NCBI GenBank assembly: GCA_021808525.1
Contig: JAKBBK010000022.1
Coordinates: forward strand, 1-41,577
Direction of reading: 5' to 3'
DNA: 41,577 nt
DNA from: Pseudomonadota bacterium
GTDB lineage: Bacteria > Pseudomonadota > Gammaproteobacteria > Burkholderiales > Burkholderiaceae_C
This document shows positions 1-41,577 of this stretch, piece after piece. The notes under the pieces are model-generated. The model saw nothing but the letters and a program-made list of their open reading frames with translations. It searched no databases and was not told the origin of the DNA. A program made the position numbers and the translations under genes. Within the stretch, counting starts at the first letter, position 1. Every line of letters begins with the position of its first letter.

Positions 1-407
1 TGGACGAGGCGCTGGAGCGTGCGAAGGCGTACTCCGAAGCGGGCGCCGATGCGATCCTGATCCACTCCAAGCGGCAAGACGCCGAGGAGGTGATCGAGTT
101 CGCCGCCCGCTGGCGCGGCGAGCTCCCCCTCTTGGCAGTCCCGACAACCTACTACCGTACGTCTGCCAAGGTTCTGCAGCAGGCGGGACTCGCCGGAATC
201 ATCTGGGCCAACCACAGCATTCGCTCCGCGATGCGAGCCATGCAGCAGACCTGCGCCGAAATCAAAGCCAACGACTCGATCGAACCTGTCGAGACCAAGG
301 TGGCGGCGATGTCAGAGATCTTCGAACTTCTCCGCTACTCGGATCTCGAGCGCGACGAGCGCAACTATCTGCCGGGAGCTATTCGAGCGCAGTTGGAGGC
401 CGAATGA
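1..407 (+). CDS. pepM: Phosphoenolpyruvate mutase, C-terminal part
   Basis: The gene enters from the left edge and is read from base 3, so only the last 134 or so residues are visible. The family (isocitrate lyase/PEP mutase TIM barrels) converts phosphoenolpyruvate to phosphonopyruvate, the C-P bond-forming step of nearly all phosphonate synthesis. Visible family features are the barrel segment GADAILIHSK, the VPTTYY strand and IIWANHSIRSAM near the end. The diagnostic EDKxxxxNS motif would lie outside the window, so PEP mutase versus a phosphonopyruvate hydrolase-type relative is decided partly by the decarboxylase that follows. The stop codon overlaps an ATG (404-406) in the ATGA arrangement that is repeated in this operon, which suggests translational coupling. 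Base composition here is less GC-extreme than in the genes after 7.5 kb. Confidence 0.85.
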   Translation, partial: DEALERAKAYSEAGADAILIHSKRQDAEEVIEFAARWRGELPLLAVPTTYYRTSAKVLQQAGLAGIIWANHSIRSAMRAMQQTCAEIKANDSIEPVETKVAAMSEIFELLRYSDLERDERNYLPGAIRAQLEAE

Positions 408-466
408 CAGCGTGCGTGAATGGGGTCGACGCCGGGGCCTTTGTAGATGCCTAGCTGGCACGGGAT
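404..466 (+). other. Probable original 5' end of the decarboxylase gene, cut by an in-frame TAG
   Basis: Reading from the ATG at 404 in the frame of the downstream decarboxylase gives MTACVNGVDAGAFVDA, then TAG at 452-454, then LARDV running straight into the conserved TYFAGVPDTLL of the enzyme. The stretch AGAFVDA-x-LARDVTYFAGVPD matches what the N-terminal helix of this family looks like. The ATG also forms the same ATGA overlap with the upstream gene that is seen at other junctions of the operon. The single TAG is therefore best explained as a nonsense change (for example from TTG or CAG) or a sequence error. Confidence 0.7.
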
Positions 467-1579
467 GTGACATATTTCGCAGGAGTCCCGGATACCCTGC
501 TGCGCCAATTCTGTAGTGCCCTCCGAACAAGATTGCCGGCGCACCGGCACTTGATCGCCTGTAACGAAGGCGCCGCGGTAGGGACGGCGGTGGGCCACTA
601 TCTTGCCACCGGAACCCTGGGTATGGTCTATATGCAGAACTCCGGGCTGGGCAATGCCATGAACCCGCTGCTGTCGCTGGCGGCACGCCAGGTGTGTGGC
701 GTGCCGATGCTGCTGCTCGTAGGCTGGCGCGGCGAACCCGAAGGTGCCGCGGACGAACCGCAGCACCAGCGACAAGGTGCCGTGACGCTTGCGCTGCTGC
801 AGGCTTGTGGTCTGCGCCATGCGCTCCTCGAGCATGAAGCCTCGCGCTGCTGGGCTCAACTTGACGAAGCCGTGCAGCAGGCGAAGTACCTAGGCGAGCC
901 GGTAGCCCTGCTGGTGCGCCGTGGCCTGTTCTCCTCCAGCTTCGGCGACGGGTGCGTCCGAGCGGCTGGGCTTGCAGGCGGACTGGCGCGCGAACAGGCG
1001 CTCGAGGCATGCATCGATGCCCTGCCCTCTGATGCAGTGACCGTCACCACCACTGGAATGGCTGCACGCGAGCTATTCGAAATCCGCGCGCGCCGCGGCA
1101 TGGACCACGCGCTGGACTTTCTCGCCGTGGGTGGCATGGGGCACGCTGCGGCGATTGCGTTCGCGATCGCCCAGGCGCGCCCCCGGCGCTGCGTCGTCTG
1201 CCTGGACGGTGACGGCGCGATGCTCATGCATATGGGCGCACTGAGCCACTGCGCCCAGGCAGCGAACTTGCTGCACGTGGTGATCAACAATGGTGCCCAC
1301 GATTCCGTCGGCGGCCAGCCGACCGCCGCCGCGGCGCTGGAGCTGGGACGCTTCGCGTCGGCGGCCGGCTACGCCCACGTGGCTTCCGTAGGGGAAGCCG
1401 CCGAGCTACGGGGGGTGCTTGGCGAGCTACTGCAGCGCCGCGGCAGTAGCTTCATCGAGGTGCGTTGCGTCAAAGGCAGCCGAGCCGACCTGGGAAGGCC
1501 GCGGATTCCACCGCGAATCAACAAGGAACGATTCATGTCTGCTATCGGCGCCGCTGGGGTTCATCAGGAGGCGCCATGA
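467..1579 (+). CDS. ppd: Phosphonopyruvate decarboxylase, N-terminus interrupted
   Basis: This TPP-dependent enzyme decarboxylates phosphonopyruvate to phosphonoacetaldehyde and so pulls the unfavourable PEP mutase equilibrium forward. The open frame runs from a GTG at 467 for 370 residues. Recognisable parts are FAGVPDTLLRQFC at the N-terminus, the glutamate in ACNEGAAVGTAVG, the MQNSGLGNAMNPLLSL segment, and the TPP/metal motif starting at DGDGAMLMHMGAL and ending in NNGAHDSVGG, typical of the family. About 20 N-terminal residues are separated from the rest by the TAG at 452-454. The GTG has no convincing ribosome-binding site, since the nearest purines lie almost against the codon. Translation may thus be weak or absent unless the TAG is an error or is suppressed. 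The stop overlaps the next ATG (1576) as ATGA. Confidence 0.88.
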   Translation: MTYFAGVPDTLLRQFCSALRTRLPAHRHLIACNEGAAVGTAVGHYLATGTLGMVYMQNSGLGNAMNPLLSLAARQVCGVPMLLLVGWRGEPEGAADEPQHQRQGAVTLALLQACGLRHALLEHEASRCWAQLDEAVQQAKYLGEPVALLVRRGLFSSSFGDGCVRAAGLAGGLAREQALEACIDALPSDAVTVTTTGMAARELFEIRARRGMDHALDFLAVGGMGHAAAIAFAIAQARPRRCVVCLDGDGAMLMHMGALSHCAQAANLLHVVINNGAHDSVGGQPTAAAALELGRFASAAGYAHVASVGEAAELRGVLGELLQRRGSSFIEVRCVKGSRADLGRPRIPPRINKERFMSAIGAAGVHQEAP

Positions 1580-2658
1580 AAGTCGCAATCGAATCCGCCG
1601 CGGGCGAGCGCTCCACGTTCGAGGTCAAGGTGATCGCGTCGAATGCTCGCTTGGCCGGCGCCGCGCTCGCAGGCGAACCGGTGTTCCGTAACGATCTGCG
1701 GATCGTGGAGGGAATGGTCGTACTCGGGCGTGTGCTCGGTCACCCTGGCTCGATTGCCGAGATCGAGAATGTGCACGCGCGCGATGTACGCTTGTACCCG
1801 GGCGACTGCTTCATCGGCGTGGTTGCTAACCGGCATTCGAGCACCTCGGAATATGGTGAGGTTCCGGTGGGTCTCGAGCTCGAGCGTGCGCCGGTTCTGG
1901 ACTTGCTGGCGCGCGGCGGAATTGTCGGCCGCGGCGCAATGGTCGGTGCGCCGCCGTTCACCAAGGTGGAACTTCTGGGTGCGCTCAGCCGAGAGGGGCG
2001 CGCGCAGATACTTAGCGAACTCAGCGAGGTCCCCGTGGTGACGCCCAGCCGCATAGCCCCGGTATTGCTGGTCGGAGGTACTGCGGCCGAAGTTGGAAAG
2101 ACCACCACATGCGCCGGACTGATCCGTGCCTTCAAGCGCCGCGGCTTGCAGGTCGGCGCCACCAAGCTCAGCGGCACCGGGAGGATGCGCGACATCGTTG
2201 CGATGCGCGAGGCGGGCGCCGACTTCTGCATGGACTTCCCCGACGCAGGCCTTGCGTCGACCTACACCGAGCACGAAGCGGTGCTGCAGGTGGCGCAACT
2301 GATGCTCGCAAGGTTGACGTCCCACGGCTGTGACATCCTGGTGGCTGAGCTCGGCGGGGACATCATTGAGGCCAACAACCCAGCGCTGCTCGACGCTGGA
2401 TTTGTTCGCGAAGCTACGCTTGGTATCGTGCACGTGGCTGCGGACGTGATCGGTCTGATTGGTTCGATCGAGATTTACCGCAGTTGGGGGCTCGCCGTGC
2501 CGATTTACGCAACTTTGCCCCGCGGACGCAACCGGGCTGGAACACTACGGCGCCTGCGCGAACGCCATCTCGATGCGATCGACCCTCGCTCCGATTCCGA
2601 CTGCGACGCGCTGGCGGAGCGCTTGCTCGTCGGCACCAACGTCACCGCAGCGGCGTGA
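1576..2658 (+). CDS. P-loop NTPase of the BioD/CobQ/DUF1611-like type, function unassigned
   Basis: The product is 360 residues. An N-terminal domain of about 160 residues, with no motif I recognise, is followed by a P-loop domain. Walker A is GGTAAEVGKTTT (about residues 167-178). A second acidic motif, DILVAELGGDIIEANNP (about 253-269), resembles the glycine-rich acidic motif of dethiobiotin synthetase and cobyrinate amidase relatives. ATKLSGTGRMRD after the P-loop resembles DUF1611 proteins. Proteins of this fold often activate a carboxylate or carbamate as an acyl phosphate. In this operon it is the only visible candidate for joining phosphonoacetate or a carbamate to an amine, but that is inference. 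A longer reading from an upstream ATG (1465) would sit inside the decarboxylase gene, so the ATG at 1576, in an ATGA overlap, is chosen. It ends in a GTGA overlap with the next gene. Confidence 0.7.
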   Translation: MKVAIESAAGERSTFEVKVIASNARLAGAALAGEPVFRNDLRIVEGMVVLGRVLGHPGSIAEIENVHARDVRLYPGDCFIGVVANRHSSTSEYGEVPVGLELERAPVLDLLARGGIVGRGAMVGAPPFTKVELLGALSREGRAQILSELSEVPVVTPSRIAPVLLVGGTAAEVGKTTTCAGLIRAFKRRGLQVGATKLSGTGRMRDIVAMREAGADFCMDFPDAGLASTYTEHEAVLQVAQLMLARLTSHGCDILVAELGGDIIEANNPALLDAGFVREATLGIVHVAADVIGLIGSIEIYRSWGLAVPIYATLPRGRNRAGTLRRLRERHLDAIDPRSDSDCDALAERLLVGTNVTAAA

Positions 2659-3389
2659 GCGTGGGATGGACTTGGTTGCTGAGCGTGAGCCGGGAGCCGC
2701 TCTCCCTGAGCGCGGTGTTCGCCTCGTCCGTCGCATCGTCCGCGCTGGGGGTGGGCAGCGCGGCGCTGCTGCCGCTATTCGTGTGGGAGTTTGACGGCAA
2801 GCCAGGCGTCGCGGTGTTCACAGTCTATTTATTGTTCCAGAACATCAGCAAGCTGGCCCTGTTCTGGCGTGAGATCGACTGGTACGTCGGGCGGAGGCTG
2901 TTGCTGTGGGCTGCTCCAGCCGCAGCGGCTGGGTCACTGCTGCTGCTGATGTTGCCAGAGGCGTGGTTCAGGCAGATTCTCGGGGTATGCATCCTGCTTC
3001 TCATCACGCTACCTGCGCTGCCGTTACCTGATTTGCCGTCGACGGTGCAGCTTCCTGTTTTCGGGTTGTTCTACGGGCTGTGCTCGGGGGCGCTGGGCAG
3101 CGGCAATGTGGTCAAGGGGCCGCTGTTGTTGTCGGCAGGTCTGGTCAAGGAGCGCTACATCGCAACCTACGCATTGAGCTCCCTGGCGATGAACCTACCC
3201 AAGATCCTGATCTACGGAGTCGGGGGCCTCACGCCATCGCACCTGCTGGGCCGTGGCGCGTTGCTTCTGGTGGTTTCGCTCGACGGATCCTGGGCCGGAA
3301 AACGGCTCCTGGTGGCGATTCCGGCGCGCTGGTTTGCACGCGTCGTCACAGGCGTATGTGTGCTCAGCGCCTTGCTGCTTCTCGTGTGA
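2655..3389 (+). CDS. TauE/SafE-family integral membrane protein, possible phosphonate exporter
   Basis: A 244-residue, strongly hydrophobic protein with about seven to eight membrane segments. The repeated layout of a conserved glycine-rich stretch (FGLFYGLCSGALGSGNVVKGPLLL) is typical of the TauE/SafE (DUF81) family, which moves sulfite, sulfoacetate and related organic anions. The GTG at 2655 is chosen because it overlaps the previous stop (GTGA) and gives a normal length; an upstream ATG (2484) would lie deep inside the P-loop gene. Family substrates are small C2 sulfonates or sulfite, so export of an isosteric C2 phosphonate such as phosphonoacetate, or of the final product, is a reasonable inference from the neighbourhood. 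Confidence 0.7.
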   Translation: MSVGWTWLLSVSREPLSLSAVFASSVASSALGVGSAALLPLFVWEFDGKPGVAVFTVYLLFQNISKLALFWREIDWYVGRRLLLWAAPAAAAGSLLLLMLPEAWFRQILGVCILLLITLPALPLPDLPSTVQLPVFGLFYGLCSGALGSGNVVKGPLLLSAGLVKERYIATYALSSLAMNLPKILIYGVGGLTPSHLLGRGALLLVVSLDGSWAGKRLLVAIPARWFARVVTGVCVLSALLLLV

Positions 3390-3407
3390 TCTCATGGAGT
3401 GACTTAA

Positions 3408-4817
3408 ATGGACTTTCCGACGGGTTTGCAGGCCAGTCCGACGCTGACCGTGCGCAACCCTTTCAATGGCGAACTCATCGCGGAGCTCGCGCAATTCGGG
3501 CCTGACTTGGTGCGCGCGGCGATCACGCGCGCAGCCCGCTACAAGGCACCGCTCAGCCGGGCCGAGCGCTCACGCATTCTGGGAACGACCTCGAATGCGC
3601 TCGCGGCCCAGGCCCCGACATTCGCGCGGCTGATCAGCAGCGAGTCGGGTCTGGGATTGCGGGACACTCTGGCTGAGGTCGATCGCACCGTAGAGCTCTT
3701 GCACTTGGCGGCTGCCGAGGTGCTCCGCGACGAGGCGCAGTGCTTCGCTGGCGATGCGCGCGTCGGCGGCGCACGCAGCCGCACGGTAAGCCAGCGCGAG
3801 CCGCGGTTGGGGGTGATTGCCGCGATCACTCCCTTTAACCACCCACTGCACCAAGTTGCGCACAAGGCGGTTCCGGCCATTGCGACCAACAACCGCATGG
3901 TCCTGCGCCCATCAAGCAGAGTACCGCTGTCGGCGCTGCGTTTCGCGGCGCTGCTTCGCGAGGCCGGACTGCCGGAGCCAATGTTCCAAGTGCTGGTCGG
4001 TGATGCCAGGGCTATCGCGGGTGTTCTGCTGGACAGCCCCGAAGTTGAAATGCTCAGTTTTACCGGCGGGGTCGAGGCCGGGCATGAGCTGGCCAGGGCC
4101 GCCGGCTATCGCCGCGTCGTTTTGGAGCTCGGCGGCAACGACGCCCTGATCGTGATGGACGACGCCTGCCCCGAAGCTTCGGCGAAGCTGGCGGCCCAAG
4201 GCGCCTATGCCAACTCGGGTCAGCGCTGCACGGCGGTTAAGCGCATCCTGGTGCAGCGAGCGCTGCACCAGGTCTTTGTCGAGGCGCTGGTCGAGGCTAG
4301 CCGCGAGTGGAGCCACGGCGACCCGTTTGACCTGAGCAACCGCATCGGCTGCGTGATCGATGCCGATGCCGCCGGTGCGTTGCGGGCTAGGGTCGACGCC
4401 GCGGCTGCGCGTGGGGGCCGGGTTCTTCTCGGCAACCAGAGCCATGGCGCGGCGTACGCGCCGACCGTGGTCGACGATGTTCGACCCGATTTCGACCTGG
4501 TGCGCGAGGAGACCTTCGGCCCTGTGGCCCCGGTGATCACATTCGACACAGTGGATGAGGCAATCGCGATCGCCAACGCCAGCGACTACGGTCTGTCCTC
4601 GGGCTTGTGCACCAATCGGCTCGACGTGATCGACAGGATGTTTCATTCGCTTGAAGTCGGCAACCTCAACGTCTGGGACGTTCCCGGTGCCCGCTCGGCG
4701 CTCGCTCCCTTCGGCGGCATCAAGAATTCCGGTCTTGGCGACAAGGAGGGGTTGCTGGAGTCGATGCGCGCTTGTACCTATGTCAAGACGCTGACATTAC
4801 CGTGGGGGAAGCCTTGA
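3408..4817 (+). CDS. phnY: Phosphonoacetaldehyde dehydrogenase-like aldehyde dehydrogenase
   Basis: A 469-residue NAD(P)-dependent aldehyde dehydrogenase. Catalytic features are the TPFNHP motif with Asn144, LELGGNDALIV with Glu240 and NSGQRCTAVKR with nucleophile Cys274. The end has the standard EETFGPV and PFGGIKNSGLG motifs. NHPLHQVAHK and the overall pattern fit the PhnY-type phosphonoacetaldehyde dehydrogenases known from aminoethylphosphonate breakdown, which make phosphonoacetate. The position right after a PEP mutase/decarboxylase pair makes phosphonoacetaldehyde the obvious substrate. A GGAG at 3396-3399 lies 8 bases before the ATG. One oddity is RPSSR where most family members have KPSE (about residues 167-171), a cofactor-contacting loop. 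The next gene starts 2 bases after its stop. Confidence 0.82.
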   Translation: MDFPTGLQASPTLTVRNPFNGELIAELAQFGPDLVRAAITRAARYKAPLSRAERSRILGTTSNALAAQAPTFARLISSESGLGLRDTLAEVDRTVELLHLAAAEVLRDEAQCFAGDARVGGARSRTVSQREPRLGVIAAITPFNHPLHQVAHKAVPAIATNNRMVLRPSSRVPLSALRFAALLREAGLPEPMFQVLVGDARAIAGVLLDSPEVEMLSFTGGVEAGHELARAAGYRRVVLELGGNDALIVMDDACPEASAKLAAQGAYANSGQRCTAVKRILVQRALHQVFVEALVEASREWSHGDPFDLSNRIGCVIDADAAGALRARVDAAAARGGRVLLGNQSHGAAYAPTVVDDVRPDFDLVREETFGPVAPVITFDTVDEAIAIANASDYGLSSGLCTNRLDVIDRMFHSLEVGNLNVWDVPGARSALAPFGGIKNSGLGDKEGLLESMRACTYVKTLTLPWGKP

Positions 4818-4819
4818 AC

Positions 4820-5857
4820 ATGACCCACCTGCTTTCGGTCGATGACCTGGAGCGTGACCAAGTCGAAGCCCTGTTGGCCACGGCCCGCGCCGCAGAACCC
4901 ATCGCACGACGACACAAGGTATGCCGGGTGCTGGAAGGCGCTGTGCTGGGCAACCTGTTCTTCGAGGCCAGCACGCGGACACGGATGAGCTTCGCGGCTG
5001 CGTTCTGCCGCCTGGGCGGAGCGGTGTGCGACACCACAGGGTTCACCTTCTCCTCGATGGCCAAGGGGGAGTCCATCGCCGACACCAGCCGGGTGATCAG
5101 CGGCTACTGCGACGCCCTGGTGGTGCGCCACCCAGAGCAAGGCGCAGTGGCCGAATTCGCACGGGCAACGCATGTCCCGGTGGTCAACGGAGGAGACGGC
5201 CCTGGGGAACACCCGAGCCAGGCACTGCTCGATCTGTACACCATCGAGGATGAATTCGCGCGCCTGGGCAAGCATGTCGACGGCGCGCATATCGCGATGG
5301 TCGGCGACCTGCGTCATGGGCGTACGGTGCACTCACTGATCAAATTGCTTGCACAGCGATCGCGCATGCGTTTCACGTTGATCGCCCCGCCAGGACTGGA
5401 AATGCCTCCGGCGATCTGTGACAGGGTCGCTGCGAATGGCCATTTGATTGAAACGCGGCGCGTGCTGCGCCAGGGCTTGCATGACGCGGATCTCGTCTAC
5501 GCAACGCGCATCCAGCGCGAACGGATGTCAGGCGAGATGCGCGAGGGGTATACGCCGGATTTCCGCGTGGACCGTGCATTCGTCGACACCCATTGCGGAG
5601 TCTCGACCGTGCTCATGCACCCGCTGCCGCGCGATTCGTCGCCTGGCGCCAACGATCTCAGCACCGACCTTGACGGCGATCCGCGGCTGGCCATCTTTCG
5701 CCAGACAGACAACGGCGTCGCGGTACGCATGGCAATCTTTGCCACCCTGCTCGGAGTCGAGTCGCTGTTGCAGCGAGGGCTGCGCGATGCCCCCTGGCGA
5801 CATCCGCATCGCATCGGTCCCATGGACGCGGACTTCCACGCCCTAAGCCCTGGGTGA
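4820..5857 (+). CDS. pyrB: Aspartate carbamoyltransferase paralogue in a phosphonate operon
   Basis: A 345-residue ATCase catalytic chain. Carbamoyl-phosphate and aspartate site motifs are all present: FFEASTRTRMSF (Ser51-Thr-Arg-Thr-Arg), SSMAKGE (Ser79, Lys82), VVRHP (Arg103), GEHPSQALLDL (His131, Gln134), VGDLRHGRTVHS (Arg168), TRIQRER and HPLPR. HPLPR and HPSQ indicate ATCase and not ornithine carbamoyltransferase. It is about 30 residues longer than the E. coli chain, partly by a C-terminal tail. The ATG at 4820 is preceded by GGGGGAA at the right distance. No regulatory chain (PyrI), dihydroorotase or other pyrimidine gene is nearby. An intact active site in a phosphonate operon suggests a resistant target copy or a tailoring carbamoyltransferase, not housekeeping pyrimidine synthesis. 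I cannot see from sequence alone which residue would give resistance. Confidence 0.88.
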   Translation: MTHLLSVDDLERDQVEALLATARAAEPIARRHKVCRVLEGAVLGNLFFEASTRTRMSFAAAFCRLGGAVCDTTGFTFSSMAKGESIADTSRVISGYCDALVVRHPEQGAVAEFARATHVPVVNGGDGPGEHPSQALLDLYTIEDEFARLGKHVDGAHIAMVGDLRHGRTVHSLIKLLAQRSRMRFTLIAPPGLEMPPAICDRVAANGHLIETRRVLRQGLHDADLVYATRIQRERMSGEMREGYTPDFRVDRAFVDTHCGVSTVLMHPLPRDSSPGANDLSTDLDGDPRLAIFRQTDNGVAVRMAIFATLLGVESLLQRGLRDAPWRHPHRIGPMDADFHALSPG

Positions 5858-5865
5858 ACAGTGCA

Positions 5866-5988
5866 TCAATTCGAAGTGCCGTAGTCTTCGAGGGCCAGCC
5901 ATCGCTTGACCTCGTTCAGCTCATCGAAGCCGCCGAGCACGCACTGTGACAGGGTCGGCGACTGCTGGGACTGCAGTTGCTCGTGCAT
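5866..5988 (-). pseudogene. Possible short coding remnant of unknown origin
   Basis: On the minus strand a frame of 40 codons from an ATG at 5988 ends at TGA (5866-5868). The predicted peptide ends DELNEVKRWLALEDYGTSN, which looks like natural helical protein and not noise. The open frame continues upstream of this ATG to about 6060, where a TAA falls inside the first of the repeated AACAAAGTGT motifs. I do not recognise the family. It may be the 3' end of a gene cut off by whatever created the repeat-rich region. Confidence 0.25.
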
Positions 5989-6057
5989 GATGCATGACCG
6001 ATGGTCACATACGCGATTGCGGTCAAGCGGAGCAGAACTCCAACGGCAACAAGCGTC

Positions 6058-6443
6058 TTCGACACTTTGTTATTCACACCGGCGCCGCAGCTGCCGCTTT
6101 CGCGCGAACGAAACGTCGACGGAACCGGAATCCCAACCACTTCGAAGCAACTGAGTTCGGCGACTTTAAGGCCTTGGCCCCTCGCAGATCGCCTCAATCG
6201 GAGGAGCTTGTTTGCAGCCGACATGAGTGCCGGAAAGCTCAACGCCGACAGGCACATTCAACACTCTGTTGTCCAACCTCCCGAGAGCGCTGTCCGCATC
6301 GCCTCCGGAATTTTCACACTCTGCCACGCCCATGGCGCAGACAGAGAGGCACTCTCCCCTCTGAAGCGATTTCTACACTTTGTTGTGCAACGCCTGAGAG
6401 AGAGGTTTCGGATAACAAAGTGTCGAAAGCCAGAACAAAGTGT
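6058..6443. repeat. Dispersed ACACTTTGTT motifs in both orientations in a gene-poor stretch
   Basis: From 5858 to 6597 I see no convincing complete gene. The stretch has four exact copies of the decamer ACACTTTGTT: forward at 6062-6071 and 6375-6384, inverted at 6415-6424 and 6434-6443. Two variants lie at 6261-6270 (ACACTCTGTT) and 6316-6325 (ACACTCTGCC). The first and third exact copies extend to a perfect 16-base inverted repeat, 6058-6073 against 6412-6427. Composition is clearly less GC-rich than the flanks. The pattern would suit protein-binding sites, ends of a decayed mobile element or a repeat family of this genome; the sequence does not decide between these. Confidence 0.6.
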
Positions 6444-6597
6444 GAAACGGCTCCGGTTGCTCCGCGCGCTGGCGGGAAACCGAGTGTGAAAACGCATTGT
6501 TCGACGGGGAGATTTTGCCTGTGCGGGGCTGGGGATGCCGGGTGAAGGCGGCCACGTTGACGCGCCTACCCCTGTTCGCGGAGGCGGTCAAACGACG

Positions 6598-6900
6598 TCA
6601 GTGAGACGGGTTGGGCGGCCATTGCTGCGCGGCGTGAAGCACACGCAGCACAACGATCACCCGGTCATCGTCCTTCCCCTCGACGCGGTAGACGAGGACA
6701 TAGTTCGGCCGCACAACAGCCTCGCGTGTGCCTCGCACGCGACCCGGGCGGTAGAGCGTTGGATGCTGCCGAGCCTGCTCAGCTTTCACCTCGATCTCGT
6801 CGTCGATCTCGCAGGCCGCGATAGGGTTGTCTTGGGCGATGTGCTCGAGAATGGCTTCACGATCTTCCAGCGCCATGGGGCGCCATACAACTCGCGTCAC
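6598..6900 (-). CDS. parE: ParE/RelE-family type II toxin
   Basis: A 100-residue basic-acidic small protein. It has VVWRPMALEDREAILEHIAQDNPIAA at the N-terminus, HPTLYRPGRVRGTREAVV in the middle and YVLVYRVEGKDDDRVIVVLRVLHAAQQWP at the end, the classical ParE/RelE plasmid-stabilisation toxin layout. Family members act as gyrase poisons (ParE) or ribosome-dependent mRNA nucleases (RelE); the LREAVV-like and VLRVLHAAQQWP segments favour the ParE branch. It is downstream of, and overlaps by 4 bases, the antitoxin-like gene (6897-7343), giving the usual antitoxin-first order. The pair probably stabilises the accessory segment between the phosphonate operon and the 7.5 kb region. Confidence 0.88.
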   Translation of the reverse strand: MTRVVWRPMALEDREAILEHIAQDNPIAACEIDDEIEVKAEQARQHPTLYRPGRVRGTREAVVRPNYVLVYRVEGKDDDRVIVVLRVLHAAQQWPPNPSH

Positions 6901-7343
6901 TTCGTCGCCTGCCGCAGCGCGGCTTTATGGTCGGCGAACCTGGCGCGCGCCTGGTCGTCGGCCACACTCGGCCGTGGGTCGTCCATGCTTGCCTGCACCT
7001 GTGCGCGGAACCACGCGTCGTGCGCCGCCGCCTCGTGCGCGCGGCGCATCTGCGCGGCCGCATCCGGGCGCCGTGGCCGATGCTCCGCCGCCGCGCTGTA
7101 GTTGCTGGCATCGATGCCGTCGATGCGCACGATCCCGAGTTCATCGCGCAGGTACTGGATGCAGCTGTCCAGGCTGGACCAGGTGCGGGGCCTGTCCGTG
7201 CGCTGGGTGCCTAGCGGGGTCTCCTGCATGCCGATCTTGAGCAGCACGCACCATCCGCCCGGCTGACCGACCAGGCTGGCGCCCCGCAGGCCGCCGGCTT
7301 CCATCAGGCGGCGCGCGTTGGGGGTGTCGATCGTCTTGTGCAT
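6897..7343 (-). CDS. Antitoxin-like partner of the ParE toxin
   Basis: A 148-residue protein in two parts. The N-terminal 85 residues (from TPNARRLMEAGGLRGASLVGQ to LRDELGIVRIDGID) resemble the small plasmid proteins often labelled ParC-type partition-associated, recalled from memory. The C-terminal 50 residues, with HDAWFRAQVQASMDD, look like the toxin-binding end of ParD/RHH-type antitoxins. It is translationally coupled to the toxin by an ATGA overlap. A plausible promoter lies just upstream at 7369-7396. Pairing is clear from context; the exact antitoxin family is less certain. Confidence 0.65.
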   Translation of the reverse strand: MHKTIDTPNARRLMEAGGLRGASLVGQPGGWCVLLKIGMQETPLGTQRTDRPRTWSSLDSCIQYLRDELGIVRIDGIDASNYSAAAEHRPRRPDAAAQMRRAHEAAAHDAWFRAQVQASMDDPRPSVADDQARARFADHKAALRQATK

Positions 7344-7368
7344 GAAATGCTTCCGCGGGTTCTTCGCA

Positions 7369-7396
7369 AAATTACAGATCCAATGCTCTCATACAA
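7369..7396 (-). promoter_or_regulatory. Likely promoter of the toxin-antitoxin pair
   Basis: On the minus strand, TTGTAT (7391-7396) and TAATTT (7369-7374) are separated by 16 bases, about 26 bases before the antitoxin ATG. The stretch is AT-rich compared with the surroundings. The rest of the gap, 7397-7575, shows no gene. It ends in AAGGAG at 7561-7566, the ribosome-binding site of the next gene on the plus strand. Confidence 0.4.
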
Positions 7397-7575
7397 CAGG
7401 TAAAACTGCAATGCGGGAGCCATCCGCGCGATCTGGCAACCAGGCTGTCCTGGCCGCGGCACCCGCTGACCGTTGCACCATCCAACTCGGAAGTTCGGAA
7501 TATCCTGCGCCCTGGGCGGTATCCCTCGTCGTGACGGGGCTGCCCGGAGACGCAGCCGCCAAGGAGAAGCTTGCC

Positions 7576-8382
7576 ATGAGATTTCCGACCTTGTTCCTGT
7601 CGCACGGCGGCGGGCCCTGGCCCTGGATGCAGGACGAGTGGAACGGCGCCTATGACCAGTTGCGCGCTGCGCTCAGCCGCGTGCCCGAAGAGCTCGGGGC
7701 GCGGCCGCGCGCGGTGCTGATGGTCTCGGCCCACTGGGAGGAACCGGAGTTCACGGTCCAGTCCCATCCGGCGCCGGGCATGATCTACGACTACGGCGGA
7801 TTCCCGGACTACACCTACGGCATTCGCTATCCGGCGCCGGGTGCGCCGGAACTCGCGCAACGCGTGCAGGACTTGCTGCGGGCGGACAGCATCGCGGTGG
7901 CCGAGGACCGCGAGCGCGGTTTCGACCACGGAATGTATGCCCCCATGGCCGTGATCTACCCCCAGGCCGACATGCCCACGATGCAGCTGTCGCTGCGGCG
8001 TGGCCTGGATCCGCAGGAACATCTGGCCATGGGCCGGGCCCTTGCGCCTCTGCGCGACGAAGGCGTGTTGATCATCGGCAGCGGGCTGAGTTATCACAAT
8101 CTGCGCGCCTTCGGGGCGGCGGGCAGACAGGCTTCCGCGGCCTTCGACCACTGGCTCGACGTCTCGCTGGCCCACCCCGGCGCGGAGCGCTCGGCGGCAC
8201 TGAGCGCGTGGGACAAGGCACCCGCGGCGCGCCAGGCACACCCCCGCGAGGAACACCTGCTGCCGCTGATGGTGGCCGTGGGCGCCGCGGAGCAGGAAGC
8301 CGCCTCGCGCAGCTATCACGAGGACGACTTCTTCGGGGGCCTGTCCGTGTCCAACTGGCGTTTCGGAGCTCCTGCGCGCTGA
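7576..8382 (+). CDS. LigB/DODA-type class III extradiol ring-cleavage dioxygenase
   Basis: A 268-residue protein of the 4,5-DOPA dioxygenase (YgiD) branch of the LigB superfamily, non-haem iron (or zinc in YgiD) enzymes cutting catechol rings. Metal-site histidines are visible in FLSHGGGPW (His10), MVSAHWEEP and FDHGMYAP. GSGLSYHNLRAF and the C-terminal HPREEHLLPLMVAVGAA complete the family pattern. The start is set by AAGGAG 9 bases before the ATG; the frame is open further upstream but lacks conservation there. It stands alone between the toxin-antitoxin pair and a secreted protein gene, so the natural substrate is not shown by context. Confidence 0.9.
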   Translation: MRFPTLFLSHGGGPWPWMQDEWNGAYDQLRAALSRVPEELGARPRAVLMVSAHWEEPEFTVQSHPAPGMIYDYGGFPDYTYGIRYPAPGAPELAQRVQDLLRADSIAVAEDRERGFDHGMYAPMAVIYPQADMPTMQLSLRRGLDPQEHLAMGRALAPLRDEGVLIIGSGLSYHNLRAFGAAGRQASAAFDHWLDVSLAHPGAERSAALSAWDKAPAARQAHPREEHLLPLMVAVGAAEQEAASRSYHEDDFFGGLSVSNWRFGAPAR

Positions 8383-8443
8383 GCCTCACCCGCCGTAGAG
8401 CCGTGGCCAGGTCTGCATGCCCCCGTCGGGCGACAAGGCGAGC

Positions 8444-9139
8444 ATGAACCGATCCCTGCTGCTGCGTGCCGCCGTGCTGGCTGGCGCGCTGGCCTTGAGC
8501 CACCTCCCCGCGTGGGCCGCGCCCGCGGCGCCGGGCGAGGCGGCGGCCCCGTGCTGCGGGCCGGTCACCGCGCAGGGCCGCGAATTGCTGCGGGTACTCG
8601 ACGCCTCGAACGTGCGGCACCGCTGGCTGCCCCGCACGTCGATCGACTGGAGCAGCGGCGAAGCGGCGCCGCGCGACGCGGCCCACCCCAAGCTTGCCAG
8701 CCATTGCAGCGCGTTCGCCGCGGCGATGAGCAGCCGCCTGGGCGTGCCCCTGCTGCGGCCGCCGTCCCACGGCCAGCGCCTGCTGGCCAATGCGCAGGCC
8801 CGCTGGCTGGCTGGCGTCGGAGTCGGCCGCGAGGGGTGGCGCGAGGTCGACGCCCGCCAGGCGCAGGCACTGGCCAACCGGGGCTGGCTGGTGCTGGCCT
8901 CCTATGCCAGCCCGAACCCGCGGCGCGCGGGACATATCGCGGTGATCCGGCCGGCCACGCCCACGCTGGGCCAGCTGCTGGCGCGTGGCCCCCACGAGAC
9001 TCAGGCCGGCGCCAGCAACCTGCTCGACGCAACCGTGGCCCGGGGTTTCTCGCAGCACCCCGGAGCCTGGAAGCCCGGCGGCGGCGCGGGCCTGCACTTC
9101 TATGCCCACGCGGTCGATTGGGGGCGTGCGTCGCACTGA
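8444..9139 (+). CDS. Secreted protein with papain-like (NlpC/P60-CHAP-like) features
   Basis: A 231-residue protein starting with a clear signal peptide (MNRSLLLRAAVLAGALALSH, then LPAWAAP with an AxA-type cleavage site near residue 26). The mature part has a Cys-Cys pair at 37-38. A candidate nucleophile is in HPKLASHCSAFAAAM (Cys88), and a candidate histidine is in RRAGHIAVIRP (His164). That Cys-helix then Gly-His-strand order is what NlpC/P60, CHAP and related amidases show, so a periplasmic peptidase or amidase fold is possible. I do not recognise the exact family. It lies 62 bases after the dioxygenase gene and just upstream of a riboswitch. Confidence 0.65.
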   Translation: MNRSLLLRAAVLAGALALSHLPAWAAPAAPGEAAAPCCGPVTAQGRELLRVLDASNVRHRWLPRTSIDWSSGEAAPRDAAHPKLASHCSAFAAAMSSRLGVPLLRPPSHGQRLLANAQARWLAGVGVGREGWREVDARQAQALANRGWLVLASYASPNPRRAGHIAVIRPATPTLGQLLARGPHETQAGASNLLDATVARGFSQHPGAWKPGGGAGLHFYAHAVDWGRASH

Positions 9140-9177
9140 ATGGCCGCCACCTTGCACGGCCGGCTTTGCCATGCTCG

Positions 9178-9305
9178 GTCTCGCATTGGGGAGTAGCCGC
9201 CGTCCCGGCCAGCGCCGGACGGGCCTGCGTCAACATGCTTGGAGCGCGCCTGGCGCCTCCATGGCGCGGGCAGCGAATGCCTGGCAAGACCGATGCATCC
9301 AGCGG
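9178..9305 (+). ncRNA. yybP-ykoY manganese riboswitch
   Basis: The leader of the TMEM165-family gene contains the hallmark blocks of this class: TTGGGGAGTAGCCG (from 9186), GTCAACATGCTTGG (from 9229) and CTGGCAAGACC (9281-9291), in the right order and spacing with GC-rich stems between them. This class senses Mn2+ and commonly controls Mn exporters such as MntP and UPF0016/GDT1 proteins, exactly the gene that follows. The precise edges are estimated. Confidence 0.85.
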
Positions 9306-9374
9306 GCCGGCTGCGGCACGCCGGGTGCATCGCGTTCACGCCGCAGCCACCACCGGAACTTCACGCATGCATCC
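9291..9374 (+). promoter_or_regulatory. Likely expression platform: alternative pairing over the start codon
   Basis: The segment right after the riboswitch core, CGATGCATCC (9291-9300), can form a 10-base-pair stem (one G-U) with GGGTGCATCG (9323-9332). The coding start, ATGCATCC (9367-9374), repeats the sequence of the first arm, so the second arm can pair instead with the start codon over 8 bases. These two pairings exclude each other. This suits translational control in which metal binding would free or block the start codon. Confidence 0.5.
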
Positions 9375-9939
9375 CTTCCTCGTCTCGACCGCGCTGGTCG
9401 CGCTCGCCGAGATCGGCGACAAGACCCAGCTTCTGTCCCTGCTCCTGGCCGCGCGCTACCTGGCTCCGTGGCCCATCATCGCCGGCATCCTCGCCGCCAC
9501 GCTGGCCAACCACGGCCTGGCCGCCGCCGCCGGCGACCTGCTCGCGCACGCGATCAGCCCGCGCCTGCTCGACTGGGCGGTGGTGCTGTCCTTCGTGCTC
9601 ATGGGCCTGTGGATCCTGGTGCCGGACAAGCTGGACGACGAGGAGCTTCCCCGGCGCAGCGCGCGCGGCGTGTTCCTCACCACGGCGGTTTCGTTCTTCC
9701 TGGCCGAGATGGGCGACAAGACCCAGGTGGCCACGGTCGCGCTGGCCGCGCGCTACAGCGAGTGGCTGCCGGTGGTCGCGGGCACCACGCTGGGCATGCT
9801 GGCCGCCAACGTGCCGGCCGTGCTGTTCGGGCACCGCTTCGCCGAGCGCCTGCCGACGCGCTGGGTGCACGCCATCGCCGCGCTGATGTTCCTGGTGCTC
9901 GGCGGCCTGGCCTTGCGCACGGCGCTGCTGGCGGGCTGA
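9367..9939 (+). CDS. TMEM165/GDT1 (UPF0016) family manganese exporter
   Basis: A 190-residue membrane protein made of two homologous halves. Each half carries the family signature: ALAEIGDKTQLLSLLLAARY near residue 15 and LAEMGDKTQVATVALAARY near residue 117 (E-x-G-D-K-T). Around six membrane helices are expected, with the hydrophilic loop PDKLDDEELPRRSARG in the middle. Bacterial members export Mn2+ (MntX/MneA type) and plant or yeast relatives move Mn2+/Ca2+. The manganese riboswitch ahead of the gene supports Mn2+ efflux as its role. Confidence 0.93.
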   Translation: MHPFLVSTALVALAEIGDKTQLLSLLLAARYLAPWPIIAGILAATLANHGLAAAAGDLLAHAISPRLLDWAVVLSFVLMGLWILVPDKLDDEELPRRSARGVFLTTAVSFFLAEMGDKTQVATVALAARYSEWLPVVAGTTLGMLAANVPAVLFGHRFAERLPTRWVHAIAALMFLVLGGLALRTALLAG

Positions 9940-9984
9940 AGCGAAGGGCCGGCAGGCAACGCCAAGCCTGGAGCGAGGGGCGGC

Positions 9985-10026
9985 TTGACAGATTTCCATG
10001 TTTCCACGATTATGGAAGCATGGAAA
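9985..10026 (+). promoter_or_regulatory. arsR promoter with overlapping ArsR operator
   Basis: TTGACA (9985-9990) and GATTAT (10008-10013) are 17 bases apart and place the transcription start at or next to the ATG at 10020, so the transcript is probably leaderless. A 14-base inverted repeat with one mismatch, TTTCCATGTTTCCA (9993-10006) against TGGAAGCATGGAAA (10013-10026), covers spacer, -10 and start codon. This is where an ArsR repressor would block RNA polymerase, and arsenite binding would release it. Confidence 0.75.
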
Positions 10027-10394
10027 CTTTGAACGCCGCCGAACTGCTGGCCGCCCTCGGGCACGAGTCGCGTCTTTCGATCTACCGTGCGCTGGTCGAG
10101 GCAGGGCCGCAGGGTCTGCATGCCGGGGCGATCGGCGAGCGCCTGGGGCTGCCGGCTCCGACCCTGTCCTTCCACCTGGCGCATCTCAGCCGCGTCGGGC
10201 TTGCGCGCAGGCGCCAGGAGGGCCGCTTCGTGATCTACGCGGCGGACTTCCCGGTGATGAACGACCTGCTCGGCTTCCTGACGGCCAACTGCTGCGGCGG
10301 CAACCCCTGCATGCCGAGCGCGCAGGCCGCGGGCGCCGGGCCGTCCCTGTCCGCTTGCTCCTGCGACTCGCCCCTGGAAGGAACACGACGATGA
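10020..10394 (+). CDS. arsR: ArsR-family arsenite-responsive repressor
   Basis: A 124-residue winged-helix repressor. The DNA-binding helix pair is AIGERLGLPAPTLSFHLAHLSRVGLA. The usual ELCVCDL metal site is absent. Instead a C-terminal cluster, NCCGGNPC (Cys91, Cys92, Cys97), supplies three thiols, as in the ArsR variants with C-terminal As(III) sites described from Acidithiobacillus ferrooxidans. A further CSC (113-115) follows. The ATG lies inside the operator and close to the predicted transcription start. The stop overlaps the arsC ATG as ATGA. It would autoregulate the whole arsR-arsC-acr3-arsI run. Confidence 0.93.
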   Translation: METLNAAELLAALGHESRLSIYRALVEAGPQGLHAGAIGERLGLPAPTLSFHLAHLSRVGLARRRQEGRFVIYAADFPVMNDLLGFLTANCCGGNPCMPSAQAAGAGPSLSACSCDSPLEGTRR

Positions 10395-10831
10395 ACCCTG
10401 GCATCCGCAAGGTGCTGGTGCTGTGCACCGGCAATTCCTGCCGCTCGCAGATGGCCGAGGCGCTGCTCAATCACGACCTCGCCGGCCTGGTGCACGCCCG
10501 TTCGGCCGGCATCAGCCCGCAGCCCAAGGTGGCCGACGGCGCGGTCGAGGCGCTGCGCCTGGCCGGGCTTCCCACCGAGGACCTGTACCCGAAGGATCTG
10601 GACACCCTGATCGACCAGCCCTTCGACCTGGTGGTCACCGTGTGCGACAACGCGCGCGAGGCCTGCCCGGTGTTCCCGCGCCCGGTGCCCGGCATCCACC
10701 TGCCCTTCCACGACCCCCACGGCGAGCCGCTGGAGAGTTTCCTGCGCGTGCGCGACGACATCCGCGCGCGCCTGGTGCCGGCGGTGCGCGAGGCGCTGGG
10801 CTTGCCGCTCGCGCGGGTGGAGTCCCGATGA
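10391..10831 (+). CDS. arsC: Arsenate reductase, thioredoxin-coupled LMW-phosphatase type
   Basis: A 146-residue cytoplasmic enzyme reducing arsenate to arsenite for export. The P-loop VLCTGNSCRS has nucleophile Cys12 and Arg18 in the CX5R arrangement. The relay cysteines are in VTVCDNAREACPVFP (Cys85 and Cys92), as in the thioredoxin-dependent ArsC of Gram-positive type and unlike the glutaredoxin-dependent E. coli plasmid enzyme. The dipeptide-rich FHDPHGEP loop contains the general-acid aspartate. It is coupled by 4-base overlaps to arsR before it and acr3 after it. Confidence 0.94.
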   Translation: MNPGIRKVLVLCTGNSCRSQMAEALLNHDLAGLVHARSAGISPQPKVADGAVEALRLAGLPTEDLYPKDLDTLIDQPFDLVVTVCDNAREACPVFPRPVPGIHLPFHDPHGEPLESFLRVRDDIRARLVPAVREALGLPLARVESR

Positions 10832-11907
10832 GCGCGCAATGCGAAGTGGTGGCGCGCAGGGCCGCCGGCGCGCCGATGAGCCTGTTCGAGCGCTGGCTCA
10901 CGCTGTGGGTGTTCCTGTGCATCGTCGCCGGCATCGTGCTGGGGCAGCTGCTGCCGGGCCCGTTCCAGTGGCTGGGCCGGCTGGAACTCGCGCAGGTCAA
11001 CCTTCCGGTGGGGCTGCTGATCTGGGTGATGATCATCCCCATGCTGATGAAGGTGGACTTCGGCGCCTTGCACGAGGTGCGCCGGCACGTGCGCGGCATC
11101 GGCGTCACCCTGGTGATCAACTGGCTGGTCAAGCCCTTCTCGATGGCCCTGCTGGGCTGGGTGTTCATCCGCCACCTGTTCGCGCCCTGGCTGCCGGCCG
11201 CGCAGATCGACAGCTACATCGCAGGTCTCATCCTGCTGGCCGCGGCGCCCTGCACGGCGATGGTGTTCGTGTGGAGCCGCCTGTCCGGTGGGGACCCGCT
11301 GTTCACGCTGTCGCAGGTGGCGCTGAACGACTCCATCATGGTCTTCGCCTTCGCGCCCATCGTGGCGCTGCTGCTGGGCATCTCGGCCATCCACGTGCCC
11401 TGGGCCACGCTGCTGTTCTCGGTGCTCATGTACATCGTGGTCCCGCTGGCGCTGGCGCAGGCCTGGCGCGCGCTGCTGCTGCGGCGAGGCCAGGCCGCCT
11501 TCGACGCGGCGGCAGCGCGCATCGGCCCCTGGTCGATGGCCGCTCTGCTGGCCACGCTGGTGCTGCTGTTCGCCTTCCAGGGACCGGCCATCGAGGCGCA
11601 GCCGCTGGTCATCGCGCTGCTGGCCGTTCCCATCCTGATCCAGGTGCTGTTCAACTCCGGCCTGGCCTATGTGCTGAACCGCGCGGTGGGCGAGCAGCAC
11701 GCCATCGCCTGCCCTTCGGCGCTGATCGGCGCCAGCAACTTTTTCGAGCTGGCGGTGGCCGCGGCCATCAGCCTGTTCGGCTTCCAGTCGGGAGCGGCGC
11801 TGGCCACCGTGGTCGGCGTGTTGATCGAGGTTCCGGTGATGCTGCTGGTGGTCCGCCTGGTGGGGGCCACGCGCGGCTGGTACGAACGAGGAGGACAGAC
11901 GGCATGA
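10828..11907 (+). CDS. acr3: ACR3-family arsenite efflux permease
   Basis: A 359-residue protein with about ten membrane helices. The conserved transport cysteine sits in LAAAPCTAMVFVWSRLSGGDPLFTL, and LSLFERWLTLWVF-like and FNSGLAYVLNR segments are typical of ACR3 (arsenical resistance-3, also annotated ArsB). It exports As(OH)3 using the proton gradient, completing the pathway begun by ArsC. The ATG at 10828 overlaps the arsC stop. A second in-frame ATG at 10876 begins at MSLFERW, where many homologues start, so the first 16 residues may not be conserved. The stop overlaps the arsI start. Confidence 0.95.
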   Translation: MSAQCEVVARRAAGAPMSLFERWLTLWVFLCIVAGIVLGQLLPGPFQWLGRLELAQVNLPVGLLIWVMIIPMLMKVDFGALHEVRRHVRGIGVTLVINWLVKPFSMALLGWVFIRHLFAPWLPAAQIDSYIAGLILLAAAPCTAMVFVWSRLSGGDPLFTLSQVALNDSIMVFAFAPIVALLLGISAIHVPWATLLFSVLMYIVVPLALAQAWRALLLRRGQAAFDAAAARIGPWSMAALLATLVLLFAFQGPAIEAQPLVIALLAVPILIQVLFNSGLAYVLNRAVGEQHAIACPSALIGASNFFELAVAAAISLFGFQSGAALATVVGVLIEVPVMLLVVRLVGATRGWYERGGQTA

Positions 11908-12494
11908 AACGCTTTCACGTGCACGCGCACGTCGACGATCTGGCGGCGAGCATCGCCTTCTACACCCGGCTGTTCGGCGCCGAGCCGACGCGGGTGGAGG
12001 CCGACTACGCGAAGTGGATGATCGAGGATCCGCGGCTGAATTTCGCGATTTCCACGCGCGGCGCCGGAACCGGCATCGACCACCTGGGCATCCAGGCCGA
12101 CACCGAACTCGAACTCGCCGAACTCAAGGAGCGGGCCGGCGCCGCGGATGCCGCGCTGCTCGACGAAGGCGCCACCACCTGCTGCTACGCGCGCAGTGAG
12201 AAGCACTGGGTCACCGACCCGCAAGGCATCGCCTGGGAGCATTACCGCACCCTGGGCGACATCCCGGTGTTTCGCGAGGCGGCTCAGGACACGCCCGCAG
12301 CGGCCTGCTGCACGCCCGCCGTCGAGGCCGAGGCCGGCGCCTGCTGCACCCCCGCCGCAGCCGCCTCGGTCGCCGCCTGCTGCACACCTGCCAAACCCTC
12401 GCAGGCCACGGCCGGCTGCTCGCCCGGCCAGGGTTCCCGCGGTGGATCCTGCTGCACGCCGGCAGCGCAGGCGCGCCCCGGCCGCTGCTGCTGA
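11904..12494 (+). CDS. arsI: ArsI/CadI-type C-As lyase with a repetitive cysteine-pair tail
   Basis: A 196-residue protein. Residues 1-125 are a vicinal-oxygen-chelate (glyoxalase-like) domain with FHVHAHVDDLAASIAFYTRLFG at the N-terminus. Candidate Fe(II) ligands are His5 or His7, His60 (GIDHLGIQ) and Glu112 (WEHYRT). The vicinal pair Cys93-Cys94 (ATTCCYARSEKHWVTDPQG) binds trivalent arsenic. ArsI cleaves the C-As bond of methylarsenite and trivalent aromatic arsenicals, giving arsenite for ACR3. Residues 126-196 form an unusual tail with Cys-Cys pairs every 12 residues, which the basic ArsI fold does not need. Start and stop place it last in the tightly overlapping ars group; sigZ begins 5 bases later. 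Confidence 0.9.
   Translation: MKRFHVHAHVDDLAASIAFYTRLFGAEPTRVEADYAKWMIEDPRLNFAISTRGAGTGIDHLGIQADTELELAELKERAGAADAALLDEGATTCCYARSEKHWVTDPQGIAWEHYRTLGDIPVFREAAQDTPAAACCTPAVEAEAGACCTPAAAASVAACCTPAKPSQATAGCSPGQGSRGGSCCTPAAQARPGRCC
12303..12491 (+). repeat. Six 36-base units encoding ACCTPA-type cysteine repeats in arsI
   Basis: Units start at 12303, 12339, 12375, 12411, 12447 and 12483, an exact 36-base period. Four units encode (A/S)CCTPA; the fourth is degenerate (GCSPG) and the last ends the protein as RCC. The cysteines fall at residues 135-136, 147-148, 159-160, 172, 183-184 and 195-196, eleven in all. The strict period shows growth by in-frame duplication. Confidence 0.9.
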
Positions 12495-12499
12495 GCGCC

Positions 12500-13084
12500 A
12501 TGCAGGCGCCCGGGCCCTCCCCCCGCGTGGATTCCGGCGTGGATTCCGGCTTCGACTGCGTGCTGCGCGCGTGGCAGGCCCACGAGGCTGAACTGCTGGG
12601 ATTCCTGGCGCATCACGCCAGCGACGCCGACTCCGCGCAGGACCTGGTGCAGGAGGTGTTCGTCAAGGCCCTGCGCCAGGGCCGGGGTTTCTGCTCCCTG
12701 GACAACCCGCGTGCCTGGCTGTTCCAGGTCGCGCGCAACGCGCTGGTCGATGCGGGGCGCCTGCGCCGGCCGAACGTGGAGCTCCCCGAGGACCTGCCCG
12801 CGCAGCCCGCCGACGAACGCGCGCCGGTGGAGGCGCTCGATGCCTGCATCGCCCGCAACCTGCCCTTGCTCGGCGACGAGGACCGCGACATCGTGCAGCG
12901 CTGCGACCTCGACGGGCTGACGGTGCGCGCCTATGCGCAGGCAACGGGGCTGAGCCTGCCGGCGGCCAAGGCGCGGCTGCTGCGCGCCCGCAAGCGCCTG
13001 CGCGAGACCCTGGTCGCGCATTGCGGGGTGCGCTTCGACCCCGACGGCAGCGTGTGCTGCCACGCCGGGCCGGACGGCGCCTGA
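12500..13084 (+). CDS. sigZ: SigZ-like ECF sigma factor
   Basis: A 194-residue sigma-70-family protein of the short ECF kind. Region 2 is seen in LLGFLAHHASDADSAQDLVQ followed by EVFVKALRQG and the DNPRAWLFQVARNALVD helix. Region 4 is the YAQATGLSLPAAKARLLRARKRLRE helix-turn-helix. The C-terminal end CGVRFDPDGSVCCHAG is typical of the SigZ branch and carries cysteines that could sense thiol-reactive metals; that role is inference. No anti-sigma factor is adjacent. It starts 5 bases after arsI and precedes the ArsP-like permease gene by 186 bases, so it may transcribe the permease unit. Confidence 0.88.
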   Translation: MQAPGPSPRVDSGVDSGFDCVLRAWQAHEAELLGFLAHHASDADSAQDLVQEVFVKALRQGRGFCSLDNPRAWLFQVARNALVDAGRLRRPNVELPEDLPAQPADERAPVEALDACIARNLPLLGDEDRDIVQRCDLDGLTVRAYAQATGLSLPAAKARLLRARKRLRETLVAHCGVRFDPDGSVCCHAGPDGA

Positions 13085-13241
13085 GCCTGAGCCTGCGCCT
13101 TCGCCCGGGACCGAGGGCTCCGGGCCGGGCCCCATAGCCGGTCTCCATAGCCTCGCCACTCCTTTCCACCCCGGGATCTGGCCCATCGACCCGTGTCCTT
13201 GAAGCGCGGGTGCATCCTTTTCGGGCTGGCTTCGTCTACCA

Positions 13242-13260
13242 GGACAGAGAGTTCCTGTCC
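13242..13260 (+). promoter_or_regulatory. Inverted repeat just before the ArsP-like gene
   Basis: GGACAG (13242-13247) and CTGTCC (13255-13260) form a perfect 6-base inverted repeat around 7 bases, ending 10 bases before the ATG at 13271. It could be an operator or a hairpin covering the translation start. The rest of the 186-base gap after sigZ shows no gene. Confidence 0.35.
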
Positions 13261-13270
13261 CGAGGCCACG

Positions 13271-14368
13271 ATGAACACCCCCGCGTCTTCCGCACCCACC
13301 GTTTCCCCCGCGCCCATCGCCGGATCCGGCGTCGGCACAGCTTCCAGGCCCGCCTGGCGCGCCTGGCTTCCGGCGCTGCTGTACGTCGGCGTCTGGTTCC
13401 CGCTGTACTGGGCGCTGGAGCCCGCCACCGCCGCCTTCACGAGCTGGGTCGCCGGCCTCGCGCACATCGCACCGGGCAGCCACCTGGACTCGGCTCTGGC
13501 CTTCCTGGTGTTCGAGGTGCCCAAGGTGCTGATGCTGCTGGCCCTGATCGTGTTCGCGGTGGGCGTGCTGCAGAGCTTCTTCACCCCGGAGAAGACCCGC
13601 GCGCTGCTGGCCGGCAGGCGCCAGGGGGCCGGCAACGTGCTGGCCGCGGCGCTGGGCATCGTCACGCCCTTCTGCTCCTGCTCGGCGGTGCCGCTGTTCA
13701 TCGGCTTTCTCACCGCCGGCGTGCCGCTGGGCGTGACCTTCTCCTTCCTGGTCTCTGCGCCCATGGTCAACGAGGTGGCGCTGGCGCTGCTGTACGGCAT
13801 GTTCGGCTGGCGCGTCGCGCTGCTGTACCTGGGCATGGGCCTGCTGGTGGCCATCGCCGCGGGGCTGGTGATCGGGCGCATGAACCCGGTGCGCCTGGTC
13901 GAGCCCTGGGTGTTCGAGATCCCCGCCACCGAAGGCATCGAGCAGCGCATGGACTGGCAGGCGCGCTTCGCGCAGGGCTTCCGCCACGTGCGCGACATCG
14001 TGCTGAAGGTGGCCCCGTACATCGTCGCCGGCGTGGGCGTGGGCGCCTGGATCCACGGCTACGTGCCGCAGGACTTCATGGCCCACCTGATGGGCAAGGG
14101 GGCCTGGTGGTCGGTGCCGCTGGCGGTGCTGATCGGCGTGCCCATGTACTCCAACGCCGCGGGGATCATCCCGGTGGTGCAGGCGCTGCTGGGCAAGGGC
14201 GCGGCGCTGGGCACGACCCTGGCGTTCATGATGTCGGTGACCGCCCTGTCCGCGCCGGAGTTCCTGATCCTGAAGAAGGTCATGAAGCCCAGGCTGATCG
14301 CCCTGTTCGCCGCCGTGGTCGCCACGGGCATCGTGGTGGTGGGCTACGTGTTCAACGCGGTGATGTGA
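13271..14368 (+). CDS. arsP: ArsP-like permease (DUF318 family)
   Basis: A 365-residue membrane protein with about eight to ten helices. The signature AALGIVTPFCSCSAVPLFIGF carries the cysteine pair needed by ArsP for export of trivalent organoarsenicals such as methylarsenite. FLVSAPMVNEVALALLYGMFGW and GVPMYSNAAGIIPVVQALLGKG are further conserved parts of the family. The first 35 residues are proline- and serine-rich and cytoplasmic. With ArsI nearby, the locus appears able both to expel and to demethylate organoarsenicals. It is followed 39 bases later by the small thioredoxin-fold gene, a common pairing. Confidence 0.85.
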   Translation: MNTPASSAPTVSPAPIAGSGVGTASRPAWRAWLPALLYVGVWFPLYWALEPATAAFTSWVAGLAHIAPGSHLDSALAFLVFEVPKVLMLLALIVFAVGVLQSFFTPEKTRALLAGRRQGAGNVLAAALGIVTPFCSCSAVPLFIGFLTAGVPLGVTFSFLVSAPMVNEVALALLYGMFGWRVALLYLGMGLLVAIAAGLVIGRMNPVRLVEPWVFEIPATEGIEQRMDWQARFAQGFRHVRDIVLKVAPYIVAGVGVGAWIHGYVPQDFMAHLMGKGAWWSVPLAVLIGVPMYSNAAGIIPVVQALLGKGAALGTTLAFMMSVTALSAPEFLILKKVMKPRLIALFAAVVATGIVVVGYVFNAVM

Positions 14369-14407
14369 GACCGCATTCCTTCCAACGTTCGTTCCACGAG
14401 GAGTTGC

Positions 14408-14647
14408 ATGATGATCGAGGTCAAGATCCTGGGTACCGGCTGCGCCAGCTGCAAGACCACGCAGAAACTGGTCGAGGAAGTGCTGGCCGCCAAGGGCGTG
14501 CAGGCCCATGTCGAGAAGGTCGAGGACATCGCCTCGATCATGCGTTACGGCGTGATGAGCACGCCGGGGGTGGTGATCGACGGCAAGGTCGTGCATGCCG
14601 GCGGCGTGCCCGCCCGCGCGCAGGTCGAGCAATGGGTGGAGGGCTGA
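14408..14647 (+). CDS. Small thioredoxin-fold protein (redox-active disulfide protein 2 family)
   Basis: A 79-residue protein, one thioredoxin-like domain. The redox motif is GTGCASCKTTQKLVEE (Cys-x-x-Cys) near the N-terminus. The cis-proline region GVMSTPGVVIDGKVVHAGGVP follows at the expected distance. Such mini-thioredoxins sit next to ArsP/DUF318 permeases in many genomes and may hand metal or electrons to the permease cysteines; the exact role is not proven. Two adjacent ATG codons (14408 and 14411) are possible starts, with GAGGAG a few bases upstream. The next gene begins 1 base after its stop. Confidence 0.9.
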   Translation: MMIEVKILGTGCASCKTTQKLVEEVLAAKGVQAHVEKVEDIASIMRYGVMSTPGVVIDGKVVHAGGVPARAQVEQWVEG

Positions 14648-14648
14648 C

Positions 14649-15227
14649 ATGCACCCGCAAAACTCCCACGCCCGGCGCCCCACGCTTGCCTTGCCCAAAT
14701 CCCGACCGAATCCATCCCGGTACGGGATCCTTCCGGCCCTTGCCTTGCTGGGGATGATGGCCGCGGGCGGCATGGCCCGGGCGGACGGCCCGGCATCGAC
14801 ATGGACCCAGAAGGTCATCACGCCGGAGGTCGCGCTGAAGGCTGCGCAGGCGGCCAGGGCCGAGTGCGCGGCACGGGGCTGGCAGGTGGCGGTTGCCGTC
14901 GCGGATCCCTCGGGGCTGCCGCTCGTCGTGCTGCGTGACCGCTACGCGGGCTGGCACACGCTGGCCGCCGCCGAAGGCAAGGCGCGCACCGCGGCGAGCT
15001 GGCGCCAGTCCACGAGCGCCGTGGCCGCTCGGGTGAACGCTCCCGGCTCCGCCGAGCAGGCGATCAGGAATCTTCCCGGCGTGGTCATGATCGGCGGAGG
15101 CCTGCCGATCGAAGCCGCCGGACAGATGGTCGGCGCCATCGGTGTATCAGGGGCTCCCGGCGGTGACAACGACGAGATCTGCGCGAAGGCCGCGCTGCAG
15201 GCCGTGAGCGGTGACCTGGAGTTCTGA
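14649..15227 (+). CDS. Exported GlcG/HbpS-family (DUF336) protein
   Basis: A 192-residue protein with a long positively charged lead (HARRPTLALPKSRPNPSR) and a hydrophobic stretch (ILPALALLGMMAAGG) ending in ARADG, so it is probably exported. The mature domain has TPEVALKAAQAARAECAARG, VAVADPSGLPLVVLRD and the IGGGLPIEAAGQMVGAIGVSGAPGGDNDE signature of the GlcG/HbpS family. Members bind haem or act with dehydrogenases in glycolate-type loci; no ligand can be assigned here. It follows the thioredoxin-like gene directly, so it may be cotranscribed with the arsenic genes. The gap 15228-15389 shows no gene and ends in GGAGG before the next ATG. Confidence 0.85.
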   Translation: MHPQNSHARRPTLALPKSRPNPSRYGILPALALLGMMAAGGMARADGPASTWTQKVITPEVALKAAQAARAECAARGWQVAVAVADPSGLPLVVLRDRYAGWHTLAAAEGKARTAASWRQSTSAVAARVNAPGSAEQAIRNLPGVVMIGGGLPIEAAGQMVGAIGVSGAPGGDNDEICAKAALQAVSGDLEF

Positions 15228-15389
15228 TGCACGCGGCCGGTCCGTCGAGGCTCCCCTGTCCGCGGCCTTGCAAGACGCGCCACGGCGCTGAAACCCTCTA
15301 CTGTCGATTTCGATGCGCGATGTGACCAGTCCGCCCGCCCCGGCGGCGACTCATATGCATTGCAACGCATGCTTTTCTGGAGGAATTTC

Positions 15390-15821
15390 ATGCTCACCTA
15401 CGAGGTCCATCTCACCCGCGTCAACACGCACGCAAGCGTGGCGCGGTGCAAGGAAGCGCAACTACCCGTCGATTCGGATCCCGCAGGACGCGCTGACGCC
15501 TTCAACCCCGCCGAACTTCTGCTCGCCGCGCTCGGCGCCTGCATGCTGAAGAACATCGAGCGCGTCGCGCCGATGCTCAAGTTCACCCTGGGCGGCGCGC
15601 ATATCGCGCTGCATGGCGAACGTCAGGATGTGCCGCCCAGGATGCAGAGAGTCACCTATCTCATCGTCGTCGATACCGACGAGAGCGAGCAGCGGCTGGA
15701 TTTGTTGCATCGCAATCTGCAGCAGTTCGGAACGGTTTACAACACCCTTGCAGCCGCAACCACGATCGAAGGTCGGATCGAGCGCGGCACGCCGCCGAAG
15801 CGCGCCGGGGCGGATCGTTGA
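15390..15821 (+). CDS. OsmC-family protein lacking the second catalytic cysteine
   Basis: A 143-residue OsmC/Ohr-fold protein. The central helix FNPAELLLAALGACMLKNIERVAP contains the first conserved cysteine. Family members are thiol peroxidases that also need a second cysteine in a C-terminal CPV-type motif. At that position this protein reads QQFGTVYNTLAAATTIEG, with no cysteine. It may therefore not be a normal peroxidase, and a binding or altered redox role is possible. The start is fixed by GGAGG (15379-15383) before the ATG at 15390. It precedes the disulfide oxidoreductase gene by 39 bases and may be cotranscribed with it. Confidence 0.85.
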   Translation: MLTYEVHLTRVNTHASVARCKEAQLPVDSDPAGRADAFNPAELLLAALGACMLKNIERVAPMLKFTLGGAHIALHGERQDVPPRMQRVTYLIVVDTDESEQRLDLLHRNLQQFGTVYNTLAAATTIEGRIERGTPPKRAGADR

Positions 15822-15860
15822 CTCCGTCGGAAAACCTGCGACAACCCAGGAGCTCCCATC

Positions 15861-17261
15861 ATGAACTTGCCCGATGAAGTGGATGTGCTGGTGATCGGTG
15901 GAGGCCCCGGCGGCACCCCCGCGGCCCTGGCGCTGGCGCAGGCCGGCCGCCGGGTACTGCTGGTCGAAGCCGGGCAGGGACTCGGAGGAACGTGTCTGTT
16001 CGAAGGCTGCATTCCGTCGAAGATCTATCGGGAGGTCGCTGCAAGGCGCGGGGAGATCTCCGATGCGGCCCAATTCGGCCTGCGCCTGGCTGCGTCAAGC
16101 TCGCCAGCGGCCGTGGATTGGGACGCGGTGCAGGCCCGGCGTCACCGCATCCTCGCGCAACGCGCGCAGGGCGCGCTGGCCAAGGCCAAGGCGCTGGCGG
16201 GCCTGCAGATCGTGTTCGGGCGCGCGCGCCTGACGGGCCCGCGCAGCGCGATGATCGACGTCGATGGAGCATCCCATGCCGTGCGCTTCGGCCGCGCGAT
16301 CCTGGCCACGGGATCGGTGCCCGTGCGCCCGCCGATCCCCGGCGTGGGTCTTCCCGGGGTGCTGGATTCCAAGGGGCTGCTCGAGGTCCCCGCGATTCCG
16401 CGGTCGTTGACCCTCATCGGTGCGGGGCCGGTGGGCGTGGAAATGGCGCAGATCTTTGCCAGGCTGGGAAGCCAGGTCACCCTGCTGCAGGGCGGGGCGC
16501 GCATTCTCGCGCCGGTCGACTCGGTGCTGGCAGAGCTTCTGGCGCGGCGCATCGAAGGCGACGGCATCACCTTGCGCACGGGTGTGCGCGTGGAGTCCAT
16601 CGAGGCGAAGGCGCAAGGCGGCGGGCTGCGGGTGCGCTACACCCTGGAAGGGCGCGCCGATCACGCGCAGTCGGAGATCGTGGCCGTGGTCGCCGGCCGC
16701 CAACCCAACGTGGAAGGACTGGGGCTGGAAAGCACCTCCGTGCGCCACGGCCGCCACGGCTTGGAGGTCGACGCCACGCTGCAGACGGGCGAGCCGGGCA
16801 TCTACGCCACCGGCGACCTCGTCGGGCAGCCGATGTTCGCGCATTGGGCCACGGCCCAGGCCTTGGCGGTAGCGCGGCACATGCTCGGCCACGAAGCACC
16901 GTTTCCGCGGCCGGAGCACAACTCGGCCGTGATCTTCTCCTTTCCGGAGATCGGCATGGCCGGGCTCACCGAAGAAGCCGCGCATGGCGCGGGGCTGGAC
17001 GTCGCGGTGGCCGAATACGACTACCAGGGCGACGCGCGCGCGCAGATCGGCGCGGAGGCCTTCGGGCGTTTGCGCGTGGTCTACGAGCGAGCGAGCCGGC
17101 GCATCGTCGGCATGCACGCCCTGGTCGAGGGCGCGGCGGATCTGATGGGCGAAGCGGCCCTGGCGGTACGTCATGGCCTTCGCATCGACGACCTGGCCGC
17201 GGCCATCCATCCCCACCCCACGCTGACCGAAGCCTTCGGACTGGCTGCGCGGGCGGCCTGA
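15861..17261 (+). CDS. FAD-dependent pyridine nucleotide-disulfide oxidoreductase (Lpd-like)
   Basis: A 466-residue class I flavoprotein disulfide reductase. FAD binding is shown by VLVIGGGPGGTPAALALAQAG; the redox disulfide is GGTCLFEGCIPSK (Cys45, Cys50). NAD(P) binding is LIGAGPVGVEMAQIFARLG, the second FAD motif is GIYATGDLVG, and the C-terminal His-Glu pair is in HPHPTLTEAFG. This is the dihydrolipoamide dehydrogenase layout, but no 2-oxoacid dehydrogenase genes are near. The substrate could instead be another disulfide or metal. The neighbouring OsmC-like gene and the upstream arsenic locus suggest a thiol-stress role, which is inference. Confidence 0.88.
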   Translation: MNLPDEVDVLVIGGGPGGTPAALALAQAGRRVLLVEAGQGLGGTCLFEGCIPSKIYREVAARRGEISDAAQFGLRLAASSSPAAVDWDAVQARRHRILAQRAQGALAKAKALAGLQIVFGRARLTGPRSAMIDVDGASHAVRFGRAILATGSVPVRPPIPGVGLPGVLDSKGLLEVPAIPRSLTLIGAGPVGVEMAQIFARLGSQVTLLQGGARILAPVDSVLAELLARRIEGDGITLRTGVRVESIEAKAQGGGLRVRYTLEGRADHAQSEIVAVVAGRQPNVEGLGLESTSVRHGRHGLEVDATLQTGEPGIYATGDLVGQPMFAHWATAQALAVARHMLGHEAPFPRPEHNSAVIFSFPEIGMAGLTEEAAHGAGLDVAVAEYDYQGDARAQIGAEAFGRLRVVYERASRRIVGMHALVEGAADLMGEAALAVRHGLRIDDLAAAIHPHPTLTEAFGLAARAA

Positions 17262-17432
17262 ACAAGGACGCGTCGAATCGAATCGGCGCTGCTCGTCGAG
17301 ACCGCCGTCGCGGCCCAGGGCTGCGCAATTGCCGAGTCCCTGCCTTGGCCTGGCTGCCAGCGGGAACGAGCGGCCGGGCCATGGTTTGGATACAGTGCTG
17401 CCCGGGACGAAACCAACTCGAGGACCGCGGAC

Positions 17433-18518
17433 GTGAAGACCTACCGGATTGCAAGCATTCCCGGCGACGGCATCGGCAAGGAGGTCGTGCCGGCAGGGGA
17501 GCGGGTGCTCGAGGCGCTGGCCCGAAGCAGCGGCCGCTTTCGCTGCGAATTCCGGCGCTTCGACTGGAGCGCCGACCACTATCGCAGGCATGGGGTCATG
17601 ATGCCCGCCGACGGACTGGACCGGATCCGCGATTGCGACGCCATCCTGTTCGGCTCGGCCGGGGATCCGCAGGTTCCCGACCACCTCACGCTGTGGGGCC
17701 TGCGCCTGAAGATCTGCCAGGGCTTCGACCAGTACGCCAACGTGCGCCCCACGCGCATCCTTCCGGGCATCGACGCCCCGCTCAAGCGCTGCCGCCCGGA
17801 GGACCTGGACTGGGTGATCGTGCGCGAGAACTCCGAGGGGGAGTACGCCGGGGTCGGTGGCCGCGTGCACCAGGGCCAGCCCATCGAGGTGGCCACCGAC
17901 GTATCGATGCTGACCCGAGCGGGGGTCGAGCGCATCATGCGCTTTGCCTTCCGCCTGGCGCGGTCGCGGCCGCGCAAGCTGCTCACCGTGGTCACCAAGA
18001 GCAACGCCCAGCGCCATGGCATGGTGATGTGGGACGAGATCGCGCAGCAGGTGGCGCAGGAGTTCCCCGACGTGCGCTGGGACAAGGAGCTGGTGGACGC
18101 CGCCACGGCGCGCATGGTCAATCGTCCGGCCTCGCTGGACACGATCGTGGCCACCAACCTGCACGCCGACATCCTCAGCGACCTGGCCGCGGCGCTGGCC
18201 GGCAGCCTGGGCATCGCACCCACGGGCAACATCGACCCCGAGCACCGCTACCCGTCGATGTTCGAGCCCATCCATGGATCGGCCTTCGACATCATGGGCA
18301 AGGGCCTGGCCAACCCGATTGGAACTTTCTGGTCCCTCGTGATGATGCTCGAGCACCTGGGAGAGGCGCAGACGGCCGCGGAACTGATGCGCGCCATCGA
18401 ATCGGTCACCGCGGACCCCGCCCTGCATACGGCCGACCTGGGCGGTCGTGCGAGCACCGCGCAAGTCACGGATGCCGTGTGCGCGATGATCGCGGCCCGC
18501 GGTGCGGCGGCCGCGTAG
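17433..18518 (+). CDS. Tartrate/D-malate dehydrogenase family protein
   Basis: A 361-residue member of the isocitrate/isopropylmalate dehydrogenase family, NAD- and Mn2+/Mg2+-dependent oxidative decarboxylases. Features are IASIPGDGIGKEVVPAGERVL at the start, DWVIVRENSEGEYAGVGG, the lysine in VVTKSNAQRHGMVMWDEI, and NLHADILSDLAAALAGSLG with metal-binding aspartates. FEPIHGSAFDIMGKGLANPIGTFWS completes the set. ENSEGEYAGVGG and WDEI point to the tartrate dehydrogenase/D-malate branch (TtuC, DmlA) and away from LeuB. It starts with GTG, with AGGACCGCGG a few bases upstream. The 171-base gap before it holds no gene that I can see. Confidence 0.87.
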   Translation: MKTYRIASIPGDGIGKEVVPAGERVLEALARSSGRFRCEFRRFDWSADHYRRHGVMMPADGLDRIRDCDAILFGSAGDPQVPDHLTLWGLRLKICQGFDQYANVRPTRILPGIDAPLKRCRPEDLDWVIVRENSEGEYAGVGGRVHQGQPIEVATDVSMLTRAGVERIMRFAFRLARSRPRKLLTVVTKSNAQRHGMVMWDEIAQQVAQEFPDVRWDKELVDAATARMVNRPASLDTIVATNLHADILSDLAAALAGSLGIAPTGNIDPEHRYPSMFEPIHGSAFDIMGKGLANPIGTFWSLVMMLEHLGEAQTAAELMRAIESVTADPALHTADLGGRASTAQVTDAVCAMIAARGAAAA

Positions 18519-18559
18519 ACGAGCCCGTTGCATCGACCCCGCTTCGCACGCCCCCATTC

Positions 18560-19744
18560 ATGTCCTCCAACGATTCGCCCGCCAGTCGACTGGCCACGAG
18601 ACTCGCGTTTTTCATCGGCGGTTTCGGCATGTCCTGCTGGGCGCCGCTGGTGCCCTTCGCGAAGGCCCGGCTCATGGTCGGCGACGGCCTGCTGGGCCTG
18701 CTGTTGCTGTGCCTCGGGGCGGGCTCGGTGGCGGCCATGTGGATCGCAGGCCTGCTGTGCGCGCACTTCGGGAGCCGGCCCGTCGTGGGCACGGCCAGCG
18801 TCGTGTCCGCGCTCATGCTGCCCGTGCTCGCCTTCGCGCCGACGCCGATCAGCCTCGGGCTCGCCCTGCTGCTCTTTGGCGCCGCGGTGGGTTCGCTGGA
18901 CGTGGCCATGAACGTGCATGCGGTGGAGGTCGAACGAGCGTCGCCGACGCCGTTGATGTCCGGATTTCACGCCATGTACAGCGTCGGCGGCTTCGCCGGG
19001 TCGGCCTTCATGACCGCCGCGCTCAGCCTGCGTCTCACGCCCCTCCTGGCGACCCTGCCGGCCATGGCCTTGATCCTGGCCGCCGCCGGCCTCGGCTGGC
19101 CGCGGTTGCTGCGCACGACGCGGCCCGAGCAGCGTGGTCCCCTGTTCGTGATGCCCCATGGCCTGATCCTGATCATCTCCGCACTGGCGTCGATCACCTT
19201 TCTTTCCGAGGGGGCCGTGCTCGATTGGGGCGCCCTGCTGATCACGGGCGCCGGGTTGCTCCCACGGGCGCAGGGCGGCCTGGGCTACATGGTGTTTTCG
19301 GTCGCCATGACGGCGGGTCGGTTCGGTGGCGACCGGCTGGTCGCGCGCATCGGCGACGGGGCCACGCTGTTCTGGGGCGGGCTGCTCACCATCGCCGGCT
19401 ACGCGATGCTCCTCCTGGCGCCCGCGGCCGCGCTGGCCCTGGGGGGCTTCCTGCTCGTCGGCCTGGGGGCCTCGAATCTGGTGCCCGTACTGTTCCGACG
19501 CGCGGGAAGGCAGACCGTGATGCCCGCGGCGCTCGCCATTGCCGCGATGACCACGGCGGGCTACGGGGGGATGCTCGTGGGCCCCGCGCTCATCGGGTTC
19601 ATCGCACATGCTTCCAGCCTGCGCGTGGCTTTCTGGCTCCTGGCGGGGCTCATCTGCCTGGTTCCGGCCACGGCTCGCTGGATCAGCCCCGCGGCACGGC
19701 GTACCAGGCGTTGGCCAGCAGGCACAGGCCGGCGACCAGGCTGA
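18560..19744 (+). CDS. Major facilitator superfamily transporter
   Basis: A 394-residue protein with about twelve membrane segments. It has the MFS loop motifs after helix 2 (AHFGSRPVVG) and in the second half (VFSVAMTAGRFGGDRLVARIGDG), and the ITFLSEGAVLDWGALLI helix seen in the YbjJ/FucP-like group. The substrate is unknown; the preceding tartrate/malate dehydrogenase family gene makes a hydroxy-acid plausible. The last 62 bases overlap the convergent DUF3429 gene, and the tail ARRTRRWPAGTGRRPG is encoded in this overlap. Confidence 0.88.
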   Translation: MSSNDSPASRLATRLAFFIGGFGMSCWAPLVPFAKARLMVGDGLLGLLLLCLGAGSVAAMWIAGLLCAHFGSRPVVGTASVVSALMLPVLAFAPTPISLGLALLLFGAAVGSLDVAMNVHAVEVERASPTPLMSGFHAMYSVGGFAGSAFMTAALSLRLTPLLATLPAMALILAAAGLGWPRLLRTTRPEQRGPLFVMPHGLILIISALASITFLSEGAVLDWGALLITGAGLLPRAQGGLGYMVFSVAMTAGRFGGDRLVARIGDGATLFWGGLLTIAGYAMLLLAPAAALALGGFLLVGLGASNLVPVLFRRAGRQTVMPAALAIAAMTTAGYGGMLVGPALIGFIAHASSLRVAFWLLAGLICLVPATARWISPAARRTRRWPAGTGRRPG

Positions 19745-20156
19745 GGCGCCAGCGCAGCGGCAGGTACCACGCCGGCAAGCCGGCGGGGCCCGCCAATCGG
19801 AGGTCCTGGACCAGGTGCAGGGCGAAGCCGGCCACCAGGATCCCCGAGGCCACGCTGCCGGGCAACAGGGTCGCCGGCCAGGCCAGCAAGGCCGGCACGA
19901 CGCTCCAGACCAGCGCTCGGCGCCGCAGGCCGGGGCCCAGCCCGGGAAGGCTCATCGCGAAACCCCAGTGCAAGGCGCCGACGAAACTGAGAATCACCGC
20001 CGCGTAACCCACCAGGGCCTGCGACCACAAGGCGGCACGCTGCGCGTCGGCCCCCAGCAGGACGGCCAGGCCGATGAAGGGCAGCAGGCCCCCGTAGCCC
20101 AGCCAGAACACCTCGGTGGGGGGCTGTCGATGCGAAGCTTGGGCGAGTTCGGACAT
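19683..20156 (-). CDS. DUF3429-family membrane protein
   Basis: A 157-residue hydrophobic protein with four to five membrane helices (VFWLGYGGLLPFIGLAVLLG, ALVGYAAVILSFVGALHWGF and others). The GALHWGFAM segment and the overall size match DUF3429 proteins, which have no known biochemical role but are often found beside MerR-type light or stress regulators and photolyases in betaproteobacteria. It follows the MerR-type gene by 14 bases on the same strand, so the two are probably one transcript. Its 3' end overlaps the MFS gene. Confidence 0.85.
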   Translation of the reverse strand: MSELAQASHRQPPTEVFWLGYGGLLPFIGLAVLLGADAQRAALWSQALVGYAAVILSFVGALHWGFAMSLPGLGPGLRRRALVWSVVPALLAWPATLLPGSVASGILVAGFALHLVQDLRLAGPAGLPAWYLPLRWRLSLVAGLCLLANAWYAVPRG

Positions 20157-20170
20157 GGTGAGGGTGCGGA

Positions 20171-21196
20171 TCAGGGAAGCGCGAGGCCTTCGTGGCGGGC
20201 CAGGTATTCGAGCGCCGACTCGAACAGCGCGCGCGAGGCGCCCGCCACCTGCTGCAGGTAGGTGTGCAGGCGCGCGTCGGCCTCATCGCGATGCGCGCAG
20301 GCCGCGCTGTAGGCCTCGAAGCTCGACAACTGCATGAGCAGTTCCGCCACGTGCCGCGGGCATTCGCAGGCCAGGGTGGGCGACAGGGCGGCGATGGTGG
20401 TCAGGGTGGCGTCGTCGTAGCGCCGGGGCAGCAGCCCGTGCGGCCCCGGGCCGGCCGGCGCGTCCGGGGTTTCGGGGGCCTGGACGGGCTGTCGCGGCCC
20501 ATCGGCCTCGAGCGACGCGACCCAGTTGCCCAGCGCCTGGTCGTCGGCAGGCTCGCGCAGCATGGCCACGCCGGCCTCGGTCAGGCCGCGGGTCGCCGCG
20601 GCTCCCGCGAAGCGCAGCACCACGGCAAGCCGCCTGGCGCCACAGGCCTGACGCGCCGCCTGCAGATCGGCCGGCGGATCGCCGGGCAATTCCGGTGCGT
20701 GCCAGATCAGCAACTCGGCCCCCACGCCCGCGCGCGCCGCCTCGGACAGGGAATCGAACACGGCCACCACCTGGGCGGCATGCCCCAGCTGCCGGGCCAC
20801 CGCGGGGCGCTGCAGGCGCGCCGCCAGGGCCCGCCCCACCACCACCAGGCGCGGTGCGCCGGGGGATCGGAGCGCCCCCCGGGCCTTGCCGCCGGAGTCG
20901 AGGCCGAGCTGGCGGGCCAGTTCCTGCAACTGGACCGAGTCCAGGGCGGCGAGCGAGCCGATCCCATGCCCCTGCTCGGTCAGCTGGCGCAGCAGCAGCA
21001 CGCGCTGCACGTCGGCCGGCGAATACAGGCGATGGCCCGAGGGCGTGGTGTGGGGGTTCACGGCCCGGTGACGCTGCTCCCAGATGCGCAGCGTGGCCAC
21101 CGGCATGCGCGCCATGCGCGCCACCGCGGCGCTGCGAAAACCCGGGCCGGCCGGGCTTGCCGGCAGCGCCTGTTCGCTCGGGGGGCTGGGGTTCAT
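20171..21196 (-). CDS. MerR-family regulator of the photolyase locus
   Basis: A 341-residue regulator. The N-terminal MerR helix-turn-helix and wing are in RSAAVARMARMPVATLRIWE and TPSGHRLYSPADVQRVLLLRQLTEQGHGIGSLA (about residues 21-85). The middle third has an alpha/beta pattern resembling a cobalamin-binding Rossmann domain in layout. The usual DxHxxG-type histidine of B12 sensors is not visible, so light sensing through B12, as in CarH/LitR, is not supported. The C-terminal ACECPRHVAELLMQLSSFEAYSAAC helix is characteristic of this group. The ATG at 21196 gives the family start. It is divergent from the three photolyase genes and likely controls them. Confidence 0.85.
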   Translation of the reverse strand: MNPSPPSEQALPASPAGPGFRSAAVARMARMPVATLRIWEQRHRAVNPHTTPSGHRLYSPADVQRVLLLRQLTEQGHGIGSLAALDSVQLQELARQLGLDSGGKARGALRSPGAPRLVVVGRALAARLQRPAVARQLGHAAQVVAVFDSLSEAARAGVGAELLIWHAPELPGDPPADLQAARQACGARRLAVVLRFAGAAATRGLTEAGVAMLREPADDQALGNWVASLEADGPRQPVQAPETPDAPAGPGPHGLLPRRYDDATLTTIAALSPTLACECPRHVAELLMQLSSFEAYSAACAHRDEADARLHTYLQQVAGASRALFESALEYLARHEGLALP

Positions 21197-21349
21197 GGGG
21201 TTCCGGCAGGGGGGCGGCTGGCGTGGAGGCGTGGCTTCCGCATGGCTGTTGAGTTGGGTTTGCGTTGATTGTACTTTGCCGTATGGCGTCGCGCGTGAGG
21301 TCTTCGCCCATTCCTGGCATCGATGCATCGCTTTTGCGTTGTTGTCCCG

Positions 21350-21355
21350 TATGAT
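21350..21355 (+). promoter_or_regulatory. Candidate -10 element before the photolyase operon
   Basis: TATGAT lies 6 bases before the ATG at 21362 with no good -35 at the usual distance, as expected for an activator- or alternative-sigma-dependent promoter. The 165-base divergent region (21197-21361) also has TACAAT on the minus strand (21264-21269), a candidate -10 for the MerR gene. Confidence 0.3.
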
Positions 21356-21361
21356 CGTCCC

Positions 21362-22999
21362 ATGCCCAGCCGCCCTTCCCCGGAACCCTCGCAGGCGCAT
21401 GAGGCCGACGGCCGGGCCCGCGCCCGCGAGCCGGCGAGCTCGCGGCGAACCGAGCGCCCGCGCAACCTGGTGCTCGTGCTGGGCGACCAGCTCGATCTGG
21501 AGGCCGCCGCCTTCGACGGCTTCGACCCCGCGCAGGATCTCGTGTGGATGGCCGAGGTCGACGAGGAATCCACCCATGTCTGGTCGAGCAAGCAGCGCAT
21601 CGCCCTGTTTCTGGCGGCGATGCGCCACTTCGCGCGGGCGCTGCGGGCCGCCGGCCGCCCGCTGGTCTACACGCGCCTGGGCGAGGCCGGCAACCGGGGC
21701 AGCCTGGCCGCCGAGTTGCGGGCGGCGCTGGACAGGCTGGCCCCGCGCCGGGTGCTGATGACGGCGCCGGGCGACTGGCGCGTGCTGCAGTCGCTGAAGG
21801 CGGTGGTGGAGCAGGCCGGGCTGAGCCTGGAAATCCGCGAGGACCGGCATTTTTTCTGCAGCGTGCGCGAGTTCGCGGCCCACGCCAGGGGGCGCAAGTC
21901 GCTGCGCCTGGAGTACTTCTACCGCGAACTGCGGCAGCGCCACGGGGTGTTGATGCAGGGCGACCAGCCCATCGGCGGGCGCTGGAATTTCGACGCCGAC
22001 AACCGCGAGGCCTTCGGCCCGCGGGGCCCGGGAGCGCTGCCGCCACGCGCCGGCTTCGAGCCCGACGAGTTGACCCTGGAGACCCTCCGCGAGGTCCAGA
22101 CCCGCTTCGAGCGGCACCCCGGCTCGCTCGAGGGCTTCGCCTGGCCGGTCACGCGCGAGCAGGCCCTGCGGGCCCTGGGCCTGTTCATCGAGCAGCGCTT
22201 GCCCCTGTTCGGGCGCTACGAGGACGCGATGTGGCCCGCAGAGCCCTGGCTGTATCACTCCCAGCTGTCGGCCGCGCTGAACCTCAAGCTGCTGAGCCCG
22301 CGCGAAGTGGTGCGGGCCGCCGAGGCGGCCTGGCAGGCGGGCAAGGCGCCCCTGCAGAGCGTCGAGGGCTTCATCCGCCAGATCCTCGGCTGGCGCGAGT
22401 ACGTGCGCGGCATCTACTGGACGCGCATGCCCGGCTACGCCGAGGTCAATGCCCTGCAGGCCACGCGCGAGCTGCCCGCCTGGTACTGGAGCGGCGACAC
22501 CGACATGGCCTGCCTGCGCGAGGCCCTCGCGCAGACCCTGGCCCATGGCTATGCGCATCACATCCAGCGCCTGATGGTCACCGGCCTGTTCGCGCTGCTG
22601 CTGGGCGTGCGGCCCCAGCAGGTGCACCACTGGTACCTGTCGGTCTACGTCGACGCGGTGGAATGGGTGGAACTGCCCAACACCCTGGGCATGAGCCAGT
22701 ACGCCGATGGCGGCCTGATGGCCAGCAAGCCCTACGCGGCCACCGGCAAGTACATCCAGCGCATGGGCGGGGGCTGCGCGGGCTGCCGCTACGACCCGGC
22801 GCAGCGCGTGGGCGAGCGCGCCTGCCCCTTCACCACCCTGTATTGGGATTTCCTGCTGCGCCACGACAAGCTGCTGGGCGCCAACCCGCGCATGGCGCTG
22901 CAGGTGAAAAACGCCGCGCGCCTGCCGGACGAGGAACGCGCGGCCCTGTCGCGGCGCGCCGAGGCCATTCGCGAGGGCCGGGTCGGCGCATGCGCATGA
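21362..22999 (+). CDS. phrB: Iron-sulfur bacterial cryptochrome/photolyase (FeS-BCP, (6-4) photolyase type)
   Basis: A 545-residue cryptochrome/photolyase-related protein. It has the NLVLVLGDQLDLEAAAFDGF start, the GRWNFDADNRE motif and the C-terminal FAD-domain segments ILGWREYVRGIYW and NTLGMSQYADGG. Four cysteines at 384, 472, 475 and 488 have the same spacing (88, 3, 13) as the [4Fe-4S] ligands of Agrobacterium PhrB (Cys350, 438, 441, 454). The cluster and the prokaryotic (6-4) photolyase class are therefore well supported. The enzyme reverses (6-4) photoproducts with light through FAD. The first 33 residues are a charged, variable lead; an upstream ATG at 21323 is possible but lies 5' of the candidate -10. 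The gene overlaps the next one by 4 bases. Confidence 0.92.
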   Translation: MPSRPSPEPSQAHEADGRARAREPASSRRTERPRNLVLVLGDQLDLEAAAFDGFDPAQDLVWMAEVDEESTHVWSSKQRIALFLAAMRHFARALRAAGRPLVYTRLGEAGNRGSLAAELRAALDRLAPRRVLMTAPGDWRVLQSLKAVVEQAGLSLEIREDRHFFCSVREFAAHARGRKSLRLEYFYRELRQRHGVLMQGDQPIGGRWNFDADNREAFGPRGPGALPPRAGFEPDELTLETLREVQTRFERHPGSLEGFAWPVTREQALRALGLFIEQRLPLFGRYEDAMWPAEPWLYHSQLSAALNLKLLSPREVVRAAEAAWQAGKAPLQSVEGFIRQILGWREYVRGIYWTRMPGYAEVNALQATRELPAWYWSGDTDMACLREALAQTLAHGYAHHIQRLMVTGLFALLLGVRPQQVHHWYLSVYVDAVEWVELPNTLGMSQYADGGLMASKPYAATGKYIQRMGGGCAGCRYDPAQRVGERACPFTTLYWDFLLRHDKLLGANPRMALQVKNAARLPDEERAALSRRAEAIREGRVGACA

Positions 23000-24234
23000 G
23001 AGCCCCCGAGCATTTCGCCCCCACGCTGGATGCGGCGCGCTCGCGTATCGCCGCCGTGCGCCCGGCCGACTACGCGCGCAGCCGCAACGCCCTCGAGGGC
23101 GCGGTGACCCGCCTGTCCCCCTACATCACCCACGGATTCGTCAGCCTGCCCGAGGTGCTGGCCGAAGTGGCCGCGCGCCACCGGCTGGACCTGCGCCACA
23201 AGTTCGTGTTCGAGCTGGGCTGGCGCGAGTATTTTCGCCACGTGTGGCGCCACCGGGGCGAGCGCATCCTGCGCTCGCTGCACGAAGGGCCGCTGCCCGA
23301 GGGGGCCTACGCCCCCGGGATGCCCGCCGACATCCGCCAGGCGCGCACCGGGCTTCCCGTGGTCGACCAGGCCGTGCGCGCCCTGTACGCCACCGGCTAC
23401 CTGCACAACCACGCCCGCATGTGGCTGGCCAGTTACGTGGTGCACCTGCGCAAGGTGCATTGGCGGGCCGGCGCCGACTGGATGCTGGCCCACCTGCTCG
23501 ACGGCGACCTGGCCAGCAATCACCTGAGCTGGCAATGGGTCGCCGGCACCGGCAGCCACAAGCCCTACCTGTTCAACGCCGAGAACGTGGCGCGCCATGC
23601 CCCGGCCCCCTGGCACAGCCCGGGCAGCGCGGTCGACAGCTCCTACGAGGCGCTGGACGCGCTGGCGCGCAGCCCGCGCGCGCTGCCCGCGCTTCCCCTG
23701 GAGCAGGGCGTGGAGGAGCCGGGCATCCACTCGCGGCCACCCCGGGGCGCGGCGCCCGAGGCCGCCGAGGTCGCGGGCCGCGATGTCTGGCTGGTCCACC
23801 CCTGGGCCCTGGGCGAGCCTCCGGCCGGGCTCCCCGCGGGCTGCCTGCGGGTGGCCTGGTGGCCCAGCGTGCAGCACGCGGCGTGGCCGTGGAACGAGGC
23901 ACGCTGGAATTTCGTCGGCGAGCGCATGTCCGCCCTGGCCGCGGTGCAATGGAGCGGCAGCCGCCAGCAACTGGCGCGGGCCCTGGCCGCCGCGCGCTCG
24001 GTGCACACCCTGGCCGACGAGCATGTGAACGCGCAACTGCCGGAGGGCGTGCATGCACGCCCTGCCCTGCGCCTGTTCCCCGAGGTCGATCGCCCCTGCG
24101 GCTCCTTCTCCGCCTGGTGGACCCAGGTCACGCGCGAGCTGCGGCACCTGTCGGATCTGCCCGGCCTGCGGGCGCTGGCGCGGCAAGGCCCGGCCGGGCC
24201 GCTGTTCGGCGCCGACCCTGGCGAGCGGGGCTGA
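22996..24234 (+). CDS. Photolyase-like FAD-domain protein without the N-terminal antenna domain
   Basis: A 412-residue protein that starts directly in the photolyase FAD-binding helical domain: RNALEGAVTRLSPYITHGFV, FELGWREYFRHVWRHRGERI, LPVVDQAVRALYATGYLHNH and NHLSWQWVAGTGSHKPYLFN (about residues 25-200). The alpha/beta antenna-binding domain that precedes this in ordinary photolyases is missing. Instead about 160 residues follow it, with DVWLVHPWALGEPPAGLPAG, WPWNEARWNFVGERMSALAA and a C-terminal WW-containing segment. Their strand-helix pattern may be a displaced version of the missing domain. Photoreduction or repair activity is not proven. The ATG at 22996 overlaps the previous stop; an in-frame ATG at 22990 is also possible. 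Confidence 0.8.
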   Translation: MRAPEHFAPTLDAARSRIAAVRPADYARSRNALEGAVTRLSPYITHGFVSLPEVLAEVAARHRLDLRHKFVFELGWREYFRHVWRHRGERILRSLHEGPLPEGAYAPGMPADIRQARTGLPVVDQAVRALYATGYLHNHARMWLASYVVHLRKVHWRAGADWMLAHLLDGDLASNHLSWQWVAGTGSHKPYLFNAENVARHAPAPWHSPGSAVDSSYEALDALARSPRALPALPLEQGVEEPGIHSRPPRGAAPEAAEVAGRDVWLVHPWALGEPPAGLPAGCLRVAWWPSVQHAAWPWNEARWNFVGERMSALAAVQWSGSRQQLARALAAARSVHTLADEHVNAQLPEGVHARPALRLFPEVDRPCGSFSAWWTQVTRELRHLSDLPGLRALARQGPAGPLFGADPGERG

Positions 24235-24237
24235 GCC

Positions 24238-25950
24238 ATGCCGCGGCCGGGCACCGATCGGGGGCTCCAACTCGTGTGGTTCAAGCGCGATCTGCGCATC
24301 GCCGACCACGAGCCCCTGGCGCTGGCCGCCAGCCGAGGCCCCGTCGCCGCGTTGTATGTGCATGAGCCCAGCCTGTTGCGATCGCCCGAATTCGACCCCT
24401 GCCACCTGGATTTCATCCAGGACTGCCTCGCCGAACTCCGCGACGCCCTGGCGCGCATCGGGTGCCCGCTGCTGATCCGCACCGGCGAGTGCCCCGAGGT
24501 GCTGCAGGATCTTCATCGCAGCTACGGGGTGCGCACGCTGTGGAGCCACGAGGAAACCGGGCTCGAGATCACCTACGCACGCGATCGGCGGGTCGGCGCC
24601 TGGTGCCGATCCCAAGGCATCGAGTGGCGGGAGATTCCCCAATGCGGAGTCATCCGCCGCCTGCGCAGCCGTGATGGCTGGGCACGCCGCTGGGAGCTTC
24701 GCATGTCCCGGCCCCTGGTGAGCCCGCCGCCGCGCGTGCGCACCCTCGAGGCCCTGCGCGACCTCACGGCCGTCGCGGCGAGCCACCCCCTGCTCGCCAG
24801 GGCCGAGCTGGGCCTGCCGGGCCCGCGCCGGCCCGAGGCCTGGCGGGGCGGGGAAGCCCTGGCCCACCAGACCCTGCAGTCCTTCCTGCGCCAGCGGGGG
24901 GTCGACTACCGGCGCCAGATGTCCTCCCCCGTGACCAGTTTCGACGCCTGCTCCAGGCTCAGCCCCTATCTCGCCTGGGGCGCGATTTCGCTGCGCACGG
25001 TGCATCAGGCCTGCGAGTCGCGCCTGCGCGAACTGCGCGAACTGCGCGAACCGCGTGAAGCGGGCGACCGCGCTGACGGCGGCCTGGCGGTGGACTCGCG
25101 ATGGTTCGCCTCGCTGCGCTCATTCAGCGCACGCCTGCGCTGGCATTGCCACTTCATGCAAAAGCTCGAGGACGAGCCGCGCATCGAGTTCGAGAACTTC
25201 TCGCGCGCCTTCGACGGACTGCGCGAACAGGACGTCGACCCCGCGCGGCTCGAGGCCTGGTGCGCGGGGCGTACCGGCTACCCCATGGTGGATGCCTGCA
25301 TGCGGGCCCTGCACGCGGGCGCCTGGATCCATTTCCGGATGCGCGCCATGCTGGTGTCCTTCGCGGCCCATCACCTGTGGCTGCACTGGCGTGCCTTCGC
25401 CCCCTACCTGGCGCGCCAGTTCCTCGACTTCGAGCCCGGCATCCATTACAGCCAGGTGCAGATGCAAAGCGGAACCACGGGCATCAACACCCTGCGCATC
25501 TACTCCCCCGTCAAGCAGGCGCTCGACCAGGACCCCGAAGGCCGGTTCATCCGGCGCTACGTGCCGGAGCTCGAAGCCGTGCCCCTGCAGTACCTGGCGC
25601 AGCCCCACACCATGCCGGCCTCGCTGCAGCAGCGCACGGGAGTGCTCATCGGGCGCAGCTATCCGGAGCCCATCGTCGAGCACCTGATCGCCTACCGCGC
25701 CGCGCGCGAGCGCATCGCCGCGCTGCGCCGCACGCCGCAGGCGCGGGCGGAGGCCGATCGGGTGCAGGCCCGGCACGGGAGTCGGCGCAGCGGGCTGCCG
25801 CAGACACCCCGCCGTGCGGCCCCGCGCCCGGCCCCGCGGGGCCAGCCCGCCCAGCTCTGCCTCTGGGACGCCCCGGAGGCGCTCGATGACGAATCAGCCC
25901 GGAGCGCTGGCGCGCAACATGGGCAGGAGCGAGGCCAGCAGGAGTCCTGA
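24238..25950 (+). CDS. phr: Deoxyribodipyrimidine photolyase/cryptochrome family protein
   Basis: A 570-residue protein with both photolyase domains. The N-terminal part has LQLVWFKRDLRIADHEPLAL, and the FAD domain has SRLSPYLAWGAISLRTVHQA, RLRWHCHFMQKLEDEP, YPMVDACMRALHAGAWIHFR and RFIRRYVPELEAVP. It is longer than CPD photolyases (about 470) because of a basic, proline-rich C-terminal tail of about 70 residues. A short LRELREL repeat near residues 262-272 comes from repeated cgcgaactg units at about 25025-25050. RIYSP stands where most relatives have RIYNP, an asparagine that contacts the lesion or flavin pocket in known photolyases. It begins 3 bases after the previous stop and overlaps the convergent lysE by 57 bases. 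Confidence 0.9.
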   Translation: MPRPGTDRGLQLVWFKRDLRIADHEPLALAASRGPVAALYVHEPSLLRSPEFDPCHLDFIQDCLAELRDALARIGCPLLIRTGECPEVLQDLHRSYGVRTLWSHEETGLEITYARDRRVGAWCRSQGIEWREIPQCGVIRRLRSRDGWARRWELRMSRPLVSPPPRVRTLEALRDLTAVAASHPLLARAELGLPGPRRPEAWRGGEALAHQTLQSFLRQRGVDYRRQMSSPVTSFDACSRLSPYLAWGAISLRTVHQACESRLRELRELREPREAGDRADGGLAVDSRWFASLRSFSARLRWHCHFMQKLEDEPRIEFENFSRAFDGLREQDVDPARLEAWCAGRTGYPMVDACMRALHAGAWIHFRMRAMLVSFAAHHLWLHWRAFAPYLARQFLDFEPGIHYSQVQMQSGTTGINTLRIYSPVKQALDQDPEGRFIRRYVPELEAVPLQYLAQPHTMPASLQQRTGVLIGRSYPEPIVEHLIAYRAARERIAALRRTPQARAEADRVQARHGSRRSGLPQTPRRAAPRPAPRGQPAQLCLWDAPEALDDESARSAGAQHGQERGQQES

Positions 25951-26511
25951 CATGAGCAGATTGAAGGCCAGGGCGCGGCGGCGGGTGCTGAGCACACGCT
26001 GCAGGTGCGAGCCGCCGAAGGCCCAGGCGGTGATGCTGGGCAGGTTGATCGCCCCGAACAGCAGCACCGCCCCCAGGGGCAGCAGGAAGCCCTGACTCGC
26101 GGGAATGTAGGTGCTGAAGGCGCTCACCGCCATCAGCCAGGCCTTGGGGTTCACCCACTGGAAGGCCACGGCGCCCAGGAAACTCATCGGGCGCGACGCG
26201 CCGCCGCGGGGGCTCGAGCCATGCGGGCTCGGCGCGGTGGCGATGCGCCAGGCCAGGTACAGCATGTAGGCCGCGCCGACCCAGCGCATGCCGGCGTACA
26301 CCCAGGGCCAGCGCAGGAACACCGCCGCCAGGCCCAGGCCCACGCATGCGACCAGCACCAGGAATCCCGAGGCGACCCCCAGCAGGTGGGGAACCGTGGC
26401 ACGAAAACCGAAATTGGCGCCGGAGGCGAGAAGCATCAGGTTGTTCGGCCCGGGCGTGATCGAGGCCGCGAAGGCGAACAGGGCGAAGGCCAGCAGGGTG
26501 GCGTGGGACAT
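25894..26511 (-). CDS. LysE/RhtB-family amino-acid exporter
   Basis: A 205-residue protein with about six membrane helices and the family signature FAASITPGPNNLMLLASGANFGF near the N-terminus. FQWVNPKAWLMAVSAFSTYIP in the middle is another conserved part. Family members export amino acids or derivatives by antiport. The ATG at 26511 gives the normal N-terminus; a longer frame from 26565 has no conserved residues. It is divergent from a MocR-type regulator 199 bases away, a common arrangement in which the MocR protein controls the exporter. The gene end overlaps the photolyase gene. Confidence 0.92.
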   Translation of the reverse strand: MSHATLLAFALFAFAASITPGPNNLMLLASGANFGFRATVPHLLGVASGFLVLVACVGLGLAAVFLRWPWVYAGMRWVGAAYMLYLAWRIATAPSPHGSSPRGGASRPMSFLGAVAFQWVNPKAWLMAVSAFSTYIPASQGFLLPLGAVLLFGAINLPSITAWAFGGSHLQRVLSTRRRALAFNLLMSGLLLASLLPMLRASAPG

Positions 26512-26591
26512 GGTGGGCTCGGTACGGGATCGGCGCGCCCCCGCGGCATCGGGGAACTTGCCCACAATCTAGCGGCTCGTCCGGGCGCACG

Positions 26592-26660
26592 ACAGATGCA
26601 CAGCCCCCGATTCTGTGCCGACACAGATTCTTGCGTTTCGGATCTGTACTGGTTCGAACC
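26592..26660 (+). promoter_or_regulatory. Repeated ACAGAT-type operator sites between lysE and mocR
   Basis: The divergent region has ACAGAT-like boxes: ACAGATG at 26592, GATTCTGTG (inverted) at 26609, CACAGATTC at 26622 and GGATCTGTA (inverted) at 26640. ACAGATTC and GGATCTGT form an inverted repeat with one mismatch over 9 bases. A perfect palindrome, GGTTCGAACC, follows at 26651-26660. These are good candidates for MocR dimer sites; no full tRNA structure surrounds the palindrome. Confidence 0.5.
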
Positions 26661-26710
26661 CAGGCGCGCTGTATGGTGTGCACTCCCGGCTTGTCTGTCA
26701 TCATTCCCGC

Positions 26711-28138
26711 ATGTCCGCCGAAGCTCCGCTCTACCTCAGCCTGGCCGATCGACTGGCCGGGCTGGCCGCATCCGGCTCGCTGCGCCCGGGCGCGCGCCTG
26801 CCCTCGGTTCGCGCGTTGTCGGAGCAGCATGGGGTGTCGGTGTCCACCGCCGTGCAGGCCTACCGCACGCTGGAGGATCGGGGGGTGATCGAGGCCCGGC
26901 CGAAGTCGGGGTTCTTCGTGCGGCGCCCGCGCGACCTTCCCCCCGTGCCGGAGGCCACCCGCCCGCCCACGCGCCCCGTGGCGGTGGAGGTCAAGGCCAT
27001 CGCCGATGCGGTGTACGACCTGCTGGGCGAGCCGGGCTACGTGTCCTTCGGCGCGGCCGCCGCCGGCGAGAGCCTGTACGCCAACCAGCGCATCCGGCGC
27101 GCCCTGGCGCGCAGCGCGCAGCGCCATGTGGACGGGCTGGGGCGCTATGCCACTTCCCTGGGCGTGGCGGAACTCCGCCAGGCGATCTCGCGCCGGGCGG
27201 TGAACCTGGGCTGCACCCTGGACCATGGCAACGTGGTGGTGACCAATGGCTGCACCGAGTCGATCAGCCTGTGCCTGCGGGCGCTGACCCAGCCTGGCGA
27301 CGTCATCGCCATCGAGTCGCCGACCTATTTCGGCTTCCTGCGGGCCCTGCAGGCGCTGGGCCTGCGCGCGGTGGAAATCCCCATGCAGCCGCGCACGGGC
27401 ATGTCCCTGGACGCGCTGGAGCTGGCGCTGGACACCCAGCCCATCAAGGCCGTGCTGGCCGTGCCCACGGTGTCCAACCCCATGGGCACGGTCATGCCCA
27501 CCGCGTCCAAGAAACGCCTGGCCGAGATGCTCGGACGGCGCGGGATCCCGCTGATCGAGGACGTCATCTGCAACGAGCTCGCGCCCACCGAGGAAGCGCG
27601 GCGGGCGGTGCGCTCCTTCGACACCGACGGCCGGGTGCTGTTGTGCGGCTCCTTCGGCAAGACCCTGGCGCCCGGGTTGCGGGGCATCGGCTGGGTGGAG
27701 GCCGGACGCTGGAGCAGCGAGGTGGCCGGCCTGAAGCGCTCCTTGAGCGGAGGCGGCAGCACGGTGGTGGAATGGGCCGTGGCGGATTTGCTGGAGCATG
27801 GGGGCTACGAGCAGAACCTGCGCCAACTGCGGCGCAACTTCGCCGAACAGGTCGATATCGCAAGACAGATCATCGGTTCCGCCTTTCCGCCCGGCACCCG
27901 GGTCACCGACCCGAGCGGAGGGTTCGTGCTGTGGGTGGAGCTGCCCCGTGCGGTGGACGCGATCGAGTTGTATCGGCGCTGCATCGGCCAGGGCATCGTG
28001 GTCGTGCCGGGCCCGCTGTTCACCACCACCACGCGCTACCGCAACTGCCTGCGGCTCAACGCGGGCGCGCCCTGGACCGCCGAGCGCGAGCAGGCGCTGC
28101 GCCTGGTGGGGCAAGTGGCGGCGTCCATCGCACCCTGA
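26711..28138 (+). CDS. MocR/PdxR-like GntR-aminotransferase fusion regulator
   Basis: A 475-residue protein. Residues 1-75 are a GntR winged helix (LYLSLADRLAGLAASGSLRP, PSVRALSEQHGVSVSTAVQAYRTLEDRG). The rest is a fold-type I aminotransferase domain with NGCTESISLCLRAL, VPTVSNPMGTVMP, IEDVICNEL and the PLP lysine in GSFGKTLAPGLRGIGWVEAG. Such proteins bind PLP or its adducts with amino acids and switch nearby genes. Here the divergent LysE exporter is the obvious target. The ATG at 26711 starts the GntR domain at the usual distance; upstream ATG codons lie in the operator region. Confidence 0.9.
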   Translation: MSAEAPLYLSLADRLAGLAASGSLRPGARLPSVRALSEQHGVSVSTAVQAYRTLEDRGVIEARPKSGFFVRRPRDLPPVPEATRPPTRPVAVEVKAIADAVYDLLGEPGYVSFGAAAAGESLYANQRIRRALARSAQRHVDGLGRYATSLGVAELRQAISRRAVNLGCTLDHGNVVVTNGCTESISLCLRALTQPGDVIAIESPTYFGFLRALQALGLRAVEIPMQPRTGMSLDALELALDTQPIKAVLAVPTVSNPMGTVMPTASKKRLAEMLGRRGIPLIEDVICNELAPTEEARRAVRSFDTDGRVLLCGSFGKTLAPGLRGIGWVEAGRWSSEVAGLKRSLSGGGSTVVEWAVADLLEHGGYEQNLRQLRRNFAEQVDIARQIIGSAFPPGTRVTDPSGGFVLWVELPRAVDAIELYRRCIGQGIVVVPGPLFTTTTRYRNCLRLNAGAPWTAEREQALRLVGQVAASIAP

Positions 28139-28262
28139 AGCCCTGGGCAGGTCCGCGGCCGCGCATGGGGCCGGCCTGTCAGGAATCGGCGCCCGCGTCG
28201 ACCAAGGACATGGGCGACGCCTCCGCGGCGCCCCGGAACCTTCCCAACGCAAAGGAGCCAAC

Positions 28263-28841
28263 ATGATCCGAGCAAGCATCGCCGCGGCCCTGGTCGCGTC
28301 CGCCATGGCCTGGAGCCCGGCGCGGGCGGCGCCCAGCCCCGGGCAACTGGCGGACGCCATGCTGCACGAGATGACGCAGACCACCGCGGTCACCCTGGGC
28401 TCGGGCCCCCGCGTGGTCGACGTGTTCTTCGACCCCAACTGCCCGTATTGCCATGAGCTCTACGAGGACCTGCGGCCCTGGATCGGCAGCCAGGGCCTGC
28501 GATTGCGCTGGATCCCGGTGGCCGTGCTGGCCCGCAGCAGCGAGGGCAAGGCCGCGGCCATGCTGCAGGCCGCCGATCCGGCCCGGGCGCTGGCACGCAA
28601 CGAGAGCGAGTACGGCCGCAACCCCCGCGCCGGATCGGGCGGAGGCCTGGTGCCGGCGACGCGGGTGACCCCCGCGACCCGCGAGGAACTGGCCCGCAAC
28701 CTGAAGGTCCTGCACGCCGCCGGGGCGTATTTCGCCTTTCCCATGATGGTCTGGCGCAACCCGTCGGGGCAGGCACGAATGTTCCTCGGCGCGCCGCGCG
28801 ACGCCGCGCAACTCAAGGCGATGCTGGCCACCGTGCAATGA
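28263..28841 (+). CDS. DsbG/DsbC-like periplasmic thioredoxin-fold protein
   Basis: A 192-residue protein with a signal peptide (MIRASIAAALVASAMAWSPARAAPS) and a thioredoxin-like domain whose active site is VFFDPNCPYCHELYEDL (Cys60, Cys63). The C-terminal half has HAAGAYFAFPMMVWRN, where FAFPMM takes the place of the usual cis-proline TPT-type loop. Members of this family (thiol:disulfide interchange, DsbG-like) isomerise or reduce disulfides in the periplasm. It lacks the N-terminal dimerisation domain of full DsbC/DsbG. AAAGGAG precedes the ATG by 6 bases. The 160-base gap after it shows no gene. Confidence 0.85.
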   Translation: MIRASIAAALVASAMAWSPARAAPSPGQLADAMLHEMTQTTAVTLGSGPRVVDVFFDPNCPYCHELYEDLRPWIGSQGLRLRWIPVAVLARSSEGKAAAMLQAADPARALARNESEYGRNPRAGSGGGLVPATRVTPATREELARNLKVLHAAGAYFAFPMMVWRNPSGQARMFLGAPRDAAQLKAMLATVQ

Positions 28842-29001
28842 TGCAGCGCTTGAAGCGTCACGGTTGCTCTGCGATACTCGGTCGCACCTACTGTTCGCTG
28901 GGGCTCGCCGTGCCAGGCGCAGCCCTGCCCAACGAGGCCGTGGAGCCATCCCGGCCGCGGGAGCGCGACCCCATGCACCCTGCCTTGCTCGGGGGTGCGC
29001 G

Positions 29002-30297
29002 ATGCTCGCGATCCCCTTGACGCAGGAGAACGCCTTGACCCAGGGCCCCACCGCGGCCTCGTGCCTGCCGGGTGTTGGCCAGATCGATCGTCTGCTGGCC
29101 GTGCGTGCGCTGAGCGTGGAGTTGTGCGCGGGCCTCGAGCCGGAGGATCTGGTCGCGCAAAGCATGCCCGATGCCAGTCCCCTCAAATGGCATCTGGCGC
29201 ACACGACATGGTTTTTCGAGACCTTCGTGCTGCGCCCGCATCTGCCCGGCTACGAGGTCTTCCATCCCGGCTTCGCCGAGTTGTTCAACTCCTATTACGT
29301 GGGCGCCGGTCCGCGCTACCTGCGTGCGGCGCGTGGCCTGCTCACGCGCCCGCCCCTGCGCACCGTGCTGCGATACCGCGAGCATGTCGAAGAGGCGCTG
29401 CGGCGTCTGTTCGAGCCCTCCGGCGTGCGCGATCCCGCGCTGCTCGACCTGGTCGAGCTGGGACTGCACCACGAACAGCAGCACCAGGAGCTGATGCTGA
29501 CCGACCTGCTGCACCTGTTCTCGCTCCATCCCCTCCAGCCCGCCTGGCGCCAGCTTCCGGCCCTGCCGCGCCGGGGCCTGCGCCCGCTGGCCTGGGTGGA
29601 GCATCCCGGCGGCCCCGACACCCTGGGCTACCAAGGCGAGGGCTTCCACTTCGACCACGAGGCCCCGCGCCACACGGTATGGCTGCAGGCCCACGCCCTG
29701 GCCGACCGCGCGGTGTGCAACGCCGAATTCTCCGAATTCGTGCGCGATGGCGGCTATCGCAACCCCTTGCTGTGGCTGTCCGACGGCTGGGCCGCGGTGC
29801 AGCGCGAGCAGTGGCGCGCCCCGATGTACTGGAGCGAGGACGGGCAGAGCCAGTTCACCCTGGGCGGCGAATGCGATATCGACCCCGCGGCCCCCGCCTG
29901 CCACCTCAGCTATTTCGAGGCCGATGCCTTCGCGCGCTGGGCGGGCTGCCGGCTTCCCACCGAGGCCGAGTGGGAGGCCCGGGCGCGCGGGCAGGCCATC
30001 GAGGGCAACCTGCTCGACAGCGGCCTGTTCCGGCCGGCGCCGGTCGCGGACGGACTGCAATGCTTCGGCGATGTCTGGGAATGGTGCGCCAGCGCCTTCC
30101 TGGCCTATCCGGGCTTCAAGCCCGCCTCCGGCGCCGTGGGCGAATACAACGGCAAGTTCATGTCGGGGCAGATGGTGCTGCGCGGAGGATCCTGCGCGAC
30201 CCCGCGCGCCCACCTGCGCCCCAGCTACCGCAACTTCTTCTACCCCCACCAACGCTGGCAGTTCATGGGACTGCGACTCGCCAAGGACCTGGAATGA
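29002..30297 (+). CDS. egtB: Ergothioneine biosynthesis protein EgtB
   Basis: A 431-residue non-haem iron sulfoxide synthase joining a thiol donor to hercynine. The N-terminal DinB-type helical domain has PLKWHLAHTTWFFETFVL and the iron motif HHEQQHQELMLTDLLHL (HX3HXE). The C-terminal formylglycine-generating-enzyme-like domain has EAPRHTVWLQ, CRLPTEAEWEARA, FGDVWEWCASAFLAYPGF and LRGGSCATPRAHLRPSYRNF. The start is uncertain: ATG at 29002 lacks a clear ribosome-binding site, while TTG at 29035 (same frame) has AGGAG 6 bases before it and may be the true start. It overlaps egtD by ATGA. No egtA, egtC or egtE gene is present, so this is the short betaproteobacterial set. Confidence 0.94.
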   Translation: MLAIPLTQENALTQGPTAASCLPGVGQIDRLLAVRALSVELCAGLEPEDLVAQSMPDASPLKWHLAHTTWFFETFVLRPHLPGYEVFHPGFAELFNSYYVGAGPRYLRAARGLLTRPPLRTVLRYREHVEEALRRLFEPSGVRDPALLDLVELGLHHEQQHQELMLTDLLHLFSLHPLQPAWRQLPALPRRGLRPLAWVEHPGGPDTLGYQGEGFHFDHEAPRHTVWLQAHALADRAVCNAEFSEFVRDGGYRNPLLWLSDGWAAVQREQWRAPMYWSEDGQSQFTLGGECDIDPAAPACHLSYFEADAFARWAGCRLPTEAEWEARARGQAIEGNLLDSGLFRPAPVADGLQCFGDVWEWCASAFLAYPGFKPASGAVGEYNGKFMSGQMVLRGGSCATPRAHLRPSYRNFFYPHQRWQFMGLRLAKDLE

Positions 30298-31223
30298 CTC
30301 TTCCCGCAGCCACCGCCGAGCGCCTGCGCGGCGCCGTGCTCGACGGCCTGCTGGGCACGCCCAAGCGCCTGCCCAGCGCCTACCTGTACGACAGCGCCGG
30401 TTCGGCCCTGTTCGAGTCCATCTGCGAATTGCCCGAGTACTACCTGACCCGCGCCGAGACCGAGATCCTGCAGCGCCACGCCCCGGAGATGGCGCGGCGC
30501 ATGGGCGCTGGCGCGCTGCTGGTCGAGCCGGGCTGCGGCTCGGGCGAGAAGGCCTGCATGCTGCTGCAGCACCTGCAGCAGCCGGCGGGTTTCGTGCCGA
30601 TCGAGATTTCCACCAGCGCGCTCGAGGGCGCGCGGCGCCTGCTGCGCGAGCGATTTCCCGCGCTGCCGGTGCATCCCCTGCAGGCGGATTTCACGGCGTC
30701 GTTCACCCTGCCCGATGTGGCCGCGGCGAGCCGGCCGGTGTTCTTCTTCCCCGGCTCCACCCTGGGCAATTTCGATCCCGCGAGCGCCCTGGGCCTGCTG
30801 CGGCGCTGGCGCGCCATGGGCAACGCCGCCCTGGTCGGCGTGGACCTGCGCAAGGACCCGGACACCCTGGTGGCCGCCTACGACGACGCGCGCGGGGTCA
30901 CGGCCGCCTTCAACCTCAACCTCCTGGCGCGCATCAACCGCGAGTTCGGCGCCGACTTCGATCCCGGATCCTTCGCCCACGAGGCGATCTGGAATGCCTC
31001 CGAGAGCCGCATCGAGATGCACCTGCGCAGCCGCCACGCGCAGACCGTACGGGTGGACGGGCAGCGCCTGGAGTTCCGCGCCGGCGAGACCATCCACACC
31101 GAGAACTCCTACAAATACACCTTCGAGGGCTTCGCCGAACTCGCGCGGCGCGCGGGCTGGCGGCTCACCGGGCAATGGACCGACTCGGGCGGGCGCTTCG
31201 CCGAGTACTTTCTCGAGCCTTGA
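30294..31223 (+). CDS. egtD: L-histidine N-alpha-methyltransferase EgtD
   Basis: A 309-residue SAM-dependent enzyme that trimethylates histidine to hercynine, the first step to ergothioneine. It has LPSAYLYDSAGSALFESICE with LPEYYLTRAE, the SAM loop VEPGCGSGEKACMLL and PVFFFPGSTLGNF. DLRKDPDTLVAAYDDARGVTAAFNLNLL and the C-terminal IHTENSYKYTFEGF are all diagnostic of EgtD. It is translationally coupled to egtB. Ergothioneine is a redox buffer, which fits the oxidative and light-stress genes on both sides. Confidence 0.96.
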   Translation: MTLPAATAERLRGAVLDGLLGTPKRLPSAYLYDSAGSALFESICELPEYYLTRAETEILQRHAPEMARRMGAGALLVEPGCGSGEKACMLLQHLQQPAGFVPIEISTSALEGARRLLRERFPALPVHPLQADFTASFTLPDVAAASRPVFFFPGSTLGNFDPASALGLLRRWRAMGNAALVGVDLRKDPDTLVAAYDDARGVTAAFNLNLLARINREFGADFDPGSFAHEAIWNASESRIEMHLRSRHAQTVRVDGQRLEFRAGETIHTENSYKYTFEGFAELARRAGWRLTGQWTDSGGRFAEYFLEP

Positions 31224-31267
31224 AGCGCGGCGGCGAATGCGCGTACCCTCGACTCAGGCGCCCGGCC

Positions 31268-31978
31268 ATGCACGAATCCACCCATTCCTCTCCCGCCATC
31301 CTTCTGATCGGGGCCTCGCGCGGCATCGGCCTGGCCATGGCCGCCGAATTCCTGCAGCGCGGGTGGAGGGTGGTCGGCACGGTGCGCGGCCAGGCCCGCA
31401 CCGGCCTGCACGATCTGGCCGACGCGCAACCGGAACGACTGGCGGTGGAGTGCGCAGACATCAACCAGCCCGAGCAGCTCCACGCGCTGCGTGAGCGCCT
31501 GGCCGGGCGCCGTTTCGAGATCCTGTTCGTCAACGCCGGCACCGTGAACCCCCATCCGGACCAGACCATGACCGAGCTCGCCACCGAGGAGTTCGTACGA
31601 GTCATGCTGACCAATGCGCTGGGGCCCCTGCGCGCCCTCGAGATCCTGGGCGATCTGGTCGCGCCCGCGGGACTGCTCGGGCTCATGTCCTCGGGCCAGG
31701 GCAGCGTGTCCAACAACCAGCAGGGAGGGCGCGCGCTGTACCGCGCCTCGAAGGCCGCGCTGAACATGCTCATGCGTTGCCACGCCGCGCGCCTGGCCGG
31801 CGACTCGCGTTCCCTGCTGCTGCTGGCACCCGGCTGGATCCGCACGGAGCTGGGGGGCCCGGACGCTCCCTTCACCCTGGAGCAGACCGTGCCCGACATC
31901 GTCGACCGATTGCTCGAACAACGCGGCAAGCCCGGCCTGCGCTACCTGGACCGACTGGGGGCCACGGTACCCTGGTGA
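31268..31978 (+). CDS. Short-chain dehydrogenase/reductase
   Basis: A 236-residue SDR. The nucleotide-binding motif is LLIGASRGIGLAMAAEFL, FVNAGTVNP is the NAG-type motif, the catalytic serine is in LMSSGQGSVSNN, and the Tyr-x-x-x-Lys pair is in ALYRASKAALNMLM. LLLAPGWIRTELGGPDAP follows, as in the CsgA-like classical SDRs. The substrate cannot be told from sequence. It starts 44 bases after egtD and may be read from the same transcript. Confidence 0.9.
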   Translation: MHESTHSSPAILLIGASRGIGLAMAAEFLQRGWRVVGTVRGQARTGLHDLADAQPERLAVECADINQPEQLHALRERLAGRRFEILFVNAGTVNPHPDQTMTELATEEFVRVMLTNALGPLRALEILGDLVAPAGLLGLMSSGQGSVSNNQQGGRALYRASKAALNMLMRCHAARLAGDSRSLLLLAPGWIRTELGGPDAPFTLEQTVPDIVDRLLEQRGKPGLRYLDRLGATVPW

Positions 31979-32075
31979 GCCGCCACCGCATGAATGGCCA
32001 TCACGCATGCACCCCTCCGTGCGGCCTGATGAGAGCTCTGCTCCGGCTCGCCGTCCCCGCTCTCCCATGCGGGCC

Positions 32076-32300
32076 TCAGAAGGCGTAGACCGCCTGCAGT
32101 TCCAGCGAGGTCTGACTCTTCGAAGGACCACCGCTCTTCGCGTAGATCGCCAGGTCCGAGCGATCCTGACGGACTTCGGTCGACAACTTCAGGCTCGGCG
32201 TGGCCTGGAAGTTGATCGTCGCCGTGGCCTCGCGGAGATGGTTCGAGGTGCCGTTGACCCCTGTCACGATCCCGTCCTTGTCGTTGATCGTCTCCGCACG
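32076..32300 (-). pseudogene. 3' fragment of an outer-membrane beta-barrel porin
   Basis: On the minus strand about 75 codons read GIVTGVNGTSNHLREATATI, then NFQATPSLKLSTEVRQDRSD and end SQTSLELQAVYAF-stop. Alternating hydrophobic residues, turn-rich loops and a C-terminal Tyr-Ala-Phe are typical of the last strands of outer-membrane porins, probably the BBP2 (porin-2) type. Upstream of about 32300 the frame loses any sense of a barrel and a different gene remnant starts on the other strand. No start codon or signal peptide exists, so this is a truncated relic. Confidence 0.75.
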
Positions 32301-32465
32301 GTGGCGCGCCACCGGGAACGCATGCGCTCCGCGGGGCTGCGCCCCGTGCAGTTCTGGGTTCCGGACTCCCGCTCGCCGGAGTTCGCGGCGCAGCTTGGTG
32401 AGCAATGCCGGGCCCGCGAACCTGATGCGTGTCAAGGAACACCCGAGCCCGGCTCGATAGAGTGA
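32301..32465 (+). pseudogene. Fragment of a MazE-family antitoxin
   Basis: From GTG at 32301 a 54-codon frame reads ARHRERMRSAGLRPVQFWVP then DSRSPEFAAQLGEQCRARE, very close to the start of the antitoxin MazE family (typically RVQKHRxxLRAAGLRPVQIWVPDTRxPGFAxEC, from memory). Natural members run to about 75 residues. Here the sequence loses similarity after CRARE and stops at TAG (32463-32465). No MazF toxin follows. The piece abuts the porin fragment with no space, so the two relics define a junction. Confidence 0.65.
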
Positions 32466-32497
32466 ACGCTGCGCGGCTCTCACGGCGAAGCAAGGCC

Positions 32498-33448
32498 ATG
32501 CAGCTTGCCCAGACCACCGATGTGTTGTTGCTGCTGGCCGCCATTCCCCTGGCGACGCTGGGGGGCGGCGCCTTCCTGCAGGGGGTCGTGGGCCTGTCCG
32601 CCGGCCTGGGCGCTCCGCGCCTGCTGGTGGCCACCACGCTGGCCGCCTTCGCCACGTCCAGCCCGGAGCTGACGGTCTCCAGCCTGGCGGCCTGGGCGGG
32701 CCGGCCCGGCATCGGCCTGGGCGACGCGCTGGGCAGCAACGTGGTGAACCTCGGCCTGGTGCTGGGCTCGGCCCTGCTGTTCGGCCCGCTGGCGGTGGAC
32801 GCGCGCGAAATCCTGCGCGACTGGCTGCTGGCGCTGGTCGTGCCCGTGGCGACCCTGTTGCTCGGGCTCGACGGCACGCTTTCACGCGTCGACGGCATCC
32901 TGCTGCTGGGCGCCTTCGCGACCTGGGGCGGCTGGCTGACCCGCCTGGCGCTGCGCCACAATCGCCAGGCGCGGGCCGACGGCGCCGAGGCGCCGTCACC
33001 GCTGGCGACGACCGTCGCGCTGTTGCGCCTGCTTGCGGGACTGGCGAGCCTGCTGCTGGCGGGGCGGCTGTTCGTGCTGGGGGCGTCGGGAATCGCGACC
33101 GCGCTCGGCGTGCATGCCTACGTGATCGGCGCGACCCTGGTGTCCGCCGGCACCTCGCTGCCCGAGTGGGTCACGGTGCTGCTGGCGCGCCGCCGCGGAC
33201 ACGACGACGTCGGCGTGGGCACCCTGATCGGCAGCAATCTGTTCAACGGCCTCGCGGTGGTGGGACTGGCGGCCACGATCCGGCCGATCCGTGCGCCCCT
33301 GCAGGAACTCGGCGTGGCGATCGGCTTCGGTCTGCTCACCGTGCTGCTGGTGATGCCGCGGGGTGGCCTGCTTTCGCGTGCCCGGGGCCTCGCGCTGTTG
33401 CTGGCCTACGCGGGCTTCATCGCGCTGACCACCGGTGCCGCGCTCTGA
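32498..33448 (+). CDS. Calcium/cation:sodium antiporter (CaCA family, YrbG-like)
   Basis: A 316-residue protein with ten membrane helices in two repeated halves. The alpha-repeat motifs are FATSSPELTVSSLAAWAGRP with GDALGSNVVNLGLVLG, and VSAGTSLPEWVTVLLARRRG with GTLIGSNLFNGLAVVG. These bind the exchanged cations. The central linker HNRQARADGAEAPSP is cytoplasmic. It precedes a P-type ATPase by 17 bases, and the two likely form a unit for Ca2+ or other cation efflux, with an NhaR-like regulator gene facing them. Confidence 0.92.
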   Translation: MQLAQTTDVLLLLAAIPLATLGGGAFLQGVVGLSAGLGAPRLLVATTLAAFATSSPELTVSSLAAWAGRPGIGLGDALGSNVVNLGLVLGSALLFGPLAVDAREILRDWLLALVVPVATLLLGLDGTLSRVDGILLLGAFATWGGWLTRLALRHNRQARADGAEAPSPLATTVALLRLLAGLASLLLAGRLFVLGASGIATALGVHAYVIGATLVSAGTSLPEWVTVLLARRRGHDDVGVGTLIGSNLFNGLAVVGLAATIRPIRAPLQELGVAIGFGLLTVLLVMPRGGLLSRARGLALLLAYAGFIALTTGAAL

Positions 33449-33465
33449 GTAGGGGCGAGCGCGAC

Positions 33466-36168
33466 ATGTCCTCCCCGCCCCAAGCCACCTGGCACGCACT
33501 GGAGCCCGAGTCGGCCTTGCGTCTGCTCGCCAGCGACCCCGCCACCGGCCTGTCCTCGCAGGTCGCCGCGCGGCGTCTGGCCGATGTCGGCCCGAACGCG
33601 GTGGCCGAGGCCGTGGCGCCGTCGCCCTGGCTGATGTTCGCGCACCAGTTCAAAAGCCCGCTGATCTACATCCTGCTGGCCGCCGCCGCGCTGTCGGCCG
33701 CCCTCGGGCACGCGGGCGACGCGGTGGTGATCCTGGGCGTGGTGCTGGCCAACGCGCTGATCGGGGCCCTGCAGGAAGGCCGCGCGGAACGTTCCATGGC
33801 CGCCTTGCGACGGCTGTCCGAGTTGCAGGTCCGGGTGCTGCGCGACGGCCGCGAACAGCAGCTGGCGGCGCGCGAGCTGGTGCCCGGAGACATCCTGCTG
33901 CTGGCGGCCGGCGACGCCGTCGGCGCCGACGCCCGGCTGATCGAGGCCTCGTCCCTGGCGGCGGCCGAGGCCGCGCTGACCGGGGAATCGGTGCCGGTGG
34001 GCAAGCGCGTGGATGCGCTTGCCGAGGCGACCGCGCTGGCCGACCGCCGCGACATGGTGTTCTCGGGCACCTTCATCACCTCGGGCCGTGCGCGCGCGCT
34101 GGTGACGGCCACCGGCGAGCACACCGAGGTCGGCGCGATCGCCCGCCTGACCCGCCAGGCGCGCGAGCCCGCGACCCCGCTGGAGCTGCGCCTGGCCGGC
34201 TTCGGACGCCAGCTGGTGGTGGCGGCGCTGGGGCTGTTCGTCGCCGTCATGGCCTTCGGCCTGCTGCGCGGGCTGCCGCTGGCCGAGCTGCTGATGGTGG
34301 CGATCAGCCAGACCGTGTCGATGGTGCCCGAGGGCCTGCCGGTGGCCATGACCATCGCGCTGGCGGTGGGCATCCAGCGCATGGCCGCGCGCGGCGCCAT
34401 CGTGCGCCGCCTGTCCGCGGTGGAGACCCTGGGCGCGACCACGGTCATCGCCAGCGACAAGACCGGTACGCTGACCCGCAACGAGATGACCGTCAGCGCG
34501 CTTTGGCTGGGCGCGGGCCGCGACATCGAGGTGGGCGGCGTCGGCTATGCCCCGGTGGGCAGGCTGCGCGAGGGCGCCCGGGAGCTCAGCCCGGACGAGC
34601 CCGGGTTGCACGAGTTGCTGCGCGCGGCGGTGCTGTGCAACGACGCCGAACTGCTGGCCCCGCGTGCGCCGGGCGAGGCGTGGAGCGTGCTGGGCGACCC
34701 GACCGAGGGCGCGCTGCTGGTGGCCGCGGCCAAGGCGGGCATCGACCCTGCCGCCTTGCGCGCGCGCCACCCCCGCCGCGGCGAAATCCCCTTCGACTCC
34801 GACGCGCGCATGATGGCCACCGCGCACACAGCGGACGACGGGCGCGGTTTCGTGTGCGTGAAGGGAGCCCCGGAAGCCGTGCTGCGCCTGTGCGGCGGCG
34901 ACCCGGCAACCCTGGGACATGCGCGCACCGCGGCCGAGGCGATGGCGCGGCGCGCACTGCGCGTGTTGGCGCTGGCCGCGTCGCCCCCGGGCTCCGACGC
35001 TGCGTCGCGATGCCACGAGGGATTCGACGCCCTGGCCGGGCGCCTGCGCCTGCTCGGCCTGGCGGGCCAGACCGACCCGCCGCGCGACGAGGCCCGCGAG
35101 GCGGTCGCCGCCTGCCGCGCCGCCGGCATCCGCGCGCTGATGATCACCGGGGACCACAAGCACACGGGCCTGGCGATCGCGCGCGAACTGGGAATCGCCG
35201 GCGCGCGGGACGAGGCCGTCGACGGCGTCGAGCTCGATCACCTCAACGAGACGGAACTGGCGGAGCAGTTGCCCCGCATCGCGGTGTTCGCCCGCGTGCA
35301 CCCGGCGCAGAAGCTGCGCATCGTGGAGGCCTTGCAGGCGCGGGGCGAGGTCGTCGCGATGACCGGCGACGGGGTCAACGACGCGCCGGCGCTGGCGCGC
35401 GCCGACGTCGGCGTGGCGATGGGCATCGCCGGCACGGAAGTGGCCAAGAGCGCGGCGAAGATCGTGCTCACCGACGACGATTTCGCCACCATCGTGGCGG
35501 CGGTGGAACAGGGGCGCGTGGTCCACGCCAACCTGAAGAAGGTGATCCTGTTCCTGTTCGTCACCTCCATCGACGAGGTGCTGGTGCTGCTGCTGGCGCT
35601 GCTCGGCGGCTTCGCGCTGCCGCTGGCGGCGGTACAGATCCTGTGGATCAACATCGTCACCGAGAGCACCCTGACGGTGAACCTGGTGATGGACCCACCC
35701 GACGGCGACGAGATGCGGCGCGCGCCGATCGCGCGCGACCGACCGTTGCTGGACCGTGCCATGCTCGGGCGCATCGCGCTGCTGGTGCCGGTGGCGGTGG
35801 CGCTGACCTTCGGCTGGTTCGCCTGGCGCCAGTCGCAGGCGCTGCCCTACGACGTGGTGCGCACCGAGACCTTCACCCTGCTGGCGCTGTGTCAGTGGTT
35901 CAACATGCTGAACTGCCAGTCGTCCACCGCCTCGGCGCTGCGCCTGGGGGTGCTGCGCAATCCCTGGCTGGTCGCGGGCTTCGCGCTGAGCATCGCGCTG
36001 CAGGCCGCCGTGCTGTACCTGCCGGTGCTGCATCGGCTGTTCCACACGGTCCCGCTGAGCCCGGGGCAACTGCTGGGCATCGCCGCCGCGGCCAGTTGCG
36101 TGTTGTGGGTGGAGGAAGCGCGCAAGGCCTTCGTGCGGTGGCGGGCTCAGCCGGGCGCGGCGGCCTGA
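33466..36168 (+). CDS. Cation-transporting P-type ATPase (type II, Ca2+/Na+ family)
   Basis: A 900-residue P2-type ATPase. In order: N-terminal cytosolic segment, ALTGESVPVGK of the actuator domain, and membrane helix M4 with VSMVPEGLPVAM. The phosphorylation motif is SDKTGTLTRNEMTV, the nucleotide domain has FVCVKGAPEAVL, and the hinge is MTGDGVNDAPALARADVGVAMG. The C-terminal helices include ILWINIVTESTLTVNLVMDPP. The PEGLP motif and the size fit SERCA/PMR1-like Ca2+ pumps, but Na+ or K+ pumping members exist. NIVTEST in M6 differs from the NLVTDG of classical Ca2+ pumps, so the ion is uncertain. Its end overlaps the convergent LysR gene by 22 bases. Confidence 0.93.
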   Translation: MSSPPQATWHALEPESALRLLASDPATGLSSQVAARRLADVGPNAVAEAVAPSPWLMFAHQFKSPLIYILLAAAALSAALGHAGDAVVILGVVLANALIGALQEGRAERSMAALRRLSELQVRVLRDGREQQLAARELVPGDILLLAAGDAVGADARLIEASSLAAAEAALTGESVPVGKRVDALAEATALADRRDMVFSGTFITSGRARALVTATGEHTEVGAIARLTRQAREPATPLELRLAGFGRQLVVAALGLFVAVMAFGLLRGLPLAELLMVAISQTVSMVPEGLPVAMTIALAVGIQRMAARGAIVRRLSAVETLGATTVIASDKTGTLTRNEMTVSALWLGAGRDIEVGGVGYAPVGRLREGARELSPDEPGLHELLRAAVLCNDAELLAPRAPGEAWSVLGDPTEGALLVAAAKAGIDPAALRARHPRRGEIPFDSDARMMATAHTADDGRGFVCVKGAPEAVLRLCGGDPATLGHARTAAEAMARRALRVLALAASPPGSDAASRCHEGFDALAGRLRLLGLAGQTDPPRDEAREAVAACRAAGIRALMITGDHKHTGLAIARELGIAGARDEAVDGVELDHLNETELAEQLPRIAVFARVHPAQKLRIVEALQARGEVVAMTGDGVNDAPALARADVGVAMGIAGTEVAKSAAKIVLTDDDFATIVAAVEQGRVVHANLKKVILFLFVTSIDEVLVLLLALLGGFALPLAAVQILWINIVTESTLTVNLVMDPPDGDEMRRAPIARDRPLLDRAMLGRIALLVPVAVALTFGWFAWRQSQALPYDVVRTETFTLLALCQWFNMLNCQSSTASALRLGVLRNPWLVAGFALSIALQAAVLYLPVLHRLFHTVPLSPGQLLGIAAAASCVLWVEEARKAFVRWRAQPGAAA

Positions 36169-37055
36169 ACCGCGGCCGCCGCCTCCACCAGGCGGCCCAG
36201 CGCCGGGTGCTCGATGCGCCTGCGCGCGGAGATGGCGTAGAAGCTCTCGCCGACCTCGGCGCTCAGCCCCAGGCGCACCAGGCCGGCCTCGCGCACCAGT
36301 TGCGGCGTCGACCAGTCGGGCGCCGCGAAGGCGCCCATGCCCGATTGCCCGAAGCTGGCCAGCAAGGCGCTGTCCTCGAACTCCCCGACCACGTGGGCGC
36401 GGATGTCGTGGCGCAGCAGCCAGTCCTCCAGGCGCGCGCGCAGCGCCGCGTGGGTGGTCGGCATCAGCAGCGGCAGCTGACCCAGCAGTTGCGGGAAGCT
36501 CGCGCCTTCGACCCGGCGCGCCAGCTCGGGCGCGGCGAACCAGGCCACCTGGGCGCTGCCGAGCAGGCGACTGTGGAGTTTCAGGCTGGGATGGGGCGGC
36601 GCCGCGCGGTCGGCCAGCACGATGTCCAGCCGGTGCAGCGCCAGCTCGGCCAGCAGATCGTCGAACTCGCCCTCGAGCCCGACCAGCCGCGTGGGCCCTT
36701 CGTCGCATACCGGGCGCAGCAATTGGCGCACCAGCAGCTTGGGCAGGCTGTCGGCGATGCCCACGCGCAGCGCCAGGCCCTCTCCCGCCGCGGCCTGCGC
36801 CACGGCCGGCGGCACGCGCTCGGCGAGCTGGAACATGGGCTCGGCCAGTTCCAGCGCGGCCCGCCCCGCCGGGGTCAGCTCCACGCCGCGCGCGCGCACC
36901 CGCAGCAAGGCGTAGCCCAGATCGCGCTCCAGGTCCCGCAACTGGGAGCTGACGGTCTGCACCGACACGCCCAGGCGCCGCGCCGCCGCGCTCATGCTGC
37001 CTTCGGTCCCCACCACCCAGAACACCTGCAGATGCCGCAGTTTGTAGCCCGCCAT
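36147..37055 (-). CDS. nhaR: LysR-family regulator, NhaR-like
   Basis: A 302-residue LysR protein. The N-terminal helix-turn-helix is in KLRHLQVFWVVGTEGSMSAAARRLGVSVQTVSSQLRDLE, with VQTVSSQLRDLERDLG as recognition helix. The effector domain starts near LRVGIADSLPKLLVRQLLRP, the pattern typical of NhaR, the sodium-responsive activator of Na+/H+ antiporter genes. Position beside an antiporter and a cation pump supports an ion-homeostasis role. The symbol follows family likeness only. Its start is divergent from a Tim44-like gene, with an inverted repeat between them. Confidence 0.85.
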   Translation of the reverse strand: MAGYKLRHLQVFWVVGTEGSMSAAARRLGVSVQTVSSQLRDLERDLGYALLRVRARGVELTPAGRAALELAEPMFQLAERVPPAVAQAAAGEGLALRVGIADSLPKLLVRQLLRPVCDEGPTRLVGLEGEFDDLLAELALHRLDIVLADRAAPPHPSLKLHSRLLGSAQVAWFAAPELARRVEGASFPQLLGQLPLLMPTTHAALRARLEDWLLRHDIRAHVVGEFEDSALLASFGQSGMGAFAAPDWSTPQLVREAGLVRLGLSAEVGESFYAISARRRIEHPALGRLVEAAAAVQAAAPG

Positions 37056-37108
37056 GCTCCGAATCCTCCTTGCCGGGCCCGAGGCGGAGCTTCGGGTGCC
37101 TGGTCAGA

Positions 37109-37125
37109 CTTCGAGATTTTCGAAG
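37109..37125. promoter_or_regulatory. Inverted repeat between nhaR-like gene and Tim44-like gene
   Basis: CTTCGA-GATTT-TCGAAG is a perfect inverted repeat (6-base arms, 5-base spacer), 54 bases upstream of the LysR start. Further TTTCGAAG-like half-sites follow at about 37134-37160. Its place and T-N11-A-like shape suit LysR autoregulation. Confidence 0.45.
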
Positions 37126-37224
37126 GTTTCCTCATCGAAATGTAGGGGATTTCGAAGTGCGCGTGGGCGAGGAAGGGTCTACACTTCAGTTGTATCCAAA
37201 TATGTCGCCGACGGAGCCCATGCC

Positions 37225-38217
37225 ATGTCTGAACGCACACCCGCCTCGAAGCCCGGCCGCCGCGGCCGCCATGCCGCGCGCGTGCTCGCACTGGTCCTGG
37301 GCGCCGGGCTGCTGCTGAGCAGCCTGGACGCCGCCGCCGCGCGCCTGGGCGGCGGGCGCGCCAGCGGCCTGTACCGGCCCAACGTCACGCGCAACGCACC
37401 GGTGCGCCCCGCCGACAGCGCCACCCGCAACGCGACCGGCACGCAGACCGGCGCGCAGGCGGCGGCGCGCGGCAACGCCGCGGCCCCCGCCGCCGGCACG
37501 GCCCCGCGGCGCAATTCCTGGCTGGGCCCGCTGGCCGGCCTGGCCGCCGGCCTCGGCCTGGGCGCACTGCTGTCGCACTTCGGGCTGGCGCCCGCGCTGG
37601 GTTCCTGGCTGATGGTGCTGCTGCTGGCCCTGGGCGGCTTCGCGCTGCTGCGCATGTTCCTGAACGCCAACCGCGCGCGCGGCGTGCCGGCGGGCGGCGC
37701 ACCGTGGGCAGCCGCTCCGGGCGCTTCGGGAGCTTCGTCCGCTTCGTCCGCTTCGTCCGCTTCGTCCGCTTCGGCTGCCTCGCCATCCCCTGGCGCGGCG
37801 GCCTACGCGGGCCCGGCCACGGCCGGCGCCGGCGCCGCAAGGCAGGCGGGCTTCGACCCCGAGGCCTTCGTCGAGCGCGCGCGCGAGCTGTTCCTGCGCC
37901 TGCAGAAGGCCAACGACCAGGGCGACCTGCACACCCTGCGCGACGCCAGCACCCCGGAGCTGTTCGAACAATTTCGCCGGGACTTGATCCGGCTCGGGGA
38001 TGGAGCGCGCGGCACCGAGGTGCTGAGCCTGCAGGCCCATATGCTGGAGCATGTCGAACACCCGCTTGCCGAGCTGGTCAGCGTGCGCTTTTCCGGGCTG
38101 TTGCGCGACAGAGCCGAGGCCGATGAAGCCGACTCCTTCGACGAGGTCTGGCATTTCACGCGCCCCAGCGACCGCAGCACCGGCTGGCTGCTCGCGGGCA
38201 TCCAGCCCACGGCCTGA
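37225..38217 (+). CDS. Tim44-like domain membrane protein
   Basis: A 330-residue protein. A hydrophobic segment near residue 20-35 (ARVLALVLGAGLLLSSLDAAAA) could be a signal or anchor. Then come a Gly/Ala/Arg-rich low-complexity part, a membrane segment near residues 115-150 (LSHFGLAPALGSWLMVLLLALGGFALL), a Ser-Ala repeat linker and a C-terminal Tim44-like domain (FDPEAFVERARELFLRLQKA to DEVWHFTRPSDRSTGWLLAGIQ, about 205-328). Bacterial Tim44-like proteins are membrane-associated with unknown role. The ATG at 37225 is chosen because sequence upstream is operator-like. It is followed by htpX 46 bases later. Confidence 0.88.
   Translation: MSERTPASKPGRRGRHAARVLALVLGAGLLLSSLDAAAARLGGGRASGLYRPNVTRNAPVRPADSATRNATGTQTGAQAAARGNAAAPAAGTAPRRNSWLGPLAGLAAGLGLGALLSHFGLAPALGSWLMVLLLALGGFALLRMFLNANRARGVPAGGAPWAAAPGASGASSASSASSASSASAASPSPGAAAYAGPATAGAGAARQAGFDPEAFVERARELFLRLQKANDQGDLHTLRDASTPELFEQFRRDLIRLGDGARGTEVLSLQAHMLEHVEHPLAELVSVRFSGLLRDRAEADEADSFDEVWHFTRPSDRSTGWLLAGIQPTA
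37732..37767 (+). repeat. Four tandem 9-base units encoding Ala-Ser-Ser repeats
   Basis: GCTTCGTCC is repeated four times without change, followed by an imperfect fifth copy (GCTTCGGCT). It encodes (ASS)n in the flexible linker of the Tim44-like protein. Perfect copies suggest recent slippage, and copy-number changes would keep the frame. Confidence 0.9.
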
Positions 38218-38263
38218 GCCGGGGCCTGCCCGGTTCCCGTACGCCTTCGCCTGAAAGCCGACC

Positions 38264-39145
38264 ATGAAGCGCATCCTGCTGTTCCTCGCCACCAACCTCG
38301 CGGTACTCGTCGTGCTCGGCGTGGTCACACGCCTGCTGGGGCTGGACCGCTTCCTGGGCGCCTACGGCCTGAACCTGCCGGCGCTGCTGGGCTTCGCCGC
38401 GGTCATCGGCTTCGGCGGCGCCTTCGTCTCGCTGCTGATGTCCAAGACCATCGCCAAGTTCAGCACCGGCGCGCAGGTCATCGAGCAGCCGCGCGACCAG
38501 GCCGAGGCCTGGCTGCTCGACACCGTGTCGCGCCTGGCGGCGAACGCGGGCATCGGCATGCCCGAAGTGGCCGTCTACGAGGGCGAACCCAATGCCTTCG
38601 CCACCGGCGCGCGCCGCGACCACGCGCTGGTGGCCGTGTCCACGGGCCTGCTGCAGACCATGTCGCGCGAACAGGCCGCCGCGGTGCTGGGCCACGAGAT
38701 CAGCCACGTCGCCAACGGCGACATGGTCACGCTGACCCTGATCCAGGGCGTGGTCAACACCTTCGTCGTGTTCCTGTCGCGGGTGGTGGGCTTCCTGGTC
38801 GACTCGGCGCTGCGCCGCGGCGAGGCCGAGGATCGCGGCCCCGGCATGGGCTATTTCGTGACCACGCTGGTGTGCGACATCCTGTTCGGGGTGCTGGCCA
38901 GCATGATCGTCGCCTGGTTCTCGCGCCAGCGCGAGTTCCGCGCCGACGCCGGCTCGGCTCGCCTGCTCGGCAGCCCCCAGCCCATGATCAGCGCCTTGCG
39001 CCGCCTGGGCGAAATGCAGCCCGGAGGGCTGCCGCGCAACCTGGCCACCGCCGGCATCACGGATCGGCCGGCGTGGATGGAGCTGTTCGCCAGCCACCCG
39101 CCGCTGGAGCAGCGCATCGCGGCCCTGCAGGGCGGGCGCGGCTGA
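38264..39145 (+). CDS. htpX: Membrane metalloprotease HtpX
   Basis: A 293-residue M48-family zinc protease of the inner membrane. Two N-terminal membrane helices are followed by [20 protein letters not shown], the zinc motif HEISH at 144-148 (third ligand Glu in [17 protein letters not shown]) and two further hydrophobic segments around residues 155-225. HtpX degrades misfolded membrane proteins, complementing FtsH, and is usually envelope-stress induced. The protein ends in [14 protein letters not shown], the family's conserved C-terminus. It lies between the Tim44-like gene and the AI-2E-family transporter gene. Confidence 0.96.
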
Positions 39146-39173
39146 GTTCCACGCCTGCGCGCAGGCCCGGAGC

Positions 39174-40265
39174 ATGACGGCCCCGCTGTCCCAGCTGGCG
39201 CTTCGCCGCGTCACGCTGGGCCTGCTGTTGCTCCTGCTCCTGGGCCTGGCCTACCTGGTGCTTCGGCCCTTCCTGGCCGCGATGGCCTGGGCCGTGATCC
39301 TGGGCCTGGGGACCTGGCCCCTGTTCCAACGCCTGCGGGCGCGACTGGCGCGACACCCCGTGCTGGCGGCCCTGCTCATGACCCTGGTGGTGGCACTGGC
39401 GTTCGTGCTGCCCGCGCTGTGGCTTGGAGTCCTGCTGCGCGACGAGCTGGTGCGCGCCGTTGCCGAGGCCGGAGCGCGCCTGTCGGAGGGCGCGCTGCGC
39501 CTGCCGGATGCGCTGGCGCGCCTGCCCTTGCTCGGCGGCATGCTGCAGGATCTGCTGCGCGATCTGTCGAGCGCCCAGTTCGCCAGCCGCTTGCGCAGCG
39601 CGCCGTGGAGCGCGCAGGCCGCCGAACAGGCCTTCGCGCTGCTGGGCGGAGCCGGTCGCAACGCGGCCAAGTTCGGCTTCGCGCTGCTCACCCTGTTCTT
39701 CGTGTACCGCGACGGCGAGCGCGGCCTGCGCCAGCTCCAGGCGGTGTCCCGACATCTGCTGGGCCCGCGCGTGGATGCCTACCTGCAGGCGGCCGCCGAA
39801 ATGACCCGCGCGGTGCTGTGGGGCCTGCTCGCCACCGCCCTGGTCCAGGGGGTGTTCGCCGGAGTGGGCTACTGGTGGGTCGGACTGGCCGCGCCCGTGC
39901 TGCTGGCAGCGGTCACCGCGCTGTTCGCGCTGGCGCCCTTCGGCACCCCGCTGGTGTGGGTGCCCGCGGCCCTCTGGCTGCTGCTGCAGGGGCGCATCGG
40001 GGCGGGGGTCGGCTTGTTGCTGTGGGGGCTGCTGGTGGTCAGCTGGGTGGACAACCTGGTGCGCCCGCTGGTCATCAGCGGCAGCACCCGCGTGCCCTTC
40101 GTGCTGGTGATCTTCGGCGTGCTGGGAGGCCTGGCCGCCTTCGGCCTGGTGGGCATGTTCCTCGGCCCGGTGGTGCTGGCGGTGCTGCTGGCGGTGTGGC
40201 GGGAATGGCTGGAGGACTCACGACTGGAGACGGCCGCCGGGCTGCGCGCTCCTGAGCGTGACTAG
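39174..40265 (+). CDS. AI-2E-family (YdiK/PerM-like) membrane protein
   Basis: A 363-residue protein with about seven to eight helices: VTLGLLLLLLLGLAYLVLRP and the MAWAVILGLGTWPLF helix at the start, a central amphipathic region, and LFALAPFGTPLVWVPAALWLL then WVDNLVRPLVISGSTRVPF with FGLVGMFLGPVVLAVLLA at the end. These are signature parts of the AI-2E transporter family, whose members move small molecules or act as Na+(Li+)/H+ antiporters. The substrate is not known here. Its last 48 bases overlap the convergent yaeQ. Confidence 0.9.
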   Translation: MTAPLSQLALRRVTLGLLLLLLLGLAYLVLRPFLAAMAWAVILGLGTWPLFQRLRARLARHPVLAALLMTLVVALAFVLPALWLGVLLRDELVRAVAEAGARLSEGALRLPDALARLPLLGGMLQDLLRDLSSAQFASRLRSAPWSAQAAEQAFALLGGAGRNAAKFGFALLTLFFVYRDGERGLRQLQAVSRHLLGPRVDAYLQAAAEMTRAVLWGLLATALVQGVFAGVGYWWVGLAAPVLLAAVTALFALAPFGTPLVWVPAALWLLLQGRIGAGVGLLLWGLLVVSWVDNLVRPLVISGSTRVPFVLVIFGVLGGLAAFGLVGMFLGPVVLAVLLAVWREWLEDSRLETAAGLRAPERD

Positions 40266-40781
40266 CTCGACCTCGACCGCCGCGGCATCGCTGCTCAGGG
40301 ACACGGCCCCGTCCTGCACCAGGCATTGCAGGCGCATGGAACGCTCGGCCAGGCCCGCCAGGGCCTGGGCCGTCTCGGCAGGCATGCGCAGGACCGTCAG
40401 GTTGCGCAGGCGCGCGAGCCTGGATTCGATCTGCTTCCACCAGATGTCGCAGCTGCTGGCGTAGCAAAGCACCACCACCTGCGCGGCGCGCCCGCAGGCC
40501 TTGCGCAGGCGTACCTCGTCGGGCTGGCCGATGTCGATCCACAGCTGGATTTCACCGGTCATGTCCTTCACCCAGACCGCCGGCTCCTCCACGTCCGACA
40601 GGCCCTTGCCCAGGGCAATGCCCTCCTGCGCATGCAGCGCGTACATCAGCAGCCGAGCCATCATGCGCTCGTCGGTCTCGGAGGGATGCCGCGCGATGGT
40701 CAGCGACAGGTCGGCATAGTGGTTGCGATCCATGTCGGCCAGTTGCACCTCGGCCTTGTGGATGGTTGCCTTCAATGCCAT
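40218..40781 (-). CDS. yaeQ: YaeQ family protein
   Basis: A 187-residue protein matching YaeQ along its length: ALKATIHKAEVQLADMDRNH at the start, LTIARHPSETDERMMARLLMY, EEPAVWVKDMTGEIQLWIDIGQP and IWWKQIESRLARLRNLTVLR. YaeQ has a restriction-endonuclease-like (PD-(D/E)XK) fold; the role in the cell is unknown. The E-x-x-x-D-x-T-G-E-I-x-L-W-I-D-I-G motif contains the fold's acidic residues. The ATG at 40781 begins the conserved sequence; reading further upstream would run into an unrelated frame overlapping the livF gene. Confidence 0.95.
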   Translation of the reverse strand: MALKATIHKAEVQLADMDRNHYADLSLTIARHPSETDERMMARLLMYALHAQEGIALGKGLSDVEEPAVWVKDMTGEIQLWIDIGQPDEVRLRKACGRAAQVVVLCYASSCDIWWKQIESRLARLRNLTVLRMPAETAQALAGLAERSMRLQCLVQDGAVSLSSDAAAVEVELVTLRSAQPGGRLQS

Positions 40782-40816
40782 GCCTGCTCCCCTGGGATGT
40801 GGTTGGACGAAAGTCC

Positions 40817-41563
40817 CTATTCTCCCAGGTAGGCGGCGCGCACGCGCGGGTCGTCGAGCAGGGTGGAGGCCTCGCCGCCCATGGTCATGGTGCCCGAGTC
40901 CAGCACGTAGCCGCGCTGCGCCAGCTCCAGCGCCCGCTTGGCGTTCTGCTCCACCAGCAGGATGGTCACCCCCTGGCGGGCGATGTCCGAGACCACCTCG
41001 AAGATCTTGTCCACCATGATCGGCGACAGTCCCATCGAGGGCTCGTCCAGCAGCAGCATGCGCGGGCGGCACATCATCGCCCGCCCCATCGCCAGCATCT
41101 GCTGTTCCCCGCCCGACATCGTGCCCGCCAGCTGCCCGCGCCGCTCCTTCAGGCGCGGGAAGATGGAAAACACCCGGTCGATGTCGTCCTGCACCCCCTG
41201 CTTGTCGCCTCGGGTGTACGAGCCCATCAGCAGGTTCTCGTCGATGGTCATGCGCGTGAAGGTGCCCCGCCCCTCCGGCACCATCGCCAGCCCCATGCGC
41301 ACCAGCGCATGCGCCGGCTTGCCCCGGATGGACTGCCCGTCGAACACGATGTCCCCGTCGGCCATCGGCTGCAGCCCCGTGATGGCCTTCAGCGTGGTCG
41401 TCTTGCCCGCCCCGTTGGCCCCGATCAGGCTGACCAGCTCGCCGGCGCGAACCTCGAAGTCGATGCCCTTGACGGCCATGATGCCGCCATAGGCCACCCG
41501 CAATCCCTTGATGCTCAGCAACGGCTGTCCTGCCGACTTGTCTTGCTGGTCTTTTTCAGGCAT
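40817..41563 (-). CDS. livF: Branched-chain amino-acid-type ABC transporter ATPase LivF
   Basis: A 248-residue ABC ATPase. Walker A is SLIGANGAGKTTTLKAITGL, the Q-loop region has GLAMVPEGRGTFTRMTIDENLLMGSY, the signature is TMSGGEQQMLAMGRAMM, Walker B is MLLLDEPSMGLSP, and the H-loop counterpart is VTILLVEQNAKRAL. The VPEGRxxFxxMTVxENL pattern and the GGEQQML signature are typical of LivF, one of two ATPases in high-affinity leucine/isoleucine/valine or related uptake systems. The remaining components (LivG, LivM, LivH, binding protein) should lie to the right, upstream on this strand, beyond the window edge. GGAGGA-type bases precede the ATG. Confidence 0.95.
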   Translation of the reverse strand: MPEKDQQDKSAGQPLLSIKGLRVAYGGIMAVKGIDFEVRAGELVSLIGANGAGKTTTLKAITGLQPMADGDIVFDGQSIRGKPAHALVRMGLAMVPEGRGTFTRMTIDENLLMGSYTRGDKQGVQDDIDRVFSIFPRLKERRGQLAGTMSGGEQQMLAMGRAMMCRPRMLLLDEPSMGLSPIMVDKIFEVVSDIARQGVTILLVEQNAKRALELAQRGYVLDSGTMTMGGEASTLLDDPRVRAAYLGE

Positions 41564-41577
41564 GTGCCGCTCCTCCA

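Follow-up and report, generated by a model that had tools for sequence, protein, structure and literature searches.

We confirmed that a phosphonate gene set and a spare copy of aspartate carbamoyltransferase (ATCase) lie together on one strand at bases 3-5857 of the window, the whole stretch of 41,577 nucleotides analysed here. Judging from sequence comparisons, the explanation we favour, which we hold tentatively as somewhat short of an even chance, is that this operon makes a phosphonoacetyl amide that would inhibit ATCase, and that the operon ATCase serves as an immunity copy. The textbook bisubstrate inhibitor of ATCase, N-phosphonoacetyl-L-aspartate (PALA), is a designed compound that reached cancer trials, and to our knowledge its only known origin is design as a transition-state analogue.

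The phosphonate genes of the window

Gene identities were assigned by profile search with curated family cut-offs (Table 1), which bore out an earlier note's description of six tightly packed genes on one strand; the intergenic spacings from ppd to the ATCase gene are -4, -4, +18 and +2 bases. An identical gene order is found in other genomes, where the four middle genes share 47-59% protein identity between genomes, and dN/dS was 0.14-0.45 in all 15 gene comparisons between related pairs; the arrangement is therefore more than chance. The earlier note had also proposed looking left of base 1 for a ligase gene. Inspection by eye of the DNA upstream of pepM in four relatives (L005, L192, L195 and L196) revealed no such gene: none of the genes lying there resembles a ligase, and the operon begins with pepM. 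The six genes thus make up a self-contained unit that includes no additional ligase gene.

Table 1. Genes of the operon in the window, with the profile matches that identify them
Gene or product	Coordinates	Strand	Profile evidence
pepM, PEP mutase, C-terminal 134 codons	3..407	+	TIGR02320 139.3 bits vs 83.7 for next family
ppd, phosphonopyruvate decarboxylase	404..1579, open frame from GTG 467	+	TIGR03297 422.6 bits for 467-1576
P-loop protein, BioD-like nucleotide-binding half and ~155-residue N-terminal part, proposed amide ligase	1576..2658	+	AAA_26 27.9 bits, CbiA 26.4 bits
TauE/SafE-type membrane protein, proposed exporter	2655..3389	+	PF01925 80.7 bits
PhnY-like phosphonoacetaldehyde dehydrogenase	3408..4817	+	TIGR03250 599 bits; cut-off 635.65
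Second aspartate carbamoyltransferase (ATCase), PRK11891/NF008853 type	4820..5857	+	NF008853 590.2 bits; cut-off 560

The window pepM is truncated by the contig start, and its catalytic part would fall left of base 1. The fragment aligns to TIGR02320 profile positions 168-282 (139 bits), and the contig start cuts this copy before EDK...NS, which we take to be the PEP mutase motif. Three complete operon PepM proteins of relatives score 365.7-379.8 bits, above the PEP mutase cut-off, with EDK...NS present. The remaining PEP_mutase-family matches in the window genome appear to be prpB and isocitrate lyase, apart from one weak sub-cut-off match on contig C62. Ppd, the driving step after PEP mutase, scores 422.6 bits against a TIGR03297 cut-off of 312.5. 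Its gene contains an in-frame stop that the earlier note overlooked: the likely start, ATG 404, is followed by TAG at 452-454, leaving open only a shorter frame that starts at GTG 467, and the stop is absent from the copies in L005, L006, L009 and L192. The PhnY-like proteins of the window and of three relatives (616.2-630.2 bits) fall under the TIGR03250 cut-off; for the window protein the next-best family reaches 352.3 bits and the closest solved structure is 4i3t (E 8e-108). These family matches uphold the claim that genes for phosphonoacetate chemistry are present, and homology supports the prediction that the first three chemical steps, from PEP through phosphonoacetaldehyde to phosphonoacetate, are encoded.

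The P-loop protein and a related cluster in Priestia

Only the P-loop protein is a candidate for the amide ligase of the operon, through its weak resemblance to dethiobiotin synthetase (BioD); we know of no ligase activity in this P-loop group. Its AAA_26 and CbiA matches each lie barely above the cut-off. When the P-loop half was compared as a profile with a structure set, BioD structures were matched over ~140 positions (E 4.5e-5), and with the full-length profile the GTPase FtsY (E 1.1e-5) ranks above BioD. A weak MobB match occurs in all seven P-loop members. The window protein has no match to the curated BioD family at E 0.001, and reaches 20 bits over 43 residues against DUF1611 (PF07755), under the gathering cut-off of 25. 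BioD and DUF1611 proteins share the P-loop domain with it, and BioD forms bonds with ATP, but the window protein has an extra N-terminal part and falls below the curated cut-offs of each. Among six distant relatives whose surroundings were examined, one adjoins a semialdehyde dehydrogenase and an amino acid kinase, presumably argC and argB, and another adjoins an M20 peptidase, which by analogy may mark an N-acyl-amino-acid setting; in the other four, no argB/argC or M20 neighbour lies next to the P-loop gene. The ligase reading thus draws on these neighbourhoods and on the match of the P-loop half to BioD, an ATP-dependent ligase. Against it we count the weakness of the BioD likeness, the first rank of FtsY, the MobB matches and the four relatives without such neighbours.

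Plasmid unnamed4 of Priestia megaterium KF18 (NZ_CP085446.1) carries genes for a carbamoyltransferase together with a P-loop homologue, PpdA, PpdB and PepM. Like the genus operon, this cluster combines PepM, Ppd (as two subunits), a P-loop protein (33-34%) and a carbamoyltransferase. Unlike the operon, it has an ornithine-type carbamoyltransferase, which departs from the motifs that we take to define ornithine enzymes, and no PhnY, and no aldehyde dehydrogenase is annotated in it. It additionally encodes two ATP-grasp ligases, an M20 peptidase and an LLM monooxygenase, and sits between IS6 transposase genes. Its P-loop homologue scores 26.2 bits against the BioD family (cut-off 83.3).

We also ran the P-loop profile against 399 genomes of the order, 300 taken from the order of genome G400 and 398 from the phylum. 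Only the window's own genome and G400 showed strong matches; these samples overlap and missed most of the known P-loop-positive genus members, so that absence elsewhere is not implied. In plasmid searches (7 and 8 records) Priestia was the only strong case; nothing was matched in phages, and no relative was confirmed among viral contigs. The PEP mutase of Priestia has near relatives on Arthrobacter and Streptomyces plasmids, where no carbamoyltransferase is annotated within about 10 kb, and a plasmid search with the Priestia carbamoyltransferase returned no close relative (next best 37.7%).

The second ATCase and its linkage to the pathway

Operon ATCases score around the NF008853 cut-off of 560 (window 590.2, L192 583.9 and L193 555.3, just under). 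The window enzyme aligns from profile position 89 onward, the N-terminal extension being missing. That the operon enzyme might be the only pyrB of the genome proved false, for contig C109 of the window genome carries an ordinary pyrB next to pyrC. The same pair is present in all seven operon genomes, the other six pyrB being 90-95% identical to the window's, and the operon ATCase is thus an extra copy.

The 13 catalytic and aspartate-binding positions, which we took from E. coli PyrB and assume to be the PALA contacts, are unchanged in 84 of 84 aligned ATCases (10 from the genus and 74 from other Burkholderiales), and variation is seen at second-shell positions, 225, 235 and 239-240 among them. 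A PALA-resistant ATCase with an altered active site was therefore rejected; any protection would have to stem from dosage (extra target) or sequestration.

Alternatively, the operon ATCase may be biosynthetic, with N-carbamoyl-L-aspartate or a carbamoylated intermediate then being coupled to, or cyclised with, phosphonoacetate by the P-loop enzyme. In the genus operon as in the Priestia cluster, a carbamoyltransferase adjoins the same P-loop family, the altered substrate motifs of the Priestia enzyme would be expected if its substrate had changed, and BioD builds a ureido ring. We nevertheless regard this alternative as unlikely, since the active site matches that of the housekeeping copies, the product would duplicate that of pyrB, and the enzyme is kept in three genus genomes with neither a PEP mutase above cut-off nor a close P-loop relative. 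One of the loci with ATCase and no pathway, L004, retains a truncated phnY tail, and the ATCase there has therefore outlived the pathway.

Close P-loop relatives were found in 7 of 28 genus genomes and the second ATCase in 10, all seven falling within the ten, a nesting with a probability of 1.0e-4 if random and with relatedness ignored. No second ATCase was found in the other 18 (assemblies 81-100% complete), and in none of the 28 does a close P-loop relative occur without one. PEP mutases above the cut-off are present in five of the 28, each an operon genome, and the truncated window copy makes a sixth. Of the seven operon genomes, only G723 yielded no PEP mutase; its contig begins within the P-loop gene. 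The operon of G726 lacks phnY. Nucleotide comparison of the flanks revealed common DNA only within the pairs L005/L195, L193/L194, L004/window and L004/L196, and the six genes stay together despite differing flanks. Both branches that part at the deepest node of the genus ATCase tree contain the operon. The earlier doubt that related genomes might show no conserved linkage is thus dispelled, with the ATCase linked in 7 of 7 operon genomes.

These data also bear on a bystander role, in which a second ATCase gene gained an upstream phosphonate operon and is co-transcribed with it without a functional link. Many Burkholderiales carry this ATCase type with no phosphonate genes close by: 74 of 80 loci examined are more distant Burkholderiales copies with the operon absent from the surrounding DNA examined. 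No other ATCase was found in one Achromobacter genome, one Bordetella genome and the genus member G713, which lacks the operon and shows no ordinary pyrB, so a genome can retain the type simply to make pyrimidines; G713 slightly lowers the odds of both the immunity explanation and a natural PALA. Three genus genomes, as noted, carry the ATCase without the operon. Even so, a bystander is improbable, given that 18 of the 28 genomes yielded no such ATCase while no close P-loop relative falls outside its carriers, that gene order is kept in different flanks and across the deepest ATCase split, and that the Priestia cluster likewise holds a carbamoyltransferase.

A possible natural inhibitor of ATCase

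Under the favoured explanation, PepM and Ppd would convert phosphoenolpyruvate to phosphonoacetaldehyde, which the PhnY-like enzyme would oxidise to phosphonoacetate. The BioD-like P-loop protein, as putative ligase, may then join phosphonoacetate to an amino group at the expense of ATP; the simplest amine is L-aspartate, and the product would be PALA or a close relative. TauE is the putative exporter of the amide, which would block the ATCase of competitors, while the catalytically ordinary operon ATCase may keep the producer alive as an extra target or inhibitor sponge. In favour of this explanation we count the P-loop/ATCase linkage, the order kept in different flanks, the ordinary pyrB in all seven genomes, the match of the P-loop half to BioD, the recurrence of a carbamoyltransferase in Priestia, the precedent of Flavophos and the ATCase that outlived its pathway in L004. 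The unchanged active site, the sole-ATCase genomes, the 74 operon-free loci, the doubts about the ligase given above, the G726 operon without phnY, the stop in the window ppd, and the lack of an annotated aldehyde dehydrogenase and the departed motifs in Priestia count against it.

It is distinctly less likely that free phosphonoacetate or a cell-surface phosphonate is made, with the ATCase only offsetting an incidental block that phosphonoacetate places on pyrimidine synthesis. The steps up to phosphonoacetate are encoded and phosphonoacetate is a weak carbamoyl-phosphate analogue, but the six-gene unit has no head-group transferase and the conserved P-loop protein would be left unexplained. 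A phosphonate breakdown module is very improbable: PhnY is known from 2-aminoethylphosphonate breakdown, but three complete PepM exceed the PEP mutase cut-off with EDK...NS and phosphonopyruvate decarboxylase pulls PEP mutase toward synthesis, and a search of 28 genomes for phosphonoacetate hydrolase gave no match but carries no evidential weight, its controls being unmatched too.

The phaseolotoxin cluster, whose antimetabolite hits a carbamoyltransferase, includes a second, insensitive ornithine carbamoyltransferase, ArgK. It thus resembles the role proposed here in pairing a carbamoyltransferase antimetabolite with a second target copy, but differs in its phosphorus-nitrogen chemistry, its lack of a PEP mutase and the insensitivity of the second copy itself. 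In the Flavophos (bsf) cluster of Burkholderia, a duplicated primary-metabolism enzyme with its catalytic residues kept is reported as both target and self-immunity (PMC12871164). As described there, that cluster is likewise short, with a PEP mutase, an extra target-enzyme copy and a transporter, but it uses a phosphonomethylmalate route and its target is lumazine synthase; it is an earlier reported case of a phosphonate cluster in which a second copy of the target confers immunity. Phosphonoacetate has been proposed as an intermediate in the clusters for O-phosphonoacetic acid serine and of Kitasatospora fiedleri (PMC12723261; citing Freestone 2017), which share PepM, Ppd and a PhnY-like dehydrogenase with the operon but are actinomycete; the main text on the K. 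fiedleri cluster contains no carbamoyl- word (PMC12723261).

A broader proposal, that PALA is a natural product, that Priestia makes a sister compound against an ornithine-type carbamoyltransferase, and that one BioD-like ligase family is paired with matching immunity carbamoyltransferases, is possible but doubtful. Overall, the pairing of a compact phosphonate gene set with a duplicate of an essential enzyme suggests that one bacterial genus makes a natural ATCase inhibitor with self-protection. The six-gene unit is small enough to be tested whole in E. coli. If the explanation is true, the textbook bisubstrate inhibitor of ATCase would also be an invention of nature, and phosphonate natural products would gain pyrimidine synthesis as a new target along with a new family of amide-forming enzymes.

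A compact phosphonate operon conserved in one genus

From ppd onward, the genes for phosphonopyruvate decarboxylase (Ppd), the P-loop protein, the TauE protein, a PhnY-like dehydrogenase and aspartate carbamoyltransferase (ATCase) follow pepM on a single strand with spacings of -4, -4, +18 and +2 bases, which confirms the compact gene set with gaps of at most 18 bases described in the earlier note. Base 1 of the window is the first base of contig C143, and pepM is therefore truncated; in a profile search its 134 remaining codons were still clearly the C-terminal end of a PEP mutase. This fragment is 34-36% identical to its operon relatives, compared with 38-48% to proteins of Priestia, Arthrobacter and Streptomyces, and it appears not to be orthologous to the other operon copies but to stem from a separate lineage of PEP mutases. 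In ppd, the frame from the ATG meets an in-frame TAG at codon 17, and the open GTG start omits the first stretch present in four relatives, whose copies are intact and lack the TAG. This may reflect a genuine lesion or a fault in the assembly, or the short start may be usable; the phosphonate pathway of the window may be decaying, like that of the sister locus L004. Downstream of the operon lie a ParE-type toxin gene and genes resembling, by eye, arsR, arsC and an ACR3-type arsenite exporter.

The expected linkage of ATCase with phosphonate genes held among 28 genomes of the genus. Close relatives of the P-loop protein occur in seven (the window's genome, G714, G715, G716, G719, G723 and G726), all of which fall within the ten that carry a second ATCase (all ten sequences inspected), with both genes on one contig and a few kilobases apart. 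PEP mutases over the curated cut-off were found in 5 of the 28, every one an operon genome; none was found in G723. The complete unit lies on a single contig in three cases (L005, L192 and L196/L009), that of G715 is broken over two contigs inside ppd, those of G723 and the window are truncated at contig ends, and G726 (L006/L195) has lost phnY except for a short tail. Nucleotide comparison found common flanking DNA only within the locus pairs L005/L195, L193/L194, L004/window and L004/L196, the last sharing a PHO4-type phosphate-transporter gene downstream of ATCase. Because the flanks otherwise differ, the six-gene unit, with pepM first and ATCase last, stands out. Purifying selection was indicated in all 15 gene comparisons of related pairs (dN/dS 0.14-0.45). 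The operon is real, conserved inside one genus and unusual.

Positions of the features discussed
Feature	Record	Position	Strand
Six-gene operon	Window	3-5857	+
pepM fragment	Window	3-407	+
ppd, start region	Window	404-470	+
ppd, open GTG start	Window	467	+
Start of stretch shared with L004	Window	4726	
ParE-type toxin gene	Window	6598-6900	-
arsR-, arsC- and ACR3-like genes	Window	about 10000-11910	+
PHO4-type transporter gene	L196	1671-2624	-
PHO4-type transporter gene	L004	3770-4726	+
Priestia megaterium cluster	L202, NZ_CP085446.1	78735-99667	
Distant P-loop relative with argC- and argB-like genes	L206	6089-9234	
Extra carbamoyltransferase gene, G719	L129	982-2142	-
Extra carbamoyltransferase gene, G726	C21	9380-9790	

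The second ATCase

The genome of the window holds three members of the carbamoyltransferase family: argF on contig C6, pyrB adjoining pyrC on contig C109, and the operon copy. An ordinary pyrB, which the earlier note had proposed to look for, exists besides the operon gene. In all seven operon genomes pyrB was confirmed by sequence next to pyrC, the other six copies being 90-95% identical to that of the window. Across the genus, 27 of 28 genomes gave a match to it; the exception is G713 (L007, L233 and L237; assembly 95% complete), one of three genomes with the second ATCase and without the operon. Since no ordinary pyrB was found there, the second ATCase of G713 may have taken over housekeeping. 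Two operon hosts, G719 and G726, carry a further carbamoyltransferase gene; that of G719 is ornithine-like (39% to argF of the window's genome), and this genome gave no further match to argF.

The operon protein belongs to the PRK11891 type, with 590.2 bits against a cut-off of 560, and is in all probability a true ATCase. Used as a query, it retrieved 80 loci, 74 of them widespread Burkholderiales copies at 68-72% identity. No phosphonate genes were found in the surrounding DNA examined at these 74, bar a few matches (three to the dehydrogenase, 31-37%, and one ppd-like, 37%, in L079). In single genomes of Achromobacter and Bordetella no ATCase other than this type was found, and the second family member there is argF-like (70%). 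As the type is common in Burkholderiales and the sole ATCase found in some, its presence is by itself unremarkable; what is remarkable is the linkage.

The P-loop protein and a parallel in Priestia

The P-loop protein scores narrowly above the thresholds for two broad families of P-loop proteins, falls below the one for DUF1611 and weakly matches MobB. A profile of its nucleotide-binding half hit dethiobiotin synthetases (BioD) of solved structure, the match covering about 140 positions (E 4.5e-5); with the full-length profile, structures of FtsY ranked first (E 1.1e-5), with BioD second (E 4.2e-5). Among six more distant relatives whose neighbourhoods were examined, that of L206 adjoins a semialdehyde dehydrogenase and an amino acid kinase, reading as argC and argB, and may act in N-acyl-amino-acid synthesis; that of L207 adjoins an M20 peptidase, and the remaining four adjoin neither argC/argB nor M20. 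A role as an ATP-dependent amide former acting on amino acids is plausible for the operon protein.

Searched against 72,556 plasmids, this protein matched seven records, by far the best being from Priestia megaterium (E 5e-49). The cluster there, flanked by IS6 transposase genes, runs ornithine carbamoyltransferase, ATP-grasp, PpdA, PpdB, P-loop, ATP-grasp, M20, LLM monooxygenase and PEP mutase. Its PEP mutase scores slightly below the cut-off (318.3 against 319.55 bits) with the EDK...NS motif present, and its carbamoyltransferase falls under the ornithine family cut-offs (e.g. 278.7 against 306) and differs in its substrate motifs from those of the ornithine enzymes. Luciferase-type enzymes turn aldehydes into acids, so the LLM enzyme could stand in for PhnY. 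The genus operon and the Priestia cluster are differently built and come from two phyla, but share the P-loop protein, phosphonopyruvate decarboxylase, PEP mutase and a carbamoyltransferase; that two unlike clusters hold these four genes argues that the carbamoyltransferase is part of the pathway or of its immunity. Its recurrence in both also suits a biosynthetic enzyme of the pathway.

Protection, history and possible function

Self-protection through an inhibitor-resistant ATCase, proposed in the earlier note, found no support: at 13 positions of E. coli PyrB, which we take to be the contacts to carbamoyl phosphate, aspartate and N-phosphonoacetyl-L-aspartate (PALA), all 84 PRK11891-type sequences compared are as in E. 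coli, the active site carries no sign of resistance, and an altered, resistant site was rejected. A surplus of the ordinary target enzyme can be protective. Animal cells resistant to PALA amplify the gene bearing ATCase. In the work on flavophos, several ordinary lumazine synthases, and even weakly active mutants, conferred resistance (PMC12871164).

A tree was built from 29 ATCases, 10 from the genus and 19 from among the 74 other Burkholderiales copies. In it the genus sequences form a single, fully supported clade, whose deepest split separates the window and L004 from the remaining six operon copies together with L007 and L008; the grouping around these last two is weakly supported. Because operon copies occur on either side of this split, one gain followed by losses is the simplest reading. 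No operon remnant was seen at L007 or L008, and in the three ATCase-only genomes neither a close P-loop relative nor a PEP mutase above the cut-off was found. About 1.7 kb of L004, starting inside the end of phnY, match the window at 94% identity, and the 582 bases upstream of that junction are unrelated. On this comparison the pathway is lost and the ATCase retained, at least in the L004 line.

Among the matches listed in open-licence PubMed Central for phosphonoacetyl or phosphonacetyl aspartate, or for carbamoyltransferase with phosphonate biosynthesis, no such cluster was described, and the text of a 2026 phosphonate review covered by a term search held no word starting with carbamoyl, PALA or aspartate. 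Actinomycetes are reported to make products derived from phosphonoacetate (PMC12723261). Our best reading, to which we give slightly less than an even chance, is that the operon makes a phosphonoacetyl-amide antimetabolite and carries a duplicate of its target for immunity, PALA being the simplest candidate product. The retained ATCase fits both a simply useful enzyme, as G713 suggests, and an immunity gene that is still useful against producing neighbours.
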